Of a DNA stretch of 64,000 bases, positions 1 to 64,000 are shown piece after piece. This stretch comes from Stenotrophomonas maltophilia (GTDB lineage: Bacteria > Pseudomonadota > Gammaproteobacteria > Xanthomonadales > Xanthomonadaceae): contig NZ_CP106759.1 in assembly GCF_025642255.1 (NCBI RefSeq), positions 3,127,501 to 3,191,500 of the forward strand, given 5' to 3'. The position numbers and the translations under genes are program-made. The notes below the pieces were generated by a model. That model worked only from the letters and a program-made list of their open reading frames with translations. It was not told the DNA's origin and made no database searches. Position 1 is the first letter of the stretch; each line of letters starts with the position of its first letter.

Positions 1-1621
1 GGTTGTAGGAATTGGCCAGCGCATCGATCAGCCGCACGGTGCCATGGCTGCGGTTGTCCGCATTGCCCGGGCTCCAGTTGCGGCCACGGCTCAACTGGAC
101 GGTCACCGGCGAATCGTCAACCCAGCTCGCCAGCGAGTAGCGGTCCGGCTGGGCCAGCGCCAGCAGGTACACGAACGGCTTGAGCAGCGAGCCGACCGGG
201 CGCTGCGCCTCGATGGCGCGGTTGAAGCCGACCTCGGAGACCTCGCGGCTGCCGATCACTGCCAGCACGTCGCCGTTATGCACGTCGGTCAGCACCATGC
301 CGGCCTGCAGCTCGGGACGGCGCTTGCTCTCCAGCGACTTGATGGTACGGGTCACAGCGCCTTCGGCGTAGGCCTGCGCGGACGGCGACATGCCGGTCAT
401 GACGCTCAGGCCCGCGCCCTGCAGTGCGGACTCGGGATAATCGTGGCCGAGCTGGCGACGGACCAGATCGACATAGGCCGGGAAGCGGTTGGCGGCGACC
501 AGGCCCGGTGTCTTCGGCACCCCCAGCGGAGCCTTCAGCGCCCGCTGGTATTCGGCATCGTCGATCAGCGCCGCTTCGCGCAGCTTGCCCAGCACGAAGT
601 TGCGACGATCCAGCGCCCGTTCCGGGTTGCGCCGCGGGTCGTAGTAGGACGGGCCCTTGACCAGGCCGATCAACAGCGCGATGTGCTCGGTTTCCAGCGA
701 CGACAGGTCGCGGCCGAACCAGAATTCGGCGCCGGAGGACATGCCATGGATCGCCTGGCTGCCGCGCTGGCCCAGGTACACCTGGTTCAGATACGCCTCG
801 AAAATGGTGCGCTTGTCGTAACGCGCTTCCATGATCAACGCATACAGCACTTCATTGAACTTGCGGGTGAGGGTCTGCTCCTTGCCGATGCCGAGCAGGC
901 CGCTGCGGGCCAGCTGCTGGGTCAGCGTGGACGCACCCTGCCGGCTCTGCCCGCCGGAACGGACGGTCACCCAGACCGCACGGGCGATGCCCGACAGGTC
1001 GATGCCGTGATGGCGGTTGAAGTCCTTGTCCTCCACCGCCTGCAGGCCGGTCACCAGCAGGTCCGGCGCCTCGTCCATGCGGATCAGGCGACGCTCTTCC
1101 TGCTTCTGGCCGTACAGCGTGGCGATGCGTGCCGGATCCAGGCGGGCGGCCTTGAGCGCCTTGCGGCTGTCGGCATCGCGCAGCGACGCGACGGTGCCGC
1201 CAGCGAGCGACAGCTCGACGCGACGTGCGGCCACCCGGCCATCGACGTCGGCGTAGCCACGGCTGGCAATGACGAAGCGGCCACCCTTCACCGCGTAGGT
1301 GGCCGGCTCCCTGCCTTCGCCGTCATCGCGGTAGGCGGACGCGGCCAGTTCGGTCTTCAGGGTCGCCGCATCCATCGCCTTGCCGGGCGTCAGCACCAGC
1401 GGGCGGGCGTAGACACGGGTCGGGATCTGCCAGCGCAGCTCTCCGAAACGCTGGGTCACCTGCTGGTTGAGGTACAGGGTGTACGGGATCAGGAAACCCA
1501 GTCCCAGTGCGACCGCTGCCATGCTCCAGGTGATCAGCCTGCGTCGCCAGGGCGAGCTGCCGCCCTCCTGGTCGTCGTCGTCGAAATCGTCGTGGTCGTC
1601 GGAATCGTAGCGTCGGGGCAC
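1..1621 (-). CDS. mrcB: Penicillin-binding protein 1B, 3' end cut by window
   Basis: Bifunctional class A PBP that polymerises and cross-links peptidoglycan in the periplasm. The first ~540 residues are inside the window. An Asp-rich cytoplasmic tail (residues ~6-17) precedes one membrane anchor (~29-50). The GT51 transglycosylase follows, with EDKDF near residue 197 and ASTLTQQ near 230. The transpeptidase serine lies in GSLLKP (S ~478), and the SxN motif (SYN) falls at bases 2-10, about 60 residues later, as expected for PBP1b. The start is taken as GTG at 1621; an ATG slightly upstream is in another frame. The KTG motif and C-terminus are outside the window. The family assignment is firm; PBP1b rather than PBP1a rests on the N-terminal layout. 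Confidence 0.93.
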   Translation of the reverse strand, partial: MPRRYDSDDHDDFDDDDQEGGSSPWRRRLITWSMAAVALGLGFLIPYTLYLNQQVTQRFGELRWQIPTRVYARPLVLTPGKAMDAATLKTELAASAYRDDGEGREPATYAVKGGRFVIASRGYADVDGRVAARRVELSLAGGTVASLRDADSRKALKAARLDPARIATLYGQKQEERRLIRMDEAPDLLVTGLQAVEDKDFNRHHGIDLSGIARAVWVTVRSGGQSRQGASTLTQQLARSGLLGIGKEQTLTRKFNEVLYALIMEARYDKRTIFEAYLNQVYLGQRGSQAIHGMSSGAEFWFGRDLSSLETEHIALLIGLVKGPSYYDPRRNPERALDRRNFVLGKLREAALIDDAEYQRALKAPLGVPKTPGLVAANRFPAYVDLVRRQLGHDYPESALQGAGLSVMTGMSPSAQAYAEGAVTRTIKSLESKRRPELQAGMVLTDVHNGDVLAVIGSREVSEVGFNRAIEAQRPVGSLLKPFVYLLALAQPDRYSLASWVDDSPVTVQLSRGRNWSPGNADNRSHGTVRLIDALANSYN

Positions 1622-1696
1622 GGGAAAAGCATGGCAGGGGCGTCAGCGGAGTCTACCCCAGCCCTTTCCCCAAGACAGGTTCGATCGGTCGTCCGT

Positions 1697-2641
1697 TCAG
1701 CGATGGCCCGGCGGCAGCGGACCGGCCCGGCCGCGGATGCCGTCCCACAGCCCCTTCAACATGAACCGCAACCGAATCCAGCGCGGCGCCAGGAACAGCC
1801 CGTTGCCCACCAGCTTCAGCAGCAGGCGTGGCACGTCCTGCGCGATCCAGACCCGCGGCGTATAGGCGCGCCCGTAGAGCAGCACGCGGTTGCGCATGAT
1901 GAAATACAGGCGGAACGGCTTGTGCACGATCACGCCGTCCGGCTTCGCCCGCGACGGCAGCAGTTCCTCGCCGATGCTGTGGCTCATCTGCGCATCGCAG
2001 ATTCCGTACAGCGCGTGGCCACTGCGTTTGGCGCGGAAGCACCAGTCCATGTCCAGGTTGTCGATGAACAGGCTTTCGTCCATCGCACCGATGTCACGCA
2101 GCGCCGACATCGGCACCAGCGATCCGGACGTGATGAGGAAGTCGCAGGAGATGCGCTGGCCCGGGCCGCCACGCAGCTTGTGGTTGAAGGGGAAGCCGAA
2201 GCGGACGAACGGGGCCAGCATGCCGCTGCGTGCGTCGCGGAACTGCGGTCCCACCGCAGCGATCCGCTCATTGCCCGCCAGCTCGACCAGCGCGGTGCCC
2301 AGCACGTCGACCATGCCTGGCTCCAGCACACTGTCCTGGTCCATCAGCAGCACGTAGTCGAACCCCAATGACTGCGCCTGCTCATACGACCGGTTCAGCG
2401 CACTGCCGAGCCCGACGTTGTGCGGCGAGGCCAGCAGGCTGATGCCGGGCGCCGCGCCCAGCAGCGCTTTCACATCCACACCTCGGCTGCCGTTGTCGAA
2501 CACCACCAGATGCCCGACCTGCTGCAGCACGCTGTCGACCACCCGCCGCAGCAACTCCGGATCGGGGCCATAAGTAACGATCACGGCGCAGACGCGGTGC
2601 GCGTCGAAGGCAGCACGCGCTGCCGGCATCTGCGAAGTCAT
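1697..2641 (-). CDS. Family 2 glycosyltransferase (rhamnosyltransferase-like)
   Basis: Predicted cytoplasmic GT-A glycosyltransferase of 314 residues that moves a sugar from a nucleotide donor to a surface polysaccharide or glycolipid acceptor. The N-terminus has the Rossmann-like strand CAVIVTYGPD (18-27), then FDNGSRG, and the metal-binding DQD at residues 101-103 (LLMDQDS). The length and the LxDQDS motif fit bacterial rhamnosyltransferase-type GT2 enzymes, but the sugar cannot be read from sequence. Its ATG overlaps the upstream glycosyltransferase stop as ATGA (2638-2641), so the pair is probably translationally coupled. Confidence 0.85.
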   Translation of the reverse strand: MTSQMPAARAAFDAHRVCAVIVTYGPDPELLRRVVDSVLQQVGHLVVFDNGSRGVDVKALLGAAPGISLLASPHNVGLGSALNRSYEQAQSLGFDYVLLMDQDSVLEPGMVDVLGTALVELAGNERIAAVGPQFRDARSGMLAPFVRFGFPFNHKLRGGPGQRISCDFLITSGSLVPMSALRDIGAMDESLFIDNLDMDWCFRAKRSGHALYGICDAQMSHSIGEELLPSRAKPDGVIVHKPFRLYFIMRNRVLLYGRAYTPRVWIAQDVPRLLLKLVGNGLFLAPRWIRLRFMLKGLWDGIRGRAGPLPPGHR

Positions 2642-3630
2642 TGGATTCCCTGCACGAGGTCGCTGGCCGCCGAACGCAGGCCGTTGGAAAAACGATGATA
2701 GCGGCCACTGCCCAGCTCACGGGCGATGTGCAGCATGCGGGACGGCAGCCGGGTTGGCGCGCAGGCCCGCGCCTCGGCATGGCGCAGACGCTGGTCCAGT
2801 GTCGCCAACTGTGCGGCATCCAGTGCCGGCCGGCCCAGCCGCGCCTGCTCCTGCAACGAGCGCAGGCGGGCCAACGCCGCCGCGAGGTAGGTGCGGCGCG
2901 CGGAACCACTGCCCACGGCCCGCTCCAGCAGCCCGCGCTGGCGCGCGCCCACCTGGTTGTCGCCATGCTGCCGGTAGTCGGTGGTGATCGCTTCGATGCT
3001 GTCCAGGCCACCGCTTGCCGCCGCCACCAGCGCCAGCCATTCGTCGTGGATCCAGCCCTTGGCCACCGGCAGCGCCTGCGTGATCAGGCCACGCCGCAGC
3101 GCGGTCACGGCGCCGGTCACCAGATTGCGGCCCATCAGCAGCTCGAAGCCTTCACCGCGGTGTTCACGGTCCAGGTCGCGGCGGCTGATCGACAGCGCCT
3201 GGAACAGGGTTGCCGGCAGCGGCCGGCCCTGCGCATCGACCAGCCGTGCATCGCTGTGCAGCAGTTGTGCCGTGGGCCGCGCGGCGAACGCCTGCAGGAA
3301 GGTGGCGACCTTGTCCGCATGCCACACATCGTCCTGGTCGCACAGGAAGACGATGTCGCCGCTGCAGGCCGACAACGCGGTTTCGAAATTGCGCACGTAA
3401 CCGACGTTCTGCTCCTGCTGCCGCAGCACCACCTCGATGCCGGCCGCACGCAGCGCTTCAGCCTCGTGCAGGAGCACGGCCCAGGTACCATCGGCAGAAG
3501 CATCGTCGACCACCACCACCTGTGTCGGCAGTACGCTCTGCGCGGCGATGCTGCGCAGTTGGGCGGCGACATGGCGCTCACCCTGCCAGGTACACAAGGC
3601 AACGGAGACGGTGGGTGCGACGCTGGACAT
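2638..3630 (-). CDS. Family 2 glycosyltransferase
   Basis: GT2 enzyme of 330 residues, probably acting with the overlapping downstream glycosyltransferase in surface glycan assembly. It begins VSVALCTWQGE, carries VVVDDASADGTW (40-50) for nucleotide binding and CDQDDVW (D98-D101) as the DXD metal site; HDEW near the middle is typical of this subgroup. The start is set at ATG 3630 because the conserved fold begins directly after it. An alternative ATG at 3699 shares a base with the stop of the upstream gene (TGATG) and would add 23 Pro/Ala-rich residues. A TATAGT-like -10 sequence lies just upstream of 3630. Confidence 0.84.
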   Translation of the reverse strand: MSSVAPTVSVALCTWQGERHVAAQLRSIAAQSVLPTQVVVVDDASADGTWAVLLHEAEALRAAGIEVVLRQQEQNVGYVRNFETALSACSGDIVFLCDQDDVWHADKVATFLQAFAARPTAQLLHSDARLVDAQGRPLPATLFQALSISRRDLDREHRGEGFELLMGRNLVTGAVTALRRGLITQALPVAKGWIHDEWLALVAAASGGLDSIEAITTDYRQHGDNQVGARQRGLLERAVGSGSARRTYLAAALARLRSLQEQARLGRPALDAAQLATLDQRLRHAEARACAPTRLPSRMLHIARELGSGRYHRFSNGLRSAASDLVQGIQ

Positions 3631-3698
3631 GTTCTGGGGAGCGGCCGGAGCGGCTGGACTATACCCGACTGGCACCCCCGGCACGAATGGTCGTCGCA

Positions 3699-5270
3699 TC
3701 AGCGCGGCTGCGGCTCGCCACCTGCGCGCCGCAGCCGTTCCTCGAATGGCGGCAGTTCGGCCAGGTCCGGTTGCAGCCGCCGCGCCTGCTCGGCGGCATG
3801 CGCGGCAAATGCCAGATCGCCGCTGCCCAGCCGTTCGCTGCCGATCGCCAGCCAGCGCTGGGCCAGGCGCAGCCGTGCGGTCGGCAACCCGGCGTCGGTC
3901 GGCGCCAGCGTCTGCCACGCCTGCAGACAGGCGCCGGCGGCCTGCACCCGGTTCTGGCGCAGGTTGTCGTCGAAGCACTGGCGGCTGGCCGGCAGCAGCC
4001 GCGTGGCAGCCGCTTTCACGCGGGTGTCGCGTGGGGCCAGCGACTGCGCTTCGCGCAGCGCATCGAAGGCACTGTGCCCGGGCGGACTGATCCATTGCCC
4101 TGCACGCTCGGCGCGTTCGACCTGGCGCAGGTGATCACGCAGCAGACGCTCACGCTGGCTGCTGCTGATCGACGGCTGCTGCAGGGCCTGCTGCGCCTGC
4201 CGTGCACGCTGCAGGCGCTGCTCGAGCTGCTGCCTGGCCGCTGCCGAGGCACCCAGCGACGCTGCCAATGCGGCATCGCGCTGTGCCGCCTCGAACTGGA
4301 AGTCATCGGCCCGCTTCTGGCTGCGTGCGAGGACCGCCTGCAGTGTCTGCTCCCGGCCGCGCTGGGCACTGGGATCGTCGGCCGCCACCGCCAGGACCGC
4401 CTGGAAGCCCGCCGCCGCCGCTTCCAGCTGCTGTCGTTTCAACGCACGCTGCGCCTGCCGCAATCGCTGATCCATCGCCTGCGCCAATGCTTCCTGGCTG
4501 GCCGGCAGGTCGGCGTGCCCGGCATCGAACTGACGTGCCCGCTGCACCACCGCGGCCGCGTCGGCCAGATCACCTCGCGCGGCCAGGGCACGCGCCTGCT
4601 GCAGCAGGTCACTCAGTGCATCCTCGCGACCTTCCAGCGCCGATAGGTTGTCCGGCTGCAGGGCCAGAATGCGCTGGAACATCGGCAGGGCGCTGCTGTC
4701 GCCGTCATCCAGGCGCCCGGCGGCGAGTGCGTTGCGCGCCTGCGCAAGCATCGCGCCAATCCCTGCCCCGGCCGTGCGACGTGCCCGCAGCTGGCGCGCC
4801 AGCGCATCGGTCTGGCTCTGCGGCACCTGCAGCTCGCGTGCCAGCGCCAAGGCCTGCGCACTGGCGTCCAGATCCCCGGCCTGCAGCCGGTCCTGCGCCT
4901 GCTGCAACGCAGCGGCACCGGTCCGTGCCAGGCCCTCGCGCGCCTGCGGGCGATCGCCGTCGAGCGCAAGCGCGGCCTGGTAGCGCTCGCGCGCACCACT
5001 GCCATCGGTGGCGGTCAGCCGTCCCGCCGCCAGCGCACGATCACCTTCGGCCAGCAGCTGTTCGATCTGCGGTTCGTCCCAGAACCAGTCCGCCAGCGGC
5101 TTGCGCAGCAGCACCAGCAGCACGAACACCGCCATCGCCGCCACCAGCGCCCAGCGCCAGACCCGGCGCGCATGCCGCGCCTGCAGCCACCACCAACGGC
5201 CTTCACGGCGGACGCGGTCCAGCGCAGGATGTTCGGCGCCGTGAGGGCGATGCGGAGGCTCGCGTTCCAT
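3699..5270 (-). CDS. Membrane-anchored Ala/Gln-rich repeat protein
   Basis: Unrecognised 523-residue protein. It has a Trp/Arg-rich cytoplasmic N-terminus, one membrane segment (about 39-57) and a long Ala/Gln/Arg/Leu-rich periplasmic part. Repeated stretches such as LLAEGDRALAAGRL, QARALAARGDLADAA and LKRQQLEAAAAGF look like degenerate TPR or helical-hairpin units. It lies 30 bp downstream of relA and its stop touches the glycosyltransferase region, so it is probably cotranscribed. An envelope scaffold is possible given the glycosyltransferases and PBP1b downstream, but nothing shows a catalytic role. Confidence 0.7.
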   Translation of the reverse strand: MEREPPHRPHGAEHPALDRVRREGRWWWLQARHARRVWRWALVAAMAVFVLLVLLRKPLADWFWDEPQIEQLLAEGDRALAAGRLTATDGSGARERYQAALALDGDRPQAREGLARTGAAALQQAQDRLQAGDLDASAQALALARELQVPQSQTDALARQLRARRTAGAGIGAMLAQARNALAAGRLDDGDSSALPMFQRILALQPDNLSALEGREDALSDLLQQARALAARGDLADAAAVVQRARQFDAGHADLPASQEALAQAMDQRLRQAQRALKRQQLEAAAAGFQAVLAVAADDPSAQRGREQTLQAVLARSQKRADDFQFEAAQRDAALAASLGASAAARQQLEQRLQRARQAQQALQQPSISSSQRERLLRDHLRQVERAERAGQWISPPGHSAFDALREAQSLAPRDTRVKAAATRLLPASRQCFDDNLRQNRVQAAGACLQAWQTLAPTDAGLPTARLRLAQRWLAIGSERLGSGDLAFAAHAAEQARRLQPDLAELPPFEERLRRAGGEPQPR

Positions 5271-5300
5271 GCGTGCAGGGTAGCCGGGGTGGCGTGAAGC

Positions 5301-7454
5301 TCAGCCGAGGCGACGTGCCTCGCTGACACCGGGCAAGGCATCGAGCTTGCCCAGCAGCGTCGACAGCTGGCCGTAATCGCTCACCTTCAGCCGCAGGCGC
5401 AGGTGGGCACGGCCGCTGTTGCGCACGTTGTCGCTGTGGATGTCGAGCACGTAGGCGTCTTCCTGGGCGATCAGGTTGGTGATGTCCTTCAGCAGCCAGC
5501 GGCGATCGACCGCATCGACCACCACGTCCACTTCGTAACCGCCGCCCGCCTGCCCCCATTCCACCGGCAGGATGCGTTGCGGGCTGGCCGCGGCAAGGCG
5601 GGCCAGCGCTGCACAGTCTGCGCGATGCACCGTGACACCCCGGCTACGGGTCAGGTAGCCGACGATGGGTTCGCCCGCCACCGGCTGGCAGCAGCGTGCC
5701 AGCTGCACCAGCAGGTTGCCCACGCCCTGCACGGTGAACTTGGACTTGCCCAGGTTCTCGCGCCGTGCGGTCGGGCGTGGCAGGGTCGGCGGCGCTGGCT
5801 GGCTGGCCGCACGTTCGGCCTCCAGCAGCGCGCGGCTGATCTGGTTGGGGCCGGTATCGCCCAGCGCCACCTGGATGTACAGGTCGTCGACGCTGTCGGC
5901 ATGGAACTTCTTCGCCGCGGCCGCCAGATCCGAATGCTGCAGCCCGAGCCGCTTGAGCTCGCGCTCCAGCAGTTCGCGGCCTGCCTGCACGTTGCGCGCG
6001 CGGTCAAGCTTGTGGAACCAGCTGCGTACCTTCTCGCGCGAGCGGTTGCTGGCCAGGAAGCCGTTGGCCGGTATCAGCCAGTCGCGGCGCGGATCGGCCT
6101 CCTTGCCGGTAAGGATCTCTACGCGGTCGCCGCTGCGCAGGCGGTAGGTCAACGGCACGATGCGGCCGTTCACCTTGGCGCCGCGGCAGCGGTGTCCCAC
6201 CATGGTGTGCACCTGGTAGGCGAAGTCCAGTGGCGTGGCCCCCTGCGGCAGATCCAGCACTTCGTCCTTCGGGCTCAGCGCATAGACGCGGTCCTCGGTG
6301 AGCTCCGCATCCAGTGCCCCGGCCAGTTCATTGCCCTGCCCGTCCTGCGCCTGCTCCAGCAGCTGGCGCATCCAGGTGATCTTGCGGTCGAAGGCCTTTT
6401 CGGCGCCCTTGCCACCTTCCTTGTACTTCCAGTGCGCAGCCACGCCCAGTTCGGCCTGCGCATGCATCTCGTGGGTGCGGATCTGCACTTCGATGGTGCG
6501 CCCTTCCGGGCCGACGACGGCGGTGTGCAGCGAACGGTAGTCGTTGGCCTTGGGTCGGGCGATGTAATCATCGAACTCGCTCGGCACCGGCGCCCACAGC
6601 GCGTGCACCACGCCCAGCACGGCGTAGCAGGCCGCGACGTCGTCGACCATCACCCGCACCGCACGGATGTCATACAGCTGGTCGAACGCCAGCCGCTTCT
6701 TCTGCATCTTCCGCCAGATGCTGTAGATGTGCTTCGGCCGCCCGCTGACCTCGGCCTTGATGCCCTGGGCCGACAGTTCGCGCGAGAGCACCTTCTTGAC
6801 GTTCTCGACGTAACGTTCGCGGGCGATACGCGTCTCATCCACCTCGCGGGCGATGCGTCGGTAGGTGTCCGGCTCCAGATGGCGGAACGCCAGGTCTTCC
6901 AGCTCCCACTTCAGCTGCCAGATGCCCAGGCGGTTGGCCAGCGGGGCATGGATGTCGCGGGTCAGCTGGGCCAGCGCGCGGCGCTGCTCCTCCTCCAGCC
7001 TGTCGGCCGCGCGCATGCGCGCCAGCTGCCGCGCCAGCAGGATCGGCACCACCCGCAGGTCGCGGATGATCGCCAGCAGCAGCCGGCGCAGGCCCTCGCT
7101 GTTGCGTCCGGCCTCGCGACCGGCGTGCAGCGCCCATACCGGGTCGGCCGCGTCCTGGCCGTCGAGCAGGCCGATCACCGCCGCCCGGTGGCTGCCAAGC
7201 GGCAACTGCTCCAGGTGGGCGCGCAGGCCGGGCAGGTCGAACAGCAGGGCCGCGACCACCGCGCCTTCGTCCGCCGAGAGCATTGACAGGGCATCGAGGG
7301 TGTCGCCCAGCACCGACCAGCTGGCGCGCATCTGCGTGTCAGTCCCGGCAGCTTCCCAGTACTCGCGCAGGGCCTGGCGCAGCGGAGCGGGCAGCACCGC
7401 TGCCGAGGGACGGTTCAACAAGGCATCCAGGCCGGGGACGGAAGCGCGGTTCAC
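5301..7454 (-). CDS. relA: (p)ppGpp synthetase RelA
   Basis: Ribosome-associated GTP pyrophosphokinase of 717 residues that makes (p)ppGpp during amino-acid starvation. The N-terminal hydrolase domain is degenerate: LLFDLPGL stands where bifunctional enzymes have an HD pair, so hydrolysis is not expected. The synthetase domain carries YDIRAVRVMV and EFDDYIARPKANDYRSLHTA. The EFDD (E ~293) is the acidic signature of monofunctional RelA rather than the RxKD of SpoT/Rel. TGS (LDLPQGATPLDFAYQVH) and a C-terminal ACT domain follow. The start is GTG at 7454; the next gene is divergent. A separate SpoT is expected elsewhere. Confidence 0.95.
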   Translation of the reverse strand: MNRASVPGLDALLNRPSAAVLPAPLRQALREYWEAAGTDTQMRASWSVLGDTLDALSMLSADEGAVVAALLFDLPGLRAHLEQLPLGSHRAAVIGLLDGQDAADPVWALHAGREAGRNSEGLRRLLLAIIRDLRVVPILLARQLARMRAADRLEEEQRRALAQLTRDIHAPLANRLGIWQLKWELEDLAFRHLEPDTYRRIAREVDETRIARERYVENVKKVLSRELSAQGIKAEVSGRPKHIYSIWRKMQKKRLAFDQLYDIRAVRVMVDDVAACYAVLGVVHALWAPVPSEFDDYIARPKANDYRSLHTAVVGPEGRTIEVQIRTHEMHAQAELGVAAHWKYKEGGKGAEKAFDRKITWMRQLLEQAQDGQGNELAGALDAELTEDRVYALSPKDEVLDLPQGATPLDFAYQVHTMVGHRCRGAKVNGRIVPLTYRLRSGDRVEILTGKEADPRRDWLIPANGFLASNRSREKVRSWFHKLDRARNVQAGRELLERELKRLGLQHSDLAAAAKKFHADSVDDLYIQVALGDTGPNQISRALLEAERAASQPAPPTLPRPTARRENLGKSKFTVQGVGNLLVQLARCCQPVAGEPIVGYLTRSRGVTVHRADCAALARLAAASPQRILPVEWGQAGGGYEVDVVVDAVDRRWLLKDITNLIAQEDAYVLDIHSDNVRNSGRAHLRLRLKVSDYGQLSTLLGKLDALPGVSEARRLG

Positions 7455-7583
7455 AGCATCGAGCAGGCAAGACAGAGGCCCCTACACTAGCGCCGGCACC
7501 GTTCAGGGACAATCGCCACCGCTGCATCGCCGGGCATGAGCACATGCCGCTACACTCGCGGGCAAACCCCGGAGAGACCTGTC

Positions 7584-8120
7584 ATGCCTTCCATTGTCCT
7601 GCGCGCCCGTCCACGGCTGCTGGCCTGTGCCGCCGTGCTGTTGTCCCTGTCCGCGCCCGCCCTGGCGCAGCGCGTGGTGGAGGGCGATCTGCAGCAGCAG
7701 ATGTCACCGGCCGAGTTCAAGGCCGCCGGCCTGGACAAGCTCAGCGCCGCCGAACTGGCCTCGCTCAACCGCTGGCTGCAGGGCAAGGTCGAAGCCGCTG
7801 CCACCGAGGCGGTTGCCGCCGTGCGCGAGGAAGCGCGCGAGGAGGGGCGACAGGAAGTGATCCGCAAGAACCGTGGCTTCTTCGACTTCGGCAGCAATGA
7901 GCCGATCACCGGTGTGCTGCAGGGCGAGTTCCGCGGCTTCGGCAAGGGCCGCGTCTATTCGCTGGACAACGGCCAGCAATGGGAACAGACCGACACGACG
8001 TCAATTTCCGGTGTCCGCAGGCAATCACCCAAGGTCAGCATCACCCCGGGCGTGATGGGTGTGTGGTACCTGAAGGTCGAGGGCGTCAATACCCAGCCCA
8101 AGGTCCGTCGCACCAAGTAA
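7584..8120 (+). CDS. Small secreted protein of unknown function
   Basis: Protein of 178 residues with a Sec signal peptide (RLLACAAVLLSLSAPALAQ, cleavage near residue 28). The mature part has an Ala/Glu/Arg helix (VEAAATEAVAAVREEAREEGRQEV), probably a coiled coil, then a beta-rich C-terminus (ITGVLQGEFRGFGKGRVYSLDNG). The start at 7584 is preceded by GGAGAG; a longer in-frame start at 7536 lacks a good ribosome site and would bury the signal. It is conserved-looking but not assignable, probably periplasmic. Confidence 0.75.
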   Translation: MPSIVLRARPRLLACAAVLLSLSAPALAQRVVEGDLQQQMSPAEFKAAGLDKLSAAELASLNRWLQGKVEAAATEAVAAVREEAREEGRQEVIRKNRGFFDFGSNEPITGVLQGEFRGFGKGRVYSLDNGQQWEQTDTTSISGVRRQSPKVSITPGVMGVWYLKVEGVNTQPKVRRTK

Positions 8121-8166
8121 CGCGCGACCTGTCCGAATGCAGCCAGGCACTGCCCGGCTGCACGCT

Positions 8167-11100
8167 TCATGCCTGGCGCAGTGCCGCCACCCGCTGCGCC
8201 AGCTTCTTGGCCGAGATGCCGGTGCGCGCCCCCAGTTCCTGGGCGAACAGCGAAACCCGCAGCTCCTCCAGATCCCAGCGCAGCGCCTGCCACTGTGGCC
8301 GCTCGCGCAGGCCCTGCTGTTCACCGGCAGCCAGCGCCTCCAGGAACGGATGCAGTTCCAGCATGCGCGCCTGGTCACGTGGCGGGTCACGCTTGGCACG
8401 TTCGGTGCGAAGGATCATCGCCTTCAGGTAACGGGGATACTGGGCCAGCGCATCAGCCGGTGTGTCGCGCAGGAAGCCGGGGTGGATCAATCCCGCCAGC
8501 TGCGCTTCCATGTCGTCCAGGTTGCCCCGTGCCCAGCCCATCAACGGCGCTTCCAGCATCGGCTTCAGTTCCGCCACCAGCGCCAGGATGGTCTCGGCCA
8601 GCTTCAGCCGCGACATCGCCTCGCCGAACAGGGCCTTGGCTGCATGCTCGCGGCGCTGTTCGAAGGCCGCCGCATCGCGGATGTCTTCCAGTCCTTCGGC
8701 CAGCACGGCGTTCATCGCCGCATCCACCAGATCGCCTCGCAAGCGCTCCTGCGATTCGATCGCCGCATACAACAGGCCCGTCTTGGCACCGACCGGCAGC
8801 TGCTTGCAGGCCTGCTTGACCTTGTCGGCCAGCGCGATTTCCAGCAGGCGGCGCACGCCCAGTGGATGGGCCTCCTCGGCCTGCTGGCGGTCGGCGAAGA
8901 TGCGCAGGGCCACACTGTCACCCTCGTCCAGCAGCGCTGGATAGGCGGGCACGCCCGCCTCACCGGGTACCTGCAGTGGAATCGGCGCAGCCGGGAAGGT
9001 GCGCAGCCCATCGGCCGCCATTTCGCGACCGGCACGCGCGGCAAAGGCATCGCCGGCACGGCCGCCGAATCGCGCCCGCAACGCGTCGAGGTCACGTGAG
9101 GTGGCCAGCACCTTGCCCTGCTCATCGCGCAGGCGCAGATTCATGTGCAGATGCGGCTCGATGGAATCCGGCTCGAAATCAGTCGCCGCGACCGGGGCGC
9201 CGGTCGCGCGCGACAGGAAGCGTGCCAGTTCGCCGGTAATCGCATCGGCACTGGCATTGGGGAACGCCTCATGGAACGCACGGCCGAAATCAGGGGCCGG
9301 CACATAATTGCGCCGCATCGCCTTGGGCAGGCTGCGGATCAGCGCTGCCGCCTTGTCGGCGACGAAGCCTGGCGCCAGCCAGCCCAACTGCACTGGATCG
9401 AGCGCGTTGAGCAGGTGCAGCGGCACCTCCAGGGTGACACCATCATCTTCGGCACCCGGCTCGAAACGGTAGTGCAGCGGCAGCCTTGCCTGGCCCAGCG
9501 GCAGATACTTCGGATAACGCTCCTGTTCGCTGCCTTCGCCCGGCAGCAGGTCCGCCAGCGTCCAGTGCAGCCCCTTGCGCTGTGCGGGCGGCAGTTCCTT
9601 CCACCACGCGTCCAGGCCGGATGCCGAATGGATGTGGGGGGGAACCCGGTCCAGATACCAGCGCGCCTGCCAGTTTTCATCGGCAACGATGCCAGCCCGG
9701 CGCAGCTTCGCTTCTTCCTCGCGCGCCACCTCCAGCACTTTCTGGTTGTCTGCCACGAAGCTGGCGCGGGTGTTGATCTCGCCGGTCACCAGCGCCTGCC
9801 GCACGAAGATGTCGTGCGCCTCGCCGGGTGCGATGCGTCCGTAATGCACCGGCTTCTTCGGCGCCAGCACCAGACCGAACAGGCTGATCTGTTCCGATGC
9901 CAGCACCTGGCCCTGCGCACGCGACCAATGCGGGTCGAAGTGCTTGCGCAGGAGCAGGTGCGGCAGCTCGGCGATCACCCAGTCCGGCTCGATCGCCGCC
10001 AGGGTCATGCCCCACACTTTCTGCGTGTCGAGCAGGTTGGCCACCAGCAACCAGGGAGGTGGCCGCTTGGACAGCACGGAACCGGGGAACGGCAGGAAGC
10101 GGCGCTGGCGCGGCGCGAGGAAATCCCCCTTCTCGGTGCGATGGCCGATCTGCGTAGGCAGGCCCGCCACCAGCGCACGATGCAGCGTCTGATAGGCCGA
10201 AGCCCGCACGCGTTCACTGAAGCCGCCGCCGGCAGGCGCCTGCTCTTTCTGCGCCCGCGCCGCCACCGGCGCCGGCACGGCGTCTGCCTTGCCCTCGCGG
10301 GCCAGGCGGGCAGCGCGGTGCAGCTGGCCCCGCGTGGCTTTCACCGCTGCCGCGTCATCACGTGCGGCCGCCGGCGCACTGCTGCCCGCCAGCAACGGTG
10401 CCATCGATGCTTCCACGGGCTCTTCCTTCCAGCCCAGCTCCTCGCACAGCAAGCGTAGTTGGCGATGCAGCTCGCGCCACTCGCGCATGCGCAGGAATCC
10501 AAGGAAATGCCGCCCGCACCAGTCGCGCAGCTTGGACTGGGTCAGGTCTTCATGGGCCTGCCGGTAGGCATCCCACAGGCGCAGCACGCCGACGAACTCG
10601 GAGCGGCCGTCGGCGAACTGGGCATGCGCGGTGTCGGCGGCCCCCCGTGCCTCGGCCGGTCGCTCGCGCGGGTCCTGGATGCCCAGGAACGAGGCGATCA
10701 CGAGCATCGGCCGCAGGCAGCCGGCCGCCTGTGCCGCCACCAGCATGCGTGCCAGCTTCACATCCACCGGCAGGCGCGCCATCTGCTTGCCGATCGCGGT
10801 CATGCGCCGCTCGCTGTCGATCGCGCCCAGCTCGGTCAGCTGCTGCCAGCCATCGGCCACCGCACGTTCGTCCGGTGCTTCCAGGAAAGGAAAATCCTCG
10901 ATGCGGCCCAGACCCAACTGCAGCATGCGCAGGATCACCCCGGCCAGGCTGGAGCGGCGGATTTCCGGATCGGTGAACTCCGGCCGGGCCTGGAAATCGG
11001 CCTCCGCATACAGGCGGTAGCAGATGCCCTCGGCGATACGGCCGCAGCGGCCCTTGCGCTGGTTGGCGCTGGCCTGCGAGATCGGCTCGATGTGCAAGCG

Positions 11101-12249
11101 GTCAAGCTTGTTGCGCGGGCTGTAACGCTTGACGCGGGCGAAGCCCGGATCGACCACATAACGGATACGCGGCACCGTCAGCGAGGTCTCGGCCACGTTG
11201 GTGGCCAACACGATGCGCCGGCTCGGCCCGGGGTTGAACACCCGGTCCTGGTCCTGGTTGGACAGCCGTGCATACAACGGCAGCACCTCGGTATTGCGGT
11301 ACCGGCGTCGCTCCAGCGACTGGTGGGCGTCGCGGATCTCACGTTCACCCGGCAGGAAGATCAGCACATCGCCCCGCGCGTCCAGGCGCGTGATCTCGTC
11401 GATCGCCGACACGATCGCATCGTTGACGGTGCGTTCGCCCTCCTGCTCGCCCTCGCCTTCCAGCGCGCGGTAGCGCACCTCGACCGGATAGGTACGGCCC
11501 TCCACGCTGATCACCGGCGCGTCGTCGAAATGCTGGGCGAAACGGTCGGTGTCGATGGTGGCCGAGGTGACGATCAGTTTCAGGTCCGGCCGCTTGCGCA
11601 GCAGCTGCTTCAGATAGCCGAGCAGGAAGTCGATGTTGAGGCTGCGTTCATGCGCTTCATCGACGATGATCGTGTCGTAGTTCGACAGCCAGCGGTCGCT
11701 GGCGATCTCCGCCAGCAGGATGCCGTCGGTCATGAACTTGATGCGGCTGTCCTCGCTGACCTTGTCGTTGAAGCGCACCTGGTAGCCGACCAGCTGGCCC
11801 AGCTCACTGTGCAGCTCCTGTGCCACGCGGCTGGCCACCGCGCGTGCGGCGATCCGGCGCGGCTGGGTGCAACCGATCATGCCGGCCTGGCCACGGCCGG
11901 CGGCCAGGCACAGCTTGGGCAGCTGGGTGGTCTTGCCCGAGCCCGTTTCGCCCGCGATCACCACCACCTGGTGATCCCGGATCAGCGCGATGATGGCATC
12001 GGCTTCACGCGCAATCGGCAGCTGGGGGTCCAAAGTAATGGCTGGTTGCTGCTGCGCCCGTTTCTGCCGGCGCTGCACCGACGCCTGCAAGGCCTGCTCG
12101 AAGGTAGCAGCCAGTGCCGCATCCTGTGGCTTGGCCTGGCAACGCGAGAGCATCCCCAGCAAACGGCCCCGGTCGCGGCTCATTGCGCCGTCGATGGCGG
12201 CGCGCTGTTGGCGCAGGCGGGACTGCGGCATTTTGTCGATAGCGTTCAT
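8167..12249 (-). CDS. hrpA: ATP-dependent RNA helicase HrpA
   Basis: DEAH-box RNA helicase of 1360 residues, close to the usual length of HrpA, which acts on mRNA and stalled ribosomes. Walker A GETGSGKTT is near residue 100, DEAHERS near 195, the SAT motif (VTSATIDTDRFA) and the motif VI region QRKGRCGR follow, then HA2 and OB-fold regions and the long HrpA-specific C-terminus (DUF3418-like). ATG at 12249 is preferred over TTG at 12252. It is divergent from dps across 86 bp. Confidence 0.95.
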   Translation of the reverse strand: MNAIDKMPQSRLRQQRAAIDGAMSRDRGRLLGMLSRCQAKPQDAALAATFEQALQASVQRRQKRAQQQPAITLDPQLPIAREADAIIALIRDHQVVVIAGETGSGKTTQLPKLCLAAGRGQAGMIGCTQPRRIAARAVASRVAQELHSELGQLVGYQVRFNDKVSEDSRIKFMTDGILLAEIASDRWLSNYDTIIVDEAHERSLNIDFLLGYLKQLLRKRPDLKLIVTSATIDTDRFAQHFDDAPVISVEGRTYPVEVRYRALEGEGEQEGERTVNDAIVSAIDEITRLDARGDVLIFLPGEREIRDAHQSLERRRYRNTEVLPLYARLSNQDQDRVFNPGPSRRIVLATNVAETSLTVPRIRYVVDPGFARVKRYSPRNKLDRLHIEPISQASANQRKGRCGRIAEGICYRLYAEADFQARPEFTDPEIRRSSLAGVILRMLQLGLGRIEDFPFLEAPDERAVADGWQQLTELGAIDSERRMTAIGKQMARLPVDVKLARMLVAAQAAGCLRPMLVIASFLGIQDPRERPAEARGAADTAHAQFADGRSEFVGVLRLWDAYRQAHEDLTQSKLRDWCGRHFLGFLRMREWRELHRQLRLLCEELGWKEEPVEASMAPLLAGSSAPAAARDDAAAVKATRGQLHRAARLAREGKADAVPAPVAARAQKEQAPAGGGFSERVRASAYQTLHRALVAGLPTQIGHRTEKGDFLAPRQRRFLPFPGSVLSKRPPPWLLVANLLDTQKVWGMTLAAIEPDWVIAELPHLLLRKHFDPHWSRAQGQVLASEQISLFGLVLAPKKPVHYGRIAPGEAHDIFVRQALVTGEINTRASFVADNQKVLEVAREEEAKLRRAGIVADENWQARWYLDRVPPHIHSASGLDAWWKELPPAQRKGLHWTLADLLPGEGSEQERYPKYLPLGQARLPLHYRFEPGAEDDGVTLEVPLHLLNALDPVQLGWLAPGFVADKAAALIRSLPKAMRRNYVPAPDFGRAFHEAFPNASADAITGELARFLSRATGAPVAATDFEPDSIEPHLHMNLRLRDEQGKVLATSRDLDALRARFGGRAGDAFAARAGREMAADGLRTFPAAPIPLQVPGEAGVPAYPALLDEGDSVALRIFADRQQAEEAHPLGVRRLLEIALADKVKQACKQLPVGAKTGLLYAAIESQERLRGDLVDAAMNAVLAEGLEDIRDAAAFEQRREHAAKALFGEAMSRLKLAETILALVAELKPMLEAPLMGWARGNLDDMEAQLAGLIHPGFLRDTPADALAQYPRYLKAMILRTERAKRDPPRDQARMLELHPFLEALAAGEQQGLRERPQWQALRWDLEELRVSLFAQELGARTGISAKKLAQRVAALRQA

Positions 12250-12335
12250 CAATCGGTTCGTTTAAAACTTTGAAAGCAAACAGTCGTCAAGACTGATTTA
12301 TTGTGAAGATCAACGATTCCACAAGGAGGAACCCC

Positions 12336-12884
12336 ATGGCGAAGACCAAGAGCCCGACCAAGGCCAAGACCGGCAAGCAGAAGCTTGCCGCTGCGGCGCC
12401 GTCGGCCCCCAATATCGATATCGGGATCACCCAGGGCGACCGCAAGAAGATCGCCGACGGTCTGTCGCGCTTCCAGGCTGACGCGTTCACGCTCTACCTG
12501 AAGACGCACAACTTCCACTGGAACGTGACCGGGTCGATGTTCAACTCGCTGCACACCATGTTTGAAACACAGTACACCGAGCAATGGGCGGCCCTGGACG
12601 ATGTGGCCGAGCGCATCCGCGCGCTGGGCTTCAATGCCCCGGGCTCCTACCGGGAGTTCGCTGCGCTGACCTCGATCGCCGAGGAGCCGGGCCTGACCGA
12701 CAGTGCGGACTGGCGGGAAATGGTACGCCAGTTGGTGGTCGCCAACGAAGCGGTCTGCCGTACGGCGCGTGAAGTGCTGGAGGTGGCGGCCAAGGGCGAT
12801 GATGCCCCGACCGAGGATCTGATGACCCAGCGCCTGCAGACCCACGAGAAGTATGCGTGGATGCTGCGCTCCCTGCTCCAGTAA
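12336..12884 (+). CDS. dps: Dps-family ferritin-like DNA-protection protein
   Basis: Dps protein of 182 residues that forms a 12-subunit shell, oxidises and stores iron with peroxide and protects DNA under stress. The ferroxidase ligands are seen in THNFHWNVTG and, after 11 residues, in ALDDVAERIRALG. The Lys/Ala-rich N-terminus (AKTKSPTKAKTGKQK) is the sort of tail that binds DNA in some Dps proteins. The start at 12336 follows AAGGAGGA; an in-frame start at 12303 lacks such a site. Control by an oxidative-stress regulator is likely but no operator is claimed. Confidence 0.93.
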   Translation: MAKTKSPTKAKTGKQKLAAAAPSAPNIDIGITQGDRKKIADGLSRFQADAFTLYLKTHNFHWNVTGSMFNSLHTMFETQYTEQWAALDDVAERIRALGFNAPGSYREFAALTSIAEEPGLTDSADWREMVRQLVVANEAVCRTAREVLEVAAKGDDAPTEDLMTQRLQTHEKYAWMLRSLLQ

Positions 12885-12897
12885 GGGTTGGGGGGTG

Positions 12898-13086
12898 TTC
12901 GGCAGGGCTGCGCCCTGCACCCGCAGAAGCAACTGCAACGGCAACGGCCGGAGCAAAAGCGGGTTTCCTGTGGGTTGGCGGGGTGGGTCCGGTTGCGGGG
13001 GACGCCGCAAGTACGTCCCTGTAGGCTCGGTCGCGCCATCCATGGCGCTCACGCCCCCGCAACCGGACCCACCCCGCCTTCGACAG
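12898..13086 (+). repeat. Large hairpin element, copy A
   Basis: A 25-bp arm (12977-13001) is perfectly complementary to 13054-13078 around a 52-nt loop (13002-13053). The loop holds GCAAGTACGTCC and an inner hairpin (GCGCCAT/ATGGCGC, 13033-13048). The 5' flank from TTCGGCAGGG (12898) and the 3' flank TTCGACAG (to 13086) also recur in copies B and C. It lies just after dps. Short apparent reading frames across it (PPQPDPPR-like peptides) are by-products of the repeat. Confidence 0.85.
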
Positions 13087-13114
13087 ATCTCCGCGAGCTG
13101 TCAGGACATGCCTT

Positions 13115-13155
13115 GGGGTCGGATCCGTTTTCCGCAGGAAAACGGATCCGACCCC
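13115..13155. repeat. 19-bp perfect palindrome
   Basis: Arms 13115-13133 and 13137-13155 pair perfectly over 19 bp around a GCA loop, with a GGATCC core. The palindrome sits between hairpin elements A and B. As RNA it would be a very strong stem, but there is no T-run after it. It may stop read-through from dps or be another repeat family. Confidence 0.85.
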
Positions 13156-13183
13156 ATTCTGTTTGTCGATCTCTGACAGATTT

Positions 13184-13204
13184 CATCCACGCAGGGCGTG
13201 GATG
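13184..13204. repeat. Short palindrome, ATCCACGC type
   Basis: CATCCACGC/GCGTGGATG with a 3-nt loop. The same core recurs at 21047-21067, 22994-23017 and near 37690, so this is a dispersed short palindrome, possibly a SMAG subfamily. Confidence 0.6.
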
Positions 13205-13224
13205 GCCCCACCGTCACCGGGAAA

Positions 13225-13416
13225 CTGTCAAAGGTGGGGCGGTGTCGGAGTGCGGGGTGTCAGCCGCATGGATGCGGCTGCCAAGCCTACACGGACGTAC
13301 TTGCGGCGTCCCCGCACTCCGACACCGCCCCACCAGACCGCGGATCAGCCCAGAGCCGGCTGTTGCCTTTGACGTTGCACTGGCTTGCAGCAGGTGCAGG
13401 GCGCAGCCCTGCCGAA
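13225..13416 (-). repeat. Large hairpin element, copy B (inverted)
   Basis: Same element as copy A but on the opposite strand. Perfect 25-bp arms lie at 13233-13257 and 13310-13334 around a 52-nt loop. Read on the minus strand, the loop matches copies A and C, with inner stem GCCGCAT/ATGCGGC. The arm sequence differs from A and C yet remains perfectly self-complementary. The outer flanks (CTGTCAAA at 13225; GGTGCAGGGC...GCCGAA ending 13416) match copy A inverted, so A and B face each other between dps and recQ. Confidence 0.85.
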
Positions 13417-13449
13417 CCCCTACCCCTCCCTCCGGGGTAAACTAGCGCG

Positions 13450-15248
<1,799 letters not shown>

Positions 15249-15252
<4 letters not shown>

Positions 15253-15327
15253 CGCCGGGCCTCCTGTAGAGCCGAGCCCACGCTCGGCTGTTGCCGCAGA
15301 AGCAGCCGAGCGCGGGCTCGGCTCTAC
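15249..15327. repeat. SMAG-type repeats after recQ (inverted pair)
   Basis: 15249-15262 is a partial GTAGCGCCGGGC repeat containing the recQ stop. At 15266-15290 and 15303-15327 two GTAGAGCCGAGC-type palindromes face each other. They can pair as one ~25-bp stem with a single mismatch, which would be a plausible end to recQ transcription. SMAG (GTAG-marked REPs) is a known, very abundant family in S. maltophilia. Confidence 0.85.
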
Positions 15328-15403
15328 ATTGGTGCCGCTCCAATCTTGAACCGGCCATTCAGCCGGAAGTGCATCCGGGCCCGCTTGCGGCTAGATTAGC
15401 GCC

Positions 15404-15784
15404 ATGTCCCTGGCCTCGACCCTGCTCCGCGTCGTGCTCATGCTCAGCCTGTTGCTCAACGGGCTGAACGCGGCCATGGCCAGCGGTCATGAGGAGATGG
15501 GCCGCATGGCCCACGTGATGATGGCGACGATGGCGGGCGACGCCGACTGCCATCACCACGCCGCCATGTCCGCCGACGAGGCGCCGCAGGCCCAACCGGC
15601 GGCCCACGATGCGCATTGCCAGATCAAGGACTGCCTGCGCAGCTGTGCCCAGCATCCCCTGCTGGCGGTGCAGGCGCTGCCCTTCATGGCCGGTCCCGGC
15701 CTGTCGCTGACACCGCAGCCGATGCCGGCCAACGGCCGCCCGGCGCCGCCGTTGCCGCCACTTTCCCGCCCCCCCATCGCCTGA
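15404..15784 (+). CDS. copL: CopL-like copper-responsive leader protein
   Basis: Small exported protein of 126 residues. A hydrophobic signal (~1-26) is followed by a His/Met/Cys-rich part (HEEMGRMAHVMM, CHHHAAM, HCQIKDCLRSC) and a Pro-rich tail. Its position directly before copA-copB and its metal-ligand content match CopL of Xanthomonas and Stenotrophomonas, which is needed for copper-inducible copAB expression. 74 bp separate it from copA. No copRS genes are nearby, which fits the CopL-type arrangement. The mechanism is not shown by the sequence. Confidence 0.85.
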   Translation: MSLASTLLRVVLMLSLLLNGLNAAMASGHEEMGRMAHVMMATMAGDADCHHHAAMSADEAPQAQPAAHDAHCQIKDCLRSCAQHPLLAVQALPFMAGPGLSLTPQPMPANGRPAPPLPPLSRPPIA

Positions 15785-15858
15785 TCCACACGCGTCGTGC
15801 GCCACGCGCACTCAAGCCGGCCCGCTGCCGGCGTCCTACCGTGTCTGGAGTCACCACC

Positions 15859-17667
15859 ATGAATACCCGCATTCCCCCCGGCCCGGGCGCCCTGCCCATG
15901 CCGTCGCGCCGCCTGTTCGTTCAGGGTCTCGCCGCTGGCGGCGTGGTTGCCGGCATCGCCGCGGTCGGCGTGCCGCAGCGCGCGCTCGCTGCGGCCAGTG
16001 CCGCCCCGCGCCTGGCCGGCGCACCGGCCGTGCTGACCGATACCCGCCTGGAACTGGCCATCGGCGAATCGCTGGCCAACTTCACCGGTCGCACCCGGCC
16101 GGCGATCACCGTCAACGGCTCACTGCCGGCACCGATCCTGCGCTGGCGCGAGGGCCAGACCGTGGATCTGTTCGTACGCAATACGCTGGACCGCCACCCG
16201 ACCTCGATCCACTGGCACGGCATCCTGCTGCCGGCCAACATGGACGGCGTCCCGGGCCTGAGCTTCAACGGCATCGGTCCCGGCGAGACCTACCACTACC
16301 ACTTCCAGCTCAAGCAGTCGGGCACGTACTGGTATCACAGCCATTCGATGTTCCAGGAGCAGGCCGGCCTGTATGGCGCACTGATCATCGACCCGGCCGA
16401 GCCGGCCCCGTACCGGCACGACCGCGAGCACGTGATCATGCTGTCGGACTGGACCGACATGGACCCGGGTGCACTGTTCCGGCGCATGAAGAAGCTCGCC
16501 GAGCACGACAACTACTACAAGCGCACCCTGCCCGACTTCGTGCGCGATGTGCGCCGCGATGGCTGGTCCGCGGCGCTGTCCGACCGCGGCATGTGGGGAC
16601 GGATGCGGATGACACCCACCGACATCTCCGACATCAACGCGCATACGTACACCTACCTGATGAACGGCACCGCGCCGGCCGGCAACTGGACCGGGCTGTT
16701 CCGCACTGGCGAGAAGGTGCTGCTGCGCTTCATCAACGGCGCCTCGATGACCTACTTCGACGTGCGCATTCCCGGCCTGAAGATGACCGTGGTCGCTGCC
16801 GATGGCCAGTACATCCATCCGGTCAGCATCGATGAGTTCCGCATCGCCCCCGCCGAGACCTACGACGTGCTGGTCGAACCCAGCGGGCAGGATGCGTTCA
16901 CCATCTTCTGCCAGGACATGGGCCGCACCGGCTACGCGGCCGGCACCCTGGCCGTGCGCCACGGCCTGCAGGCGCCGGTTCCCGCCCGCGACCCGCGCCC
17001 GCTGCTGACGATGAGCGATATGGGCCACGACATGGGCGGCGGTCACGGCGGTCATGACATGGCCGCGATGAAAGGCATGGAAGGCGGCTGCGGCGCCAGC
17101 ATGGGGCACGGCGCGCATGGCGGCGCGACGACCACCGGCAAGGCACCGCAGCACCCGGCCAGCGAACGCAACAATCCGCTGGTGGACATGCAGAGCTCGG
17201 CCACCGATCCCAAGCTGGACGATCCCGGCATCGGCCTGCGCGACAACGGCCGCCAGGTGCTGACCTACGGCGCGATGCGCAGCCTGTTCGAGGACCCCGA
17301 TGGCCGCGAGCCCAGCCGTGAGATCGAGCTGCACCTGACCGGCCACATGGAGAAGTTCTCCTGGTCGTTCGACGGCATTCCATTCGCCAGCGCCGAGCCA
17401 CTGCGGCTGAACTACGGCGAGCGCATGCGCATCGTGCTGGTCAACGACACGATGATGCAGCATCCGATCCACCTGCATGGCGTCTGGAGCGATGTGGAGG
17501 ACGCGCAGGGCAACTTCCAGCTGCGCAAGCACACGGTGGACATGCCGCCGGGCACCCGCCGCAGCTACCGCGTGCGCGCCGATGCGCTCGGCCGCTGGGC
17601 CTATCACTGCCACCTGCTCTACCACATGGAAGCGGGGATGATGCGCGAAGTGAGGATCGAAGAATGA
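15859..17667 (+). CDS. copA: Copper-resistance multicopper oxidase CopA
   Basis: Periplasmic multicopper oxidase of 602 residues that oxidises Cu(I) and binds copper. A Tat signal is present (SRRLFVQGLAAGG, residues ~15-27). Copper-site motifs appear in order: HWHGILLP, YWYHSHSMFQEQ, HPIHLHG and WAYHCHLLYHMEAGMM. A Met/His/Gly-rich insert near residues 385-425 (MSDMGHDMGGGHGG onward) probably binds extra Cu(I). ATG 15859 follows GGAG at good spacing; longer in-frame starts overlap copL. Its stop overlaps the copB start as ATGA. Confidence 0.95.
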   Translation: MNTRIPPGPGALPMPSRRLFVQGLAAGGVVAGIAAVGVPQRALAAASAAPRLAGAPAVLTDTRLELAIGESLANFTGRTRPAITVNGSLPAPILRWREGQTVDLFVRNTLDRHPTSIHWHGILLPANMDGVPGLSFNGIGPGETYHYHFQLKQSGTYWYHSHSMFQEQAGLYGALIIDPAEPAPYRHDREHVIMLSDWTDMDPGALFRRMKKLAEHDNYYKRTLPDFVRDVRRDGWSAALSDRGMWGRMRMTPTDISDINAHTYTYLMNGTAPAGNWTGLFRTGEKVLLRFINGASMTYFDVRIPGLKMTVVAADGQYIHPVSIDEFRIAPAETYDVLVEPSGQDAFTIFCQDMGRTGYAAGTLAVRHGLQAPVPARDPRPLLTMSDMGHDMGGGHGGHDMAAMKGMEGGCGASMGHGAHGGATTTGKAPQHPASERNNPLVDMQSSATDPKLDDPGIGLRDNGRQVLTYGAMRSLFEDPDGREPSREIELHLTGHMEKFSWSFDGIPFASAEPLRLNYGERMRIVLVNDTMMQHPIHLHGVWSDVEDAQGNFQLRKHTVDMPPGTRRSYRVRADALGRWAYHCHLLYHMEAGMMREVRIEE

Positions 17668-18668
17668 AGCGCTCCCTTTTCTCCCCCAGCCTGCTGGCAA
17701 TGGCCCTGACCGTCGCACTGCCTGCTTTCGCACAGTCGCACGCGGGCCATGACATGCCCACGCCCGCACCGGCACCGGCGCCGAAGACCAAGCAGCCCAC
17801 TGCCGAAGACGCGGTTGATCACTCGAAGATGGATCACTCGAAGATGGATCATTCGACGATGGATCATTCGACGATGGATCATTCGACGATGGATCATTCG
17901 AAGATGGATCACTCGCAGATGGATCACGCGGCGATGGGTCACGGCACGTCCGCGCCGACCGAGCCGCGCGAGCCCATTCCAGTGCCCACCGACGCCGATC
18001 GTGCCGCCGCGTTCCCGCCCATCGCCCATGGCGCGATGGAGCATGCGCCGGAAATCAACAGCCTGCTGCTGATCGACCGCCTGGAGCATTGGGACGGCAA
18101 AAACAGCAACGGCCAGGCCTGGGAGGCCACCGGCTGGATCGGCGGCAACATCAACCGCCTGTGGCTGCGTACCGATGGCGAGCGCAGTGAGGGCCGCACC
18201 GAATCCTCGGCGGTGGAAGCACTGTACGGGCGCAGCGTGTCGCCCTGGTGGGATGTACTGGTGGGTGTCCGCCAGGACTTCCGCCCCGCCGATTCCCGAA
18301 CCTGGGCGGCCATCGGCATCCAGGGCCTGGCGCCGTACAAGTTCGAGAGTTCAGCGACGCTCTATGCCGGCTCCGGCGGACAGCTGCTGGCCAAGGCCGA
18401 AGTGGAGTACGACGTGCTGCTGACCAACCGGCTGATCCTGCAGCCGCTGGTGGAGGCCACCGTGGCCAGCAAGGACGAACCGGAGTACGGCATCGGGCGC
18501 GGCCTGAACAAGGTCGAGGCCGGACTGCGCCTGCGCTACGAGTTCAGCCGCCGCTTCGCGCCTTACATCGGTATCACCCATGAGCGCAGTTTCGGCGATA
18601 CCGCCGACTATGCCGGCGACCACGCGCGCGACACGCGCTGGGTAGCGGGCGTGCGCATGTGGTTCTAG
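17664..18668 (+). CDS. copB: Copper-resistance outer-membrane protein CopB
   Basis: Outer-membrane protein of 334 residues that partners CopA. A signal peptide (~1-23) is followed by a His/Met-rich segment (eight MDHSK/T-type units, residues ~51-90), then a CopB beta-barrel domain ending in RWVAGVRMWF with a C-terminal aromatic residue, as usual for barrel proteins. ATGA overlap with copA implies coupled translation. The repeat is likely a copper-binding region facing the periplasm. Confidence 0.94.
   Translation: MKRSLFSPSLLAMALTVALPAFAQSHAGHDMPTPAPAPAPKTKQPTAEDAVDHSKMDHSKMDHSTMDHSTMDHSTMDHSKMDHSQMDHAAMGHGTSAPTEPREPIPVPTDADRAAAFPPIAHGAMEHAPEINSLLLIDRLEHWDGKNSNGQAWEATGWIGGNINRLWLRTDGERSEGRTESSAVEALYGRSVSPWWDVLVGVRQDFRPADSRTWAAIGIQGLAPYKFESSATLYAGSGGQLLAKAEVEYDVLLTNRLILQPLVEATVASKDEPEYGIGRGLNKVEAGLRLRYEFSRRFAPYIGITHERSFGDTADYAGDHARDTRWVAGVRMWF
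17814..17933 (+). repeat. 15-bp tandem repeat inside copB
   Basis: Eight 15-bp units encode VDHSK, MDHSK, MDHST x3, MDHSK, MDHSQ and MDHAA. The units are nearly identical and some neighbours exactly so, hence copy number can change in frame by slippage. Not a CRISPR: there are no spacers. Confidence 0.9.
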
Positions 18669-18687
18669 TCGGCACAATGCGTGCAGC

Positions 18688-18717
18688 AGCCGGCCCCGGT
18701 TCAGACCGGGGCCGGCT
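18688..18717. terminator. Stem-loop after copB
   Basis: A 13-bp perfect GC-rich stem (18688-18700 with 18705-18717) around TCAG lies 19 bp after the copB stop. There is no T-run. On the minus strand it is preceded by GTAG, so it may be a SMAG-type repeat used as a terminator. Confidence 0.6.
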
Positions 18718-18749
18718 ACACTGCGGCACGTTCTTTCGCAGCTTGCATC

Positions 18750-19262
18750 ATGGCCTTGCAGATCCGCCGCGCCACCTTCGCCGACGCTGAAGCGCTCTCA
18801 GCGATCGCCATCGCCACCTACACCGAAACCTGGGGCGACTCCTATCCGCCGCAGGATCTGCATGCGTTCCTGCATGCGCACTACAGCACGCAGCCGCAGC
18901 GCATCGAGCTGTCCGATCCACGCAGCGCGGTCTGGCTGCTGCTCGATGGCGATACGGTGGTTGGCTATCTGGCCGCAGGAGCCAACACCCTGCCGCATGT
19001 CGACGCCCGCGACGGCGACATCGAACTCAAGCGCCTGTATGTGCTGGCGGCGTACCAGAACGGCGGCCACGGGGCGCGCCTGATGGAGGCGTTCCTGCAT
19101 TGGCTGGATACGCCGCAGCGCCGCACACTGTGGGTCGGCGTCTGGGAGGAGAACCTCGGCGCACAGCGCTTCTACGCGCGCTACGGTTGCAGCAAGGCCG
19201 GCGAATACGACTTCATCGTCGGCGACAGCCGCGATCGCGAGTTCATCCTGCGCCGGGCCTGA
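18750..19262 (+). CDS. GNAT-family N-acetyltransferase
   Basis: Acetyl-CoA-dependent N-acetyltransferase of 170 residues. It starts MALQIRRATFADAEAL; the family motif A lies in ELKRLYVLAAYQNGGHGARLM, and motif B in LWVGVWEENLGAQRFYARYG. ATG 18750 fits the conserved fold start; an in-frame start at 18681 would add a tail overlapping the copB stem-loop. A clear paralogue lies at 42708-43229 (shared TETxGxxYPPQDL and GAQRFYARYG). The substrate is unknown. Confidence 0.85.
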   Translation: MALQIRRATFADAEALSAIAIATYTETWGDSYPPQDLHAFLHAHYSTQPQRIELSDPRSAVWLLLDGDTVVGYLAAGANTLPHVDARDGDIELKRLYVLAAYQNGGHGARLMEAFLHWLDTPQRRTLWVGVWEENLGAQRFYARYGCSKAGEYDFIVGDSRDREFILRRA

Positions 19263-19295
19263 CGCCCCCGGGATCGCCGCTGCCCCGTGGGCCTG

Positions 19296-19619
19296 TCAGA
19301 AATCGAACAGGTCGGACAGGAAGCTTTCCTTCTTCTTTTTCTTGTAGCCGTAACCGTGCTGGCCACGGCTTTCGTCGTGACGCTGGCCAAGGTGGCGGGT
19401 ATCGCGGTGCATCACCGGCAGTGGCACTGCCGCCGGTTGTGCCTGTGCTGGCGGCGGTGGCGGCACCGCCGCACCGGCATTGGCGCGCTCGATGATCTTG
19501 TCCAGTTCGCCACGATCCAGCCACACGCCGCGGCAATTCGGGCAGTAGTCGATCTCGATGCCATGGCGCTCGGCCATCTGCAGGGTCTGGGTCTTGCACA
19601 CGGGGCACAGCATCGGCAT
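19296..19619 (-). CDS. Zinc-ribbon (TFIIB-type) small protein
   Basis: Soluble 107-residue protein with an N-terminal zinc ribbon: CPVC near residue 5 and CPNCRGVWLDRGELDKI near residue 27, the standard zf-TFIIB pattern of small bacterial proteins. A Pro/Ala linker leads to a basic KKKKKESFLSDLFDF tail. The start at 19619 follows AGGAG; longer upstream reading is shadow of the divergent gene. The cellular role of this family is not known. Confidence 0.82.
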   Translation of the reverse strand: MPMLCPVCKTQTLQMAERHGIEIDYCPNCRGVWLDRGELDKIIERANAGAAVPPPPPAQAQPAAVPLPVMHRDTRHLGQRHDESRGQHGYGYKKKKKESFLSDLFDF

Positions 19620-19763
19620 TGCTCCTGTCAGGTCTGATCTGGACTCTACCTGCCCTGCGATGACTGTCCGGCAACGCATGACCGATGGCAGGGGGACTTC
19701 CGGCGCGTGCCCTGCATCGCGCCGCCTCGCACACTGCGGTCTGGTCCCGCATGGAATGCGCTG

Positions 19764-20525
19764 ATGAGTGTCCTGTCCCGCCTGCCGACTGCCGCCCGGA
19801 TCCTGCTGGTCCTGCTGGGAACGGGCCTGGGGCTGAACGTACGTGACATCGCGGCGGCGCTGGGGCGGCCCATCCCCGGCCTGCCGATCCCCTATGGCGG
19901 CAGCCTGCTCGACAACGCCCTGGCGGTGCTGGTGGCCGTGCTGCTGGCCCTGCTGCTGCGTCCGCGCCACATGGGGTTGGCCGAAAGCCTCGGCCTGCGC
20001 GGCAACGGGATGCGCGGACCGCTATGGGTGCTGCTGGCCAGCCTGCCCTGCTGGGTGGGTCTGGCCGTGCTCGGCCGACCCAACACGGCGCTGACCGCCC
20101 TCGATGCGACGATGCTGGCCGTTCTGTTCCCGCTGGCCGAAGAGATTCTGTTCCGCGGCCTGGGCTTCATTCTGCTGGTGAAGATCGTGCGCGGCCCGTG
20201 GCCCTTGCTCGCACTGCCGCAGGCCCTGTTGTTCGGCATGGTGCACTGGCTTGGATTCGGCGGTTTCGATGGCGGTGGGGTGGCGCTGTTCGTCGGCGCA
20301 GTGATCGCCTTGGGGGGCTTCGTCTTCGCCTGGCTGGACCGCCTGGATGGCAACACCCTGTGGTGCGGCCTGGCGCTGCACGTGTCGATGAACCTGGCCT
20401 GGAACGTGTTCAGCCTGGATGACGCCGTGGCGCTCGGTTGGCAGGCCACCAGCCTGCGCATCGGCACGGCTCTGCTGGCGGTCGCGGTCCTGGCCTGGGA
20501 CATGCGCCGGCGCCGCCGCCTGTAA
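19764..20525 (+). CDS. CPBP-family intramembrane metalloprotease
   Basis: Integral membrane protein of 253 residues with about six hydrophobic segments. The Abi/CPBP signature is present: EEILFRGLGF (motif 1), FGMVHW (motif 2 His) and HVSMNLAWN (motif 3). The family includes Rce1-like prenyl-protein proteases and bacterial immunity-type proteins; the substrate here is unknown. The start at 19764 is chosen for a nearby GGAA and hydrophobic onset. Confidence 0.85.
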   Translation: MSVLSRLPTAARILLVLLGTGLGLNVRDIAAALGRPIPGLPIPYGGSLLDNALAVLVAVLLALLLRPRHMGLAESLGLRGNGMRGPLWVLLASLPCWVGLAVLGRPNTALTALDATMLAVLFPLAEEILFRGLGFILLVKIVRGPWPLLALPQALLFGMVHWLGFGGFDGGGVALFVGAVIALGGFVFAWLDRLDGNTLWCGLALHVSMNLAWNVFSLDDAVALGWQATSLRIGTALLAVAVLAWDMRRRRRL

Positions 20526-20617
20526 CATCCACGTGGCTTGCCGTGCACGCCGGGATCACTACCGGATTGCGCATACTTGCGCGCCTTTTCACCGTCGCTG
20601 TCCGGAGTTGTCGCGTC

Positions 20618-21040
20618 ATGTTGCTGTCCAAGCGCCACGTTGAACCGCGCGTCCTGCTGATCGAGGACGCGGAGGAGACCCGCGAACTGAGCCGCATGGC
20701 GCTGGAAAGCCAGGCCTGCCACGTGGTGGGGGTGAGCTCTGCAGAAGCAGCGCTTGGACTGCTGGCCGCTGGTGAGCGGTTCGACCTGCTGTTCACCGAC
20801 GTCAATCTGGGCCCGATCAGCGGCATCGAAGCCGCCAACCGGGTCCGCGGCCTGCATCCCCAGCTGCCGATCCTGGTGACATCGGGCATGGACCAGCACG
20901 CCGTCCTGCCGCAGCTGCGCGACGGCATCCATTTCCTGCCCAAGCCGTACAACATGAGCGAGCTGCTCGATGCGATCCGCCTGTGCTTCCGCCACGCGGA
21001 TGTGGGCGTATTGACCGGGCCGGATGCACAGGCGGCGTGA
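20618..21040 (+). CDS. Single-domain response regulator
   Basis: CheY-like receiver of 140 residues with no output domain. The acidic pocket is IED (15-17), the phospho-acceptor is D61 in LLFTDVNLG, the switch residues are in VTSG, and the conserved Lys is in FLPKPY. No histidine kinase lies beside it, so the partner is elsewhere. It probably acts through protein contacts rather than DNA binding. The ATG follows CGGAG. Confidence 0.88.
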   Translation: MLLSKRHVEPRVLLIEDAEETRELSRMALESQACHVVGVSSAEAALGLLAAGERFDLLFTDVNLGPISGIEAANRVRGLHPQLPILVTSGMDQHAVLPQLRDGIHFLPKPYNMSELLDAIRLCFRHADVGVLTGPDAQAA

Positions 21041-21046
21041 AGCGTC

Positions 21047-21067
21047 CATCCACGTCCTGCGTGGATG
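21047..21067. repeat. ATCCACG palindrome between convergent genes
   Basis: CATCCACG/CGTGGATG with a short loop lies in the 37-bp gap between the response regulator and the convergent hydrolase. It may act as a shared transcription end. Confidence 0.5.
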
Positions 21068-21077
21068 ACATCCGCCA

Positions 21078-22016
21078 TCAACCGCTGCTGTACGGCCCGG
21101 TGCCCGGAAACACCCTCAGCAGCGCGCGCGTGATCACGTCCGGGTAGACCGTGAAGTGGTCCTCGTCATCGATCACCATGTTCTCCACCTTCAACGAACG
21201 CCCGCTGCTGCGCAGCTGCTCGGCGAACTCGGCGTTGTCGCGCAGCATGTCGTTGCGGGTGAAGTAACGCGGCTCGGGCTTGACCGTTTCAAAGCTGCCT
21301 ACCGACAGCACCACCGTGGTCGGCTCCGTCGGCGCCTTGGCCTCCGCCTGCATGCGCGGCACGCGATGATCATCGAACCACAGCGACGGACTGGACAGGA
21401 TGTAGCTACGGAACATGTCCGGGCGCGTGGTCAGCACATAGGCACCGAACAGGCCACCATAGGAATGGCCTGCATAGGCGCGCCGCGCCGGATCGGTGCG
21501 GTAGCGCGCATCGATCATCGGCAGCACCTGCTCGGCAAGAAAGTCGCGATAGTGCGCGGCACCGCCGTAGCTGACGTCATCACTGTAGTCCCGCGGATCG
21601 GTACGTGCCGGGTCGCTGGGCGTGTAGTCGCGCGAGCGGCTCTGCCTGGAGGTCAGCCCCTCCTGCGGCGGCAGCCCCACCAGGATGAAGTCTTCGATGT
21701 TGACGCCCCGCTGCCCCACCATGTGTCGCACGCTGCGTACCAGCGGGAAGCTGTACAGCGCGTCGGTCACGTACAGTACCGGATAGCGCTTTTCCGGATG
21801 TGCGGCGTAGTCGGCCGGCAACGCCACCCACACCGGGTAATCGCGGCCGACCGGATCGTGCACGCGCAGCGCCTCGGTATCCGGCAGCACCACACCCGGC
21901 GCGACGGTAGACGCGCTTTGCTTTGCCTCACTCTGCGCCGCCGGTGGCGCCACCGACATCGCACAGCCACTTACGGCCAGACAGGCCGCCACACTCCATC
22001 CACGCACACGCTGCAT
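21078..22016 (-). CDS. Lipoprotein alpha/beta hydrolase, esterase D/BesA-like
   Basis: Probable exported esterase of 312 residues from the family that includes ferri-siderophore esterases. The lipobox is LAVSGC (Cys ~18). The fold shows RYPVLYVTDALYSF, the nucleophile in YAGHSYGGLFG and the late His in DDEDHFTVYP. The start at 22016 follows GGGAGCG; a longer in-frame start at 22082 would put 22 residues ahead of the signal. It lies 82 bp downstream of a second hydrolase of the same family, so the two are probably cotranscribed. Confidence 0.82.
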   Translation of the reverse strand: MQRVRGWSVAACLAVSGCAMSVAPPAAQSEAKQSASTVAPGVVLPDTEALRVHDPVGRDYPVWVALPADYAAHPEKRYPVLYVTDALYSFPLVRSVRHMVGQRGVNIEDFILVGLPPQEGLTSRQSRSRDYTPSDPARTDPRDYSDDVSYGGAAHYRDFLAEQVLPMIDARYRTDPARRAYAGHSYGGLFGAYVLTTRPDMFRSYILSSPSLWFDDHRVPRMQAEAKAPTEPTTVVLSVGSFETVKPEPRYFTRNDMLRDNAEFAEQLRSSGRSLKVENMVIDDEDHFTVYPDVITRALLRVFPGTGPYSSG

Positions 22017-22098
22017 CCACACGCTCCCGTTACGGGCGGCGCACCGGATGGCGCCGCTGCCGCATCCTTGCATGCGGTGCACGCCGGTGCCAGTGCGG

Positions 22099-22947
22099 TC
22101 AGGGCGAAGCTGGCGGCGCGGGGAACAGCGTGCGCAGTGCCTGCAATGCGGCCGGGTGATAGATCGTGGCGTGGGTTTCTTCCGGCAGCGGCAGGTACTT
22201 CACCAGCGGCGACGGCGACGGCTGTTGCAGCAGCGTGGCCAACTGCGCCGCGGAACTGGCCAGTTCCGGTTGCCCACTGCTGGCCAGGAATACGCGTGGC
22301 TTTGCCTGCGTCACCGCCGGCAGCTGCGTGGCTGCGCCGGCCAGCAAGGTGCCACGGTTCCACCACAGGCTGGGATCGAGCGCGATGTAGCTGTTGAACA
22401 GCGACGGTTCCTGCAGCAACGTCTCGACCACGAACAGGCCGGCCAGCGACTCGCCGATCAACGCACGCTCGTCGGTGGTCGGATAGCGCTGGCGCACCTG
22501 CGGCATCAGTTCATCGCGCAGGAAGGTGCGGTAGGCCGCCGAACCGCCGATGCGCGGCGCGATCTTCTGGTCCTGCGGGTCCTTGCTGGGGCCGGTCATG
22601 TCGCGGCGGCGCTCGGTGGTCTCGATGCCAACCAGCAGGAACGGACGCATGCCGCCGTTGCCGCTCAACACCTGCACCAGCCCCGCCACATGCAGGAAAT
22701 CCTCGCCGATGCCGCCGTCGGGCATGTAGAGCACCGGCAGCGGCGTGTTCGGGTCCAGCCCCAAGGGCTGGGGGCGGTAGACATTGATGCGGCGGGTCTC
22801 GCCCAGCGCCTTCGATTCGAGGGTGAAGGTTTCGCCGATCACCAACGGGGTGGCTTGCGTTGTCTGTGTGGATGGGGCCGGCTCGGCGGCCATCAGTGGC
22901 GCGGCGGACACGGCGGACAACAACAGCGACAGCATGATGAAGCGCAT
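22099..22947 (-). CDS. Secreted alpha/beta hydrolase, esterase D/BesA-like
   Basis: Periplasmic hydrolase of 282 residues with a cleavable signal (MRFIMLSLLLSAVSAAPLMAA). The nucleophile is in ERALIGESLAGLFV and the His in ETHATIYHPAAL. Related to the lipoprotein hydrolase just downstream (shared RINVYRPQ/VLYMPDG layout and EQ.MP...YRT region), which suggests an old tandem duplication. Substrate is not evident; siderophore or acyl ester hydrolysis is possible. Confidence 0.8.
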   Translation of the reverse strand: MRFIMLSLLLSAVSAAPLMAAEPAPSTQTTQATPLVIGETFTLESKALGETRRINVYRPQPLGLDPNTPLPVLYMPDGGIGEDFLHVAGLVQVLSGNGGMRPFLLVGIETTERRRDMTGPSKDPQDQKIAPRIGGSAAYRTFLRDELMPQVRQRYPTTDERALIGESLAGLFVVETLLQEPSLFNSYIALDPSLWWNRGTLLAGAATQLPAVTQAKPRVFLASSGQPELASSAAQLATLLQQPSPSPLVKYLPLPEETHATIYHPAALQALRTLFPAPPASP

Positions 22948-22993
22948 GGGGAACCCGTCCTGGGAAAGAGGCCGAGCATAGCGCGAGGTCGCT

Positions 22994-23090
22994 GTAGATC
23001 CACGCCAAGCGTGGATGGATCACTGTAGAGCCGAGCCCACGCTCGGCTTGGCCCTGACGCGAACCGCAGCCGAGCATGGCTCGGCTCTAC
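22994..23090. repeat. Cluster of three GTAG palindromes
   Basis: 22994-23017 (GTAGATCCACGC type), 23025-23048 (GTAGAGCCGAGC type) and 23067-23090 (same type, inverted). They lie upstream of the secreted hydrolase. The last two can pair with each other as a larger stem. Confidence 0.8.
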
Positions 23091-23659
23091 AACACATCGC
23101 TCTGGCGCGGACGACAACATCTCGATCGTCGCAAATGCACCGATTTTCGAGGGTACGACTCGCAGGCCTTGCCATCGCTGCAGGCGAAAGTCACGCCCAT
23201 TTTCCACGCGACACATCACGGCACGGTCGCCGCCACCCGCTGTTCTCGACAACTTCCAACGCGATAAACCGGGCGTAAGCATCAACACGTCGCGTGCTGT
23301 CGCTTGCCGCATCAGATGCGCCTGCGCCACCATCGGCGCGCGCCTTGGTTCCACATTTCTCTTCGGAGAATCCTCATTGAAATCCAAGCGTGTGCGTAAT
23401 CACCATGCAGCACCACCGACAACGGGTGGCACCGGGCCTGCAAGCCCATGATGACTGTAAGCATGTTGTTTGCGCTCACCCGCCGACACTGTCTCTGGAC
23501 CGTGCCGGCGGGTGATCCGTCGGCCTTCATGGCGGGCGGTGCGTGGGGGTTTTCGGACCCGCCGGTTAACTGCTTACTGTCATCCCGGCTTGCAGCCACG
23601 CATCGCCTGCCACCCGTCCTGCGCGGTGGCATTCCCACCCCAGCGCCGAGGAAGCCGAG
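23091..23659. other. Gene-poor stretch
   Basis: 569 bp with no convincing gene of ordinary size, less GC-rich than its surroundings in places. It holds an inverted repeat CACCCGCCG...CGGCGGGTG (about 23478-23513) and a tiny reading frame at 23377-23451 preceded by GGAGAA (24 residues, TTG start). A small RNA cannot be excluded. Confidence 0.5.
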
Positions 23660-24014
23660 ATGACCGAACGTCCGCCCTATGCTTCACACGCCACCGGCAT
23701 CGATGATGACGACGACAACCCATCGCCCGAACTGAGCACCTTCCTGGGCTGCCTGAAACGCATCCGCGCGGGTGAAGGTGCCGATGGTCTGCCCTGGCCT
23801 GAGGCCGACGTTTCCCCGGGGTGGGGTTGCCCTGTCGCGGGTGGAACGGGCGGCCATCGGCATGCTGACCGTGGCGGAAATGCTGCACGCCGCCGACCGC
23901 TGCCGGGAAATGGCCACGCCGGACCGGCATCTGGACGCCGGGGTGGTGGAAGGGCTGTTCTTCGCCTGCCGCAGCCTGGCGGAACTGGTGTGCCGGGATG
24001 TGCGGGCCGAGTAG
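23660..24014 (+). pseudogene. Small protein gene broken by a one-base frameshift
   Basis: ATG 23660 has a GAGGA site 7 bp upstream and codes for an acidic N-terminus (IDDDDDNPSPELSTFLGCLKRI). At the G-run 23818-23826 the coding signal moves to the next frame, which continues VALSRVERAAIGMLTV...LAELVCRDVRAE to TAG 24014. Removing one G near 23818-23821 gives a single smooth protein of ~117 residues (DVSPGGVALSRVERAA at the join). The family is not recognised. It could be a real pseudogene, a sequencing error in the G-run or slippage expression. Confidence 0.65.
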
Positions 24015-24088
24015 CCCGCTGCCGCAAAGCGGTCCATACTCGGGCCGGACCGGTCCATCGTCATGTTCAAACCTACAAGGAGGTACGC

Positions 24089-24418
24089 ATGTTGAATGCA
24101 ATGATCGTCGTCGCACTGGCCGCAGGCCCAACCGCATCCGCACCGTATGGCGACTGCCTGCTCGCTAACCTCCAGCCCGGGCTGTCCGACCGTGCTGTGC
24201 AACTGGTGCAGCAGGCCTGCGCCGCGAAGCATCCCGACAGCTTCGCTGCATCGGTGGAACTGGAGCGCAGATACAGCGTCCAACGGCAGGCGCAGTTCGA
24301 TGCAGATCGTGCCACGGCGGAGCGGGCCGCGAACGCCGCCGCCCGCGCTGCGAATGTGGCTGCCACCGTGGCGGCGGAACGCGCAGCAGCAGAGGCCAAG
24401 GCTGCGACGGCGAAGTAG
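24089..24418 (+). CDS. Small exported Ala-rich protein
   Basis: Unrecognised 109-residue protein with a strong AAGGAGG site 6 bp before the ATG. A short hydrophobic N-terminus (AMIVVALAAGPTASA) may be a signal. Next comes a compact part with two cysteines (YGDCLLANLQ, QQACAAKHPDSF) ending in VELERRYSVQ, then a long Ala/Arg/Glu helix (ERAANAAARAANVAATVAAE) that probably forms a coiled coil. It lies 74 bp after the frameshifted gene and 57 bp before the next. Confidence 0.68.
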   Translation: MLNAMIVVALAAGPTASAPYGDCLLANLQPGLSDRAVQLVQQACAAKHPDSFAASVELERRYSVQRQAQFDADRATAERAANAAARAANVAATVAAERAAAEAKAATAK

Positions 24419-24475
24419 CCTCCACAGGAGGTGGGGAACGCACCCATTGATCGCTGTCCAAGGAAAGGAATTCCC

Positions 24476-24913
24476 ATGCAGATGACGTCGCTTGCTTTCG
24501 GCATCGCGCTGTTGACGAGTGTGTCTGTCGGCCCGGCACTGGCCGTTGCCGAGGCCACACCCGTGAAGGCGCGCACCACCGTGGAATCGCGGACGACCTG
24601 GCCAGCAGGCTCCGTCGAGGCCGCGTCCGTTCTGGCGTGGGTCAAGGCACGGTCTCCCGGCCATGCGCCCATCACCTCTGGGGGAGATATCTCGATTGTC
24701 CGCAGGCAGATTGAGCCGCAGCCGCTGACTCGAACATCCAGCGGCTCAACTGTGGAGCTGCCCGCCTCAGGGCGGCAGGGCGAGGCGATCACGATCACGA
24801 ATCGCCAGGCAGATGGCTCCATCGAAACCTGGGCCCATACAGGGATCGACAGCGGGTGGATGCTGGTTGAGTATCACTTCAAGCGCGGCTTCAGCCCCGA
24901 GAGCATCAAGTAA
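24476..24913 (+). CDS. Small secreted protein, unknown
   Basis: Unrecognised 145-residue protein with a Sec signal (SLAFGIALLTSVSVGPALAVAEA). The mature part has no cysteine, is Thr/Ser-rich and ends in beta-like strands (GEAITITNRQADGSIETW, GWMLVEYHFKRG). ATG 24476 follows AAGGAA; an in-frame start at 24431 lacks a good site. Same orientation and spacing as the preceding small gene. Confidence 0.65.
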   Translation: MQMTSLAFGIALLTSVSVGPALAVAEATPVKARTTVESRTTWPAGSVEAASVLAWVKARSPGHAPITSGGDISIVRRQIEPQPLTRTSSGSTVELPASGRQGEAITITNRQADGSIETWAHTGIDSGWMLVEYHFKRGFSPESIK

Positions 24914-25276
24914 TCGAGCTACGCTCCTGGGCTGCTGCTGGACCAAACGCGCCTCGCGCAAGCCGGCACCGCTTTTCAACTTGGCTCTGGCGCAACCGGC
25001 CTCTGGCAGCGGCGGCAATCTGGACGGAACGGCCCACGCGTCTGGCCGGCCACTGGCCGTGATCTGGGAGCAATGAAACTGGGTACTGGTCTGGCCGCAG
25101 CTGGCGTTGGGCCGGCGTAATGGTTGTTGCCACCATCACCTGCGTTCTGTGGACACGCGCGAGGCGAGTTCGGGAAACCACAATGTAGGAATTTCCCTAT
25201 AGCACGGAAATCGGAGAGCTGAAAGACTCTGAACCGCTCGTAGATGTCGAGCTAGCCAAGACCTAGAGGAGTGATT
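24914..25276 (+). other. Intergenic stretch, possible decayed gene
   Basis: 363 bp with only short, overlapping reading frames lacking ribosome sites. Base composition becomes AT-richer from about 25180. Nothing recognised. Confidence 0.4.
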
Positions 25277-25501
25277 ATGAAGACCCATAACATCCTGTTC
25301 GGTTTCATTGCTGTCACGATCGGTGCGATGTCTACAATTGGTGTGGTGCCTGAAGCGAAGGCCGCCGGCTTTCAAACAACCTGCAGCCCTCTCGGGGGTG
25401 GCTGGTACCAATGTACGGAAAAGTACTGCAACAACGATGGCTGCGTGGTTGTGAATACTTGGAGCCAGTTCTTCCAAGGCGATCAAGTGATCTTCGAGTA
25501 A
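25277..25501 (+). CDS. Small secreted four-cysteine protein
   Basis: 74-residue precursor with a clear signal peptide (ILFGFIAVTIGAMSTIGV...AKAA, cleavage after about residue 30). The mature part has ~44 residues and four cysteines (TTCSPLGGGWYQC, EKYCNNDGC), which could form two disulphides, and is rich in Gly, Trp and Asn. GAGGAG lies upstream of ATG 25277 and a hairpin follows the stop. Codon and base use are more AT-rich than neighbours, suggesting acquisition. No family recognised; toxin, inhibitor or adhesin-like roles are all possible. Confidence 0.68.
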   Translation: MKTHNILFGFIAVTIGAMSTIGVVPEAKAAGFQTTCSPLGGGWYQCTEKYCNNDGCVVVNTWSQFFQGDQVIFE

Positions 25502-25520
25502 CGTTCCCCACATGAACATC

Positions 25521-25546
25521 GGCGCAAAGGCTCAGGTCTTTGCGCC
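25521..25546 (+). terminator. Terminator-like hairpin
   Basis: GGCGCAAAG/CTTTGCGCC, a 9-bp perfect stem with 8-nt loop, 20 bp after the small secreted protein. It is followed by TTACC, so the T-run is weak. Confidence 0.65.
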
Positions 25547-25679
25547 TTACCCCAATTGGCAATTGCGATCGCTCGATTTGAAAGCAGAGATAGTCGATCA
25601 GGCGGCCGCAGCCAAGCACCGCGCGGAGCGGTGGATATTTTGCGGAGCGCGGGGGAAGGGCTGAAACCCTTGGTGCACA

Positions 25680-25724
25680 TGGTGGGCCGTGTAGGATTCG
25701 AACCTACGACCAAAAGATTAAAAG
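25680..25724 (-). other. Attachment-site repeat: 3' part of tRNA-Lys
   Basis: These 45 bases are identical to 27761-27805, the 3' part of the intact tRNA-Lys(TTT) gene (T arm, variable loop, anticodon 3' side, CCA). After 25724 the match stops and there is no D arm, so this is a truncated copy and the expected far end of an element that entered the tRNA gene. Confidence 0.88.
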
Positions 25725-25953
25725 AAAGCCGGCGCTTCCTTTGAAAACAACCGGTTGCGCCGCTCTATTTTTCCGCCCATCGAGCGTGGAACCATTGCAG
25801 GTCCTAAGCTCACTCGACAATTTTTCCGGCGTCTCAAGCGATATGCACGGGATCCACGACCAAGACTCCACCGTTTGGCGCCGGTTGCCGAGCCGTTGGC
25901 GAACTGGTGTGCCGCGACGTACAACCATCGCGAGCGTGCGGTCGGGAACGGCA

Positions 25954-25979
25954 CTGAGAAAGGCGCCCGGCAGGCGCCT
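25954..25979 (-). terminator. Terminator of the reductase gene
   Basis: AGGCGCC/GGCGCCT stem (7 bp, CGGCA loop) 20 bp beyond the reductase stop, followed on the minus strand by TTCTC. Confidence 0.55.
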
Positions 25980-25999
25980 CCTCCCAATCCAGCAGCACA

Positions 26000-26944
26000 T
26001 CAGGAGCGCTGCACGTTGGAATCCAGCCACGCCTGCACGCCCTGTAGCTCGGCCCCGACCTTCGCATTGAAGGTTCGCTCCACATCCCATGCAACGCCCC
26101 TCCCTTGGGCAAAGGCCGCGCGATACTTCTTTATCATGTTGCCCGGGTCGTTAGCCAGTTCCTGCATGAGCTGGGGCACACCCCAGATCGTCAGCTCGAA
26201 AGGTTCGCCGAACGCCTTCTGCAGAATATCCGGAAGGTCACCGTAGCGGATGGTGTCACCTGCCAGATAGACGATCTCGTTGCGGATCGCAGGTGTGCGG
26301 AACACGATGCGCGCTGTCATTGCGCCGATATCATCCGGCGTGGTCAAGGTGACAGCGTTGCTCGCCGAGCCCAAGGCGTTCACTTTATGCCCAGTCAAGT
26401 CGACCACGCCGAAGTCGGCCTCGAAGAGGTAGCTGGTGAACATCCCAGTGGAGATAATCACCCAGTCCATCGCAGTCTGCGAACGCAGATACTCGCGCAC
26501 GTCCAGCTGGGCGTCGAACAGATCCTGGGGGCCACCGCGCCCAATGGCATCGAAATCGACACCGAACTGCCAAGGGAAGTAGCGGGGAATACCAGACTTC
26601 ACCGCCGCACGCGCAACCTTCATTGGCGTATCGCGGCCTGCGGCATAGCCGGTGCATCCAATCACTGTGTCGAACTGCGCGAAGGTGGCCGCCAACGCTT
26701 CTACTGATTCAGTTACCAGATCGCCAGCAACGATATTCACCCCCAAGGCGCGGATTTCATCGACCACCCGCTGCTTCTCCGGCAGTTCTGAGTCGATCGA
26801 CGTCGCCCGTAGCATCACACTGATCCGTGTGCCTGGATGACTTACGGCCAAACGTGCAAGGTTCCGGATGACAGGCATTCCAAGCTCGCCTGCGCCGAGC
26901 ACCAGGATCGACCGAGAGGGGGTAGTGCTGATATGAGATGACAT
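26000..26944 (-). CDS. NmrA/isoflavone-reductase-like NAD(P)-binding protein
   Basis: Atypical short-chain reductase-like protein of 314 residues. The N-terminal dinucleotide site is ILVLGAGELGMPVIR (~13-27), followed by a PCBER/NmrA-type fold: DTVIGCTGYAAGRDTP, GIPRYFPWQFGVDFD and VIISTGMFTSYL. Members reduce aromatic alcohols or act as redox sensors; the substrate is unknown. It is divergent from an HxlR regulator across 73 bp, a common pairing in which the regulator controls the reductase. It lies inside the tRNA-Lys-bounded segment. Confidence 0.85.
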   Translation of the reverse strand: MSSHISTTPSRSILVLGAGELGMPVIRNLARLAVSHPGTRISVMLRATSIDSELPEKQRVVDEIRALGVNIVAGDLVTESVEALAATFAQFDTVIGCTGYAAGRDTPMKVARAAVKSGIPRYFPWQFGVDFDAIGRGGPQDLFDAQLDVREYLRSQTAMDWVIISTGMFTSYLFEADFGVVDLTGHKVNALGSASNAVTLTTPDDIGAMTARIVFRTPAIRNEIVYLAGDTIRYGDLPDILQKAFGEPFELTIWGVPQLMQELANDPGNMIKKYRAAFAQGRGVAWDVERTFNAKVGAELQGVQAWLDSNVQRS

Positions 26945-27017
26945 GGAAACCGCCTTGTGTGTGTACGATGGCGGCGATTCTGCTCACCTAATGGCCCATA
27001 CGTAAGAAGGCACATCG
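26945..27017. promoter_or_regulatory. Divergent promoter region, reductase/HxlR
   Basis: 73-bp gap between the two start codons; it must hold both promoters and probably the HxlR operator. No clear -35/-10 pair was fixed by eye. Confidence 0.5.
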
Positions 27018-27443
27018 ATGATACCGACCGCCCCGTTCATGAGTCCGGAAGAACTCCTAAGGCACTCTCAAGCCATATGCGACGGGATGAGCGAGGACGA
27101 AGATGGACTGCGCCGGGAGGTTTTAGCGCACGCTGGTAGCCGCTGGTCCCTGGGCATCATCCATGCGCTTGGCGTGTATGGAACGCTGCGTCATGCCGAG
27201 GTCGCGCGACGGATGAAGGGGATCACCCAGCGCATGCTTACGCGCACCCTCCGGCAATTGGAACGTGACGGGTTGATCAGCCGGCAGGATTTCCACGAAG
27301 TACCGCCACATGTGGAGTACAGCATCACAGCGCTGGGCAAGGACCTTCTTGTACTGATGATTCCCATGTGGACATGGGTAGTGGCTCATGCGGAGGAATT
27401 CCGCCAATGTCGGCAGAATTTTGATTCTTCAGACGGGAAATGA
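27018..27443 (+). CDS. HxlR-family transcriptional regulator
   Basis: DNA-binding regulator of 141 residues. The winged helix-turn-helix shows the HxlR pattern: SRWSLGIIHALGVYGTLRHAEVARRMKGITQRMLTRTLRQLERDGLI in its order, then the wing DFHEVPPHVEYSITALGKDLL. The usual N-terminal cysteine sensor is replaced: the only N-terminal Cys is C24 in AICDG. It probably controls itself and the divergent reductase in response to an electrophile or redox signal. Confidence 0.88.
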   Translation: MIPTAPFMSPEELLRHSQAICDGMSEDEDGLRREVLAHAGSRWSLGIIHALGVYGTLRHAEVARRMKGITQRMLTRTLRQLERDGLISRQDFHEVPPHVEYSITALGKDLLVLMIPMWTWVVAHAEEFRQCRQNFDSSDGK

Positions 27444-27719
27444 AGATATAGGCCAGCAGCGGCGCAAGGTAGCTTCACCCACTGGGGGGATGCTCCAGCG
27501 CGTCATCACCGAGGTATTCGCGTCGGTCACATCCGACGCCAAGCGTTTGGCCTTGTGAGGGCTACAACATCGGGGCGTCACCGAAGGCGGCCGCAAGACC
27601 GCATGTGGTCACCTCACCGAAGAGATGCGACAGCGACACGACCACGAACTGCCGGTGGTTCAACCGCCTCATAAGCCGCACGTGCTCGAGCGTGGAACCA
27701 CTTAATTTTTCCGGAAATA
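27444..27719. other. Island tail without a clear gene
   Basis: 276 bp with no supportable gene. A 22-codon frame at 27490-27558 (MLQRVITEVFASV...) looks like the end of a lost protein but has no ribosome site. 27686-27714 repeats sequence from the other end of the segment. Confidence 0.45.
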
Positions 27720-27720
27720 T

Positions 27721-27744
27721 GAAAAAGGCGCCGCAAGGGCGCCT
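27721..27744 (-). terminator. tRNA-Lys terminator
   Basis: AGGCGCC/GGCGCCT stem with GCAAG loop, followed on the minus strand by TTTTTC, 17 bp beyond the CCA end of the tRNA. Confidence 0.75.
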
Positions 27745-27760
27745 AAGTCGTTGATGCAAT

Positions 27761-27836
27761 TGGTGGGCCGTGTAGGATTCGAACCTACGACCAAAAGATT
27801 AAAAGTCTTCTGCTCTACCGACTGAGCTAACGGCCC
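27761..27836 (-). tRNA. tRNA-Lys (anticodon TTT)
   Basis: 76-nt tRNA with encoded CCA. The 7-bp acceptor stem GGGCCGT/ACGGCCC is intact. The D arm (GCTCAGTCGGTAGAGC), anticodon loop CTTTTAA with anticodon TTT, variable loop and T arm (GTAGGTTCGAATCCTAC) are all present. Its 3' 45 bases form the right attachment repeat of the mini-island. Confidence 0.96.
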
Positions 27837-28011
27837 GGTGCACTGCCCCAGCCGAGTGGCGGGGGTGGGCATTCTACCCCACTTTCCCACGCGACGCGAA
27901 ACCCCAGACCCGCAGCCCGGGCAATCAAGCGCCCGGGCAGCCGGCTTGAACCGGGTTAAACCTTCCGCCCGCACCGCGCATCCCATCCCTGATCCCCACT
28001 GGAGAGCCTGG

Positions 28012-28968
28012 ATGCGCCGCTGCCTGCCCCTGATCGCCGCACTGCTGTTGCCCGGCGCCGCGCTGGCAGCGCCGTCCCCGGTGCGTAGCGACGACATCGC
28101 CCGCTTCTGGGCCACCTACGATGCCGTCCGCACCGAACCCGATGCCGAGCGCCGGGTGGCGCTCGTGCAGCAGCACTACGTCGACCCGGGCAGTCCCGGC
28201 CTGCATGCGCTGATGCAGGTCCGCAATTACACCGCGCGCGAGTATGCCGAGGCCATGCGCGCGTGGCCGCGGTTCTGGAACTCGGTAAGGCCACTGACAA
28301 CCAACGCCCGCAGTGCCAGCGCGACGCTGGAACAGGATCTCATGGCCTTCCGCACGCTCTACCCCTCCCTGCGCCCGGCCACGATCACCTATGCGGTGGG
28401 CGTGCTGCGTACCGGCGGCACCACGCTGGGCGACCAGGTGCTGATCGGTGCGGAGATGGCACTGGGCGACGAGCGCGTGGATGTCAGCGAACTGCCGGAG
28501 CCGATGCGCAGCCGCCTGCGCATCTTCTATGACAGCCGCCCCGGCGCGAACAACGCGCAGAACAACCTGCATGAGTATGTGCACACCCAGCAACGCGAGA
28601 CCACCGGCAATCTGGCGCAGTACGCGGTACGCGAGGGTGTGGCCGAGTACATCGCCGAGCGCATCAGCGGCAGGCGCCCTGCCCTGCCGCTCTATGACTA
28701 CGGCCCGCTGCACGAGGCGGAGATACGTACCCGGTTCATCGCCGAGATGGACGGCGATGACCTGGACAACTGGCTGTACAACAGTGCCCGCAATCCGTTC
28801 GGCGTGAGCGACGTGGGCTACTACGCCGGCTATCGCATCGCGCAGGAGTACGTGCGCCGGCAGGCCGATGAGAAGGCGGGGATCGCGCGGATGATCGAGC
28901 TGGACTACGCCGATCCCAAGGGGGTGCGGGCCTTCATCGAAGCTTCGGGTTGGTTGCAGCAGCGGTAG
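28012..28968 (+). CDS. Exported HExxH putative zinc metalloprotease
   Basis: Protein of 318 residues with a Sec signal (LPLIAALLLPGAALAA). The zinc-binding HExxH is seen in NLHEYVHTQQ (about residues 184-193), with a likely third ligand in the following helix REGVAEYIAE, the layout of DUF2268-like putative metallopeptidases. A Tyr-rich C-terminus (DVGYYAGYRIAQEYV) follows. ATG 28012 is chosen because the signal peptide begins there. Its TAG stop is within a GTAG repeat. The substrate is unknown. Confidence 0.78.
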   Translation: MRRCLPLIAALLLPGAALAAPSPVRSDDIARFWATYDAVRTEPDAERRVALVQQHYVDPGSPGLHALMQVRNYTAREYAEAMRAWPRFWNSVRPLTTNARSASATLEQDLMAFRTLYPSLRPATITYAVGVLRTGGTTLGDQVLIGAEMALGDERVDVSELPEPMRSRLRIFYDSRPGANNAQNNLHEYVHTQQRETTGNLAQYAVREGVAEYIAERISGRRPALPLYDYGPLHEAEIRTRFIAEMDGDDLDNWLYNSARNPFGVSDVGYYAGYRIAQEYVRRQADEKAGIARMIELDYADPKGVRAFIEASGWLQQR

Positions 28969-29060
28969 CGCCGGGCCATGCCCGGCGCACAGTGCCAACC
29001 AAGGTTGGCACCCACCAGCGTCAGACCTGCCCGGCGCTCAGTGCCAACCAAGGTTGGCAC
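28965..29060. repeat. SMAG repeat and two GTGCCAACC palindromes
   Basis: 28965-28986 is a GTAGCGCCGGGC palindrome that includes the stop codon of the metalloprotease gene. 28992-29011 and 29041-29060 are two copies of the palindrome GTGCCAACCAAGGTTGGCAC, each followed by CCACC. They separate convergent genes and could end transcription from both sides. Confidence 0.8.
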
Positions 29061-29089
29061 CCACCATTGAGGCATCAGCCCCCATCACC

Positions 29090-29755
29090 TCAGGCGTACA
29101 GCGTCGGGTCGGCCACGCCGGCGTCGGCGAAGCCCTGTGCACGCAGGCGGCAGGCATCGCAGTGGCCGCACGCGGCACCGTTGGCATCGGCGTTGTAGCA
29201 GGACACGGTCAGGCCGAAGTCCACGCCCAGGCGCACGCCCTCGCTGACGATCTGACCCTTGCTCAGGAACTGCAGCGGCGCGTGCACCTTGATGCCTGCG
29301 CCTTCCACGCCGGACTTCGTCGCCAGGTTGGCCAGGGTCTGGAAGGCGGCAATGAATTCGGGGCGGCAGTCCGGGTAGCCGGAGTAATCCACGGCATTGA
29401 CGCCACAGAAGATGTCGTTGGCGCCCAGCACTTCGGCCCAGCCCAGGGCCAGCGACAGCATGATGGTGTTGCGTGCCGGCACGTAGGTGACCGGAATGCC
29501 GGCACCGCCGGCCTCGGGCACGTCGATGTCATCGGTCAGTGCCGACCCGCCGATGCTGCGCAGGTCCACATCCACGGTCTTGTGCGCGACCACGCCCTGG
29601 GCCTTGGCCACGCGTGCGGCGGCGTCCAGTTCGGAGGTGTGGCGCTGGCCATAGCGTACGCTCAGGGCATGCACGGCAAAGCCCTGTTCCTGGGCCATGG
29701 CGATGACGGCGGCTGAATCCATGCCGCCGGAGAGAAGCACGACTGCCTTCTTCAT
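29090..29755 (-). CDS. queC: 7-cyano-7-deazaguanine synthase QueC
   Basis: Converts 7-carboxy-7-deazaguanine to preQ0 with ATP and ammonia, on the path to queuosine in tRNA. The 221-residue length is normal. The PP-loop ATP site is [11 protein letters not shown] (7-17). The C-terminal zinc site is built from [20 protein letters not shown]. It lies downstream of queE, the preceding step, on the same strand with a 76-bp gap. Confidence 0.96.
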
Positions 29756-29831
29756 GGAAAATCTTCCGGTTGGGGGAGGAAAGCCAGCACGCTGTCCCGC
29801 GCCGGAGTTGCATCAGGAAACAAGGGTGGCC

Positions 29832-30533
29832 TCAGCGGCCCGGCTCATCGTTCCACAGAATCTTGTGCAGCTGCATCTGGAAGCGTACCGGAAGCCGGTC
29901 TTCAACAATCCAGTCGGCCAGCTGGCGCGCGGTGATCTCCCCCTTGCTGGGCGAGAAGAACACCGTGCAACGCTTCACCAGCTCGTGCTCGGCCAGCAGG
30001 GCCTTGGCCCAGTCGTAGTCCTCGCGGCTGCAGATGACGAACTTGATCTGGTCGCGTGCGGTCAGCAGCGGCAGGTTCTCCCAGCGGTTGCGCGCCACCT
30101 CGGCCGAACCCGGGGTCTTGATGTCGACTACGCGTGATACGCGCGGGTCCACCGCGCTGACGTCCAGCGCACCGGACGTTTCCAGCGAGACGTCCAGGCC
30201 GGCGTCACACAGCTTCTGCAGCAGCACCAGGCAGCGCTTCTGCGCCAGCGGCTCGCCGCCGGTCACGCAGACGTGACGCACGCCCTGGGCCAGCACTTCG
30301 GCCACGATGTCGTCGATATCCCACCAGGTGCCGCCGTGGAAGGCGTAGGCGGTGTCGCAGTACTGGCAGCGCAGCGGGCAGCCGGTCAGGCGAACGAACA
30401 CGGTCGGCCAGCCGGCGGTATCGGCTTCGCCCTGCAGCGAGGTGAAGATCTCGGTGATCTTCAGGCGCGGCAGGGGCGACTGCACGATGTCGCTGGGGGT
30501 GGCGACGGCGTTGGACGGGATAACGGCGGTCAT
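29832..30533 (-). CDS. queE: 7-carboxy-7-deazaguanine synthase QueE
   Basis: Radical SAM enzyme of 233 residues that contracts the ring of 6-carboxytetrahydropterin. The cluster-binding cysteines are in GCPLRCQYCDTAY, close to the start after EIFTSLQGEADTAGWP. VTGGEPLAQ and SLETSGALD are typical. ATG 30533 is preferred; a GTG at 30557 would add eight residues. The gene precedes queC and follows cpoB, with a 0.2-kb SMAG cluster between it and cpoB. Confidence 0.95.
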   Translation of the reverse strand: MTAVIPSNAVATPSDIVQSPLPRLKITEIFTSLQGEADTAGWPTVFVRLTGCPLRCQYCDTAYAFHGGTWWDIDDIVAEVLAQGVRHVCVTGGEPLAQKRCLVLLQKLCDAGLDVSLETSGALDVSAVDPRVSRVVDIKTPGSAEVARNRWENLPLLTARDQIKFVICSREDYDWAKALLAEHELVKRCTVFFSPSKGEITARQLADWIVEDRLPVRFQMQLHKILWNDEPGR

Positions 30534-30591
30534 GGCGGGAGCTTCTTTGTGGGACACGTGGCGGATGGGCTACCGTGGCCGGTAACGAAAG

Positions 30592-30740
30592 CAGCCGAGC
30601 ATGGCTCGGCTCTACAACAGCAACCGGACGGGCATGGCCCAGCCGGTGACGCGAGCCGCCGGGCATGGCCCGGCGCTACCGGATCCGGGCGGGTTGGCCG
30701 ATCCGGAAACGAAAGCAGCCGAGCATGAGCTCGGCGCTAC
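30592..30740 (-). repeat. Three SMAG repeats in a row
   Basis: Same-orientation palindromes ending in CTAC at 30592-30614, 30656-30679 and 30716-30740 fill the cpoB-queE gap. They vary in arm sequence (GCCGAGC, GCCGGGC, GCCGAGC) but keep the terminal GTAG on the minus strand. Confidence 0.82.
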
Positions 30741-30762
30741 GGGACACGTATTGTACGCCCGG

Positions 30763-31578
30763 TCAGCGGATCTGCTGGCCCAGGCGGATCGACTGCAGGC
30801 GGTCCTGCGCGGTGCGCGCGGCGTCCGAGCCGGGGTACTGCGCCACGACGGTCTCCAGCGTCTGCTGGGCCTGATCGACCTTGCCCTCGCCATACTGCGA
30901 GAGGCCGACCTTGAGCAGGCCGCCCGCGGCCTTGTCATGGGTCGGATAGCGTGAGAGCAGCTCGCGGAACTGGGTCTCGGCCATCGGGAAATTGCGGGTG
31001 GCGTAGTAGCTCTCGCCCAGCCAGTACAGTGCATTCGGCGCGTACACGCCGTTCGGATACAACTGCAGGAAGCTCAGGAACAGCTGCGCCGAATCATCGT
31101 ACTTGCCGGCCTTGAGCGAATCGAAGGCGACGTTGTAGGCGGTGCGCTCATCACCCGTGGCGGCCAGACTGCCGGGATCGCCATGGATGGACGGCGGCCG
31201 CTCGGAAGTGGCCGCCGCTGCCGGTTTGGCCGGGGCCGGTGCGGCCTGCGGCGCGTTCGCCGGAACGGGGGGCAGGACCGGGGCATTGCCCCCTTCCAAC
31301 CGGTTCAGGCGGCTGTCCAGGTCCAGGTACTGATCCTGGGCGGACTGCTTGAGCTGGGCGTTGTCGTGCTGCAACTGCTCGATCGAGGCCTGCAGGCTGG
31401 TCACCTGCTGCCGCAGCTGGTTGATCTGGTTCAACAGGTCCTGGTTGGCACTGTTGTTGTACATCTGCTGCTCGAGCGCGCCGACACGATCGGCCAGACT
31501 CTGTCGCTGTGCATGCGCCGGTGCGGCAGCTACGAGGGCTGCCGCAACGACCAGCATCAGTTTGATGCCAATGCGCAT
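30763..31578 (-). CDS. cpoB: Tol-Pal system protein CpoB (YbgF)
   Basis: Periplasmic protein of 271 residues that links Tol-Pal action with PBP1b during constriction. A signal peptide (~1-23), an N-terminal trimeric coiled coil (ADRVGALEQQMYNNSANQDLL to about residue 95), a Pro/Ala linker and C-terminal TPRs (AYNVAFDSLKAGKYDDSAQLF, ALYWLGESYYATRNF). Last gene of the tol-pal cluster, 3 bp after pal. Its PBP1b partner (mrcB) is at the left end of this window. Confidence 0.94.
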   Translation of the reverse strand: MRIGIKLMLVVAAALVAAAPAHAQRQSLADRVGALEQQMYNNSANQDLLNQINQLRQQVTSLQASIEQLQHDNAQLKQSAQDQYLDLDSRLNRLEGGNAPVLPPVPANAPQAAPAPAKPAAAATSERPPSIHGDPGSLAATGDERTAYNVAFDSLKAGKYDDSAQLFLSFLQLYPNGVYAPNALYWLGESYYATRNFPMAETQFRELLSRYPTHDKAAGGLLKVGLSQYGEGKVDQAQQTLETVVAQYPGSDAARTAQDRLQSIRLGQQIR

Positions 31579-31581
31579 GGA

Positions 31582-32100
31582 TTACTGCGCGGTGTAGACG
31601 ATTTCGACGCGACGGTTCTGCGACCAGCAGGACTCGTTCGACTCGGTGCAGACCGGACGCTCTTCACCGTAGGACACGACGGTCAGCTGCGAAGCCGAGC
31701 CACCGTTGGCCTGCAGCGCCGAGCTGACGCCGTTGCCACGACGCTCGCCCAGGGCCTGGTTGTACGCGCGCGAACCACGCTCGTCGGTGTGACCCTGCAG
31801 GGTGATGCGCGAGGACGGGCGGTCACGCAGGTACTTGGCGTGGCAAGCCATGATGGCCTGGAATTCCGGCTTCACGTCTTCCTTGTCCAGGTCGAAGTAG
31901 ACAACGCGCTGGCGCAGGCAGGCATCGGTATCCAGGTCGCCCGGGCCGTACAGGCCGGAGGTCGACGGACCGGTCGGGGTGGTGGTCGAGGTGCCGGTGT
32001 CAACCGGGGCTGCCGGCTCTTCCTTCACCTTCTTCGAGCAACCGGCCAGGACGGCCACAGACAGCAGGGAAACAAGCAGAACACGGGTGGACTTGTTCAT
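31582..32100 (-). CDS. pal: Peptidoglycan-associated lipoprotein Pal
   Basis: Outer-membrane lipoprotein of 172 residues that binds peptidoglycan and TolB. The lipobox is VAVLAGC (Cys ~21). After a Pro/Thr/Gly linker comes an OmpA-like domain: VVYFDLDKEDV, LQGHTDERGSRAYNQALGERR with the peptidoglycan-contacting residues, and a C-terminal NRRVEIVY. Two conserved cysteines (CTESNESCW) sit near the end. Gap to tolB is 64 bp. Confidence 0.96.
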   Translation of the reverse strand: MNKSTRVLLVSLLSVAVLAGCSKKVKEEPAAPVDTGTSTTTPTGPSTSGLYGPGDLDTDACLRQRVVYFDLDKEDVKPEFQAIMACHAKYLRDRPSSRITLQGHTDERGSRAYNQALGERRGNGVSSALQANGGSASQLTVVSYGEERPVCTESNESCWSQNRRVEIVYTAQ

Positions 32101-32164
32101 GGCGATACCTTTGTGGCTCCTAGGCCGATGAGGGGTTCAAGACAGCGAAAATATTAACACTCTT

Positions 32165-33484
32165 TTAGCGCTGGGTACGGTATGGGGACCATGCCGGCTC
32201 GCGCACATCACCATCGGCCAGAACCAGGCGCTGGCGAACCCGCGCATCGGCCGAAACGGCATACAACACACCACGGCCACCTTCGCGGGCGGCGTACAGC
32301 ACCATGCTTGCGTTGGGCGCAAAGCTCGGCGATTCATCCAGCGAACCCGGGGACAGGGTGCTCCAGCGCGGCGAGCCCAGCGAGCTGTCCATCATCGCGA
32401 TCTTGTAGCTGTTGCCCGAGCCCTGGGCCACGGCGATCTTCTTGCCGTCATAGGACACCGAAGGCTTGGCGTTGTAGTTGCCCTGGAAGGTCACGCGCTC
32501 GGCGCTGCCGCCGCCGGCACCGACCTTGTAGACCTGCGGACGGCCGCCGCGGTCGGAGGTGAAGTACACCGCGCTGCCGTCCGGTGCCCAGGTCGGCTCG
32601 GTATCGATGGCGAAGTGGTTGGTCAGCTGGGTCAGCTGCTTGCTGCCCAGGTCCATCACGTAGATTTCCGGGTTGCCGGAGCGCGACAGGGTCAGGGCCA
32701 GCTTGCGGCCGTCCGGCGAGAACGCAGGCGCGCTGTTGATGCCGCGGAAGCTGGTGACCAGCTCACGGGCACCGGTGGCGATGTTCTGGATGTAGATGGC
32801 CGAGTTGCCGCGCTCGAAGCTGACGTAGGCCAGCTTGCCACCATCCGGGCTCCACGACGGCGACAGCAGCGGCTCGGCCGAACGCACAATGGTCTGCGGG
32901 TTGTAGCCATCGGAGTCGGCCACCATCAGCGCATAGCGCATGGCGTCGCCCTTGCCGCTGGCGGTCACGTAGGCGATGCGCGTCCAGAAGGCACCCCGGA
33001 CACCAGTGATCTTCTCGTAGATGGCATCGGCCATCTGGTGGGCGACGTCGCGCATGGCATTGCCGCGGGCGGTCATCGCCAGGCCGAGCAGGCGCTCGCC
33101 CTTCGGCACGTCGAACAGTTCGTACTCGACACGGTAGGCACCGGCACCGGCGTCCAGCACGCGGCCGACCACGATGTAGTTCTGCTTCAGCGCGCGCCAG
33201 GTGGCGAACTGGATCTCGCCGCCACGGACAGGCTTTTCCACGATCTGCGCTTCGGGCAGGGTGCGGAACTGGCCCGAACGTTCCAGGTCGGCGCGGACCA
33301 CACCGGCGACATCGGTCTGCGGTGCGGCCGACGAGCCCTGGTAGGGCATCGGCACGATGGTGATCGGCAGCGCGGACGCGTTGCCGCCGATGATGTCGAT
33401 ATCCAGTCCCCTCTGCTGCGCGACGGCAGCGAAGGGCAGCAACAGGGCCGCAAACACGGCAAGCCAACGAGGCATCTTCTTCAT
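32165..33484 (-). CDS. tolB: Tol-Pal periplasmic protein TolB
   Basis: Periplasmic protein of 439 residues bridging TolA and Pal. The signal peptide is MKKMPRWLAVFAALLLPFAA. An N-terminal alpha/beta domain is followed by a six-blade beta-propeller with repeated SPSWSPDGGKLAYVS, APAFSPDGRKLAL and EPTWAPDGSAVYFTS blades. ATG 33484 is chosen for the signal; the in-frame extension to 33547 is not signal-like. Separated from tolA by 181 bp, the widest gap in the cluster, so a second promoter is possible. Confidence 0.96.
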   Translation of the reverse strand: MKKMPRWLAVFAALLLPFAAVAQQRGLDIDIIGGNASALPITIVPMPYQGSSAAPQTDVAGVVRADLERSGQFRTLPEAQIVEKPVRGGEIQFATWRALKQNYIVVGRVLDAGAGAYRVEYELFDVPKGERLLGLAMTARGNAMRDVAHQMADAIYEKITGVRGAFWTRIAYVTASGKGDAMRYALMVADSDGYNPQTIVRSAEPLLSPSWSPDGGKLAYVSFERGNSAIYIQNIATGARELVTSFRGINSAPAFSPDGRKLALTLSRSGNPEIYVMDLGSKQLTQLTNHFAIDTEPTWAPDGSAVYFTSDRGGRPQVYKVGAGGGSAERVTFQGNYNAKPSVSYDGKKIAVAQGSGNSYKIAMMDSSLGSPRWSTLSPGSLDESPSFAPNASMVLYAAREGGRGVLYAVSADARVRQRLVLADGDVREPAWSPYRTQR

Positions 33485-33665
33485 GGAGCGCTCAATAGGG
33501 GGAAACCGGAACGAGGGATAGCAAAGCGGCGGTGAACCGCTTCGCAATCATGAACCAAGGGTACGTGAATTCCGGGTCAGTTCCAGCCCGTCCTCTCACG
33601 CCCCATTAACGTATCGGTCGGCTGCCGCGCGACGGGGCGACCCGCAGGCCGGCCCGCGCGGCCGA

Positions 33666-34707
33666 TCAATCCTGCGCGGTGAAGGTCAGGTTGAGCGTGC
33701 GGGCAAACACCGATTCGAATCCGCGATAGGGCAACGGCTGCGCATTGAGCACTGCAGCCTCGATCGAACGCCTGCCGGCTTCGTCATAGGGGCAGTTGGC
33801 GCCCACCTTGGCCTGCAGCACCTGCCCCCCCGGAATCTGGGTGATGGTGATCTGGCAGCGCTGGCCCAGCGGCACACTGTCTGGACGCGTCCAGGCGCTG
33901 CGAACCTTGGCCTGGATCGCGGCGGCGTACTTCGCCGAAAGATCGTCGCTGTTGCCACCGCCCCCAGCGGCCGGCTGTGCCGCACCGGTGTTGCCGGCCG
34001 GCGCGCTGCCGGCGGCGTTGCGCGCGGCGGCGACCTGGCGCAGCTTCTGCTCGGCCAGCTTGGCTTCTTTCTCCGCCTGTTCGCGCCTGGCACGGATCTC
34101 GGCGATCTTCTTCTGCCGTTCGGCCTCGGCCTGGTCGGCGGCCTGCCGCTCCTGCTCGGCACGCTTCTTCTTGGCGTCTTCTTCCTGCTGCTTGGCCAGG
34201 CGCAGCTTCTGCTCGGCTTCTTCCTGGCGCTTGCGCTCGGTCAGGTCGATCTGCTCCTGGCGGCGCTTGGCTTCCTGTTCCTGCCGGGCCTTCTCCTGCG
34301 AGATGGCCAGTGCGCTCACCGCCTCCTGGTCCTGCGTATCGGGCTGGGCGACACGCTCCTGCGCCTGTTGCTGCTGCGGCGTGGGGGCATCCTGCGGACG
34401 TGGCTCGGGAATCGGCTGCGGCGGTGGAATGGTGTCCTCGGGCACCGGAATCGGCTCGGCAACCGGCGGCGGCAGATCTTCCAGCTTCTCCGACTGGCGC
34501 AGGGCCTGGCGCGCAGCGGCCGCCTCCGACGCGGACAGCGCCAGGCTGGCCTCGACCGAGGGATCACCGGCAGCGGCATCGGTATTGCGCGTGGGCGACC
34601 ACAGCCACGCCAGGATGAACACCAGCGCGACCAGCAGGTGCACCAGCACGGCCAGCGCCAGGGGCAGGCCCCAGCCCGGTTCCTGCTGTCGCGGAGGCGG
34701 CAGGGTC

Positions 34708-34718
<11 letters not shown>
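33666..34718 (-). CDS. tolA: Tol-Pal inner-membrane protein TolA
   Basis: Spans the periplasm from TolQR to Pal/TolB. 350 residues: a short cytoplasmic start, one membrane segment (LALAVLVHLLVALVFILAWLW, ~19-40), a Pro-rich stretch, a long Lys/Glu/Ala/Gln coiled coil (~130-230), a Gly/Ala linker and a globular C-terminal domain (AKYAAAIQAKVRSAWTRPD onward). The start overlaps the tolR end by 11 bp. Confidence 0.94.
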
Positions 34719-35136
<418 letters not shown>

Positions 35137-35160
35137 GGCTTGGACTCCCGGGTCAGGCGC

Positions 35161-35940
35161 TTACTCGTCGCCAGCGCTCTGGCGCTGCAGGATGGAGCTG
35201 AACTCGTCGGCGAAGGTCTCGAAACGGACCGACATGCGCTCCACACGGGTGGTGAAGCGGTTGTAGGCCCACACCGCCGGGATTGCCACGAACAGGCCGA
35301 TGGCGGTGGCGAACAGCGCTTCGGAGATGCCCGGGGCGACCGAGGCGATGCCGGCCTGGGCGCCGCTGCTGATCATGTCGTGCATGGTCACCATGATGCC
35401 GAACACGGTGCCGACCAGGCCCACGTAAGGCGCGGTCGAGCCGATGTTGGCCAGCAGTTCCAGATTGCGCTCGAGCTGATCGACTTCGCGGGTGTAGGTG
35501 GTGCGCATCGCACGTTGCGCGCCTTCCAGCTGCGCACGGCCATCCAGCCGGCGCTTGTCGCGCAGGCGGGTGAACTCGCGGAAGCCCGCCTCGAAGATCG
35601 CCTCCAGGCCGCCCACGTTGCGGCTGCGGTCGGTGGCCGAGCTGTACAGCTTGCCCAGGTCGGCGCCGGACCAGAAGCGGTTCTCGAACTCGTCCGCCTC
35701 GCGGGTGGCCTGCTTGAACACGCGGGCCTTGCGGAAAATGATCACCCAGCTGACGAACGAGCCGACCAGCAGCAGCAGCACGATGATCTTCACCGGCAGG
35801 CTGGCCTTGGCCATCAGTTCGAGGTAGTTGATGCCGCCGCCGGTGGTGGCCTGGGCAAGGGTCTGGGTCGCGGCGTTGCTGACGTCAGCCGGCAGTGCCT
35901 CGGTGACCGTGGCCTGCAGGGCCAGGAGCGTTGCGATCAT
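35161..35940 (-). CDS. tolQ: Tol-Pal proton-channel protein TolQ
   Basis: MotA/TolQ/ExbB channel protein of 259 residues that powers TolA with TolR. There are three membrane segments: one N-terminal (PVKIIVLLLLVGSFVSWVIIF) and two in the C-terminal half (IGSTAPYVGLVGTVFGIMV, ALFATAIGLFVAIPAVWAYN). ATG 35940 follows GAGGAA; longer reading overlaps ybgC. It lies 10 bp after ybgC. Confidence 0.96.
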   Translation of the reverse strand: MIATLLALQATVTEALPADVSNAATQTLAQATTGGGINYLELMAKASLPVKIIVLLLLVGSFVSWVIIFRKARVFKQATREADEFENRFWSGADLGKLYSSATDRSRNVGGLEAIFEAGFREFTRLRDKRRLDGRAQLEGAQRAMRTTYTREVDQLERNLELLANIGSTAPYVGLVGTVFGIMVTMHDMISSGAQAGIASVAPGISEALFATAIGLFVAIPAVWAYNRFTTRVERMSVRFETFADEFSSILQRQSAGDE

Positions 35941-35950
35941 CCGTTGTTCC

Positions 35951-36382
35951 TCAGTGTTCGGATTCGGGGTGGAGGTAGGGTTGCAGCACGGCAAGGACGG
36001 CGTCGTCCATGCCACGCGGGCGGAAACTGGCCGCGTCCAGTGCGGCGATGCGGACCTGCGCCGACAGCAGCAGTTCGCCGTCGCGCTCGATCCGCTGATC
36101 GAAGACCATGCTGGCCTTCTTCAGCTGGACCAGCGTGGCACTCACCTGCAGGAGGTCATCCAGCCGCGCCGGCCGGATGAAGTCCATCTGCATGGCACGT
36201 ACCGCGAAGACCATGCCGTGCTCGCTGCGCATGCGCTCCTGGCCATAGCCCAGCGCGCGCATCCATTCGGTCCGGGCCCGTTCCATGAAGGCCACGTAGC
36301 GGGCGTGGTAGACCACCCCGCCTGCGTCCGTATCTTCCCAGTAAATGCGTGTCGGCCAACTGAATAGTGGCTCAACCGACAT
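35951..36382 (-). CDS. ybgC: Acyl-CoA thioesterase YbgC
   Basis: Hot-dog-fold thioesterase of 143 residues found at the head of tol-pal clusters. The catalytic Asp lies in [27 protein letters not shown]'s YWEDTDAGG. It overlaps the ruvB 3' end by 11 bp and precedes tolQ by 10 bp, so it is cotranscribed with both. Confidence 0.94.
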
Positions 36383-37412
36383 CGGGAACCTCCGCGAACA
36401 GGTCCTGCGGCGGGTTCTTCGGCTTCAGGCCCATGTGCCGGTACGCCTTGTGGGTGGCCATGCGGCCGCGCGCGGTGCGCACCAGGAAGCCCTGCTGGAT
36501 CAGGTAGGGTTCGACCACGTCTTCCAGCGTTCCGCGCTCTTCGGACAGCGCGGCGGCCAGCGATTCGATGCCGACCGGGCCACCGTCGAAGTAGTCCACC
36601 AGCGTCCTGAGCAGGCGCCGGTCGAGCTCGTCGAAGCCCTCCGGGTCGACCTTGAGCATCTGCATGGCCGCCTGGGCGACCGCCACGTCGATATGGCCAC
36701 CCGCCTTCACCTGGGCGTAGTCGCGCACCCGCCGCAGCAGGCGGTTGGCGATGCGCGGGGTGCCACGCGCACGGCGCGCGATCTCCCCTGCGCCATCGGC
36801 GGTGCAGTCGATGCCCAGGATGGTGGCCGAGCGGCGTACGATCCGGGTCAACTCCTCGACACTGTAGAACTCCAGCCGCTGGACGATGCCGAAGCGGTCG
36901 CGCAGCGGCGCGGTCAGCAGGCCGGCGCGGGTGGTGGCCCCGATCAGCGTGAACGGTGGCAGGTCGATCTTGATCGAGCGGGCCGCAGGGCCCTCGCCGA
37001 TCATGATGTCGATCTGGAAATCCTCCATCGCCGGGTACAGCACTTCCTCGACCACCGGCGACAGGCGGTGGATCTCGTCCACGAAAAGTACGTCGTGTGG
37101 CTGCAGGTTGGTCAACAGGGCGGCCAGATCACCGGCCTTTTCGATCACCGGACCGGATGTCACCCGCAGCGCCACCCCCAGTTCGTTGGCGATGACGTGG
37201 CTGAGCGTGGTCTTGCCCAGCCCCGGCGGACCGAAGATCAGCACATGGTCGAGCGCGTCGCCACGGGCCTTGGCCGCTTCGATGTAGATCTCCAGCTGCT
37301 CGCGCACCGGCGCCTGGCCCAGGTAATCGGCCAGTCGCTTGGGGCGGATGCTGGCGTCGGCGGCGTCATCCTCGCGGGTGGCGCCGGCGCCGATGATGCG
37401 GTCGTCGGTCAT
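36372..37412 (-). CDS. ruvB: Holliday junction helicase RuvB
   Basis: Hexameric ATPase of 346 residues that drives branch migration with RuvA. Walker A is GPPGLGKTT, Walker B DEIH, with sensor ATTRAG and the arginine-finger region APLRDRFG. C-terminal winged helix ends in [15 protein letters not shown] 37412 gives the normal family length; longer reading enters hairpin element C. It is separated from ruvC-ruvA by kup. Confidence 0.97.
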
Positions 37413-37440
37413 GTGCTGATTATGCGGCAAAAGCGCGGGT

Positions 37441-37640
37441 TTCGGCCGGGCTGCGCCCGGCGCCCGCGGTAGTGCCGGCCGCTGGCCGGCAACCTCAACA
37501 GCAACAGCCGAAGCGGGCTTCCTGGGGAATGGCGGGGTGGGTCCGGTTGCGGGGGACGCTGCAAGTACGTCCATGTAAGCTCGGTCGCCGCATCCATGCG
37601 GCTCACGCCCCCGCAACCGGACCCACCCCGCCTTCGACAG
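37441..37640 (+). repeat. Large hairpin element, copy C
   Basis: Perfect 25-bp arms at 37531-37555 and 37608-37632 around a 52-nt loop (37556-37607). The arms are identical to copy A (12977-13078). The loop keeps GCAAGTACGTCC but its inner stem is GCCGCAT/ATGCGGC, as in copy B. Flanks TTCGGCCGGG...GCAACAGCCG and TTCGACAG also match. A GTAGTGCCGGCC-type SMAG palindrome lies inside the 5' flank (~37468-37491). It sits upstream of ruvB. Confidence 0.85.
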
Positions 37641-37859
37641 TTGGCCGCGATCTGATGGTAGGTGTCGACCTTGGTCGACACGGAAGATCCACGCCATGCG
37701 TGGATGGAACAGAGCAGGAGAGTGGGCTCAGTTTCAGGCACGCAGCATCTCCGCAAGAGGAGCCCCCTTGTTGTTCAAGGGGGCGCGCCGATAGGCGGGG
37801 GGATAAGGTGGAATGCGCGCGGGGCCCACGGTTTGCGCAGCAAATCGTGGGACGTAACG
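37641..37859. other. kup-ruvB intergenic stretch
   Basis: No gene. Contains a GGTAGGTGTCGACC/GGTCGACAC palindrome (~37656-37681), an ATCCACGC palindrome (~37687-37705) and a GCCCCCTTG/CAAGGGGGC hairpin (37762-37784, TTGTT loop). This is an unusually dense run of palindromes together with element C. Confidence 0.6.
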
Positions 37860-37884
37860 CAGGTGGAGATTAAATCTCCACCTG
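37860..37884 (-). terminator. Palindrome over the kup stop codon
   Basis: CAGGTGGAGAT/ATCTCCACCTG, an 11-bp perfect stem whose 3-nt loop plus one base is the TAA stop of kup, so the last kup codons form half of the stem. No T-run follows. Confidence 0.6.
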
Positions 37885-39789
37885 TGCGCCCAACTCAACC
37901 AGACGGTTGCCCGGAATCCGGAAGAAGCCCGTGGCCGGCGCAGCGTTGCGATGCATCAGCGCGAACAGCTTGTCGCGCCAGATCGGCATGCCGCGGTTGG
38001 CGGTGGCGACGATGGTCTCGCGGCTGGCGAAGAAGGTGGTGTCCATCGGATCGAAATAGATCCCGCCGTGGTCGCAGGAGCGCATCAACGCCAACGGTAC
38101 GTCCGGCGTCTCCATGAAACCGAAGCGGACATAGACCCGGTAGAACTCGTCGCCCACCGATTCGATCTTCAGCCGTTGCCCCTCCATCGCATAGGGAATG
38201 GGCAGGGTTTCCACATGCAGGAAGACGTTGCGCTCGTGCAGCACCTTGTTGTGCTTGAGGTTGTGCATCAGTGCATGCGGAGCCACGGTCGGGTCAGCGG
38301 TGAGGAACACCGCGGTACCCGGCACGCGCACCGGCGGCGCCAGCATCAGGCCCGGCAGGAAGGTGTCGATGCGGATACCGTCCTTGCGGATCTCGTCGCG
38401 CAGCAGCTCTCGGCCACGGCGCCAGGTGCGCATCATGGTGAACAGGAAGATGCCCAGCACGACCGGGAACCAAGCGCCCTGCAGCAGCTTGGCGCCATTG
38501 GCGATGACGAAGCCGACGTCGATGATGAAGAACACCACGCACAGCGGCAGGATCCAATGGCGCGCCTTGGGCCACAGCGAGCGCGCGACCAGGGCCAGCA
38601 GCAGCGTATCGATCAGCATGGTGGCCGAGACCGAGATGCCATAGGCCACGGCCAGGTTCGACGAGCTGCGGAAGGCCAGCACCAGGCCGATGACCATCAC
38701 CGCGATGCCCCAGTTGATGCCCGGGATGTAGATCTGGCCGATGGTGTCGTGCGAAGTGTGCTTGATGCGCATGCGCGGGATGTAGCCGAGCTGCATGGCC
38801 TGGCGCGAGACCGAGAACGCGCCGGTGATCACCGACTGCGAGGCGATCACTGCCGCCATCGTGGCCAGGATGATCATCGGATACAGGGCCCAGTCGGGGA
38901 CCGCTTCGAAGAAGGGATTCTTCACCGCTTCGGGGTGGTTCAGCACCAGCGCGCCCTGCCCCAGATAGTTCAGCACCAGGCACGGCAGCACGAAGAAGTA
39001 CCAGGCATGGCGGATGGGCTTGGCACCGAAGTGGCCCATGTCGGCATACAGGGCCTCGCCACCGGTGACCGCCAGCACCACGGCGCCAAGGATGAAGATG
39101 CCGTGCCAGCTGTGCTCCATGAAGAAGCGGATCGCCCACCACGGGTTGAACGCCTTCAGCACTTCCGGCGAATCGATGATGTTGTAGATGCCGATCGCCG
39201 CCAGCGAAATGAACCACACCGAGGTGATCGGGCCGAACGCCTTGCCGATCTTCTCTGTGCCGAAACGCTGCGCGGCGAACACCATCAGCAGGACCACAAC
39301 GGTGATCGGCACGATGAACGCGTGCAGGCCCGGTGCGGCCACCTCCAGGCCCTCGACGGCACCAAGCACCGAGATCGCAGGGGTGATCACGCCATCACCG
39401 AAGAACAGCGACGCACCGAAGATGCCCAGGATGCCCACCACGTAGGCCGAGCGTGAGCCGTTGCGCAGCGTACGCTGGGTCAGCGCCATCAACGCCATGA
39501 TGCCGCCCTCGCCATCGTTGTCGGCGCGCATGATGATGGTCACGTACTTCAGGGTGACCACGATGTTCAGCGCCCAGAACGCCAGCGACAGCACGCCGAG
39601 CACGGTGTCGTGGTCGCTGTTGAGCCCGTAGTGCGGCGAGAACGCCTCCTTCAGGGTGTACAGCGGGCTGGTACCGATGTCACCGAAGACCACACCGATC
39701 GCACCGATGACCAGCGCCAGTCCCCCGGCCGGGGGGGCGTGACCGTGTCCGCCAGGGGCGGCTGCGTGCGGGGTTTGACTGCTGGACAT
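37870..39789 (-). CDS. kup: Low-affinity potassium transporter Kup
   Basis: Inner-membrane K+/H+ symporter of 639 residues with 12 membrane segments and a ~150-residue cytoplasmic C-terminus. Typical Kup stretches: [37 protein letters not shown] and [10 protein letters not shown]. The order ruvA-kup-ruvB places it inside the recombination genes; 48 bp separate it from ruvA. Confidence 0.95.
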
Positions 39790-39837
39790 GGGACTCCTGG
39801 CGAAGCTCAGGCGATGGGGGGAGGAAAAGGACGCGGC

Positions 39838-40431
39838 TCAGCGCAGCGCCGACTGCAGGGCCTTGCGGATGACCGTGGCCACTTCGTCGCCTTCGTTGAA
39901 GGCATCACGGGCCATGCGGGCCGCTTCGGCCGGCTTGTAACCCAGCTGCTGCAGCGCCACGGTGGCATCGGACAGCGGGTCGGCCGGGGCCGGACCGCTG
40001 CCGGTCGGCAGCGCCCCGCCGGCACCGAACTGGGCCGCACGGTCGCGCAGCTCCAGCACCATGCGCTCGGCAGTCTTCTTGCCGATGCCCGGGATGCGGG
40101 TCAGTGCGGTGATGTCGCCCGCCTGCACCATGCGCGCGAATTCCTCGACGCTGACAGCGGACAGCACGGCCAGCGCGATCTTCGCGCCGATGCCGCTGAC
40201 CTTCTGCACATCGCGGAACAGCCGACGCTCGCCCTCGCGCAGGAAGCCGTACAGCGAGACGCTGTCTTCCTTCTGCGCGTAATGGGTGTACAGCGTGACC
40301 TCGCGTCCGAGCTCGGGCAGGTCGTAGAAGGTGCTCATCGGCGCCTCCAGTTCGTAGCCCACTCCATTCACGTCCACCACCAGCCACGGCGGCGCCTTGT
40401 AGGCGACGATGCCGCGCAGTCGACCGATCAT
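39838..40431 (-). CDS. ruvA: Holliday junction protein RuvA
   Basis: Tetrameric junction-binding protein of 197 residues. [23 protein letters not shown] is the N-terminal OB fold, two helix-hairpin-helix motifs follow ([22 protein letters not shown]), and a C-terminal RuvB-contacting domain ([16 protein letters not shown]). It lies 13 bp after ruvC. Confidence 0.97.
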
Positions 40432-40444
40432 TGCGTGCAGCTCC

Positions 40445-40966
40445 TCATTTGCGACCCCACGCCTGGCGGGCGCTGAGCCCCAGGCGGTTGGCCGTCGCCC
40501 TTACGTGGGCGTGGGTGATCGCTACCGCCAACGCGTCTGCCGCGTCGGCCTGCAGCTTGGTTTTCAGGTTGAGCATGAGCCCGACCATGTGTTGAACCTG
40601 TTGCTTTTCCGCGCCACCACGGCCGACCACCGCCAGCTTGATCTCGCTGGCGGCGTATTCGTGCACCGGCAGGTCGCGCAGCACCACGGCCGAAATGGCT
40701 GCGCCGCGGGCCTGGCCCAGCTTCAGCGCCGAATCGGGGTTGCGCGCCATGAACACGCGCTCGATCGCCACTTCCTGCGGCTGGTACTCGCGGCACAGGT
40801 CGGCCAGACCCAGCACCAGCAGCTTCATCCGCTGCGGGAAATCGTCGGCGCCCAGCAGTACCAGGGGCTGGTGATGGACGTGGATGACGCGCCCTGCGGC
40901 ATCGACATCGATGATGCCCACCCCGGTCCGCTGTGAACCGGGGTCGATGCCGAGGATGCGGGTCAT
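40445..40966 (-). CDS. ruvC: Holliday junction endonuclease RuvC
   Basis: Dimeric resolvase of 173 residues. Catalytic acids are seen in [12 protein letters not shown] (D7), EVAIERVFM and the C-terminal [14 protein letters not shown]. First gene of the ruvC-ruvA-kup-ruvB series; 105 bp from yebC. Confidence 0.97.
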
Positions 40967-41071
40967 GCCGCGCTCCTGGCGGGGCGGAACGGGAAGCGCT
41001 GGCAGGCGTATGGGCTCATGACTGTCCGCGGTGACCGTTCAACGGCCCGCGCCCAGGCCGTCGGTGACGGC

Positions 41072-41803
41072 TCAGGCGTAGGCGTCGGCGCCGAGTTCGG
41101 CGTTCGAATACACGTCCTGCACGTCGTCCAGGTCTTCAAGCATGTCCAGCAGCTTGCGGACCTGCAGGGCGACCTCGCCCTCGACCTTGATGTCGTTGTC
41201 TGCGCGGAAGGTGATCTCGGCGTGGTCGGCGAGATGCCCTGCGGCAGTCATCGCCTCCTTTACCGCGTTGAATGCGTCAGGGCTGGTGACCACGTCGATC
41301 GAGCCATCGTCCGGATAGACGACGATGTCATCGGCGCCCGCCTCGATGGCCGCTTCGGTGATCGCCTCCTCGTCCGCACCCGGGGCAAAGCTGAGCACGC
41401 CCAGGCGCTTGAACATGAAGGCCACCGAGCCCTCGGTCCCCATGTTGCCGCCGCATTTGCTGAACGCGTGGCGGACATCGGCCACGGTGCGCACGCGGTT
41501 GTCGGTCAGGCAATCGACGATCACCGCCACACCGCCGGGCGCATAGCCCTCGTAGCGCACTTCCTCGTAGTCGACGCCTTCCAGCTCACCGGTGGCCTTC
41601 TTGATCGCACGTTCGATCACGTCCTTGGACATGTTCACGGCCAGGCCCTTGTCCATCGCCACGCGCAGGCGCGGGTTGTTGTTGGGGTCGCCTCCACCGC
41701 CGCGCGCGGCCACGCCGATCTCGCGGATGATCTTGGTGAAAATCTTGCCGCGCTTCGCGTCGGACGCGTTCTTGCGGGCTTCGATGGAGGGGCCTCTACC
41801 CAT
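41072..41803 (-). CDS. yebC: YebC/PmpR-family protein
   Basis: Protein of 243 residues of the YebC/TACO1 family, which works in transcription control or in translation of proline-rich stretches. [22 protein letters not shown] start (with S where many have W), [12 protein letters not shown] and [19 protein letters not shown] are family hallmarks; the acidic C-terminal domain is complete. It sits before ruvC, a common arrangement. Confidence 0.95.
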
Positions 41804-41897
41804 GGGTGCTACCGTCTGGCTGCTTCAGGATCAAGGCGCGGATTCTACCTGATCGGGCGCTGCAACCGTGTCTAGGGCGGATGGGCGCCGCTGCGCT

Positions 41898-41973
41898 CGC
41901 CGGGCATGGCCCGGCGCTACCGCGAATGCGCCGCAGGATCGTTGCCGGGGTAGCGCCGGGCCATGCCCGGCGG
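41898..41973. repeat. SMAG inverted pair
   Basis: 41898-41920 and 41950-41973 are GCCGGGC-type palindromes with their GTAG ends facing each other, between yebC and the alpha/beta hydrolase. Confidence 0.85.
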
Positions 41974-41995
41974 ACGGTGCGCATCGACCGGGCGC

Positions 41996-42628
41996 CTACG
42001 CGGCCGCAGCGTCGCGGCTGTGATCGAACCGGCCGTGGCGCAGGAAGTGCGCGGTCTGCCGTGCCGCATCGGGCGAAACCACCAGGCCACTGTGGCTGGT
42101 ACGCACCACGCAATGATCGGCCAGACCCGGCAGGCGGGTTTCCGCCAGCGCCACCGTGCCGTCGGAAGCATCGTCGATCGCGCCGAGCAGGCTGCCCAGC
42201 CCATGCGGCACCGAACCGGCGATCAGGCCGACCGCAGCCGTTCCCTGCCAGTCGGGCAGGCCGTCAAGCAGCAGTTCGCTGCTGCGGCCCAAGGCCAGCC
42301 CCCAGCCATGCTCGGACAGCGAACGCGCGGTACCGCTGCCGCGCAGCGGCGAGCCAAGGCAGACCACGCGCTGTACCTGCAGCTGCGGTTGCCGGCGCAA
42401 TGCCTCCAGCGCCAGCAGCCCGCCAAGGCTGTGGCCGACCAGCGACAGCGGTCCGGCATCGGCCAGACGCTCCAACAGCTGAGGTACCGCTACATCCGGG
42501 CCGCCGAACACGGAGGAATAGCCAAAGGTCTGCACCCGGAACCCGCGCGCGCGCAGGCGCCACGCCAGCGGCCCTACCCAGGCGCGGGCGTTCCAGATGC
42601 CATGGAGCAGCAGTACGGGGGGTGTCAT
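41996..42628 (-). CDS. Alpha/beta hydrolase (lipase-like)
   Basis: Cytoplasmic-looking hydrolase of 210 residues without a signal. PPVLLLHGIWN is the oxyanion strand, LSLVGHSLGGLLAL (Ser ~68) the nucleophile elbow, and DHCVVRTSHSGLVVS holds a late Asp/His. Resembles PGAP1/lipase-type bacterial hydrolases. ATG 42628 begins directly at the fold. It is 79 bp after the GNAT gene on the same strand. Confidence 0.8.
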   Translation of the reverse strand: MTPPVLLLHGIWNARAWVGPLAWRLRARGFRVQTFGYSSVFGGPDVAVPQLLERLADAGPLSLVGHSLGGLLALEALRRQPQLQVQRVVCLGSPLRGSGTARSLSEHGWGLALGRSSELLLDGLPDWQGTAAVGLIAGSVPHGLGSLLGAIDDASDGTVALAETRLPGLADHCVVRTSHSGLVVSPDAARQTAHFLRHGRFDHSRDAAAA

Positions 42629-42707
42629 GTGCAACAGCCTGGCGATCAGCGGGGCGAAAACGTGAGGTGATTGAACACAGGCCGGCAGAAAGCGGCGGTG
42701 AACGCGC

Positions 42708-43229
42708 TCAGGCCGTTCGCGGCGCGCGGCGCAGGATGAACTCCAGATCGTTGGTCTGGCCGACCGGGAACAGGTACTGCCCGGCCTTCTCGAAGCCGTA
42801 ACGGGCGTAGAAGCGCTGTGCGCCGAAGTTCTCCGACCACACGCCCAGCCACAGTGTCCTCGGGCCGTCGCGCTCCAGCCACGCCAGGGCGGTTTCCAGC
42901 AGGCGGCTGCCCCAGCCACAACTCTGCTGCGACTTGATCAGATACAGGCGCTTGAGCTCGCCATCCCCCGCTTTCACGTCCGGATGGGGCAGGCCACAGG
43001 GGCCGGCGGCGGCATGACCGACCGCCTCCCCTTCCCGCTCCAGCAACCACACGGCGTAATCCGGGTGGGCGAGGATCGTGCGCTGGCGCTCGACCGTGTA
43101 GGACTCCTGCAGGAAAGCCTGCAGGTCCTGCGGCGGATACAGGTGGCCGAAGGTCTCGGTGAACGTGCGTGCGGCCAGCGCCGACAAGGTCGGCGCGTCG
43201 TCCACGGTGGCGCGGCGGATCGAGTACAT
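42708..43229 (-). CDS. GNAT-family N-acetyltransferase (paralogue)
   Basis: 173-residue acetyltransferase closely related to the one at 18750-19262: shared FTETFGHLYPPQDLQAFL, DGELKRLYLI and GAQRFYARYGFEKAGQY patterns, and both end in EFILRRA. ATG 43229 begins at YSIRRATVDDAP. Located 31 bp after the acidic protein, probably in the aspS transcript. Confidence 0.85.
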   Translation of the reverse strand: MYSIRRATVDDAPTLSALAARTFTETFGHLYPPQDLQAFLQESYTVERQRTILAHPDYAVWLLEREGEAVGHAAAGPCGLPHPDVKAGDGELKRLYLIKSQQSCGWGSRLLETALAWLERDGPRTLWLGVWSENFGAQRFYARYGFEKAGQYLFPVGQTNDLEFILRRAPRTA

Positions 43230-43260
43230 GCAGGAAGTTGACGTCAGCGCGAAGGGCGGG

Positions 43261-43584
43261 TCAAGCCTTCTCGGGCGATTCCGCGTCTTCGTCTTCCTCG
43301 TCCTCTTCCTCGTACTCCTCTTCGTCCTCGTCCTCTTCTTCGCCTTCCTCGTCCTCGTCGTACTCTTCTTCCTCTTCGTCGTCTTCGTAATCCTCGACGC
43401 CGAAGTCTTCACCGTCCCAGCGCCCTTCGCCGTCGGCGACGAAGGTCAGGGCCATCGCCGCCGGGTTGGTACCGACGCGGACCAGCCAACCACCGAACAC
43501 GCGTGCCCGCTCGGTGACCAGGTTGGCCTCGGAGCCTTCATTGCCCAGCTTTTCCCACTCCAGCGAAAACGCAAACTCGGTCAT
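43261..43584 (-). CDS. Small protein with a poly-Asp/Glu tail
   Basis: 107-residue protein. The first ~60 residues are ordinary (FAFSLEWEKLGNEG, ARVFGGWLVRVG, MALTFVADGEGRWDG) and look like a small beta-rich domain. From about residue 61 almost every residue is Asp, Glu or Tyr, up to PEKA. AGGAG precedes ATG 43584. It is 16 bp after aspS and therefore probably cotranscribed. No function known; an RNA or DNA mimic or a binding partner for a basic protein would be possible. Confidence 0.78.
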   Translation of the reverse strand: MTEFAFSLEWEKLGNEGSEANLVTERARVFGGWLVRVGTNPAAMALTFVADGEGRWDGEDFGVEDYEDDEEEEEYDEDEEGEEEDEDEEEYEEEDEEDEDAESPEKA

Positions 43585-43600
43585 TGCCTGGATCTCCTGA

Positions 43601-45352
43601 TCAGTTTTTCTTGGGGCGAACCTGGATGTGCACTTCGGCCAGCTGCTCGTCGACGATCGGCGACGGCGCGTCGGTCATCAGATCCTGTGCACCGGTGGTC
43701 TTCGGGAACGGGATGACGTCGCGGATCGACTCGGTACCGGCCATCAGCGCGGCGATGCGGTCGATGCCGAATGCGATGCCGCCGTGCGGCGGCGCGCCGT
43801 AGTTCAGCGCGTCGAGCAGGAAACCGAACTTGGCACGCGCTTCTTCGGCGCCGATGCCGAGCAGCTCGAACACCGCGCTCTGCATGTCCGGGCGATGGAT
43901 ACGGATCGAGCCGCCGCCGATTTCATTGCCGTTGAGCACCATGTCGTAGCCGCGCGAGACCGCGGTACGGGCATTGGCGCGCAGGTCGGCAATATCGTCC
44001 ACGGCCGGTGCGGTGAAGGGGTGATGCAGGGCGACATAGCGCTGCGCCTCGTCATCCCATTCGAACATCGGGAAATCGGTGACCCACAACGGGCGCCAGC
44101 CATCGGCGACCAGGCCGAAGTCCTTGCCGGCCTTCAGGCGCAGCGCGCCCATGAAGTCGGAGACCTTGTTGTAGCCACCGGCACCGAAGAACACGATGTC
44201 ACCCTTGCCGGCGCCGACGTGGGTAACCAGCGCGGCGAAGGCGTCTTCGCTGAAGAACTTCTGGATCGGCGAGCTGACCTCGCCGTTGTCGGCGATCTTG
44301 ATGTAGGCCAGGCCCTTGGCGCCGTACTTGGCGGCGTGCGCAGCGTACTCATCGATCTGCTTGCGGCTCAACGCTGCGCCACCGGGGATGCGCAGCGCGG
44401 CGACGCGGCCATCGGCGTCGTTGGCCGGGCCGGTGAACACCGGGAACTCACTGCCCTTGACCAGCTCGGCCACGTCCACCAGTTCCAGCGCGATGCGCAG
44501 GTCCGGCTTGTCCGACCCATACCGGCGCATCGCTTCGGCCCAGGTCATGCGCGGGAAGCTGGCATCCAGGTCGACGTCCACCACTTCCTTGAAGATGGCG
44601 CGGATCATCTCTTCGACGAAATCCTGCACGTCGCGCTCGCGCACGAAGGCGAACTCCATGTCCAGCTGGGTGAATTCCAGCTGGCGGTCGGCACGCAGCG
44701 CTTCATCGCGGAAGCAGCGCGCGATCTGGTAGTAACGGTCGAAGCCGGCCACCATCAGGATCTGCTTGAACAGCTGCGGGCTCTGCGGAAGAGCGTAGAA
44801 CTCGCCCGGATGCATGCGCGCCGGCACCAGGAAGTCGCGCGCGCCCTCCGGGGTGGCCTTGGTCAGGATCGGGGTTTCGATGTCCTGGAAGCCACGCGCA
44901 TCCAGGTGACGGCGCAGCGCCTGCACCAGCTTGATGCGGGTGCGCTGCATGCGCTGCATTTCCGGGCGGCGCAGGTCCAGGTAGCGGTACTTCAGGCGGG
45001 TATCTTCGCCCGGATTCTCGTGAGCGTGGAACGGCAACGGCGCCGCCTTGTTCAGCACGGTAATGGCCGTGGCGATCACTTCCACCCTGCCGGTGGCCAT
45101 CTTGTCGTTCACCGCGTGGCGGGCACGCACCACGCCTTCCACCTGCAGCACATCCTCGTAGCCCAGGCTGGCCGCGACCGCGAACACTTCGGCGTTGTCG
45201 ACCTCGACCGTCACCTGCACGATGCCTTCATGATCGCGCAGATCGATGAAGCAGACGCCGCCCTGGTTACGGGCCACGTCGGTCCAGCCGGCGAGGGTGA
45301 CAGTCTGGCCAATCAGGGTCTCGTCGACCAGGCCGCAGAAGTGGGTACGCAT
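43601..45352 (-). CDS. aspS: Aspartyl-tRNA synthetase
   Basis: Class IIb synthetase of 583 residues. N-terminal OB-fold anticodon domain ([19 protein letters not shown]), class II motif 2 ([21 protein letters not shown]), a GAD insertion and motif 3 ([15 protein letters not shown]). ATG 45352 starts [11 protein letters not shown], the normal start; longer reading is not conserved-looking. The sequence alone does not settle whether it also charges tRNA-Asn. Confidence 0.97.
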
Positions 45353-45510
45353 GGGGGAAAGCTCCGCTGGAGAACGCCGGCACCCGATGGGGCCGGAAAG
45401 CCCCGTATTCTGCGGCCGAGGCCCCGGCCGGGGCAAATGCGGGGCAGTCACACGGGCTTTATCCGTTCCGTCCTTATAGTCGCGCACCACACACCGTATG
45501 GGGATTCGCC

Positions 45511-46248
45511 ATGAAAACGCTGTCCCTGGCCAGCCTGGCCGTCACCCTCAGCCTGGGCGCCCTCGCCGGGCTCACCCTCTCCCCCGCCCCCGCCGCCGCG
45601 CAGAACGGCGTCATCCGCTGCGAAAGCCAGAACAACCGCGAACGGGTCTGCACTACCGGCTGGCGCAGCGCGCAGCTGGTACGCCAGCTGTCCGGTTCGG
45701 CCTGCCAGGAAGGCCGTACCTGGGGCAGCCGCAACGGCAGCATCTGGGTCAACAACGGCTGCCGCGCCGAATTCGTCGAGGGCCGCGGCGGCTGGGGCGG
45801 TGGCAATGGCGGTTGGGGGGGCAACAACGGCGACACCATCCGCTGCGAAAGCCAGAACAACCGTGAACGCAGCTGTCCGGTCGGATGGCGCAATGCCCGC
45901 CTGGTCCGCCAGTTGTCCGGCAGTCCCTGCCAGGAAGGCCGCACCTGGGGCGTGCGCAATGGCGCGGTGTGGGTCAGCAATGGCTGCCGCGCCGAGTTCG
46001 CTGAAGCCCGCGGTGGCTGGGGCGGCGGCAACGGCGGCTGGGGCGGCGGCGGCAACAGCAATTACTCCATTACCTGCAGCAGCAACAACAACCGCACCCA
46101 GAACTGTGACTGGGACGAGCGCCAGGGCCGGCCCGTGCTGCAGCAGCAGCTGTCGGGCAGCGCCTGTCAGGAGGGCCGCAGCTGGGGCTATTCGCGGGGC
46201 CAGGTCTGGGTGAGCAACGGCTGCCGGGCCCGCTTCGGCACGCGCTGA
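45511..46248 (+). CDS. Secreted protein with three DUF3011 repeats
   Basis: 245-residue exported protein with a signal peptide ([17 protein letters not shown] to AAAQ, ~31). Three repeats follow, each with C-[SES]-x-NNRxx-C, LSGSxCQEGRxWG and VNNGCRAxF, giving four cysteines per unit in most cases. Units are joined by Gly/Trp linkers ([12 protein letters not shown]). DUF3011 is a lectin-like beta-rich family of unknown role, common in Xanthomonadaceae. Ends RFGTR; a monocistronic look. Confidence 0.87.
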
Positions 46249-46333
46249 GCGAACGAACCTGCGGGCGTGCGGCGGCATCGCCGCCGCCGCGCTCGCCGGG
46301 GATCGCCCGGCACTGTCAGGCCCGATTCGAGCG

Positions 46334-46981
46334 CTACGGTGCGGTTGCCGGCGGGGCCTCGTCGCCCCACGGTGCCGGCGGCAACGCCACCGGCTTGCTC
46401 AGATCGAACTGCACACGGAAGCGGCGGCCTTCGGGACGGGTCAGCTCGTAGACGAAGCGCTGGTCCGGCTCGATCTCCATCGCCCACACATTGTGGGTGG
46501 ACGCCAGCATGTCGGCGCGGCGGAACATGGCTACCGAATCGGCATCGGCCGGGAACTGCTGGCGTTCAGCAGTACCCGGCGGACGGCTGTCGCCGCCATA
46601 CAGGGTGATCGCATCAGGGCTGCCATCGGCATGCCGGTGATCGTGCTTGAGCCGCAGCCCGCTCTCGGTGCGGGTCAGGACCCAGGTCCGCGAATGATCA
46701 TCGCCGACATGGAAGGGGATGCGCAGCTCATGCCCGGGATCGGCACAGCCCCGCACGTGCATGACCAGCCGCTGCCCGGCGAAGGGGTCCTTGCCGGTCG
46801 GTGCCGGCGTGTCCTCCACCACTTTGCCCTCATACGCCTGGCCGCAGTGGGCGGCGATCGCAGCCATGAAGGCGTCGGCCGGGGCCGTCGCCACGTCGTG
46901 GGCGACCGTATGCGAGGGCTGTGAGCAGGCTGCGAGCGTGAGCAGGGCGGCAGAAGCAGTGACGAGGGCAGGCAGTTTCAT
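46334..46981 (-). CDS. Lipoprotein of unknown function
   Basis: 215-residue protein with a lipoprotein signal (ASAALLTLAACS, Cys ~19). Two further cysteines (HCGQAY, RGCADPG) may form a disulphide. Pattern ELRIPFHVGDDHSRTWVLTRT and LRLKHDHRHADGSPDAITLYGGDS suggests a beta-rich domain seen in several proteobacterial lipoproteins. C-terminus is Pro/Ala-rich. Role unknown. Confidence 0.75.
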   Translation of the reverse strand: MKLPALVTASAALLTLAACSQPSHTVAHDVATAPADAFMAAIAAHCGQAYEGKVVEDTPAPTGKDPFAGQRLVMHVRGCADPGHELRIPFHVGDDHSRTWVLTRTESGLRLKHDHRHADGSPDAITLYGGDSRPPGTAERQQFPADADSVAMFRRADMLASTHNVWAMEIEPDQRFVYELTRPEGRRFRVQFDLSKPVALPPAPWGDEAPPATAP

Positions 46982-47029
46982 GCCCCAACCCTAACGACCA
47001 TGGCCGGCCTGCGCAAACCGTTCACCCGT

Positions 47030-48244
47030 TCAACGCCCCGTATCCACGCCCTCCGCCAGGGTCTCGGTTGCCGCCACGGGTGCGGCCTCGCCCGCCCCGT
47101 CCGGCTCCTGCTCGACCGGGTCGACATCGAAGGGCGTGCGGAACACCAGCGAGGGCAGCAGGGTGGTCAGCGCCGCGTACAGCAGCAATGCGCCGAACAG
47201 CACCGCCGGAATCTGGAACCGCTCACGCATGATCGCGGCCAGGACCAGGGTGAAGATCAGCGTCGGCGCCAGCGCCAGCGACACGCGCAGACTGCTGCGG
47301 AAACTCTCACCGAACATCAGCCGGCGCTGCAGCCAGACCACGCCGATACGCAGCGGCAGCACCACCAGGGTGATCACGATGCCCAGCCCCAGCGCTTCGA
47401 AGCTCAATGCCTCGGCGGGAACCTTGGTGCCGGCATTGAAGAAGTAGAACGGCACGAAGAACGATGCGAACAGCCGCAGTGCATGCAGGTTCTCGTGCGA
47501 GGCCAGCAGCGGCATGCGCTGGTGCAGCAGCCGTGCGACCAGGCCTGCGATGAAGGCGCCCACCAGGTAATACACCCCCAGCAGGTAGGTGATGTAGGCA
47601 GCGACCATGCCGACCATGACCAGCAGCGAGAACTCCGAACCGGGCGCGTGCGGCGCCACCCAGCGACCCAGCGCGATGAACAGCAGCGGCAGGCCGACCA
47701 TCATCGCCAGCAGGGCCAGGCTGGACAGGGCCATGTGACCGGGATCGCCGGCCTGCAGCACGATGAACAGTGCCGCCAGCGCCAGCAGCTCACCGGCGAT
47801 GGCCTTGCTGGTCACCCAGAACCGCTCGTCCTCGCTCAGACCCAGCCGCGACAGCGAATCCATGATGAAACCCGTGGAGGGCGTCAGCAGCGCCAGGGCC
47901 AGCAGGCCCGCGGCCTGCCACGGCAGGCCGGCGTAGCGCCAGGCCAGCCAGCCGACGCCGAACAGGGTGGCGCTGCGCACCACAAGATGCGCCAGCAGGG
48001 GCCACATGCCACGGCGCAACGCCTGCAGATCGACCTCCAGACCTGCGAACAGGAACAGGGACGAGATGCCGAGCGTGGCCAGCAGCCCGATCACCGCGTC
48101 GTGCGCCTGGTCCCCGAGCCAGAGCATGCCGATGATCCCGAACAGCAGGCAGGTGAGCGGTGCGGGCAGGCTGAAGCGCTGCAGCGCGCGCGGGATCACC
48201 AGCAGCGCGAAGATCAGCAGCAGGTAGATCAACTCATGACTCAT
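47030..48244 (-). CDS. Cation/proton antiporter (CPA2 type)
   Basis: Integral membrane protein of 404 residues with ~12 hydrophobic segments and the Na+/H+ exchanger domain of the Kef/CPA2 group. SLFLFAGLEVDLQALRR is the typical conserved stretch; GFIMDSLSRLGLSEDERFW is another. There is no RCK/TrkA-N domain, unlike the antiporter at 55131-56828. ATG 48244 begins at the first membrane segment. Located 84 bp after blaL2 on the same strand. Confidence 0.88.
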   Translation of the reverse strand: MSHELIYLLLIFALLVIPRALQRFSLPAPLTCLLFGIIGMLWLGDQAHDAVIGLLATLGISSLFLFAGLEVDLQALRRGMWPLLAHLVVRSATLFGVGWLAWRYAGLPWQAAGLLALALLTPSTGFIMDSLSRLGLSEDERFWVTSKAIAGELLALAALFIVLQAGDPGHMALSSLALLAMMVGLPLLFIALGRWVAPHAPGSEFSLLVMVGMVAAYITYLLGVYYLVGAFIAGLVARLLHQRMPLLASHENLHALRLFASFFVPFYFFNAGTKVPAEALSFEALGLGIVITLVVLPLRIGVVWLQRRLMFGESFRSSLRVSLALAPTLIFTLVLAAIMRERFQIPAVLFGALLLYAALTTLLPSLVFRTPFDVDPVEQEPDGAGEAAPVAATETLAEGVDTGR

Positions 48245-48328
48245 GGGGGACTTCCGTGTGGTTTCGAACGCGCGCAGGATGCGCGCGCACGACCCTCGGA
48301 GCAAGCCCGGCCCGGAGACGGGCGGGCG

Positions 48329-49240
48329 TCAGCCGATCAGCCTGTCCGCGATGCGTCCAACCTGCGCCAGGACGCTGGCGCGTTGATCGTTGCTGATGTC
48401 CGCAGCCTGCAGGTAGGCCGTAATCACCCAGGGTGCCCCTCCCCCCATGGGCCACAACACGGCGGTGTCATTGCGTGCATCCTCGCCATTGCTGCCGGTC
48501 TTGTCGCCCACCCGCCAGCGCGCGCCCAGCCCTGCGCGCAGGCACGCATCGCCGGTTTCGTTGTCGATCAGCCAGTCGGCCAGTTGCTGGCGCGCGCCCG
48601 GCGCCAGCGCATCGCCCAGCACCAGCCGCTGCAGGGTCGCGGCCATCGCCGCCGGCGTGGTGGTGTCACGTGGATCACCCTCGGCGAAGCTGTTCAGTTC
48701 CGGCTCGAGACGATCGCTGCGGGTCACGCTGTCGCCCTGAGCGCGCAGGAAGGCCGTCACGGCGGGCGGCCCGCCCACCACGTCGAACAACAGATTGGCC
48801 GCCGTGTTGTCGCTGGTGATGATCGTTGCCCGGCACAGGTCGCGTACGGTCAGATCCTTGCCGGCGTGGCGGCGCGCCACCGGCGCATGCGAGAGCAGGT
48901 CGGCCTCGCGCACCGGCACGCGCCTGTCCAGCAACCCGGGCACGCGCCGTGACTGGTCCAGCACCGTGGCCGCCAGCACCGTCTTGAACGTGCTGCACAG
49001 CGGGAACCGCTCATCCTGGCGATGGCCGATGCGGCGACCGCTGGCGGTATCCAGCACGGTCACGCCAAGCCGGCCCGCGCAGGCCTTTTCCAGGGCGGCA
49101 AAGTCCGTGGCGGCGGCGATCGCGCCGGCCGCCGCCGACGTGCCAACGCCCCTGCCGGCAGCACGGGCGATCAGCGGCAGAGCCAGTGAAGACACCACTG
49201 CTGAAGTACTGAACTGAAGGAATCGTCGACGGGGCAACAT
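48329..49240 (-). CDS. blaL2: L2-type class A beta-lactamase
   Basis: Periplasmic serine beta-lactamase of 303 residues, the chromosomal inducible cephalosporinase of S. maltophilia. A Tat-like signal (PRRRFLQFSTSAVVSSLAL) is present. Active-site motifs: STFK (S83, Ambler 70), SDN in ITSDNTAANL, EPELN (Ambler 166) and KTGSNG. ATG 49240 follows GGAGG. It is divergent from ampR over 176 bp, the standard L2-ampR arrangement. Confidence 0.96.
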   Translation of the reverse strand: MLPRRRFLQFSTSAVVSSLALPLIARAAGRGVGTSAAAGAIAAATDFAALEKACAGRLGVTVLDTASGRRIGHRQDERFPLCSTFKTVLAATVLDQSRRVPGLLDRRVPVREADLLSHAPVARRHAGKDLTVRDLCRATIITSDNTAANLLFDVVGGPPAVTAFLRAQGDSVTRSDRLEPELNSFAEGDPRDTTTPAAMAATLQRLVLGDALAPGARQQLADWLIDNETGDACLRAGLGARWRVGDKTGSNGEDARNDTAVLWPMGGGAPWVITAYLQAADISNDQRASVLAQVGRIADRLIG

Positions 49241-49416
49241 GCAGGACCTCCGGAAAGTGAACCCGATTATCGAAAGCCCCCGCCGCGCCTGACCAGCGCG
49301 TTTTTTCAGCACGTGCCATCAATTTCATTCATGCCTAAGAAGGGCATTCAACGGAGATTCCACGAGCCGTCCGGATCCCGCTACGATCAGTCATCATTTC
49401 AGCTCACGGCTTTCCG
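49241..49416. promoter_or_regulatory. blaL2-ampR control region
   Basis: Gap between divergent blaL2 and ampR. Carries both promoters and, by analogy, the AmpR operator. A T6 run at ~49298-49304 and an AATTTCATTCATGC stretch stand out; the operator was not fixed by eye. Confidence 0.6.
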
Positions 49417-50280
49417 ATGCTGCATCCGACTCTGCCGCTCAACGCCCTGCGCGCCTTCGAAGCAGCGGCCCGCCACCAGAACTTCACCCGCGCCGCGCTT
49501 GAGCTGTGCGTCAGCCAGGCCGCGTTGAGCCATCAGATCCGGGGCCTGGAGGACCGGCTGGGGATCCGCCTGTTCCATCGCCTGCCTCGCGGCGTCGCCC
49601 TCACCGATGAAGGCGCCGCGCTGTTCCCGGTGCTCAACGAAGCGTTCGAGCGCATCTCGGCCAGCATCGCGCGCTACACGGGGGGAGCGGCCCGCGAAGT
49701 GCTGACGCTGGGCGTGGTGGGTACCTTCGCCACCGGCTGGCTGCTGCCACGCCTGGCCGCGTTCGAGGCCGCGCATCCGGATATCGAGCTTCGCGTGCAG
49801 ACGCACAACAACCGCATCGATCTTGCCGGCGAAGGCCTGGACCTGGCCATCCGCTTCGGTGAGGGCGACTGGCAGGGGCAGGCCTGCACGGCGATCCTGG
49901 ATGCGCCGTTCGCACCGCTGTGCGCCCCCGCCCTGGCACGCCGGCTGAAACAGCCGCGTGATCTGGGCACGCTGCCGCTGCTGCGCTCCTATCGCAATGA
50001 CGAATGGCCGCGCTGGCTGCAGGCGGCCGGGGTCAGCGGCGTGGAGGCGCGCGGGCCGGTATTCGATTCGTCGCTGACCTTGGCCATGGCCGCTGCCGGA
50101 GGGGCCGGCGTGGCCCTGCTGCCGCTGCGCATGTTCGAACAGGAACTGGCGGAAGGACGGCTGCTGCAGCCGTTCGCCACGACGCTGGAACTGGGCCGCT
50201 ACTGGCTGACGAGGCTGCGCTCACGCGCCGAGCGTGAGCCTGCACGACGTTTCCGGGAATGGTTGCAGGCGCAGGGCTGA
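49417..50280 (+). CDS. ampR: LysR-type beta-lactamase regulator AmpR
   Basis: LysR-family activator of 287 residues. The N-terminal helix-turn-helix (LNALRAFEAAARHQNFTRAALELCVSQAALSHQ in order) is followed by an effector domain sensing muropeptides from wall recycling. FATGWLLPRLAAFEAAHPDIELRV is typical AmpR. It is divergent from blaL2, which it represses without inducer and activates with it, in the known systems. Confidence 0.95.
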   Translation: MLHPTLPLNALRAFEAAARHQNFTRAALELCVSQAALSHQIRGLEDRLGIRLFHRLPRGVALTDEGAALFPVLNEAFERISASIARYTGGAAREVLTLGVVGTFATGWLLPRLAAFEAAHPDIELRVQTHNNRIDLAGEGLDLAIRFGEGDWQGQACTAILDAPFAPLCAPALARRLKQPRDLGTLPLLRSYRNDEWPRWLQAAGVSGVEARGPVFDSSLTLAMAAAGGAGVALLPLRMFEQELAEGRLLQPFATTLELGRYWLTRLRSRAEREPARRFREWLQAQG

Positions 50281-50292
50281 TGCGCACGAGCG

Positions 50293-50356
50293 GTAGCGCC
50301 GGGCCATGCCCGGCGAGCGAAGCGGATCGGGAACACCACCGGGCATGGCCCGGCGC
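50293..50356. repeat. SMAG inverted pair
   Basis: 50293-50314 (GTAGCGCCGGGC type) and 50337-50356 (inverted, CCGGGCATGGCCCGG core) between the convergent ampR and ABC-F genes. Confidence 0.82.
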
Positions 50357-50362
50357 CCTCCA

Positions 50363-52228
<1,866 letters not shown>

Positions 52229-52563
52229 CGGGGGAGGGGTCCATATAACCGGATGGAATGTGCTGGTAAGCACTGTTCCTGCGACGCAATTCTAGCGTTA
52301 ACGAATACTTGACGCGCCCCGGGATGCGCAGCGGCTGGCGTTTCCTCTCTCCCACGTCCTCACCGCACGTGTCCCGGGCCCCTCTCATGATGATGCCCAT
52401 CGCGGCTAAATGGTTGCTGCTGCAACGTTTTTTCCGATGGCCGGCATTTGACAGGCACTGAATATCCCGTTAATTCCTATTTTGCGCACCGCAACAACCG
52501 TCGTCCGCTTCACCTCGTGATGTCGATACCGGTGCCGTCCCCGCCAACCGGAGTTCCGTCCCG
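52229..52563. promoter_or_regulatory. Divergent region yheS / TonB-dependent receptor
   Basis: 335 bp. TTGACA at 52448-52453 has TAATTC 17 bp on, a weak promoter candidate for the receptor. GTTGC-TGCT-GCAAC (52414-52427) followed by GTTTTTTCC resembles a short terminator or attenuator upstream of it. No Fur box was recognised by eye. Confidence 0.35.
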
Positions 52564-54951
<2,388 letters not shown>

Positions 54952-54960
54952 GCGGCACCG

Positions 54961-55025
54961 GTAACGCCGGGCCACGCCCGGCGGCGCGGTGGAACCTGCA
55001 TCCCTTCTGTTCCGGCAGAAGGGAT
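54961..55025 (+). terminator. Repeat and stem-loop after the receptor gene
   Basis: 54961-54982 is a degenerate SMAG (GTAACGCCGGGCC). 55000-55009 and 55016-55025 form ATCCCTTCTG/CAGAAGGGAT with a TTCCGG loop. Confidence 0.6.
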
Positions 55026-55130
55026 CGGCCCTGTACTGCTCAAACCATCCGTTCCACCTGCCGGGTTTGCTGCATCTGGCCGCTTGGGTGAAAATCGGGA
55101 CATCCCCCTCCCCGAACCCTGCGAGTGCCG

Positions 55131-56828
55131 ATGCACCATGACACCGACCTGATCAACATCGTCGCCGTTGGCCTGGGGCTCGCCTTCATCTTCGGCGCGC
55201 TGGCCAACAAGCTGCGTTTGTCTCCCCTGGTCGGGTATCTGGTTGCTGGCATCTGCGTGGGGCCATTCACCCCGGGGTTCGTCGCCGACCAGGCGCTGGC
55301 CAACCAGCTGGCCGAACTGGGCGTGATGCTGCTGATGTTCGGCGTCGGCCTGCACTTCTCGCTGAAGGACCTGATGGCGGTCAAGGCCATCGCCATCCCG
55401 GGTGCCATCGGCCAGATCGCAGTGGCCACCCTGCTCGGCTGGGGCGTGGCGTGGTTGATGGGCTGGCCGACACTGCATGGGGTGATCTTCGGCTTCTCGC
55501 TGGCCACCGCCAGTACCGTGGTCCTGCTGCGGGCGATGGAAGAGCGCCGCCTGCTGGAGACCATGCGCGGCAAGATCGCAGTGGGCTGGCTGATCGTGGA
55601 GGATCTGGCCTGCGTACTGGCACTGGTGATGATGCCGGTGCTCGCCGGCGTGTTCGGCCCCGATGCGGCCAAGGAAACCCACACCGTCGGCAGCGTGCTG
55701 GCCGATCTGGGCTGGACGTTCGTGCAGCTTGGCCTGTTCGTGGCCGTGATGCTGGTGGTCGGTCGGCGGGTCATTCCCTGGATCCTCGAACGCATCGCCG
55801 GCACCGGCTCGCGCGAGCTGTTCACCCTGTCAGTGCTGGCGATCGCACTGGGCGTGGCCTTCGGTTCGGCCATGCTGTTCGGCGTGTCCTTCGCGCTGGG
55901 CGCGTTCTTCGCCGGGATGCTGCTCAACGAATCGGAACTGAGCCACAAGGCGGCGCATGATTCGCTGCCGCTGCGCGATGCGTTCGCGGTGCTGTTCTTC
56001 GTTTCGGTGGGCATGCTGTTCGACCCCAACATCGTCGTGCAGCATCCGTGGCAGGTACTGGCCACGGTGCTGATCATCATGTTCGGCAAGTCCGCCGCCG
56101 CCTTCTTCATTGTGCGTGCGTTCGGCCACCCGAGCAGCACCGCGCTGACCATCTCGGCCAGCCTGGCGCAGATCGGTGAGTTCGCCTTCATCATCGCCGG
56201 CCTCGGTGTCTCGCTGCAGATCCTGCCGAAGGAAGGACAGTCGCTGGTGCTGGCCGGTGCACTGGTGTCGATCATGCTCAACCCGCTGGTGTTCGGCCTG
56301 CTCGACCGCTGGCAGGCGAAGCAGGAGCAGCTGCCGCAGGCGCCGGAGCCGGAAGAAGCCACCGGGCCCTCGCGCGACCTGCATGACCACGCCATCGTGA
56401 TCGGCTACGGCCGCGTCGGCAGCGAGCTGGCGCAGGTGCTGCGCGACCGCGGCGTACCGGTGCTGGTGATCGATGACAACAAGGACCATGTCGAGCGTGC
56501 ACATGCCAGTGGCCTCGCGGCGATCCGTGGCAGCGCCGCGGCCGACCGGGTGCTGGCCGAGGCCCACCCGGAGCGCGCCAAGATCGCCGTCCTGGCCATT
56601 CCGCAGCCACTGGAAGCCGGCGAAGCGCTGGCCAAACTGCGCGCGATCAATCCCGAGCTGACCCTGCTGGCACGGGCACACAGCGATGCTGAAGTGAAGC
56701 ACCTGCTGGAACATGGCGCCGATGGCACGGTGATGGCCGAGCGCGAGCTGGCCTATTCGCTGGCGGAGATGATCATGTCCACCCCGCCCTACCGGAATCT
56801 CGGCCAGCACAGCATTCCGGTGGTGTGA
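55131..56828 (+). CDS. ybaL: Kef/YbaL-type cation:proton antiporter with RCK domain
   Basis: 565-residue inner-membrane antiporter. About 12 segments of the Na+/H+ exchanger domain (LMLFGVGLHFSLKDL; FSLATASTVVLLRAMEERRLL) followed by a cytoplasmic TrkA-N/RCK domain from about residue 430 (HAIVIGYGRVGSELAQVL, VIDDNKDHVERA) ending with ADGTVMAERELAYSLAEM. Potassium or proton homeostasis. ATG 55131 preferred over GTG 55125. Confidence 0.9.
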   Translation: MHHDTDLINIVAVGLGLAFIFGALANKLRLSPLVGYLVAGICVGPFTPGFVADQALANQLAELGVMLLMFGVGLHFSLKDLMAVKAIAIPGAIGQIAVATLLGWGVAWLMGWPTLHGVIFGFSLATASTVVLLRAMEERRLLETMRGKIAVGWLIVEDLACVLALVMMPVLAGVFGPDAAKETHTVGSVLADLGWTFVQLGLFVAVMLVVGRRVIPWILERIAGTGSRELFTLSVLAIALGVAFGSAMLFGVSFALGAFFAGMLLNESELSHKAAHDSLPLRDAFAVLFFVSVGMLFDPNIVVQHPWQVLATVLIIMFGKSAAAFFIVRAFGHPSSTALTISASLAQIGEFAFIIAGLGVSLQILPKEGQSLVLAGALVSIMLNPLVFGLLDRWQAKQEQLPQAPEPEEATGPSRDLHDHAIVIGYGRVGSELAQVLRDRGVPVLVIDDNKDHVERAHASGLAAIRGSAAADRVLAEAHPERAKIAVLAIPQPLEAGEALAKLRAINPELTLLARAHSDAEVKHLLEHGADGTVMAERELAYSLAEMIMSTPPYRNLGQHSIPVV

Positions 56829-56842
56829 GGCAGGGCGGATGG

Positions 56843-56865
56843 CGTAGCGCCGGGCCATGCCCGGC
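56843..56865 (+). repeat. SMAG repeat
   Basis: Single GTAGCGCCGGGCC palindrome 15 bp after ybaL. Confidence 0.82.
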
Positions 56866-56873
56866 GGCTGCCA

Positions 56874-56908
56874 TGAAAAATCCCCGGTCGACCCGCATCG
56901 ACCGGGGA
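56874..56908 (-). terminator. Terminator of metY
   Basis: Perfect 12-bp stem (ATCCCCGGTCGA/TCGACCGGGGAT), CCCGCA loop, followed on the minus strand by TTTTTC. It is 101 bp beyond the metY stop. Confidence 0.82.
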
Positions 56909-57009
56909 TAGGTAACACCAGTGCCACGCCTTGGAGAGGCAGCTCCACCGTAGCGCATCGCGGCGGCGGTGGTGATCGCCACTGGCGATGACGACCAAGC
57001 GCCTGGCTA

Positions 57010-58296
57010 TCAGGCGCCGGCCAGCGCCTGCTGCAGGTCGGCCTGCAGGTCGCCGATGTGCTCGATGCCGATCGACAGCCGCACCGTGTCTTCGCTGACC
57101 CCTGCGCGGGCCAGTTCATCGGCATCCAGCTGGCGATGGGTGGTGGATGCCGGATGGGTGGCCAGCGACTTGGCGTCACCCAGGTTGACCAGCCGCGTGA
57201 ACAGCTTCAGTGCGTCCAGGAAGCGGGCACCGGCCTCACGTCCGCCAGGGAGACCGAAGGTCAGCACGCCCGAGCCCTGCCCACGCAGGTAACGCTGTGC
57301 GCCCGCATGCTCAGGGTCATCCGGCAGGCCGGCATAGCGCACCCACGCCACCTTGGGATGCTGCTTCAGATACTGCGCCACGGCCAGCGCGTTGGCGTTG
57401 ATCCGTTCCATGCGCAGGGCCAGGGTCTCGATGCCCTGCAGGATGAGAAACGCATTGAACGGCGACAGTGCCGCGCCGGTATTGCGCAGCGGTACCACCC
57501 GCGCCCGGCCGATGTAGGCGGCCGGGCCGAGGGCGTCGGTGTAGACCACACCGTGATAGCTCGGGTCCGGCTGGTTGAGACGGGCGAAACGCTGTGGCTG
57601 CGCCGTCCAGTCGAAGCGGCCCGAATCGATGATCGCTCCCCCCAGACTGTTGCCATGGCCGCCGAGGTACTTGGTCAGCGAGTGCACCACGATATCCGCG
57701 CCATGCTCGAATGGGCGCAGCAGGAAAGGCGTGGCAACCGTGTTGTCGACAATCAATGGCACGCCGGCGGCATGGGCGACTTCGGCAATCGCGGCGATGT
57801 CGGTAACATTCCCGCGTGGATTGCCGATCGACTCCACGAACACGGCCTTGGTTCGGTTGTCGATGAGGGGAGCAAAGGCTGACGGATCGGCCGGATCGGC
57901 GAATCGCGCCTGGATGCCATACTGCGGCAGCGTATGCGCCAGCAGATTGAGGCTGCCGCCATACAGCGCACTGGCGGCGACGATGTTGTCGCCTGCTTCG
58001 GCGATGGTCTGGATCGCATAGGTGATCGCAGCCTGCCCGGATGCCAGCGCCAGCGCACCGATCCCGCCTTCCAGCGCGGCCAGACGTTGCTCCAGCACGT
58101 CGGTGGTGGGATTCATGATGCGGGTATAGATGTTGCCCTGCACCTTCAGATCGAACAGATCGGCGCCGTGCTGGGTGTCATCGAAGGCGTAGGCCACGGT
58201 CTGGTAGATGGGCACCGCCACTGCGCGCGTGGTCGGGTCGGGCCGGTAGCCGCCGTGCACGGCCAGGGTTTCCAGTTGCCACTGCGGATCACTCAT
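57010..58296 (-). CDS. metY: O-acetylhomoserine sulfhydrylase MetY
   Basis: PLP enzyme of 428 residues of the Cys/Met metabolism family that makes homocysteine from O-acetylhomoserine and sulfide. ETLAVHGGYRPDPTTRA start, YTRIMNPTTDVLEQRLA, and the PLP lysine in VVHSLTKYLGGHGNS. An insertion of ~50 residues relative to MetB/MetC (FARLNQPDPSYHGVVY) is typical of MetY. ATG 58296 is preferred over 58311. Monocistronic, with its own terminator. Confidence 0.93.
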   Translation of the reverse strand: MSDPQWQLETLAVHGGYRPDPTTRAVAVPIYQTVAYAFDDTQHGADLFDLKVQGNIYTRIMNPTTDVLEQRLAALEGGIGALALASGQAAITYAIQTIAEAGDNIVAASALYGGSLNLLAHTLPQYGIQARFADPADPSAFAPLIDNRTKAVFVESIGNPRGNVTDIAAIAEVAHAAGVPLIVDNTVATPFLLRPFEHGADIVVHSLTKYLGGHGNSLGGAIIDSGRFDWTAQPQRFARLNQPDPSYHGVVYTDALGPAAYIGRARVVPLRNTGAALSPFNAFLILQGIETLALRMERINANALAVAQYLKQHPKVAWVRYAGLPDDPEHAGAQRYLRGQGSGVLTFGLPGGREAGARFLDALKLFTRLVNLGDAKSLATHPASTTHRQLDADELARAGVSEDTVRLSIGIEHIGDLQADLQQALAGA

Positions 58297-58412
58297 CGCG
58301 TCAGGTTCCATCCGGGGAAACCTGCACGATAGGCGACCCCACCGCGCACGCTGAGAGCCGCTGGCGATGAGCCCGTAACCTGTGGTTATCAGGACCTGCC
58401 CGGCAGCCCGCA

Positions 58413-58438
58413 GGTTCCCGCCCCCATGGGCGGGAACC
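58413..58438 (-). terminator. Stem-loop after clpB
   Basis: GGTTCCCGCCC/GGGCGGGAACC, an 11-bp perfect stem with CCAT loop, 10 bp after the clpB stop. No T-run. Confidence 0.6.
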
Positions 58439-58447
58439 CGGCCGACA

Positions 58448-61033
<2,586 letters not shown>

Positions 61034-61083
61034 TGCGAATCCTCATCGGTCGTCAGTGCCGGCCCGTGCCGGCGATGCTGGAA

Positions 61084-61111
61084 AGATGCGGTTGCACCAC
61101 CCGGTTTCAAG
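61084..61111 (-). promoter_or_regulatory. Sigma-32-like heat-shock promoter of clpB
   Basis: On the minus strand CTTGAAA (61111-61105), a 13-bp spacer and CCGCATCT (61091-61084). The family consensus is CTTGAAA, 13-15 bp, CCCCATNT: the -35 matches fully and the -10 has one mismatch. Confidence 0.75.
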
Positions 61112-61225
61112 GGTGGCTGCGACTGCACCCCGGGGCCAGTCAGCCTGGGGCCAGCATGCCGGAGCGGGTGTGGTCGGCGCGTTGATCCGGATCAGTTACG
61201 CATGGCGGGCCGCGCCCGCGATCGC

Positions 61226-62047
61226 TCAGCGCGCGATCGCGCTGCGGATCGCCCGGAGCTGCTGCTTGACCGCCCGCGATTGCGCCACATCCATGCGCAG
61301 CAGGGCCTTCTGGCCAATCGAGCGCGCCTGCAGATCCGGATCCACGAAGCGGTAGCGGCCCCGTTCATCGCGTTGAACGAGGGGCGCCTGCTGCGGCTCC
61401 GGGGTCTCCAGCAGATGGTCGATCACCGCCACCAGGCGATCATTGAAGTAGCCCTCTGGCCGCCCAAGATCGACATAGGCCTGCTGGATCAACGGGTAGA
61501 AGCGCTTGTACGCCGTAGCCGTTGCCGCCGGGTCCAGCGCGGTGAATGCCTGCACATAGGGCGCATAGCGCGCGGCGTTGCTGGCGGCGATGCGTTCCCC
61601 GCCCTCGCCCGGCTCGACCTGCAGGCTCCCCGGCAGAGGCCGCGCGGCCAATGCGGTCGGCGGAACACTGGGCTTGTCCAGATTGTCGACCTGGGTCACC
61701 AGGCGCTGGATCAGGTGATCGCGCAGCAGCAGGGTGAGCGGCCGCTCCCCCTGGAACAGCTGGCTCAATGCGCTCCAGGCCGCGATATCGCTGTCGGCCA
61801 GTTTCGGCAGCGCGGGATCGGCCGCGGCTTCGGTGTCCAGCGGATGCTGGATGGCGGGCGGCGCCGGTGCGGTTTCTGCGGCCGCCTTCGGTTGTGGCGG
61901 TGCGCCAGCACTGGCGGGGGGCGACTGCACCGGCACCGGGACACCGTCCGCCAGGCTCTTGAGCTGATCGCGGAACAGCCAACCGCCCGCGCCACCGATC
62001 ACCACCACACCCAGCACCCAGGGCCATACCGCCTTTCCACTCTGCAT
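61226..62047 (-). CDS. DUF3014-family membrane-anchored protein
   Basis: 273-residue protein with one N-terminal membrane segment ([19 protein letters not shown], ~7-25), a Pro/Ala-rich linker, and a periplasmic DUF3014 domain ([53 protein letters not shown]). Role unknown. It is 192 bp from clpB. Confidence 0.82.
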
Positions 62048-62218
62048 GATGCAGTCCCTCGTTTTCCATCTGCATGGACAAGGTGTGACCCTCTCGATTC
62101 CCGAGGGTTCCCCGCGTGTTCCGCTGCCGTTGGGGTTGGCGCCGCACGCAGGGCACGCTCACGCCTGCTTTGCGCGCGCTGCGCGAGGCTGTGCATCTTG
62201 TCGCGGGGAGACCGTGTC

Positions 62219-62929
62219 ATGCACTACGCGTTGTACTACTGGACCGGCATCCAGGGACGTGGCGAATTCGTACGATTGGCCTTGGAAGACGCTGGCGCCG
62301 ACTACATCGACATGGCGCGGATACATGGCGACGCCGCGATGCAGCCCTTTCTCGATGGCCACAGTGAGGGCGCGCAACCGTTCGCCCCCCCGTTCCTCAA
62401 GGCGGGGCGTGAGGTCATCGCGCAGGTCGCAGCGATCCTGGATTTTCTCGGCCCAACCCTGGATCTGGTGCCGCAGGCCGCGGCGCGGCGCATGCAGGCG
62501 CTGCAGTTGCAGCTGACCATTGCCGACCTGGTGGCTGAAGTACACGACACCCACCATCCGATTGCCGCGTCGAAGTACTACGAGGAACAGAAGACCGAAG
62601 CCAACGCACGTGCGGCGTCATTGCGCAGCGAGCGGCTGCCGAAGTTCCTCGGCTATTTCGAGCAGGTGCTGGCGGCCAACGGTGGCCGCCATGCACTGCG
62701 CGAGCACTCCTACGTGGATCTGTCGCTGTTCCAGCTGATGAGCGGGCTGGACTACATGTTGCCGCGCCGGATGCAGGCACTCACGCCGCGCCTGCCCCTG
62801 CTGCGGGCACTGCAGGAGCGGGTGGCGAAGCGACCGAACATCGCTGCCTATCTCGCGTCGGAGCGGCGATTGGCGTTCAACACCAACGGCATCTTCCGCC
62901 ACTACTCCGAGCTGGACGGAGAGCGGTAG
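62219..62929 (+). CDS. Glutathione S-transferase-like protein
   Basis: 236-residue cytoplasmic protein. N-terminal thioredoxin-like domain with the Tyr typical of sigma/mu-type GSTs (YALYYWTGIQGRGEFVRLALEDAG), then an all-helical C-terminal domain (HYSYVDLSLFQL-like EHSYVDLSLFQLMSGL). GGGAG precedes ATG 62219. The TAG stop lies in a SMAG repeat. Confidence 0.84.
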   Translation: MHYALYYWTGIQGRGEFVRLALEDAGADYIDMARIHGDAAMQPFLDGHSEGAQPFAPPFLKAGREVIAQVAAILDFLGPTLDLVPQAAARRMQALQLQLTIADLVAEVHDTHHPIAASKYYEEQKTEANARAASLRSERLPKFLGYFEQVLAANGGRHALREHSYVDLSLFQLMSGLDYMLPRRMQALTPRLPLLRALQERVAKRPNIAAYLASERRLAFNTNGIFRHYSELDGER

Positions 62930-62948
62930 CGCCGGGCCATGCCCGGCG
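62926..62948 (+). repeat. SMAG repeat with GST stop codon
   Basis: GTAGCGCCGGGCC palindrome; bases 62927-62929 are the TAG stop of the GST gene. Confidence 0.85.
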
Positions 62949-62957
62949 TGTTCCCGG

Positions 62958-64000
62958 TCAATGATCGGCGCGATCACCCAGCGGCTTCACCGCCTGCTTC
63001 TGCAGCGACAACAGCCCCAGCAGCAGTGCCAGCGCCACGTAAGCCCCTGCAAACTGCCAGCTGATGGTACGCGCCAGGCCTTCAAGGTCCCACGGCAGGT
63101 AGATGCCGCCGCGCGGATCCACCGAGTGGATCAGGCCGAACAGGGTCAGCACAGCCGCCACCAGCAGGAAGCCGCAGGCACGGCGCAGACGGCCGTCAAC
63201 CATCGCGGCCACGGCGGAAATCCACAGCATCGAGGTGATGATGAAGCCGTTGCCCAGAGTGAAGATCACCGCCAGTTCCGGCAGGCCGTGTCCATCGAGC
63301 TTGGTCAGCAGCTGCGGCAGCTGGTCCGGTGCGATCCAGCCCGGCGCTTTGATCGCCAGCAGGTAGGCCACCGAAGGCAGGAAGCCGAACACCATCGCTC
63401 CGGCGTGCTGTCGCGGTGTGGCCTGGAAGGCCTGGGTGGTGATGTCGATGGCGACGTACACGATGATCGGCGCCAGCACCGCCAGCGGCAGCCACTGCAC
63501 CAGCCCGGAAATGATGCCCAGCATGCCGCCGATGCCGACGAACAGGCCCGTCAGCAGCGTGTACCCGCTGCGTGCGCCCATGTGCTTGTATGCAGGCTGG
63601 CCGATGTAGGGGGTGGTCTGCGCGACACCGCCGCAGACACCGGCCACCAGCGTGGCCACCGCTTCCACCAGCAGGATATCGCGGGTGCGGTAATCATCCC
63701 CGGCCGCGCGCGCGCTCTCGGACACGTTGATGCCACCGACCACCATCAGCAGGCCGAACGGCAACAGCAGCGGCAGGTAGGTCATTGCCGTGGGCAGGCC
63801 GTCCAGGAAGCCCAGCGTCGGCAGCGGCAGCACCACCTGCGGCGGCGTCCACGCCGGCACGTGGAAGCCGGGGGCCCCCAGTCCCGCCAGACCGAGGCCG
63901 TAGTACAGGACGGTGCCGAACACGAACGCCAGCAGCACACCCGGGCCACGCACCGGCAGCCGGCCCTTGGCGATCAGCACATACAGCAGCAGGCCCAACG
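62958..64000 (-). CDS. NCS2/AzgA-like permease, 5' end outside the window
   Basis: Inner-membrane transporter; the last ~347 residues are visible, with about nine hydrophobic segments. GGINVSESARAAGDDY and AQTTPYIGQPAYKHMGARSGYT resemble the conserved stretch of nucleobase permeases (AzgA/xanthine-uracil group). Its ending is Ala/Leu-rich (LALLLGLLSLQKQ). Substrate uncertain. The start codon lies beyond 64000. Confidence 0.78.
   Translation of the reverse strand, partial: LGLLLYVLIAKGRLPVRGPGVLLAFVFGTVLYYGLGLAGLGAPGFHVPAWTPPQVVLPLPTLGFLDGLPTAMTYLPLLLPFGLLMVVGGINVSESARAAGDDYRTRDILLVEAVATLVAGVCGGVAQTTPYIGQPAYKHMGARSGYTLLTGLFVGIGGMLGIISGLVQWLPLAVLAPIIVYVAIDITTQAFQATPRQHAGAMVFGFLPSVAYLLAIKAPGWIAPDQLPQLLTKLDGHGLPELAVIFTLGNGFIITSMLWISAVAAMVDGRLRRACGFLLVAAVLTLFGLIHSVDPRGGIYLPWDLEGLARTISWQFAGAYVALALLLGLLSLQKQAVKPLGDRADH

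Follow-up and report, generated by a model that had tools for sequence, protein, structure and literature searches.

A 2.1-kb, probably prophage-derived and non-autonomous mini-element at a tRNA-Lys gene of Stenotrophomonas maltophilia

Results

Layout of the locus

The window analyzed here is a stretch of 64,000 nucleotides from the S. maltophilia genome that we call G000 (4,120,518 bases in one contig). The only tRNA gene in the window is a tRNA-Lys (TTT), the 3′ part of which is repeated exactly, over 45 bp, at the far end of a unit that spans positions 25,680–27,805, amounts to 2,081 bp and holds two intact genes (Table 1). With imperfect matches the repeat extends to 55 nt at 95% identity. 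By our own arithmetic, an exact match of 45 bp is far beyond what chance would give for this length, and no third copy exists in the genome when up to three mismatches are allowed. ARAGORN finds the tRNA gene on the right to be intact, and the initial annotation was therefore correct on both the repeat and the tRNA. The GC content is ~53–61% across roughly 25.0–27.7 kb versus ~66% in most of the surrounding intervals. Having repeats at both ends, an intact tRNA and empty sites in relatives, the unit is a tRNA-targeted genomic island.

The contents had been described as only a reductase and an HxlR regulator. Pfam bears out both genes, but the description overlooked an integrase stub and the repeats in the arms. 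Annotated relatives of the reductase are named "aromatic alcohol reductase", and its relatives in the PDB are phenylcoumaran benzylic ether, isoflavone and pinoresinol reductases; searches of NCBIfam and PHROGs with this protein gave no match. The PDB relatives of the regulator are HxlR, YodB and YybR; NCBIfam returns only sub-cut-off matches to redox regulators, and PHROGs a single family of unknown function. The cassette resembles NmrA-type reductases adjoining HxlR-type redox regulators, and we would guess that it serves under redox stress caused by quinones or aromatic compounds.

Relatives of the cassette with 72–77% DNA identity lie away from the tRNA-Lys site in genomes of the genus (G003, G019, G020, G024 and G053), and a family-wide search found relatives of 76–78% in two genomes of another genus of the same family. 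A plasmid origin was considered and rejected: among 72,556 plasmid records none covers 80% of the interior, while 58 carry distant (60–80%) relatives of the cassette. A phage source was likewise considered, in the form of the gene pair that Escherichia phage PHB10 carries among other metabolic genes, but at 67% this relative is too distant to be the source.

Table 1. Features of the unit and its left neighbor (positions in the window).
Feature	Position	Strand	Remarks
Remnant of second island (A), outside the 2.1-kb unit	24400..25679		TTTTGCGGAGCG repeats in right end are of a different integrase type (family II); cf. ends in G037, G078
Left attachment repeat, displaced copy of tRNA-Lys 3′ part	25680..25724	+	45 bp, exact repeat
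Left end, phage-type arm region	25725..25990	+	
Putative arm site L42, TATTTTTCCGC	25766..25776	+	2 mismatches to AATTTTTCCGG; position common to 5/8 non-mini family-I islands
CGTGGAACCATT, repeated at other end of unit	25785..25796	+	
Putative arm site L95, AATTTTTCCGG, exact	25819..25829	+	7/8 non-mini family-I islands at 94–95, ≤2 mismatches
NmrA-family NAD(P)-binding reductase, 314 aa	26000..26944	-	Pfam NmrA, E 4e-19
HxlR-family HTH regulator, 141 aa, divergent from reductase	27018..27443	+	Pfam HxlR, E 2.2e-23
Broken 3′ stub, P2-type tyrosine integrase	27475..27702	+	Residues 322–398 of intact 398-aa protein, 59% identity, one TGA
CGTGGAACCACT, end of stub and repeat of 25785–25796	27691..27702	+	
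Putative arm site R-58, AATTTTTCCGG, exact	27704..27714	+	Neighboring R-70 of other family-I islands missing
GC-rich hairpin (AAAAAGGCGCC...GGCGCC) between stub and att	27722..27745	+	Read by eye; same in intact islands
Right attachment repeat, within tRNA gene	27761..27805	+	
tRNA-Lys (TTT), intact, integration target	27761..27836	-	ARAGORN

An integrase stub and its intact relatives

The initial annotation had the segment without an integrase, which does not hold: beyond the regulator gene lies what is left of a tyrosine integrase, namely its broken C-terminus, interrupted by a TGA. The stub corresponds to the tRNA-proximal 228 bp, and one frame of 27,440–27,762 reads as an integrase C-terminus with this TGA. 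Intact 398-residue relatives (family I) are found at tRNA-Lys in three of 91 genomes of the genus, namely G022 (the query itself), G048 (96%) and G059 (88%). Pfam names no family for the intact protein at E 0.001, PHROGs labels it "integrase", and the integrase of phage Smp131 is 53% identical to it. Around the intact integrase of G048 lies an island of 35.4 kb, the only one of these three islands that was scanned gene by gene; PHROGs identifies portal, large terminase, major head, tail fiber, tail sheath, tape measure, head closure and primase proteins among the 10 proteins scanned, two of which matched only families of unknown function. Because of these structural, packaging and primase proteins we regard the G048 island as a P2-like prophage.

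The unit itself consists of two intact genes and the stub; the structural, packaging and replication genes of a P2-like prophage are absent from it, and genes for transfer or for a functional recombinase are likewise lacking. Nor does the rest of G000 encode an intact family-I integrase, the stub being the sole match both to a C-terminal fragment (E 1e-3) and to the whole protein (E 1e-20). The same genome gives six matches to PF00589, five of them above the cut-off, in a scan that is blind to the family-I type, given that this type is missed by Pfam at E 0.001.

The ends carry putative arm sites

The sequence just inside the left repeat is of phage type, and 25,668–25,877 matches the left end of an 8.7-kb island in G083 at 76%. 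Both ends contain short repeats, of which AATTTTTCCGG, with at most one mismatch, occurs twice in the 64 kb, both times at the ends of the unit (expected 0.19; two occurrences reached in 2 of 100 shuffles). For CGTGGAACCAYT there are three matches in the window, of which the two at the ends are exact; none of 100 shuffles gave three.

We compared 127–130 bp beside the core on each side in 26 island copies, comprising six copies of the mini-island, eight other family-I islands and 12 islands of other types. Seven of the eight family-I islands were assigned because their integrase or stub matches the family-I protein with E ≤1e-20, whereas for G027 the grounds were the repeats and a weak match of the stub (41%), which makes its membership partly circular. 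With up to two mismatches allowed, these eight, G027 included, have AATTTTTCCGG at L42 (5/8), L94–95 (7/8), R-70/-69 (8/8) and R-58/-57 (8/8). The mini copies have it at L42 (5/6), L95 (6/6) and R-58 (6/6), and none of the six has it at R-70. A single match, elsewhere in the arm, was found in the 12 islands of other types; islands with other integrases carry other repeats, such as TTTCAGGAG in G074, TTACGGAGG in G021 and TTTTCCCAA in G075. A more general measure is the longest string common to both arms. For 10 of the 26 copies over 5% of shuffles matched it, so that it is a weak test for any single island when used alone; for the unit in the window none of 200 shuffles did. The doubled arm motif of intact prophages did not turn up in a scan of viral contigs.

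The unit thus keeps three of the four putative integrase arm sites, one of which (L42) is degenerate, at the positions seen in family-I islands. It is these conserved positions that suggest an arm function, and the sites may be weak ones, since R-70 is missing from every mini copy and L42 is degenerate.

Distribution and empty sites

The unit is present in five of the 91 genus genomes (G000, G009, G038, G042 and G063), a small sample of copies from a set with one genome per species, and the att core, with up to three mismatches, in 89 of them. The intact family-I integrase is absent from all five carriers. In a family-wide search of 395 genomes, 34 of them from the genus including G000 itself, G000 and G042 alone had the unit at >90%; G009, G038 and G063 did not belong to that sample.

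The right flank could be aligned over ~1.2 kb at ≥79% in 36 genomes. In 14 of these (G003, G024, G025, G032, G034, G035, G039, G041, G043, G044, G053, G060, G061 and G082) the site is empty, the conserved left flank being separated from the tRNA by only 109–144 bp. The five carriers are likewise among the 36, and in the remaining 17 the gap is at least 340 bp, or the left flank falls outside the stretch compared. G035 has a further insertion more to the left of its empty site. The gaps in G009 (2,229 bp) and G063 (2,221 bp) equal an empty gap plus one unit, and the unit is alone there: the outer sequences match those of empty sites, and the distance from the conserved flank to the left repeat is ~138–146 bp, comparable to the 109–144 bp that separate flank and tRNA in empty sites. 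These two genomes therefore represent two other species with nothing but the unit on an otherwise empty site. The comparison suggested by the initial annotation, with tRNA-Lys loci of relatives, thus yielded empty sites, and the segment turned out to be far from universal in the genus. The locus is also a hotspot, occupied by other islands in some genomes.

Neighbors of the unit

To the left of the left repeat, the DNA from ~24.4 to 25.68 kb has no counterpart in empty sites, and its end resembles that of second-type islands, which is why we take the mini-island to adjoin the remnant of a second island. A degenerate att at the left border of this remnant was looked for between 24,300 and 25,670 and not found, the best local score being 17 versus a control mean of 19.1, and reached by 167 of 181 control stretches.

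The neighbor on this side varies between copies: G009 and G063 have the chromosome there, G042 an end with a GGCGCC hairpin, and G000, G038 and the IMG/VR contig G453 a family-II end. On the right, the metagenomic IMG/VR contigs G453 and G452 have a family-I left end next to the repeat, with P2-like genes ~8.4 kb and ~2.7 kb further on, respectively; these genes are 79–80% identical to G048 over 5.0 and 9.0 kb, the end in G452 is 91–93% identical to the island end of G022 over 0.5 and 0.7 kb, and both contigs stop before the prophage integrase. In G455, classed as viral in IMG/VR, the right end of the unit is followed by an end of the second type (family II). Altogether, five genomes have the unit directly at the tRNA, and three contigs have it to the left of phage-type ends.

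Spread between species

Identity per 100 bp to the copies in G009, G063 and G038 is 86–100% over 25,701–27,800 and 52–56% at 27,901–28,000. On the left it drops at the repeat in G009 and G063; in G038 the similarity continues for 57 bp past the repeat, to 25,623, because G000 and G038 share the type of neighboring island end. The interior is 95–97% identical between species, against 79–85% for the flanks of G000 compared with G009, G063 and G038. For single pairs, the interior and flank values are 97.2% versus 79–85% for G000 and G009, and 97.9% versus 79–84% for G042 and G038, while G000 and G042, which are conspecific according to the tool used, show 94.0% in the interior versus 95–97% in the flanks. 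The sites that divide the five copies two against three tell the same story: within the unit 49 group G042 with G038 and none group G000 with G042, whereas in the right flank the numbers are 3 and 134. As the tree of the unit contradicts that of the species, and the interior is more alike than the flanks, we conclude that the segment spread as a unit. The same counts make it most likely that G000 and G042 acquired it separately. In G042, moreover, the displaced left copy of the repeat is the T/A variant of the G000 tRNA, and the tRNA has the A/T variant of other species, which fits integration at the anticodon side of the tRNA by an element that brings a new 3′ part of the tRNA.

These data also bear on whether the unit itself moved. 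It could be proposed that each host already had a family-I island at its tRNA, and that homologous recombination in the shared ends merely brought in the cassette. Other family-I islands with the same ends do occur at tRNA-Lys, and the ends are mosaic between copies: those of G009 and G038 are 99.4% identical on the right but 91.0% on the left, and the right end of G042 looks recut, having been replaced by a prophage-like end. Homologous exchange in the ends therefore also takes place. As an account of the spread it is nevertheless unlikely, given that the ends of G000, G009 and G063 are 93.6–96.4% identical, close to the cassette (97.4–97.9%) and well above the G000 flanks; in addition, all mini copies, even the recut G042, lack the R-70 site that every other family-I island has. 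This common loss suggests that the ends traveled with the cassette.

We regard it as improbable that the unit is the dead remnant of a prophage, carried along in long segments by transformation or generalized transduction and inserted via homologous recombination in the chromosomal flanks. Homologous recombination of such segments is ordinary in bacteria, the carriers are related species, the unit lacks an intact integrase, and the left flank at 23.5–24.0 kb is more similar to G009 (87–96% per 100 bp) and G063 (78–93%) than the rest. However, identity is only 64–87% at 24.0–24.4 kb and falls to the right of the repeat, and the left neighbors of the copies differ.

Spread of the segment as a unit is further characterized by the junction between the HxlR gene and the stub, which is common to G000, G009, G063 and G038; G042 is recut there. 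The IMG/VR contigs G453 and G452 align with 25,663–27,805 at 96% and with 25,932–27,805 at 97%, respectively, unbroken through this junction, and for these reasons we conclude that the integrase was lost before the spread. That an autonomous, phage- or island-borne form with an intact integrase spread instead, and shrank separately in each lineage, is therefore very hard to credit, even though the differing lengths of the integrase stubs in which other islands at this site end point to frequent decay here.

Discussion

Proposed origin and movement

The unit is probably a non-autonomous integrative mini-element that derives from a P2-like prophage and is moved by the integrase of related phages, either in trans or as part of a tandem composite. 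The initial annotation had left a choice between a non-autonomous element and a shrunken island. The P2-like ends and the 3′ stub of the integrase support shrinkage; copies with the same stub junction in several species, their discordant phylogeny and the boundaries at both repeats in G009 and G063 lead us to think that the segment behaved as a non-autonomous element. The two alternatives are thus supported as parts of one history.

In this history, a P2-like phage would have inserted at the 3′ end of tRNA-Lys and then lost everything between its ends except for the last ~77 codons of the integrase, with the reductase/HxlR cassette in its place. What the recombinase needs in cis would have been kept, that is, the core repeats and two arm regions, one past the left repeat and the other where the integrase gene ends, and the element would still have passed between species after the loss of the integrase. 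A related P2-like phage may supply the integrase in trans, acting on the att sites of the mini-element; a family-I integrase would then excise the unit via its two cores and insert it at the tRNA-Lys of a new host. Alternatively, acting in cis, phage and mini-element in tandem may leave as one composite and later be split, and the prophage may subsequently leave alone. Such a composite would measure ~37–40 kb if the partner resembles the 35–38-kb islands of G022, G048 and G059. Genome comparison establishes the unit with its boundaries, the empty sites, the stub, the spread and the tandems with prophage ends; arm function, the identity of the helper, excision, packaging and any benefit of the cassette we infer.

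The unit would then be a minimal natural case, with 2.1 kb, two genes and two ends, of apparent spread between species after loss of the recombinase. It offers a concrete system for asking if a phage integrase can act in trans on foreign cargo, and which of the arm sites suffice for this. Other stub-ended islands at the same tRNA-Lys site carry known or candidate defense genes (KwaB, ShosA/ShosT and PDC-S33). We therefore suggest, tentatively, that there may be a class of tRNA-Lys cargo elements in Stenotrophomonas that have P2-phage arm sites and a short stub but no working integrase, and that P2-like phages sharing the site carry from species to species through their integrases, and perhaps their capsids. 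Defense and redox cassettes would then use phage ends as their vehicle. If movement by helpers is real, it would help to explain the transfer of some defense cassettes that have no visible mobility genes, and why they would escape island finders for which an integrase is a requirement.

Comparison with known systems

P4-like satellites and PICIs are small and depend on a helper phage, but they encode their own integrase and carry helper-interference or packaging genes, whereas the unit has no intact integrase and contains only the reductase, the HxlR regulator and the stub. MITE-like elements are short units set by the cis-acting ends of an autonomous relative; the present unit is different in that its ends are direct repeats of the site-specific tyrosine recombinase type, that its target, a tRNA gene, is fixed, and that it contains a cassette of coding genes.

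A closer likeness is to CIMEs, described as elements without integration and transfer genes that have kept attL and attR (PMC5704250); 15 islands of Dehalococcoides that lack the integration module are discussed likewise (PMC3146451). Like the ICESt1-related Streptococcus elements and the integrase-less ssrA islands of Dehalococcoides treated in these papers, the unit has lost the recombinase and is flanked by attL and attR; in two contigs it is followed by the left ends of P2-like prophages. CIMEs, however, derive from an ICE or IME, while the ends and the stub of the unit are those of a P2-like prophage integrase type; it is, moreover, only 2.1 kb long, and its proposed movement is read from sequence comparison. 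Most cautiously, we would call it a prophage-derived, non-autonomous mini-element of tRNA-Lys, CIME-like in its working. We found no published description of the mini-island in the literature searched, which mostly excludes subscription journals, and the parts of PMC11680222 that deal with S. maltophilia defense islands describe tRNA genes at the majority of these islands and mention no integrase-stub islands.

The ends also resemble those of xanthomonad P2-like prophages. Xanthomonas prophages use a 45-bp tRNA-Lys target, and in Smp131 the integrase gene is followed by two copies of AATTTTACCGG and then by an inverted repeat (PMC3931495), an arrangement of doubled AATTTT(A/T)CCGG and hairpin after the integrase that resembles the right end of the unit, where R-58 and a hairpin follow the stub. 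The unit differs from these prophages in retaining no phage gene save the stub, and Smp131 itself resides at tRNA-Thr. The section of PMC3931495 that proposes the Smp131 repeats as integrase sites gives none on the other side, but in our own search TTTTTTACCGG, with two mismatches, was found there, at L93 of Smp131.

Arm repeats and att variants at tRNA-Lys

Paired arm repeats, the putative integrase arm sites beside the 45-bp att core, were compared at the island ends of the genomes G074, G021, G075, and G090/G004 (loci L046, L089–L095, and L104). Their sequence varies with island type, while their distance from the core is often similar, as if arm repeat and integrase co-varied. In phage Smp131 (locus L106), TTTTTTACCGG and GCGTGAAACCA lie ~93 bp past the att core, close to the left-arm repeat positions of the tRNA-Lys islands studied here; the Smp131 paper reports no repeats on that side (PMC3931495).

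Copies of att are present in 89 of the 91 genomes of the genus. The 3' part of tRNA-Lys (gene at 27761-27836 of the window) occurs there in three paired forms (AAGG/CCTT, ATGG/CCAT, and TAGG/CCTA), which are also borne by att copies and can serve as tracers of which copy arrived with an element.

Neighboring and related elements

A second foreign stretch lies in tandem with the mini-island, on its left, and comparison of ends assigns its right end to an integrase type different from that of the mini-island. G042, a mini-island carrier of the same species, shares this stretch up to 24925 (93%), whereas the remainder differs. Searches of Pfam, NCBIfam, and PHROG gave no match for its two small ORFs.

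Several other islands at the same tRNA-Lys likewise end in an integrase stub, with only ~57–94 C-terminal residues left. As a group, they yielded KwaB (Kiwa), PDC-M11A, ShosA/ShosT, and PDC-S33 with PADLOC, and a PIN-domain protein with Pfam.

Positions of features in the window and compared loci
Feature	Sequence	Position
Second foreign stretch	window	24400-25679
Small ORF within it	window	24431-24913
Small ORF within it	window	25271-25501
Stub-ended island	L041	8028-11389
Stub-ended island	L042	7201-9394
Stub-ended island	L044	9551-10615
Stub-ended island	L037	13168-14724
Metabolic gene block	L105 (Escherichia phage PHB10)	1242-9384
Short GC-rich repeats (repeat search)	window	23066-23094; 30591-30619; 30657-30681; 28963-28987

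The record of Escherichia phage PHB10 holds a metabolic gene block, comprising two LysR regulators, an aldo/keto reductase, MdaB, and an aromatic alcohol reductase with a regulator, flanked by replication genes on one side and antitermination genes on the other. Several sites in the window share short GC-rich repeats of palindromic appearance, which we take to be of the REP type.
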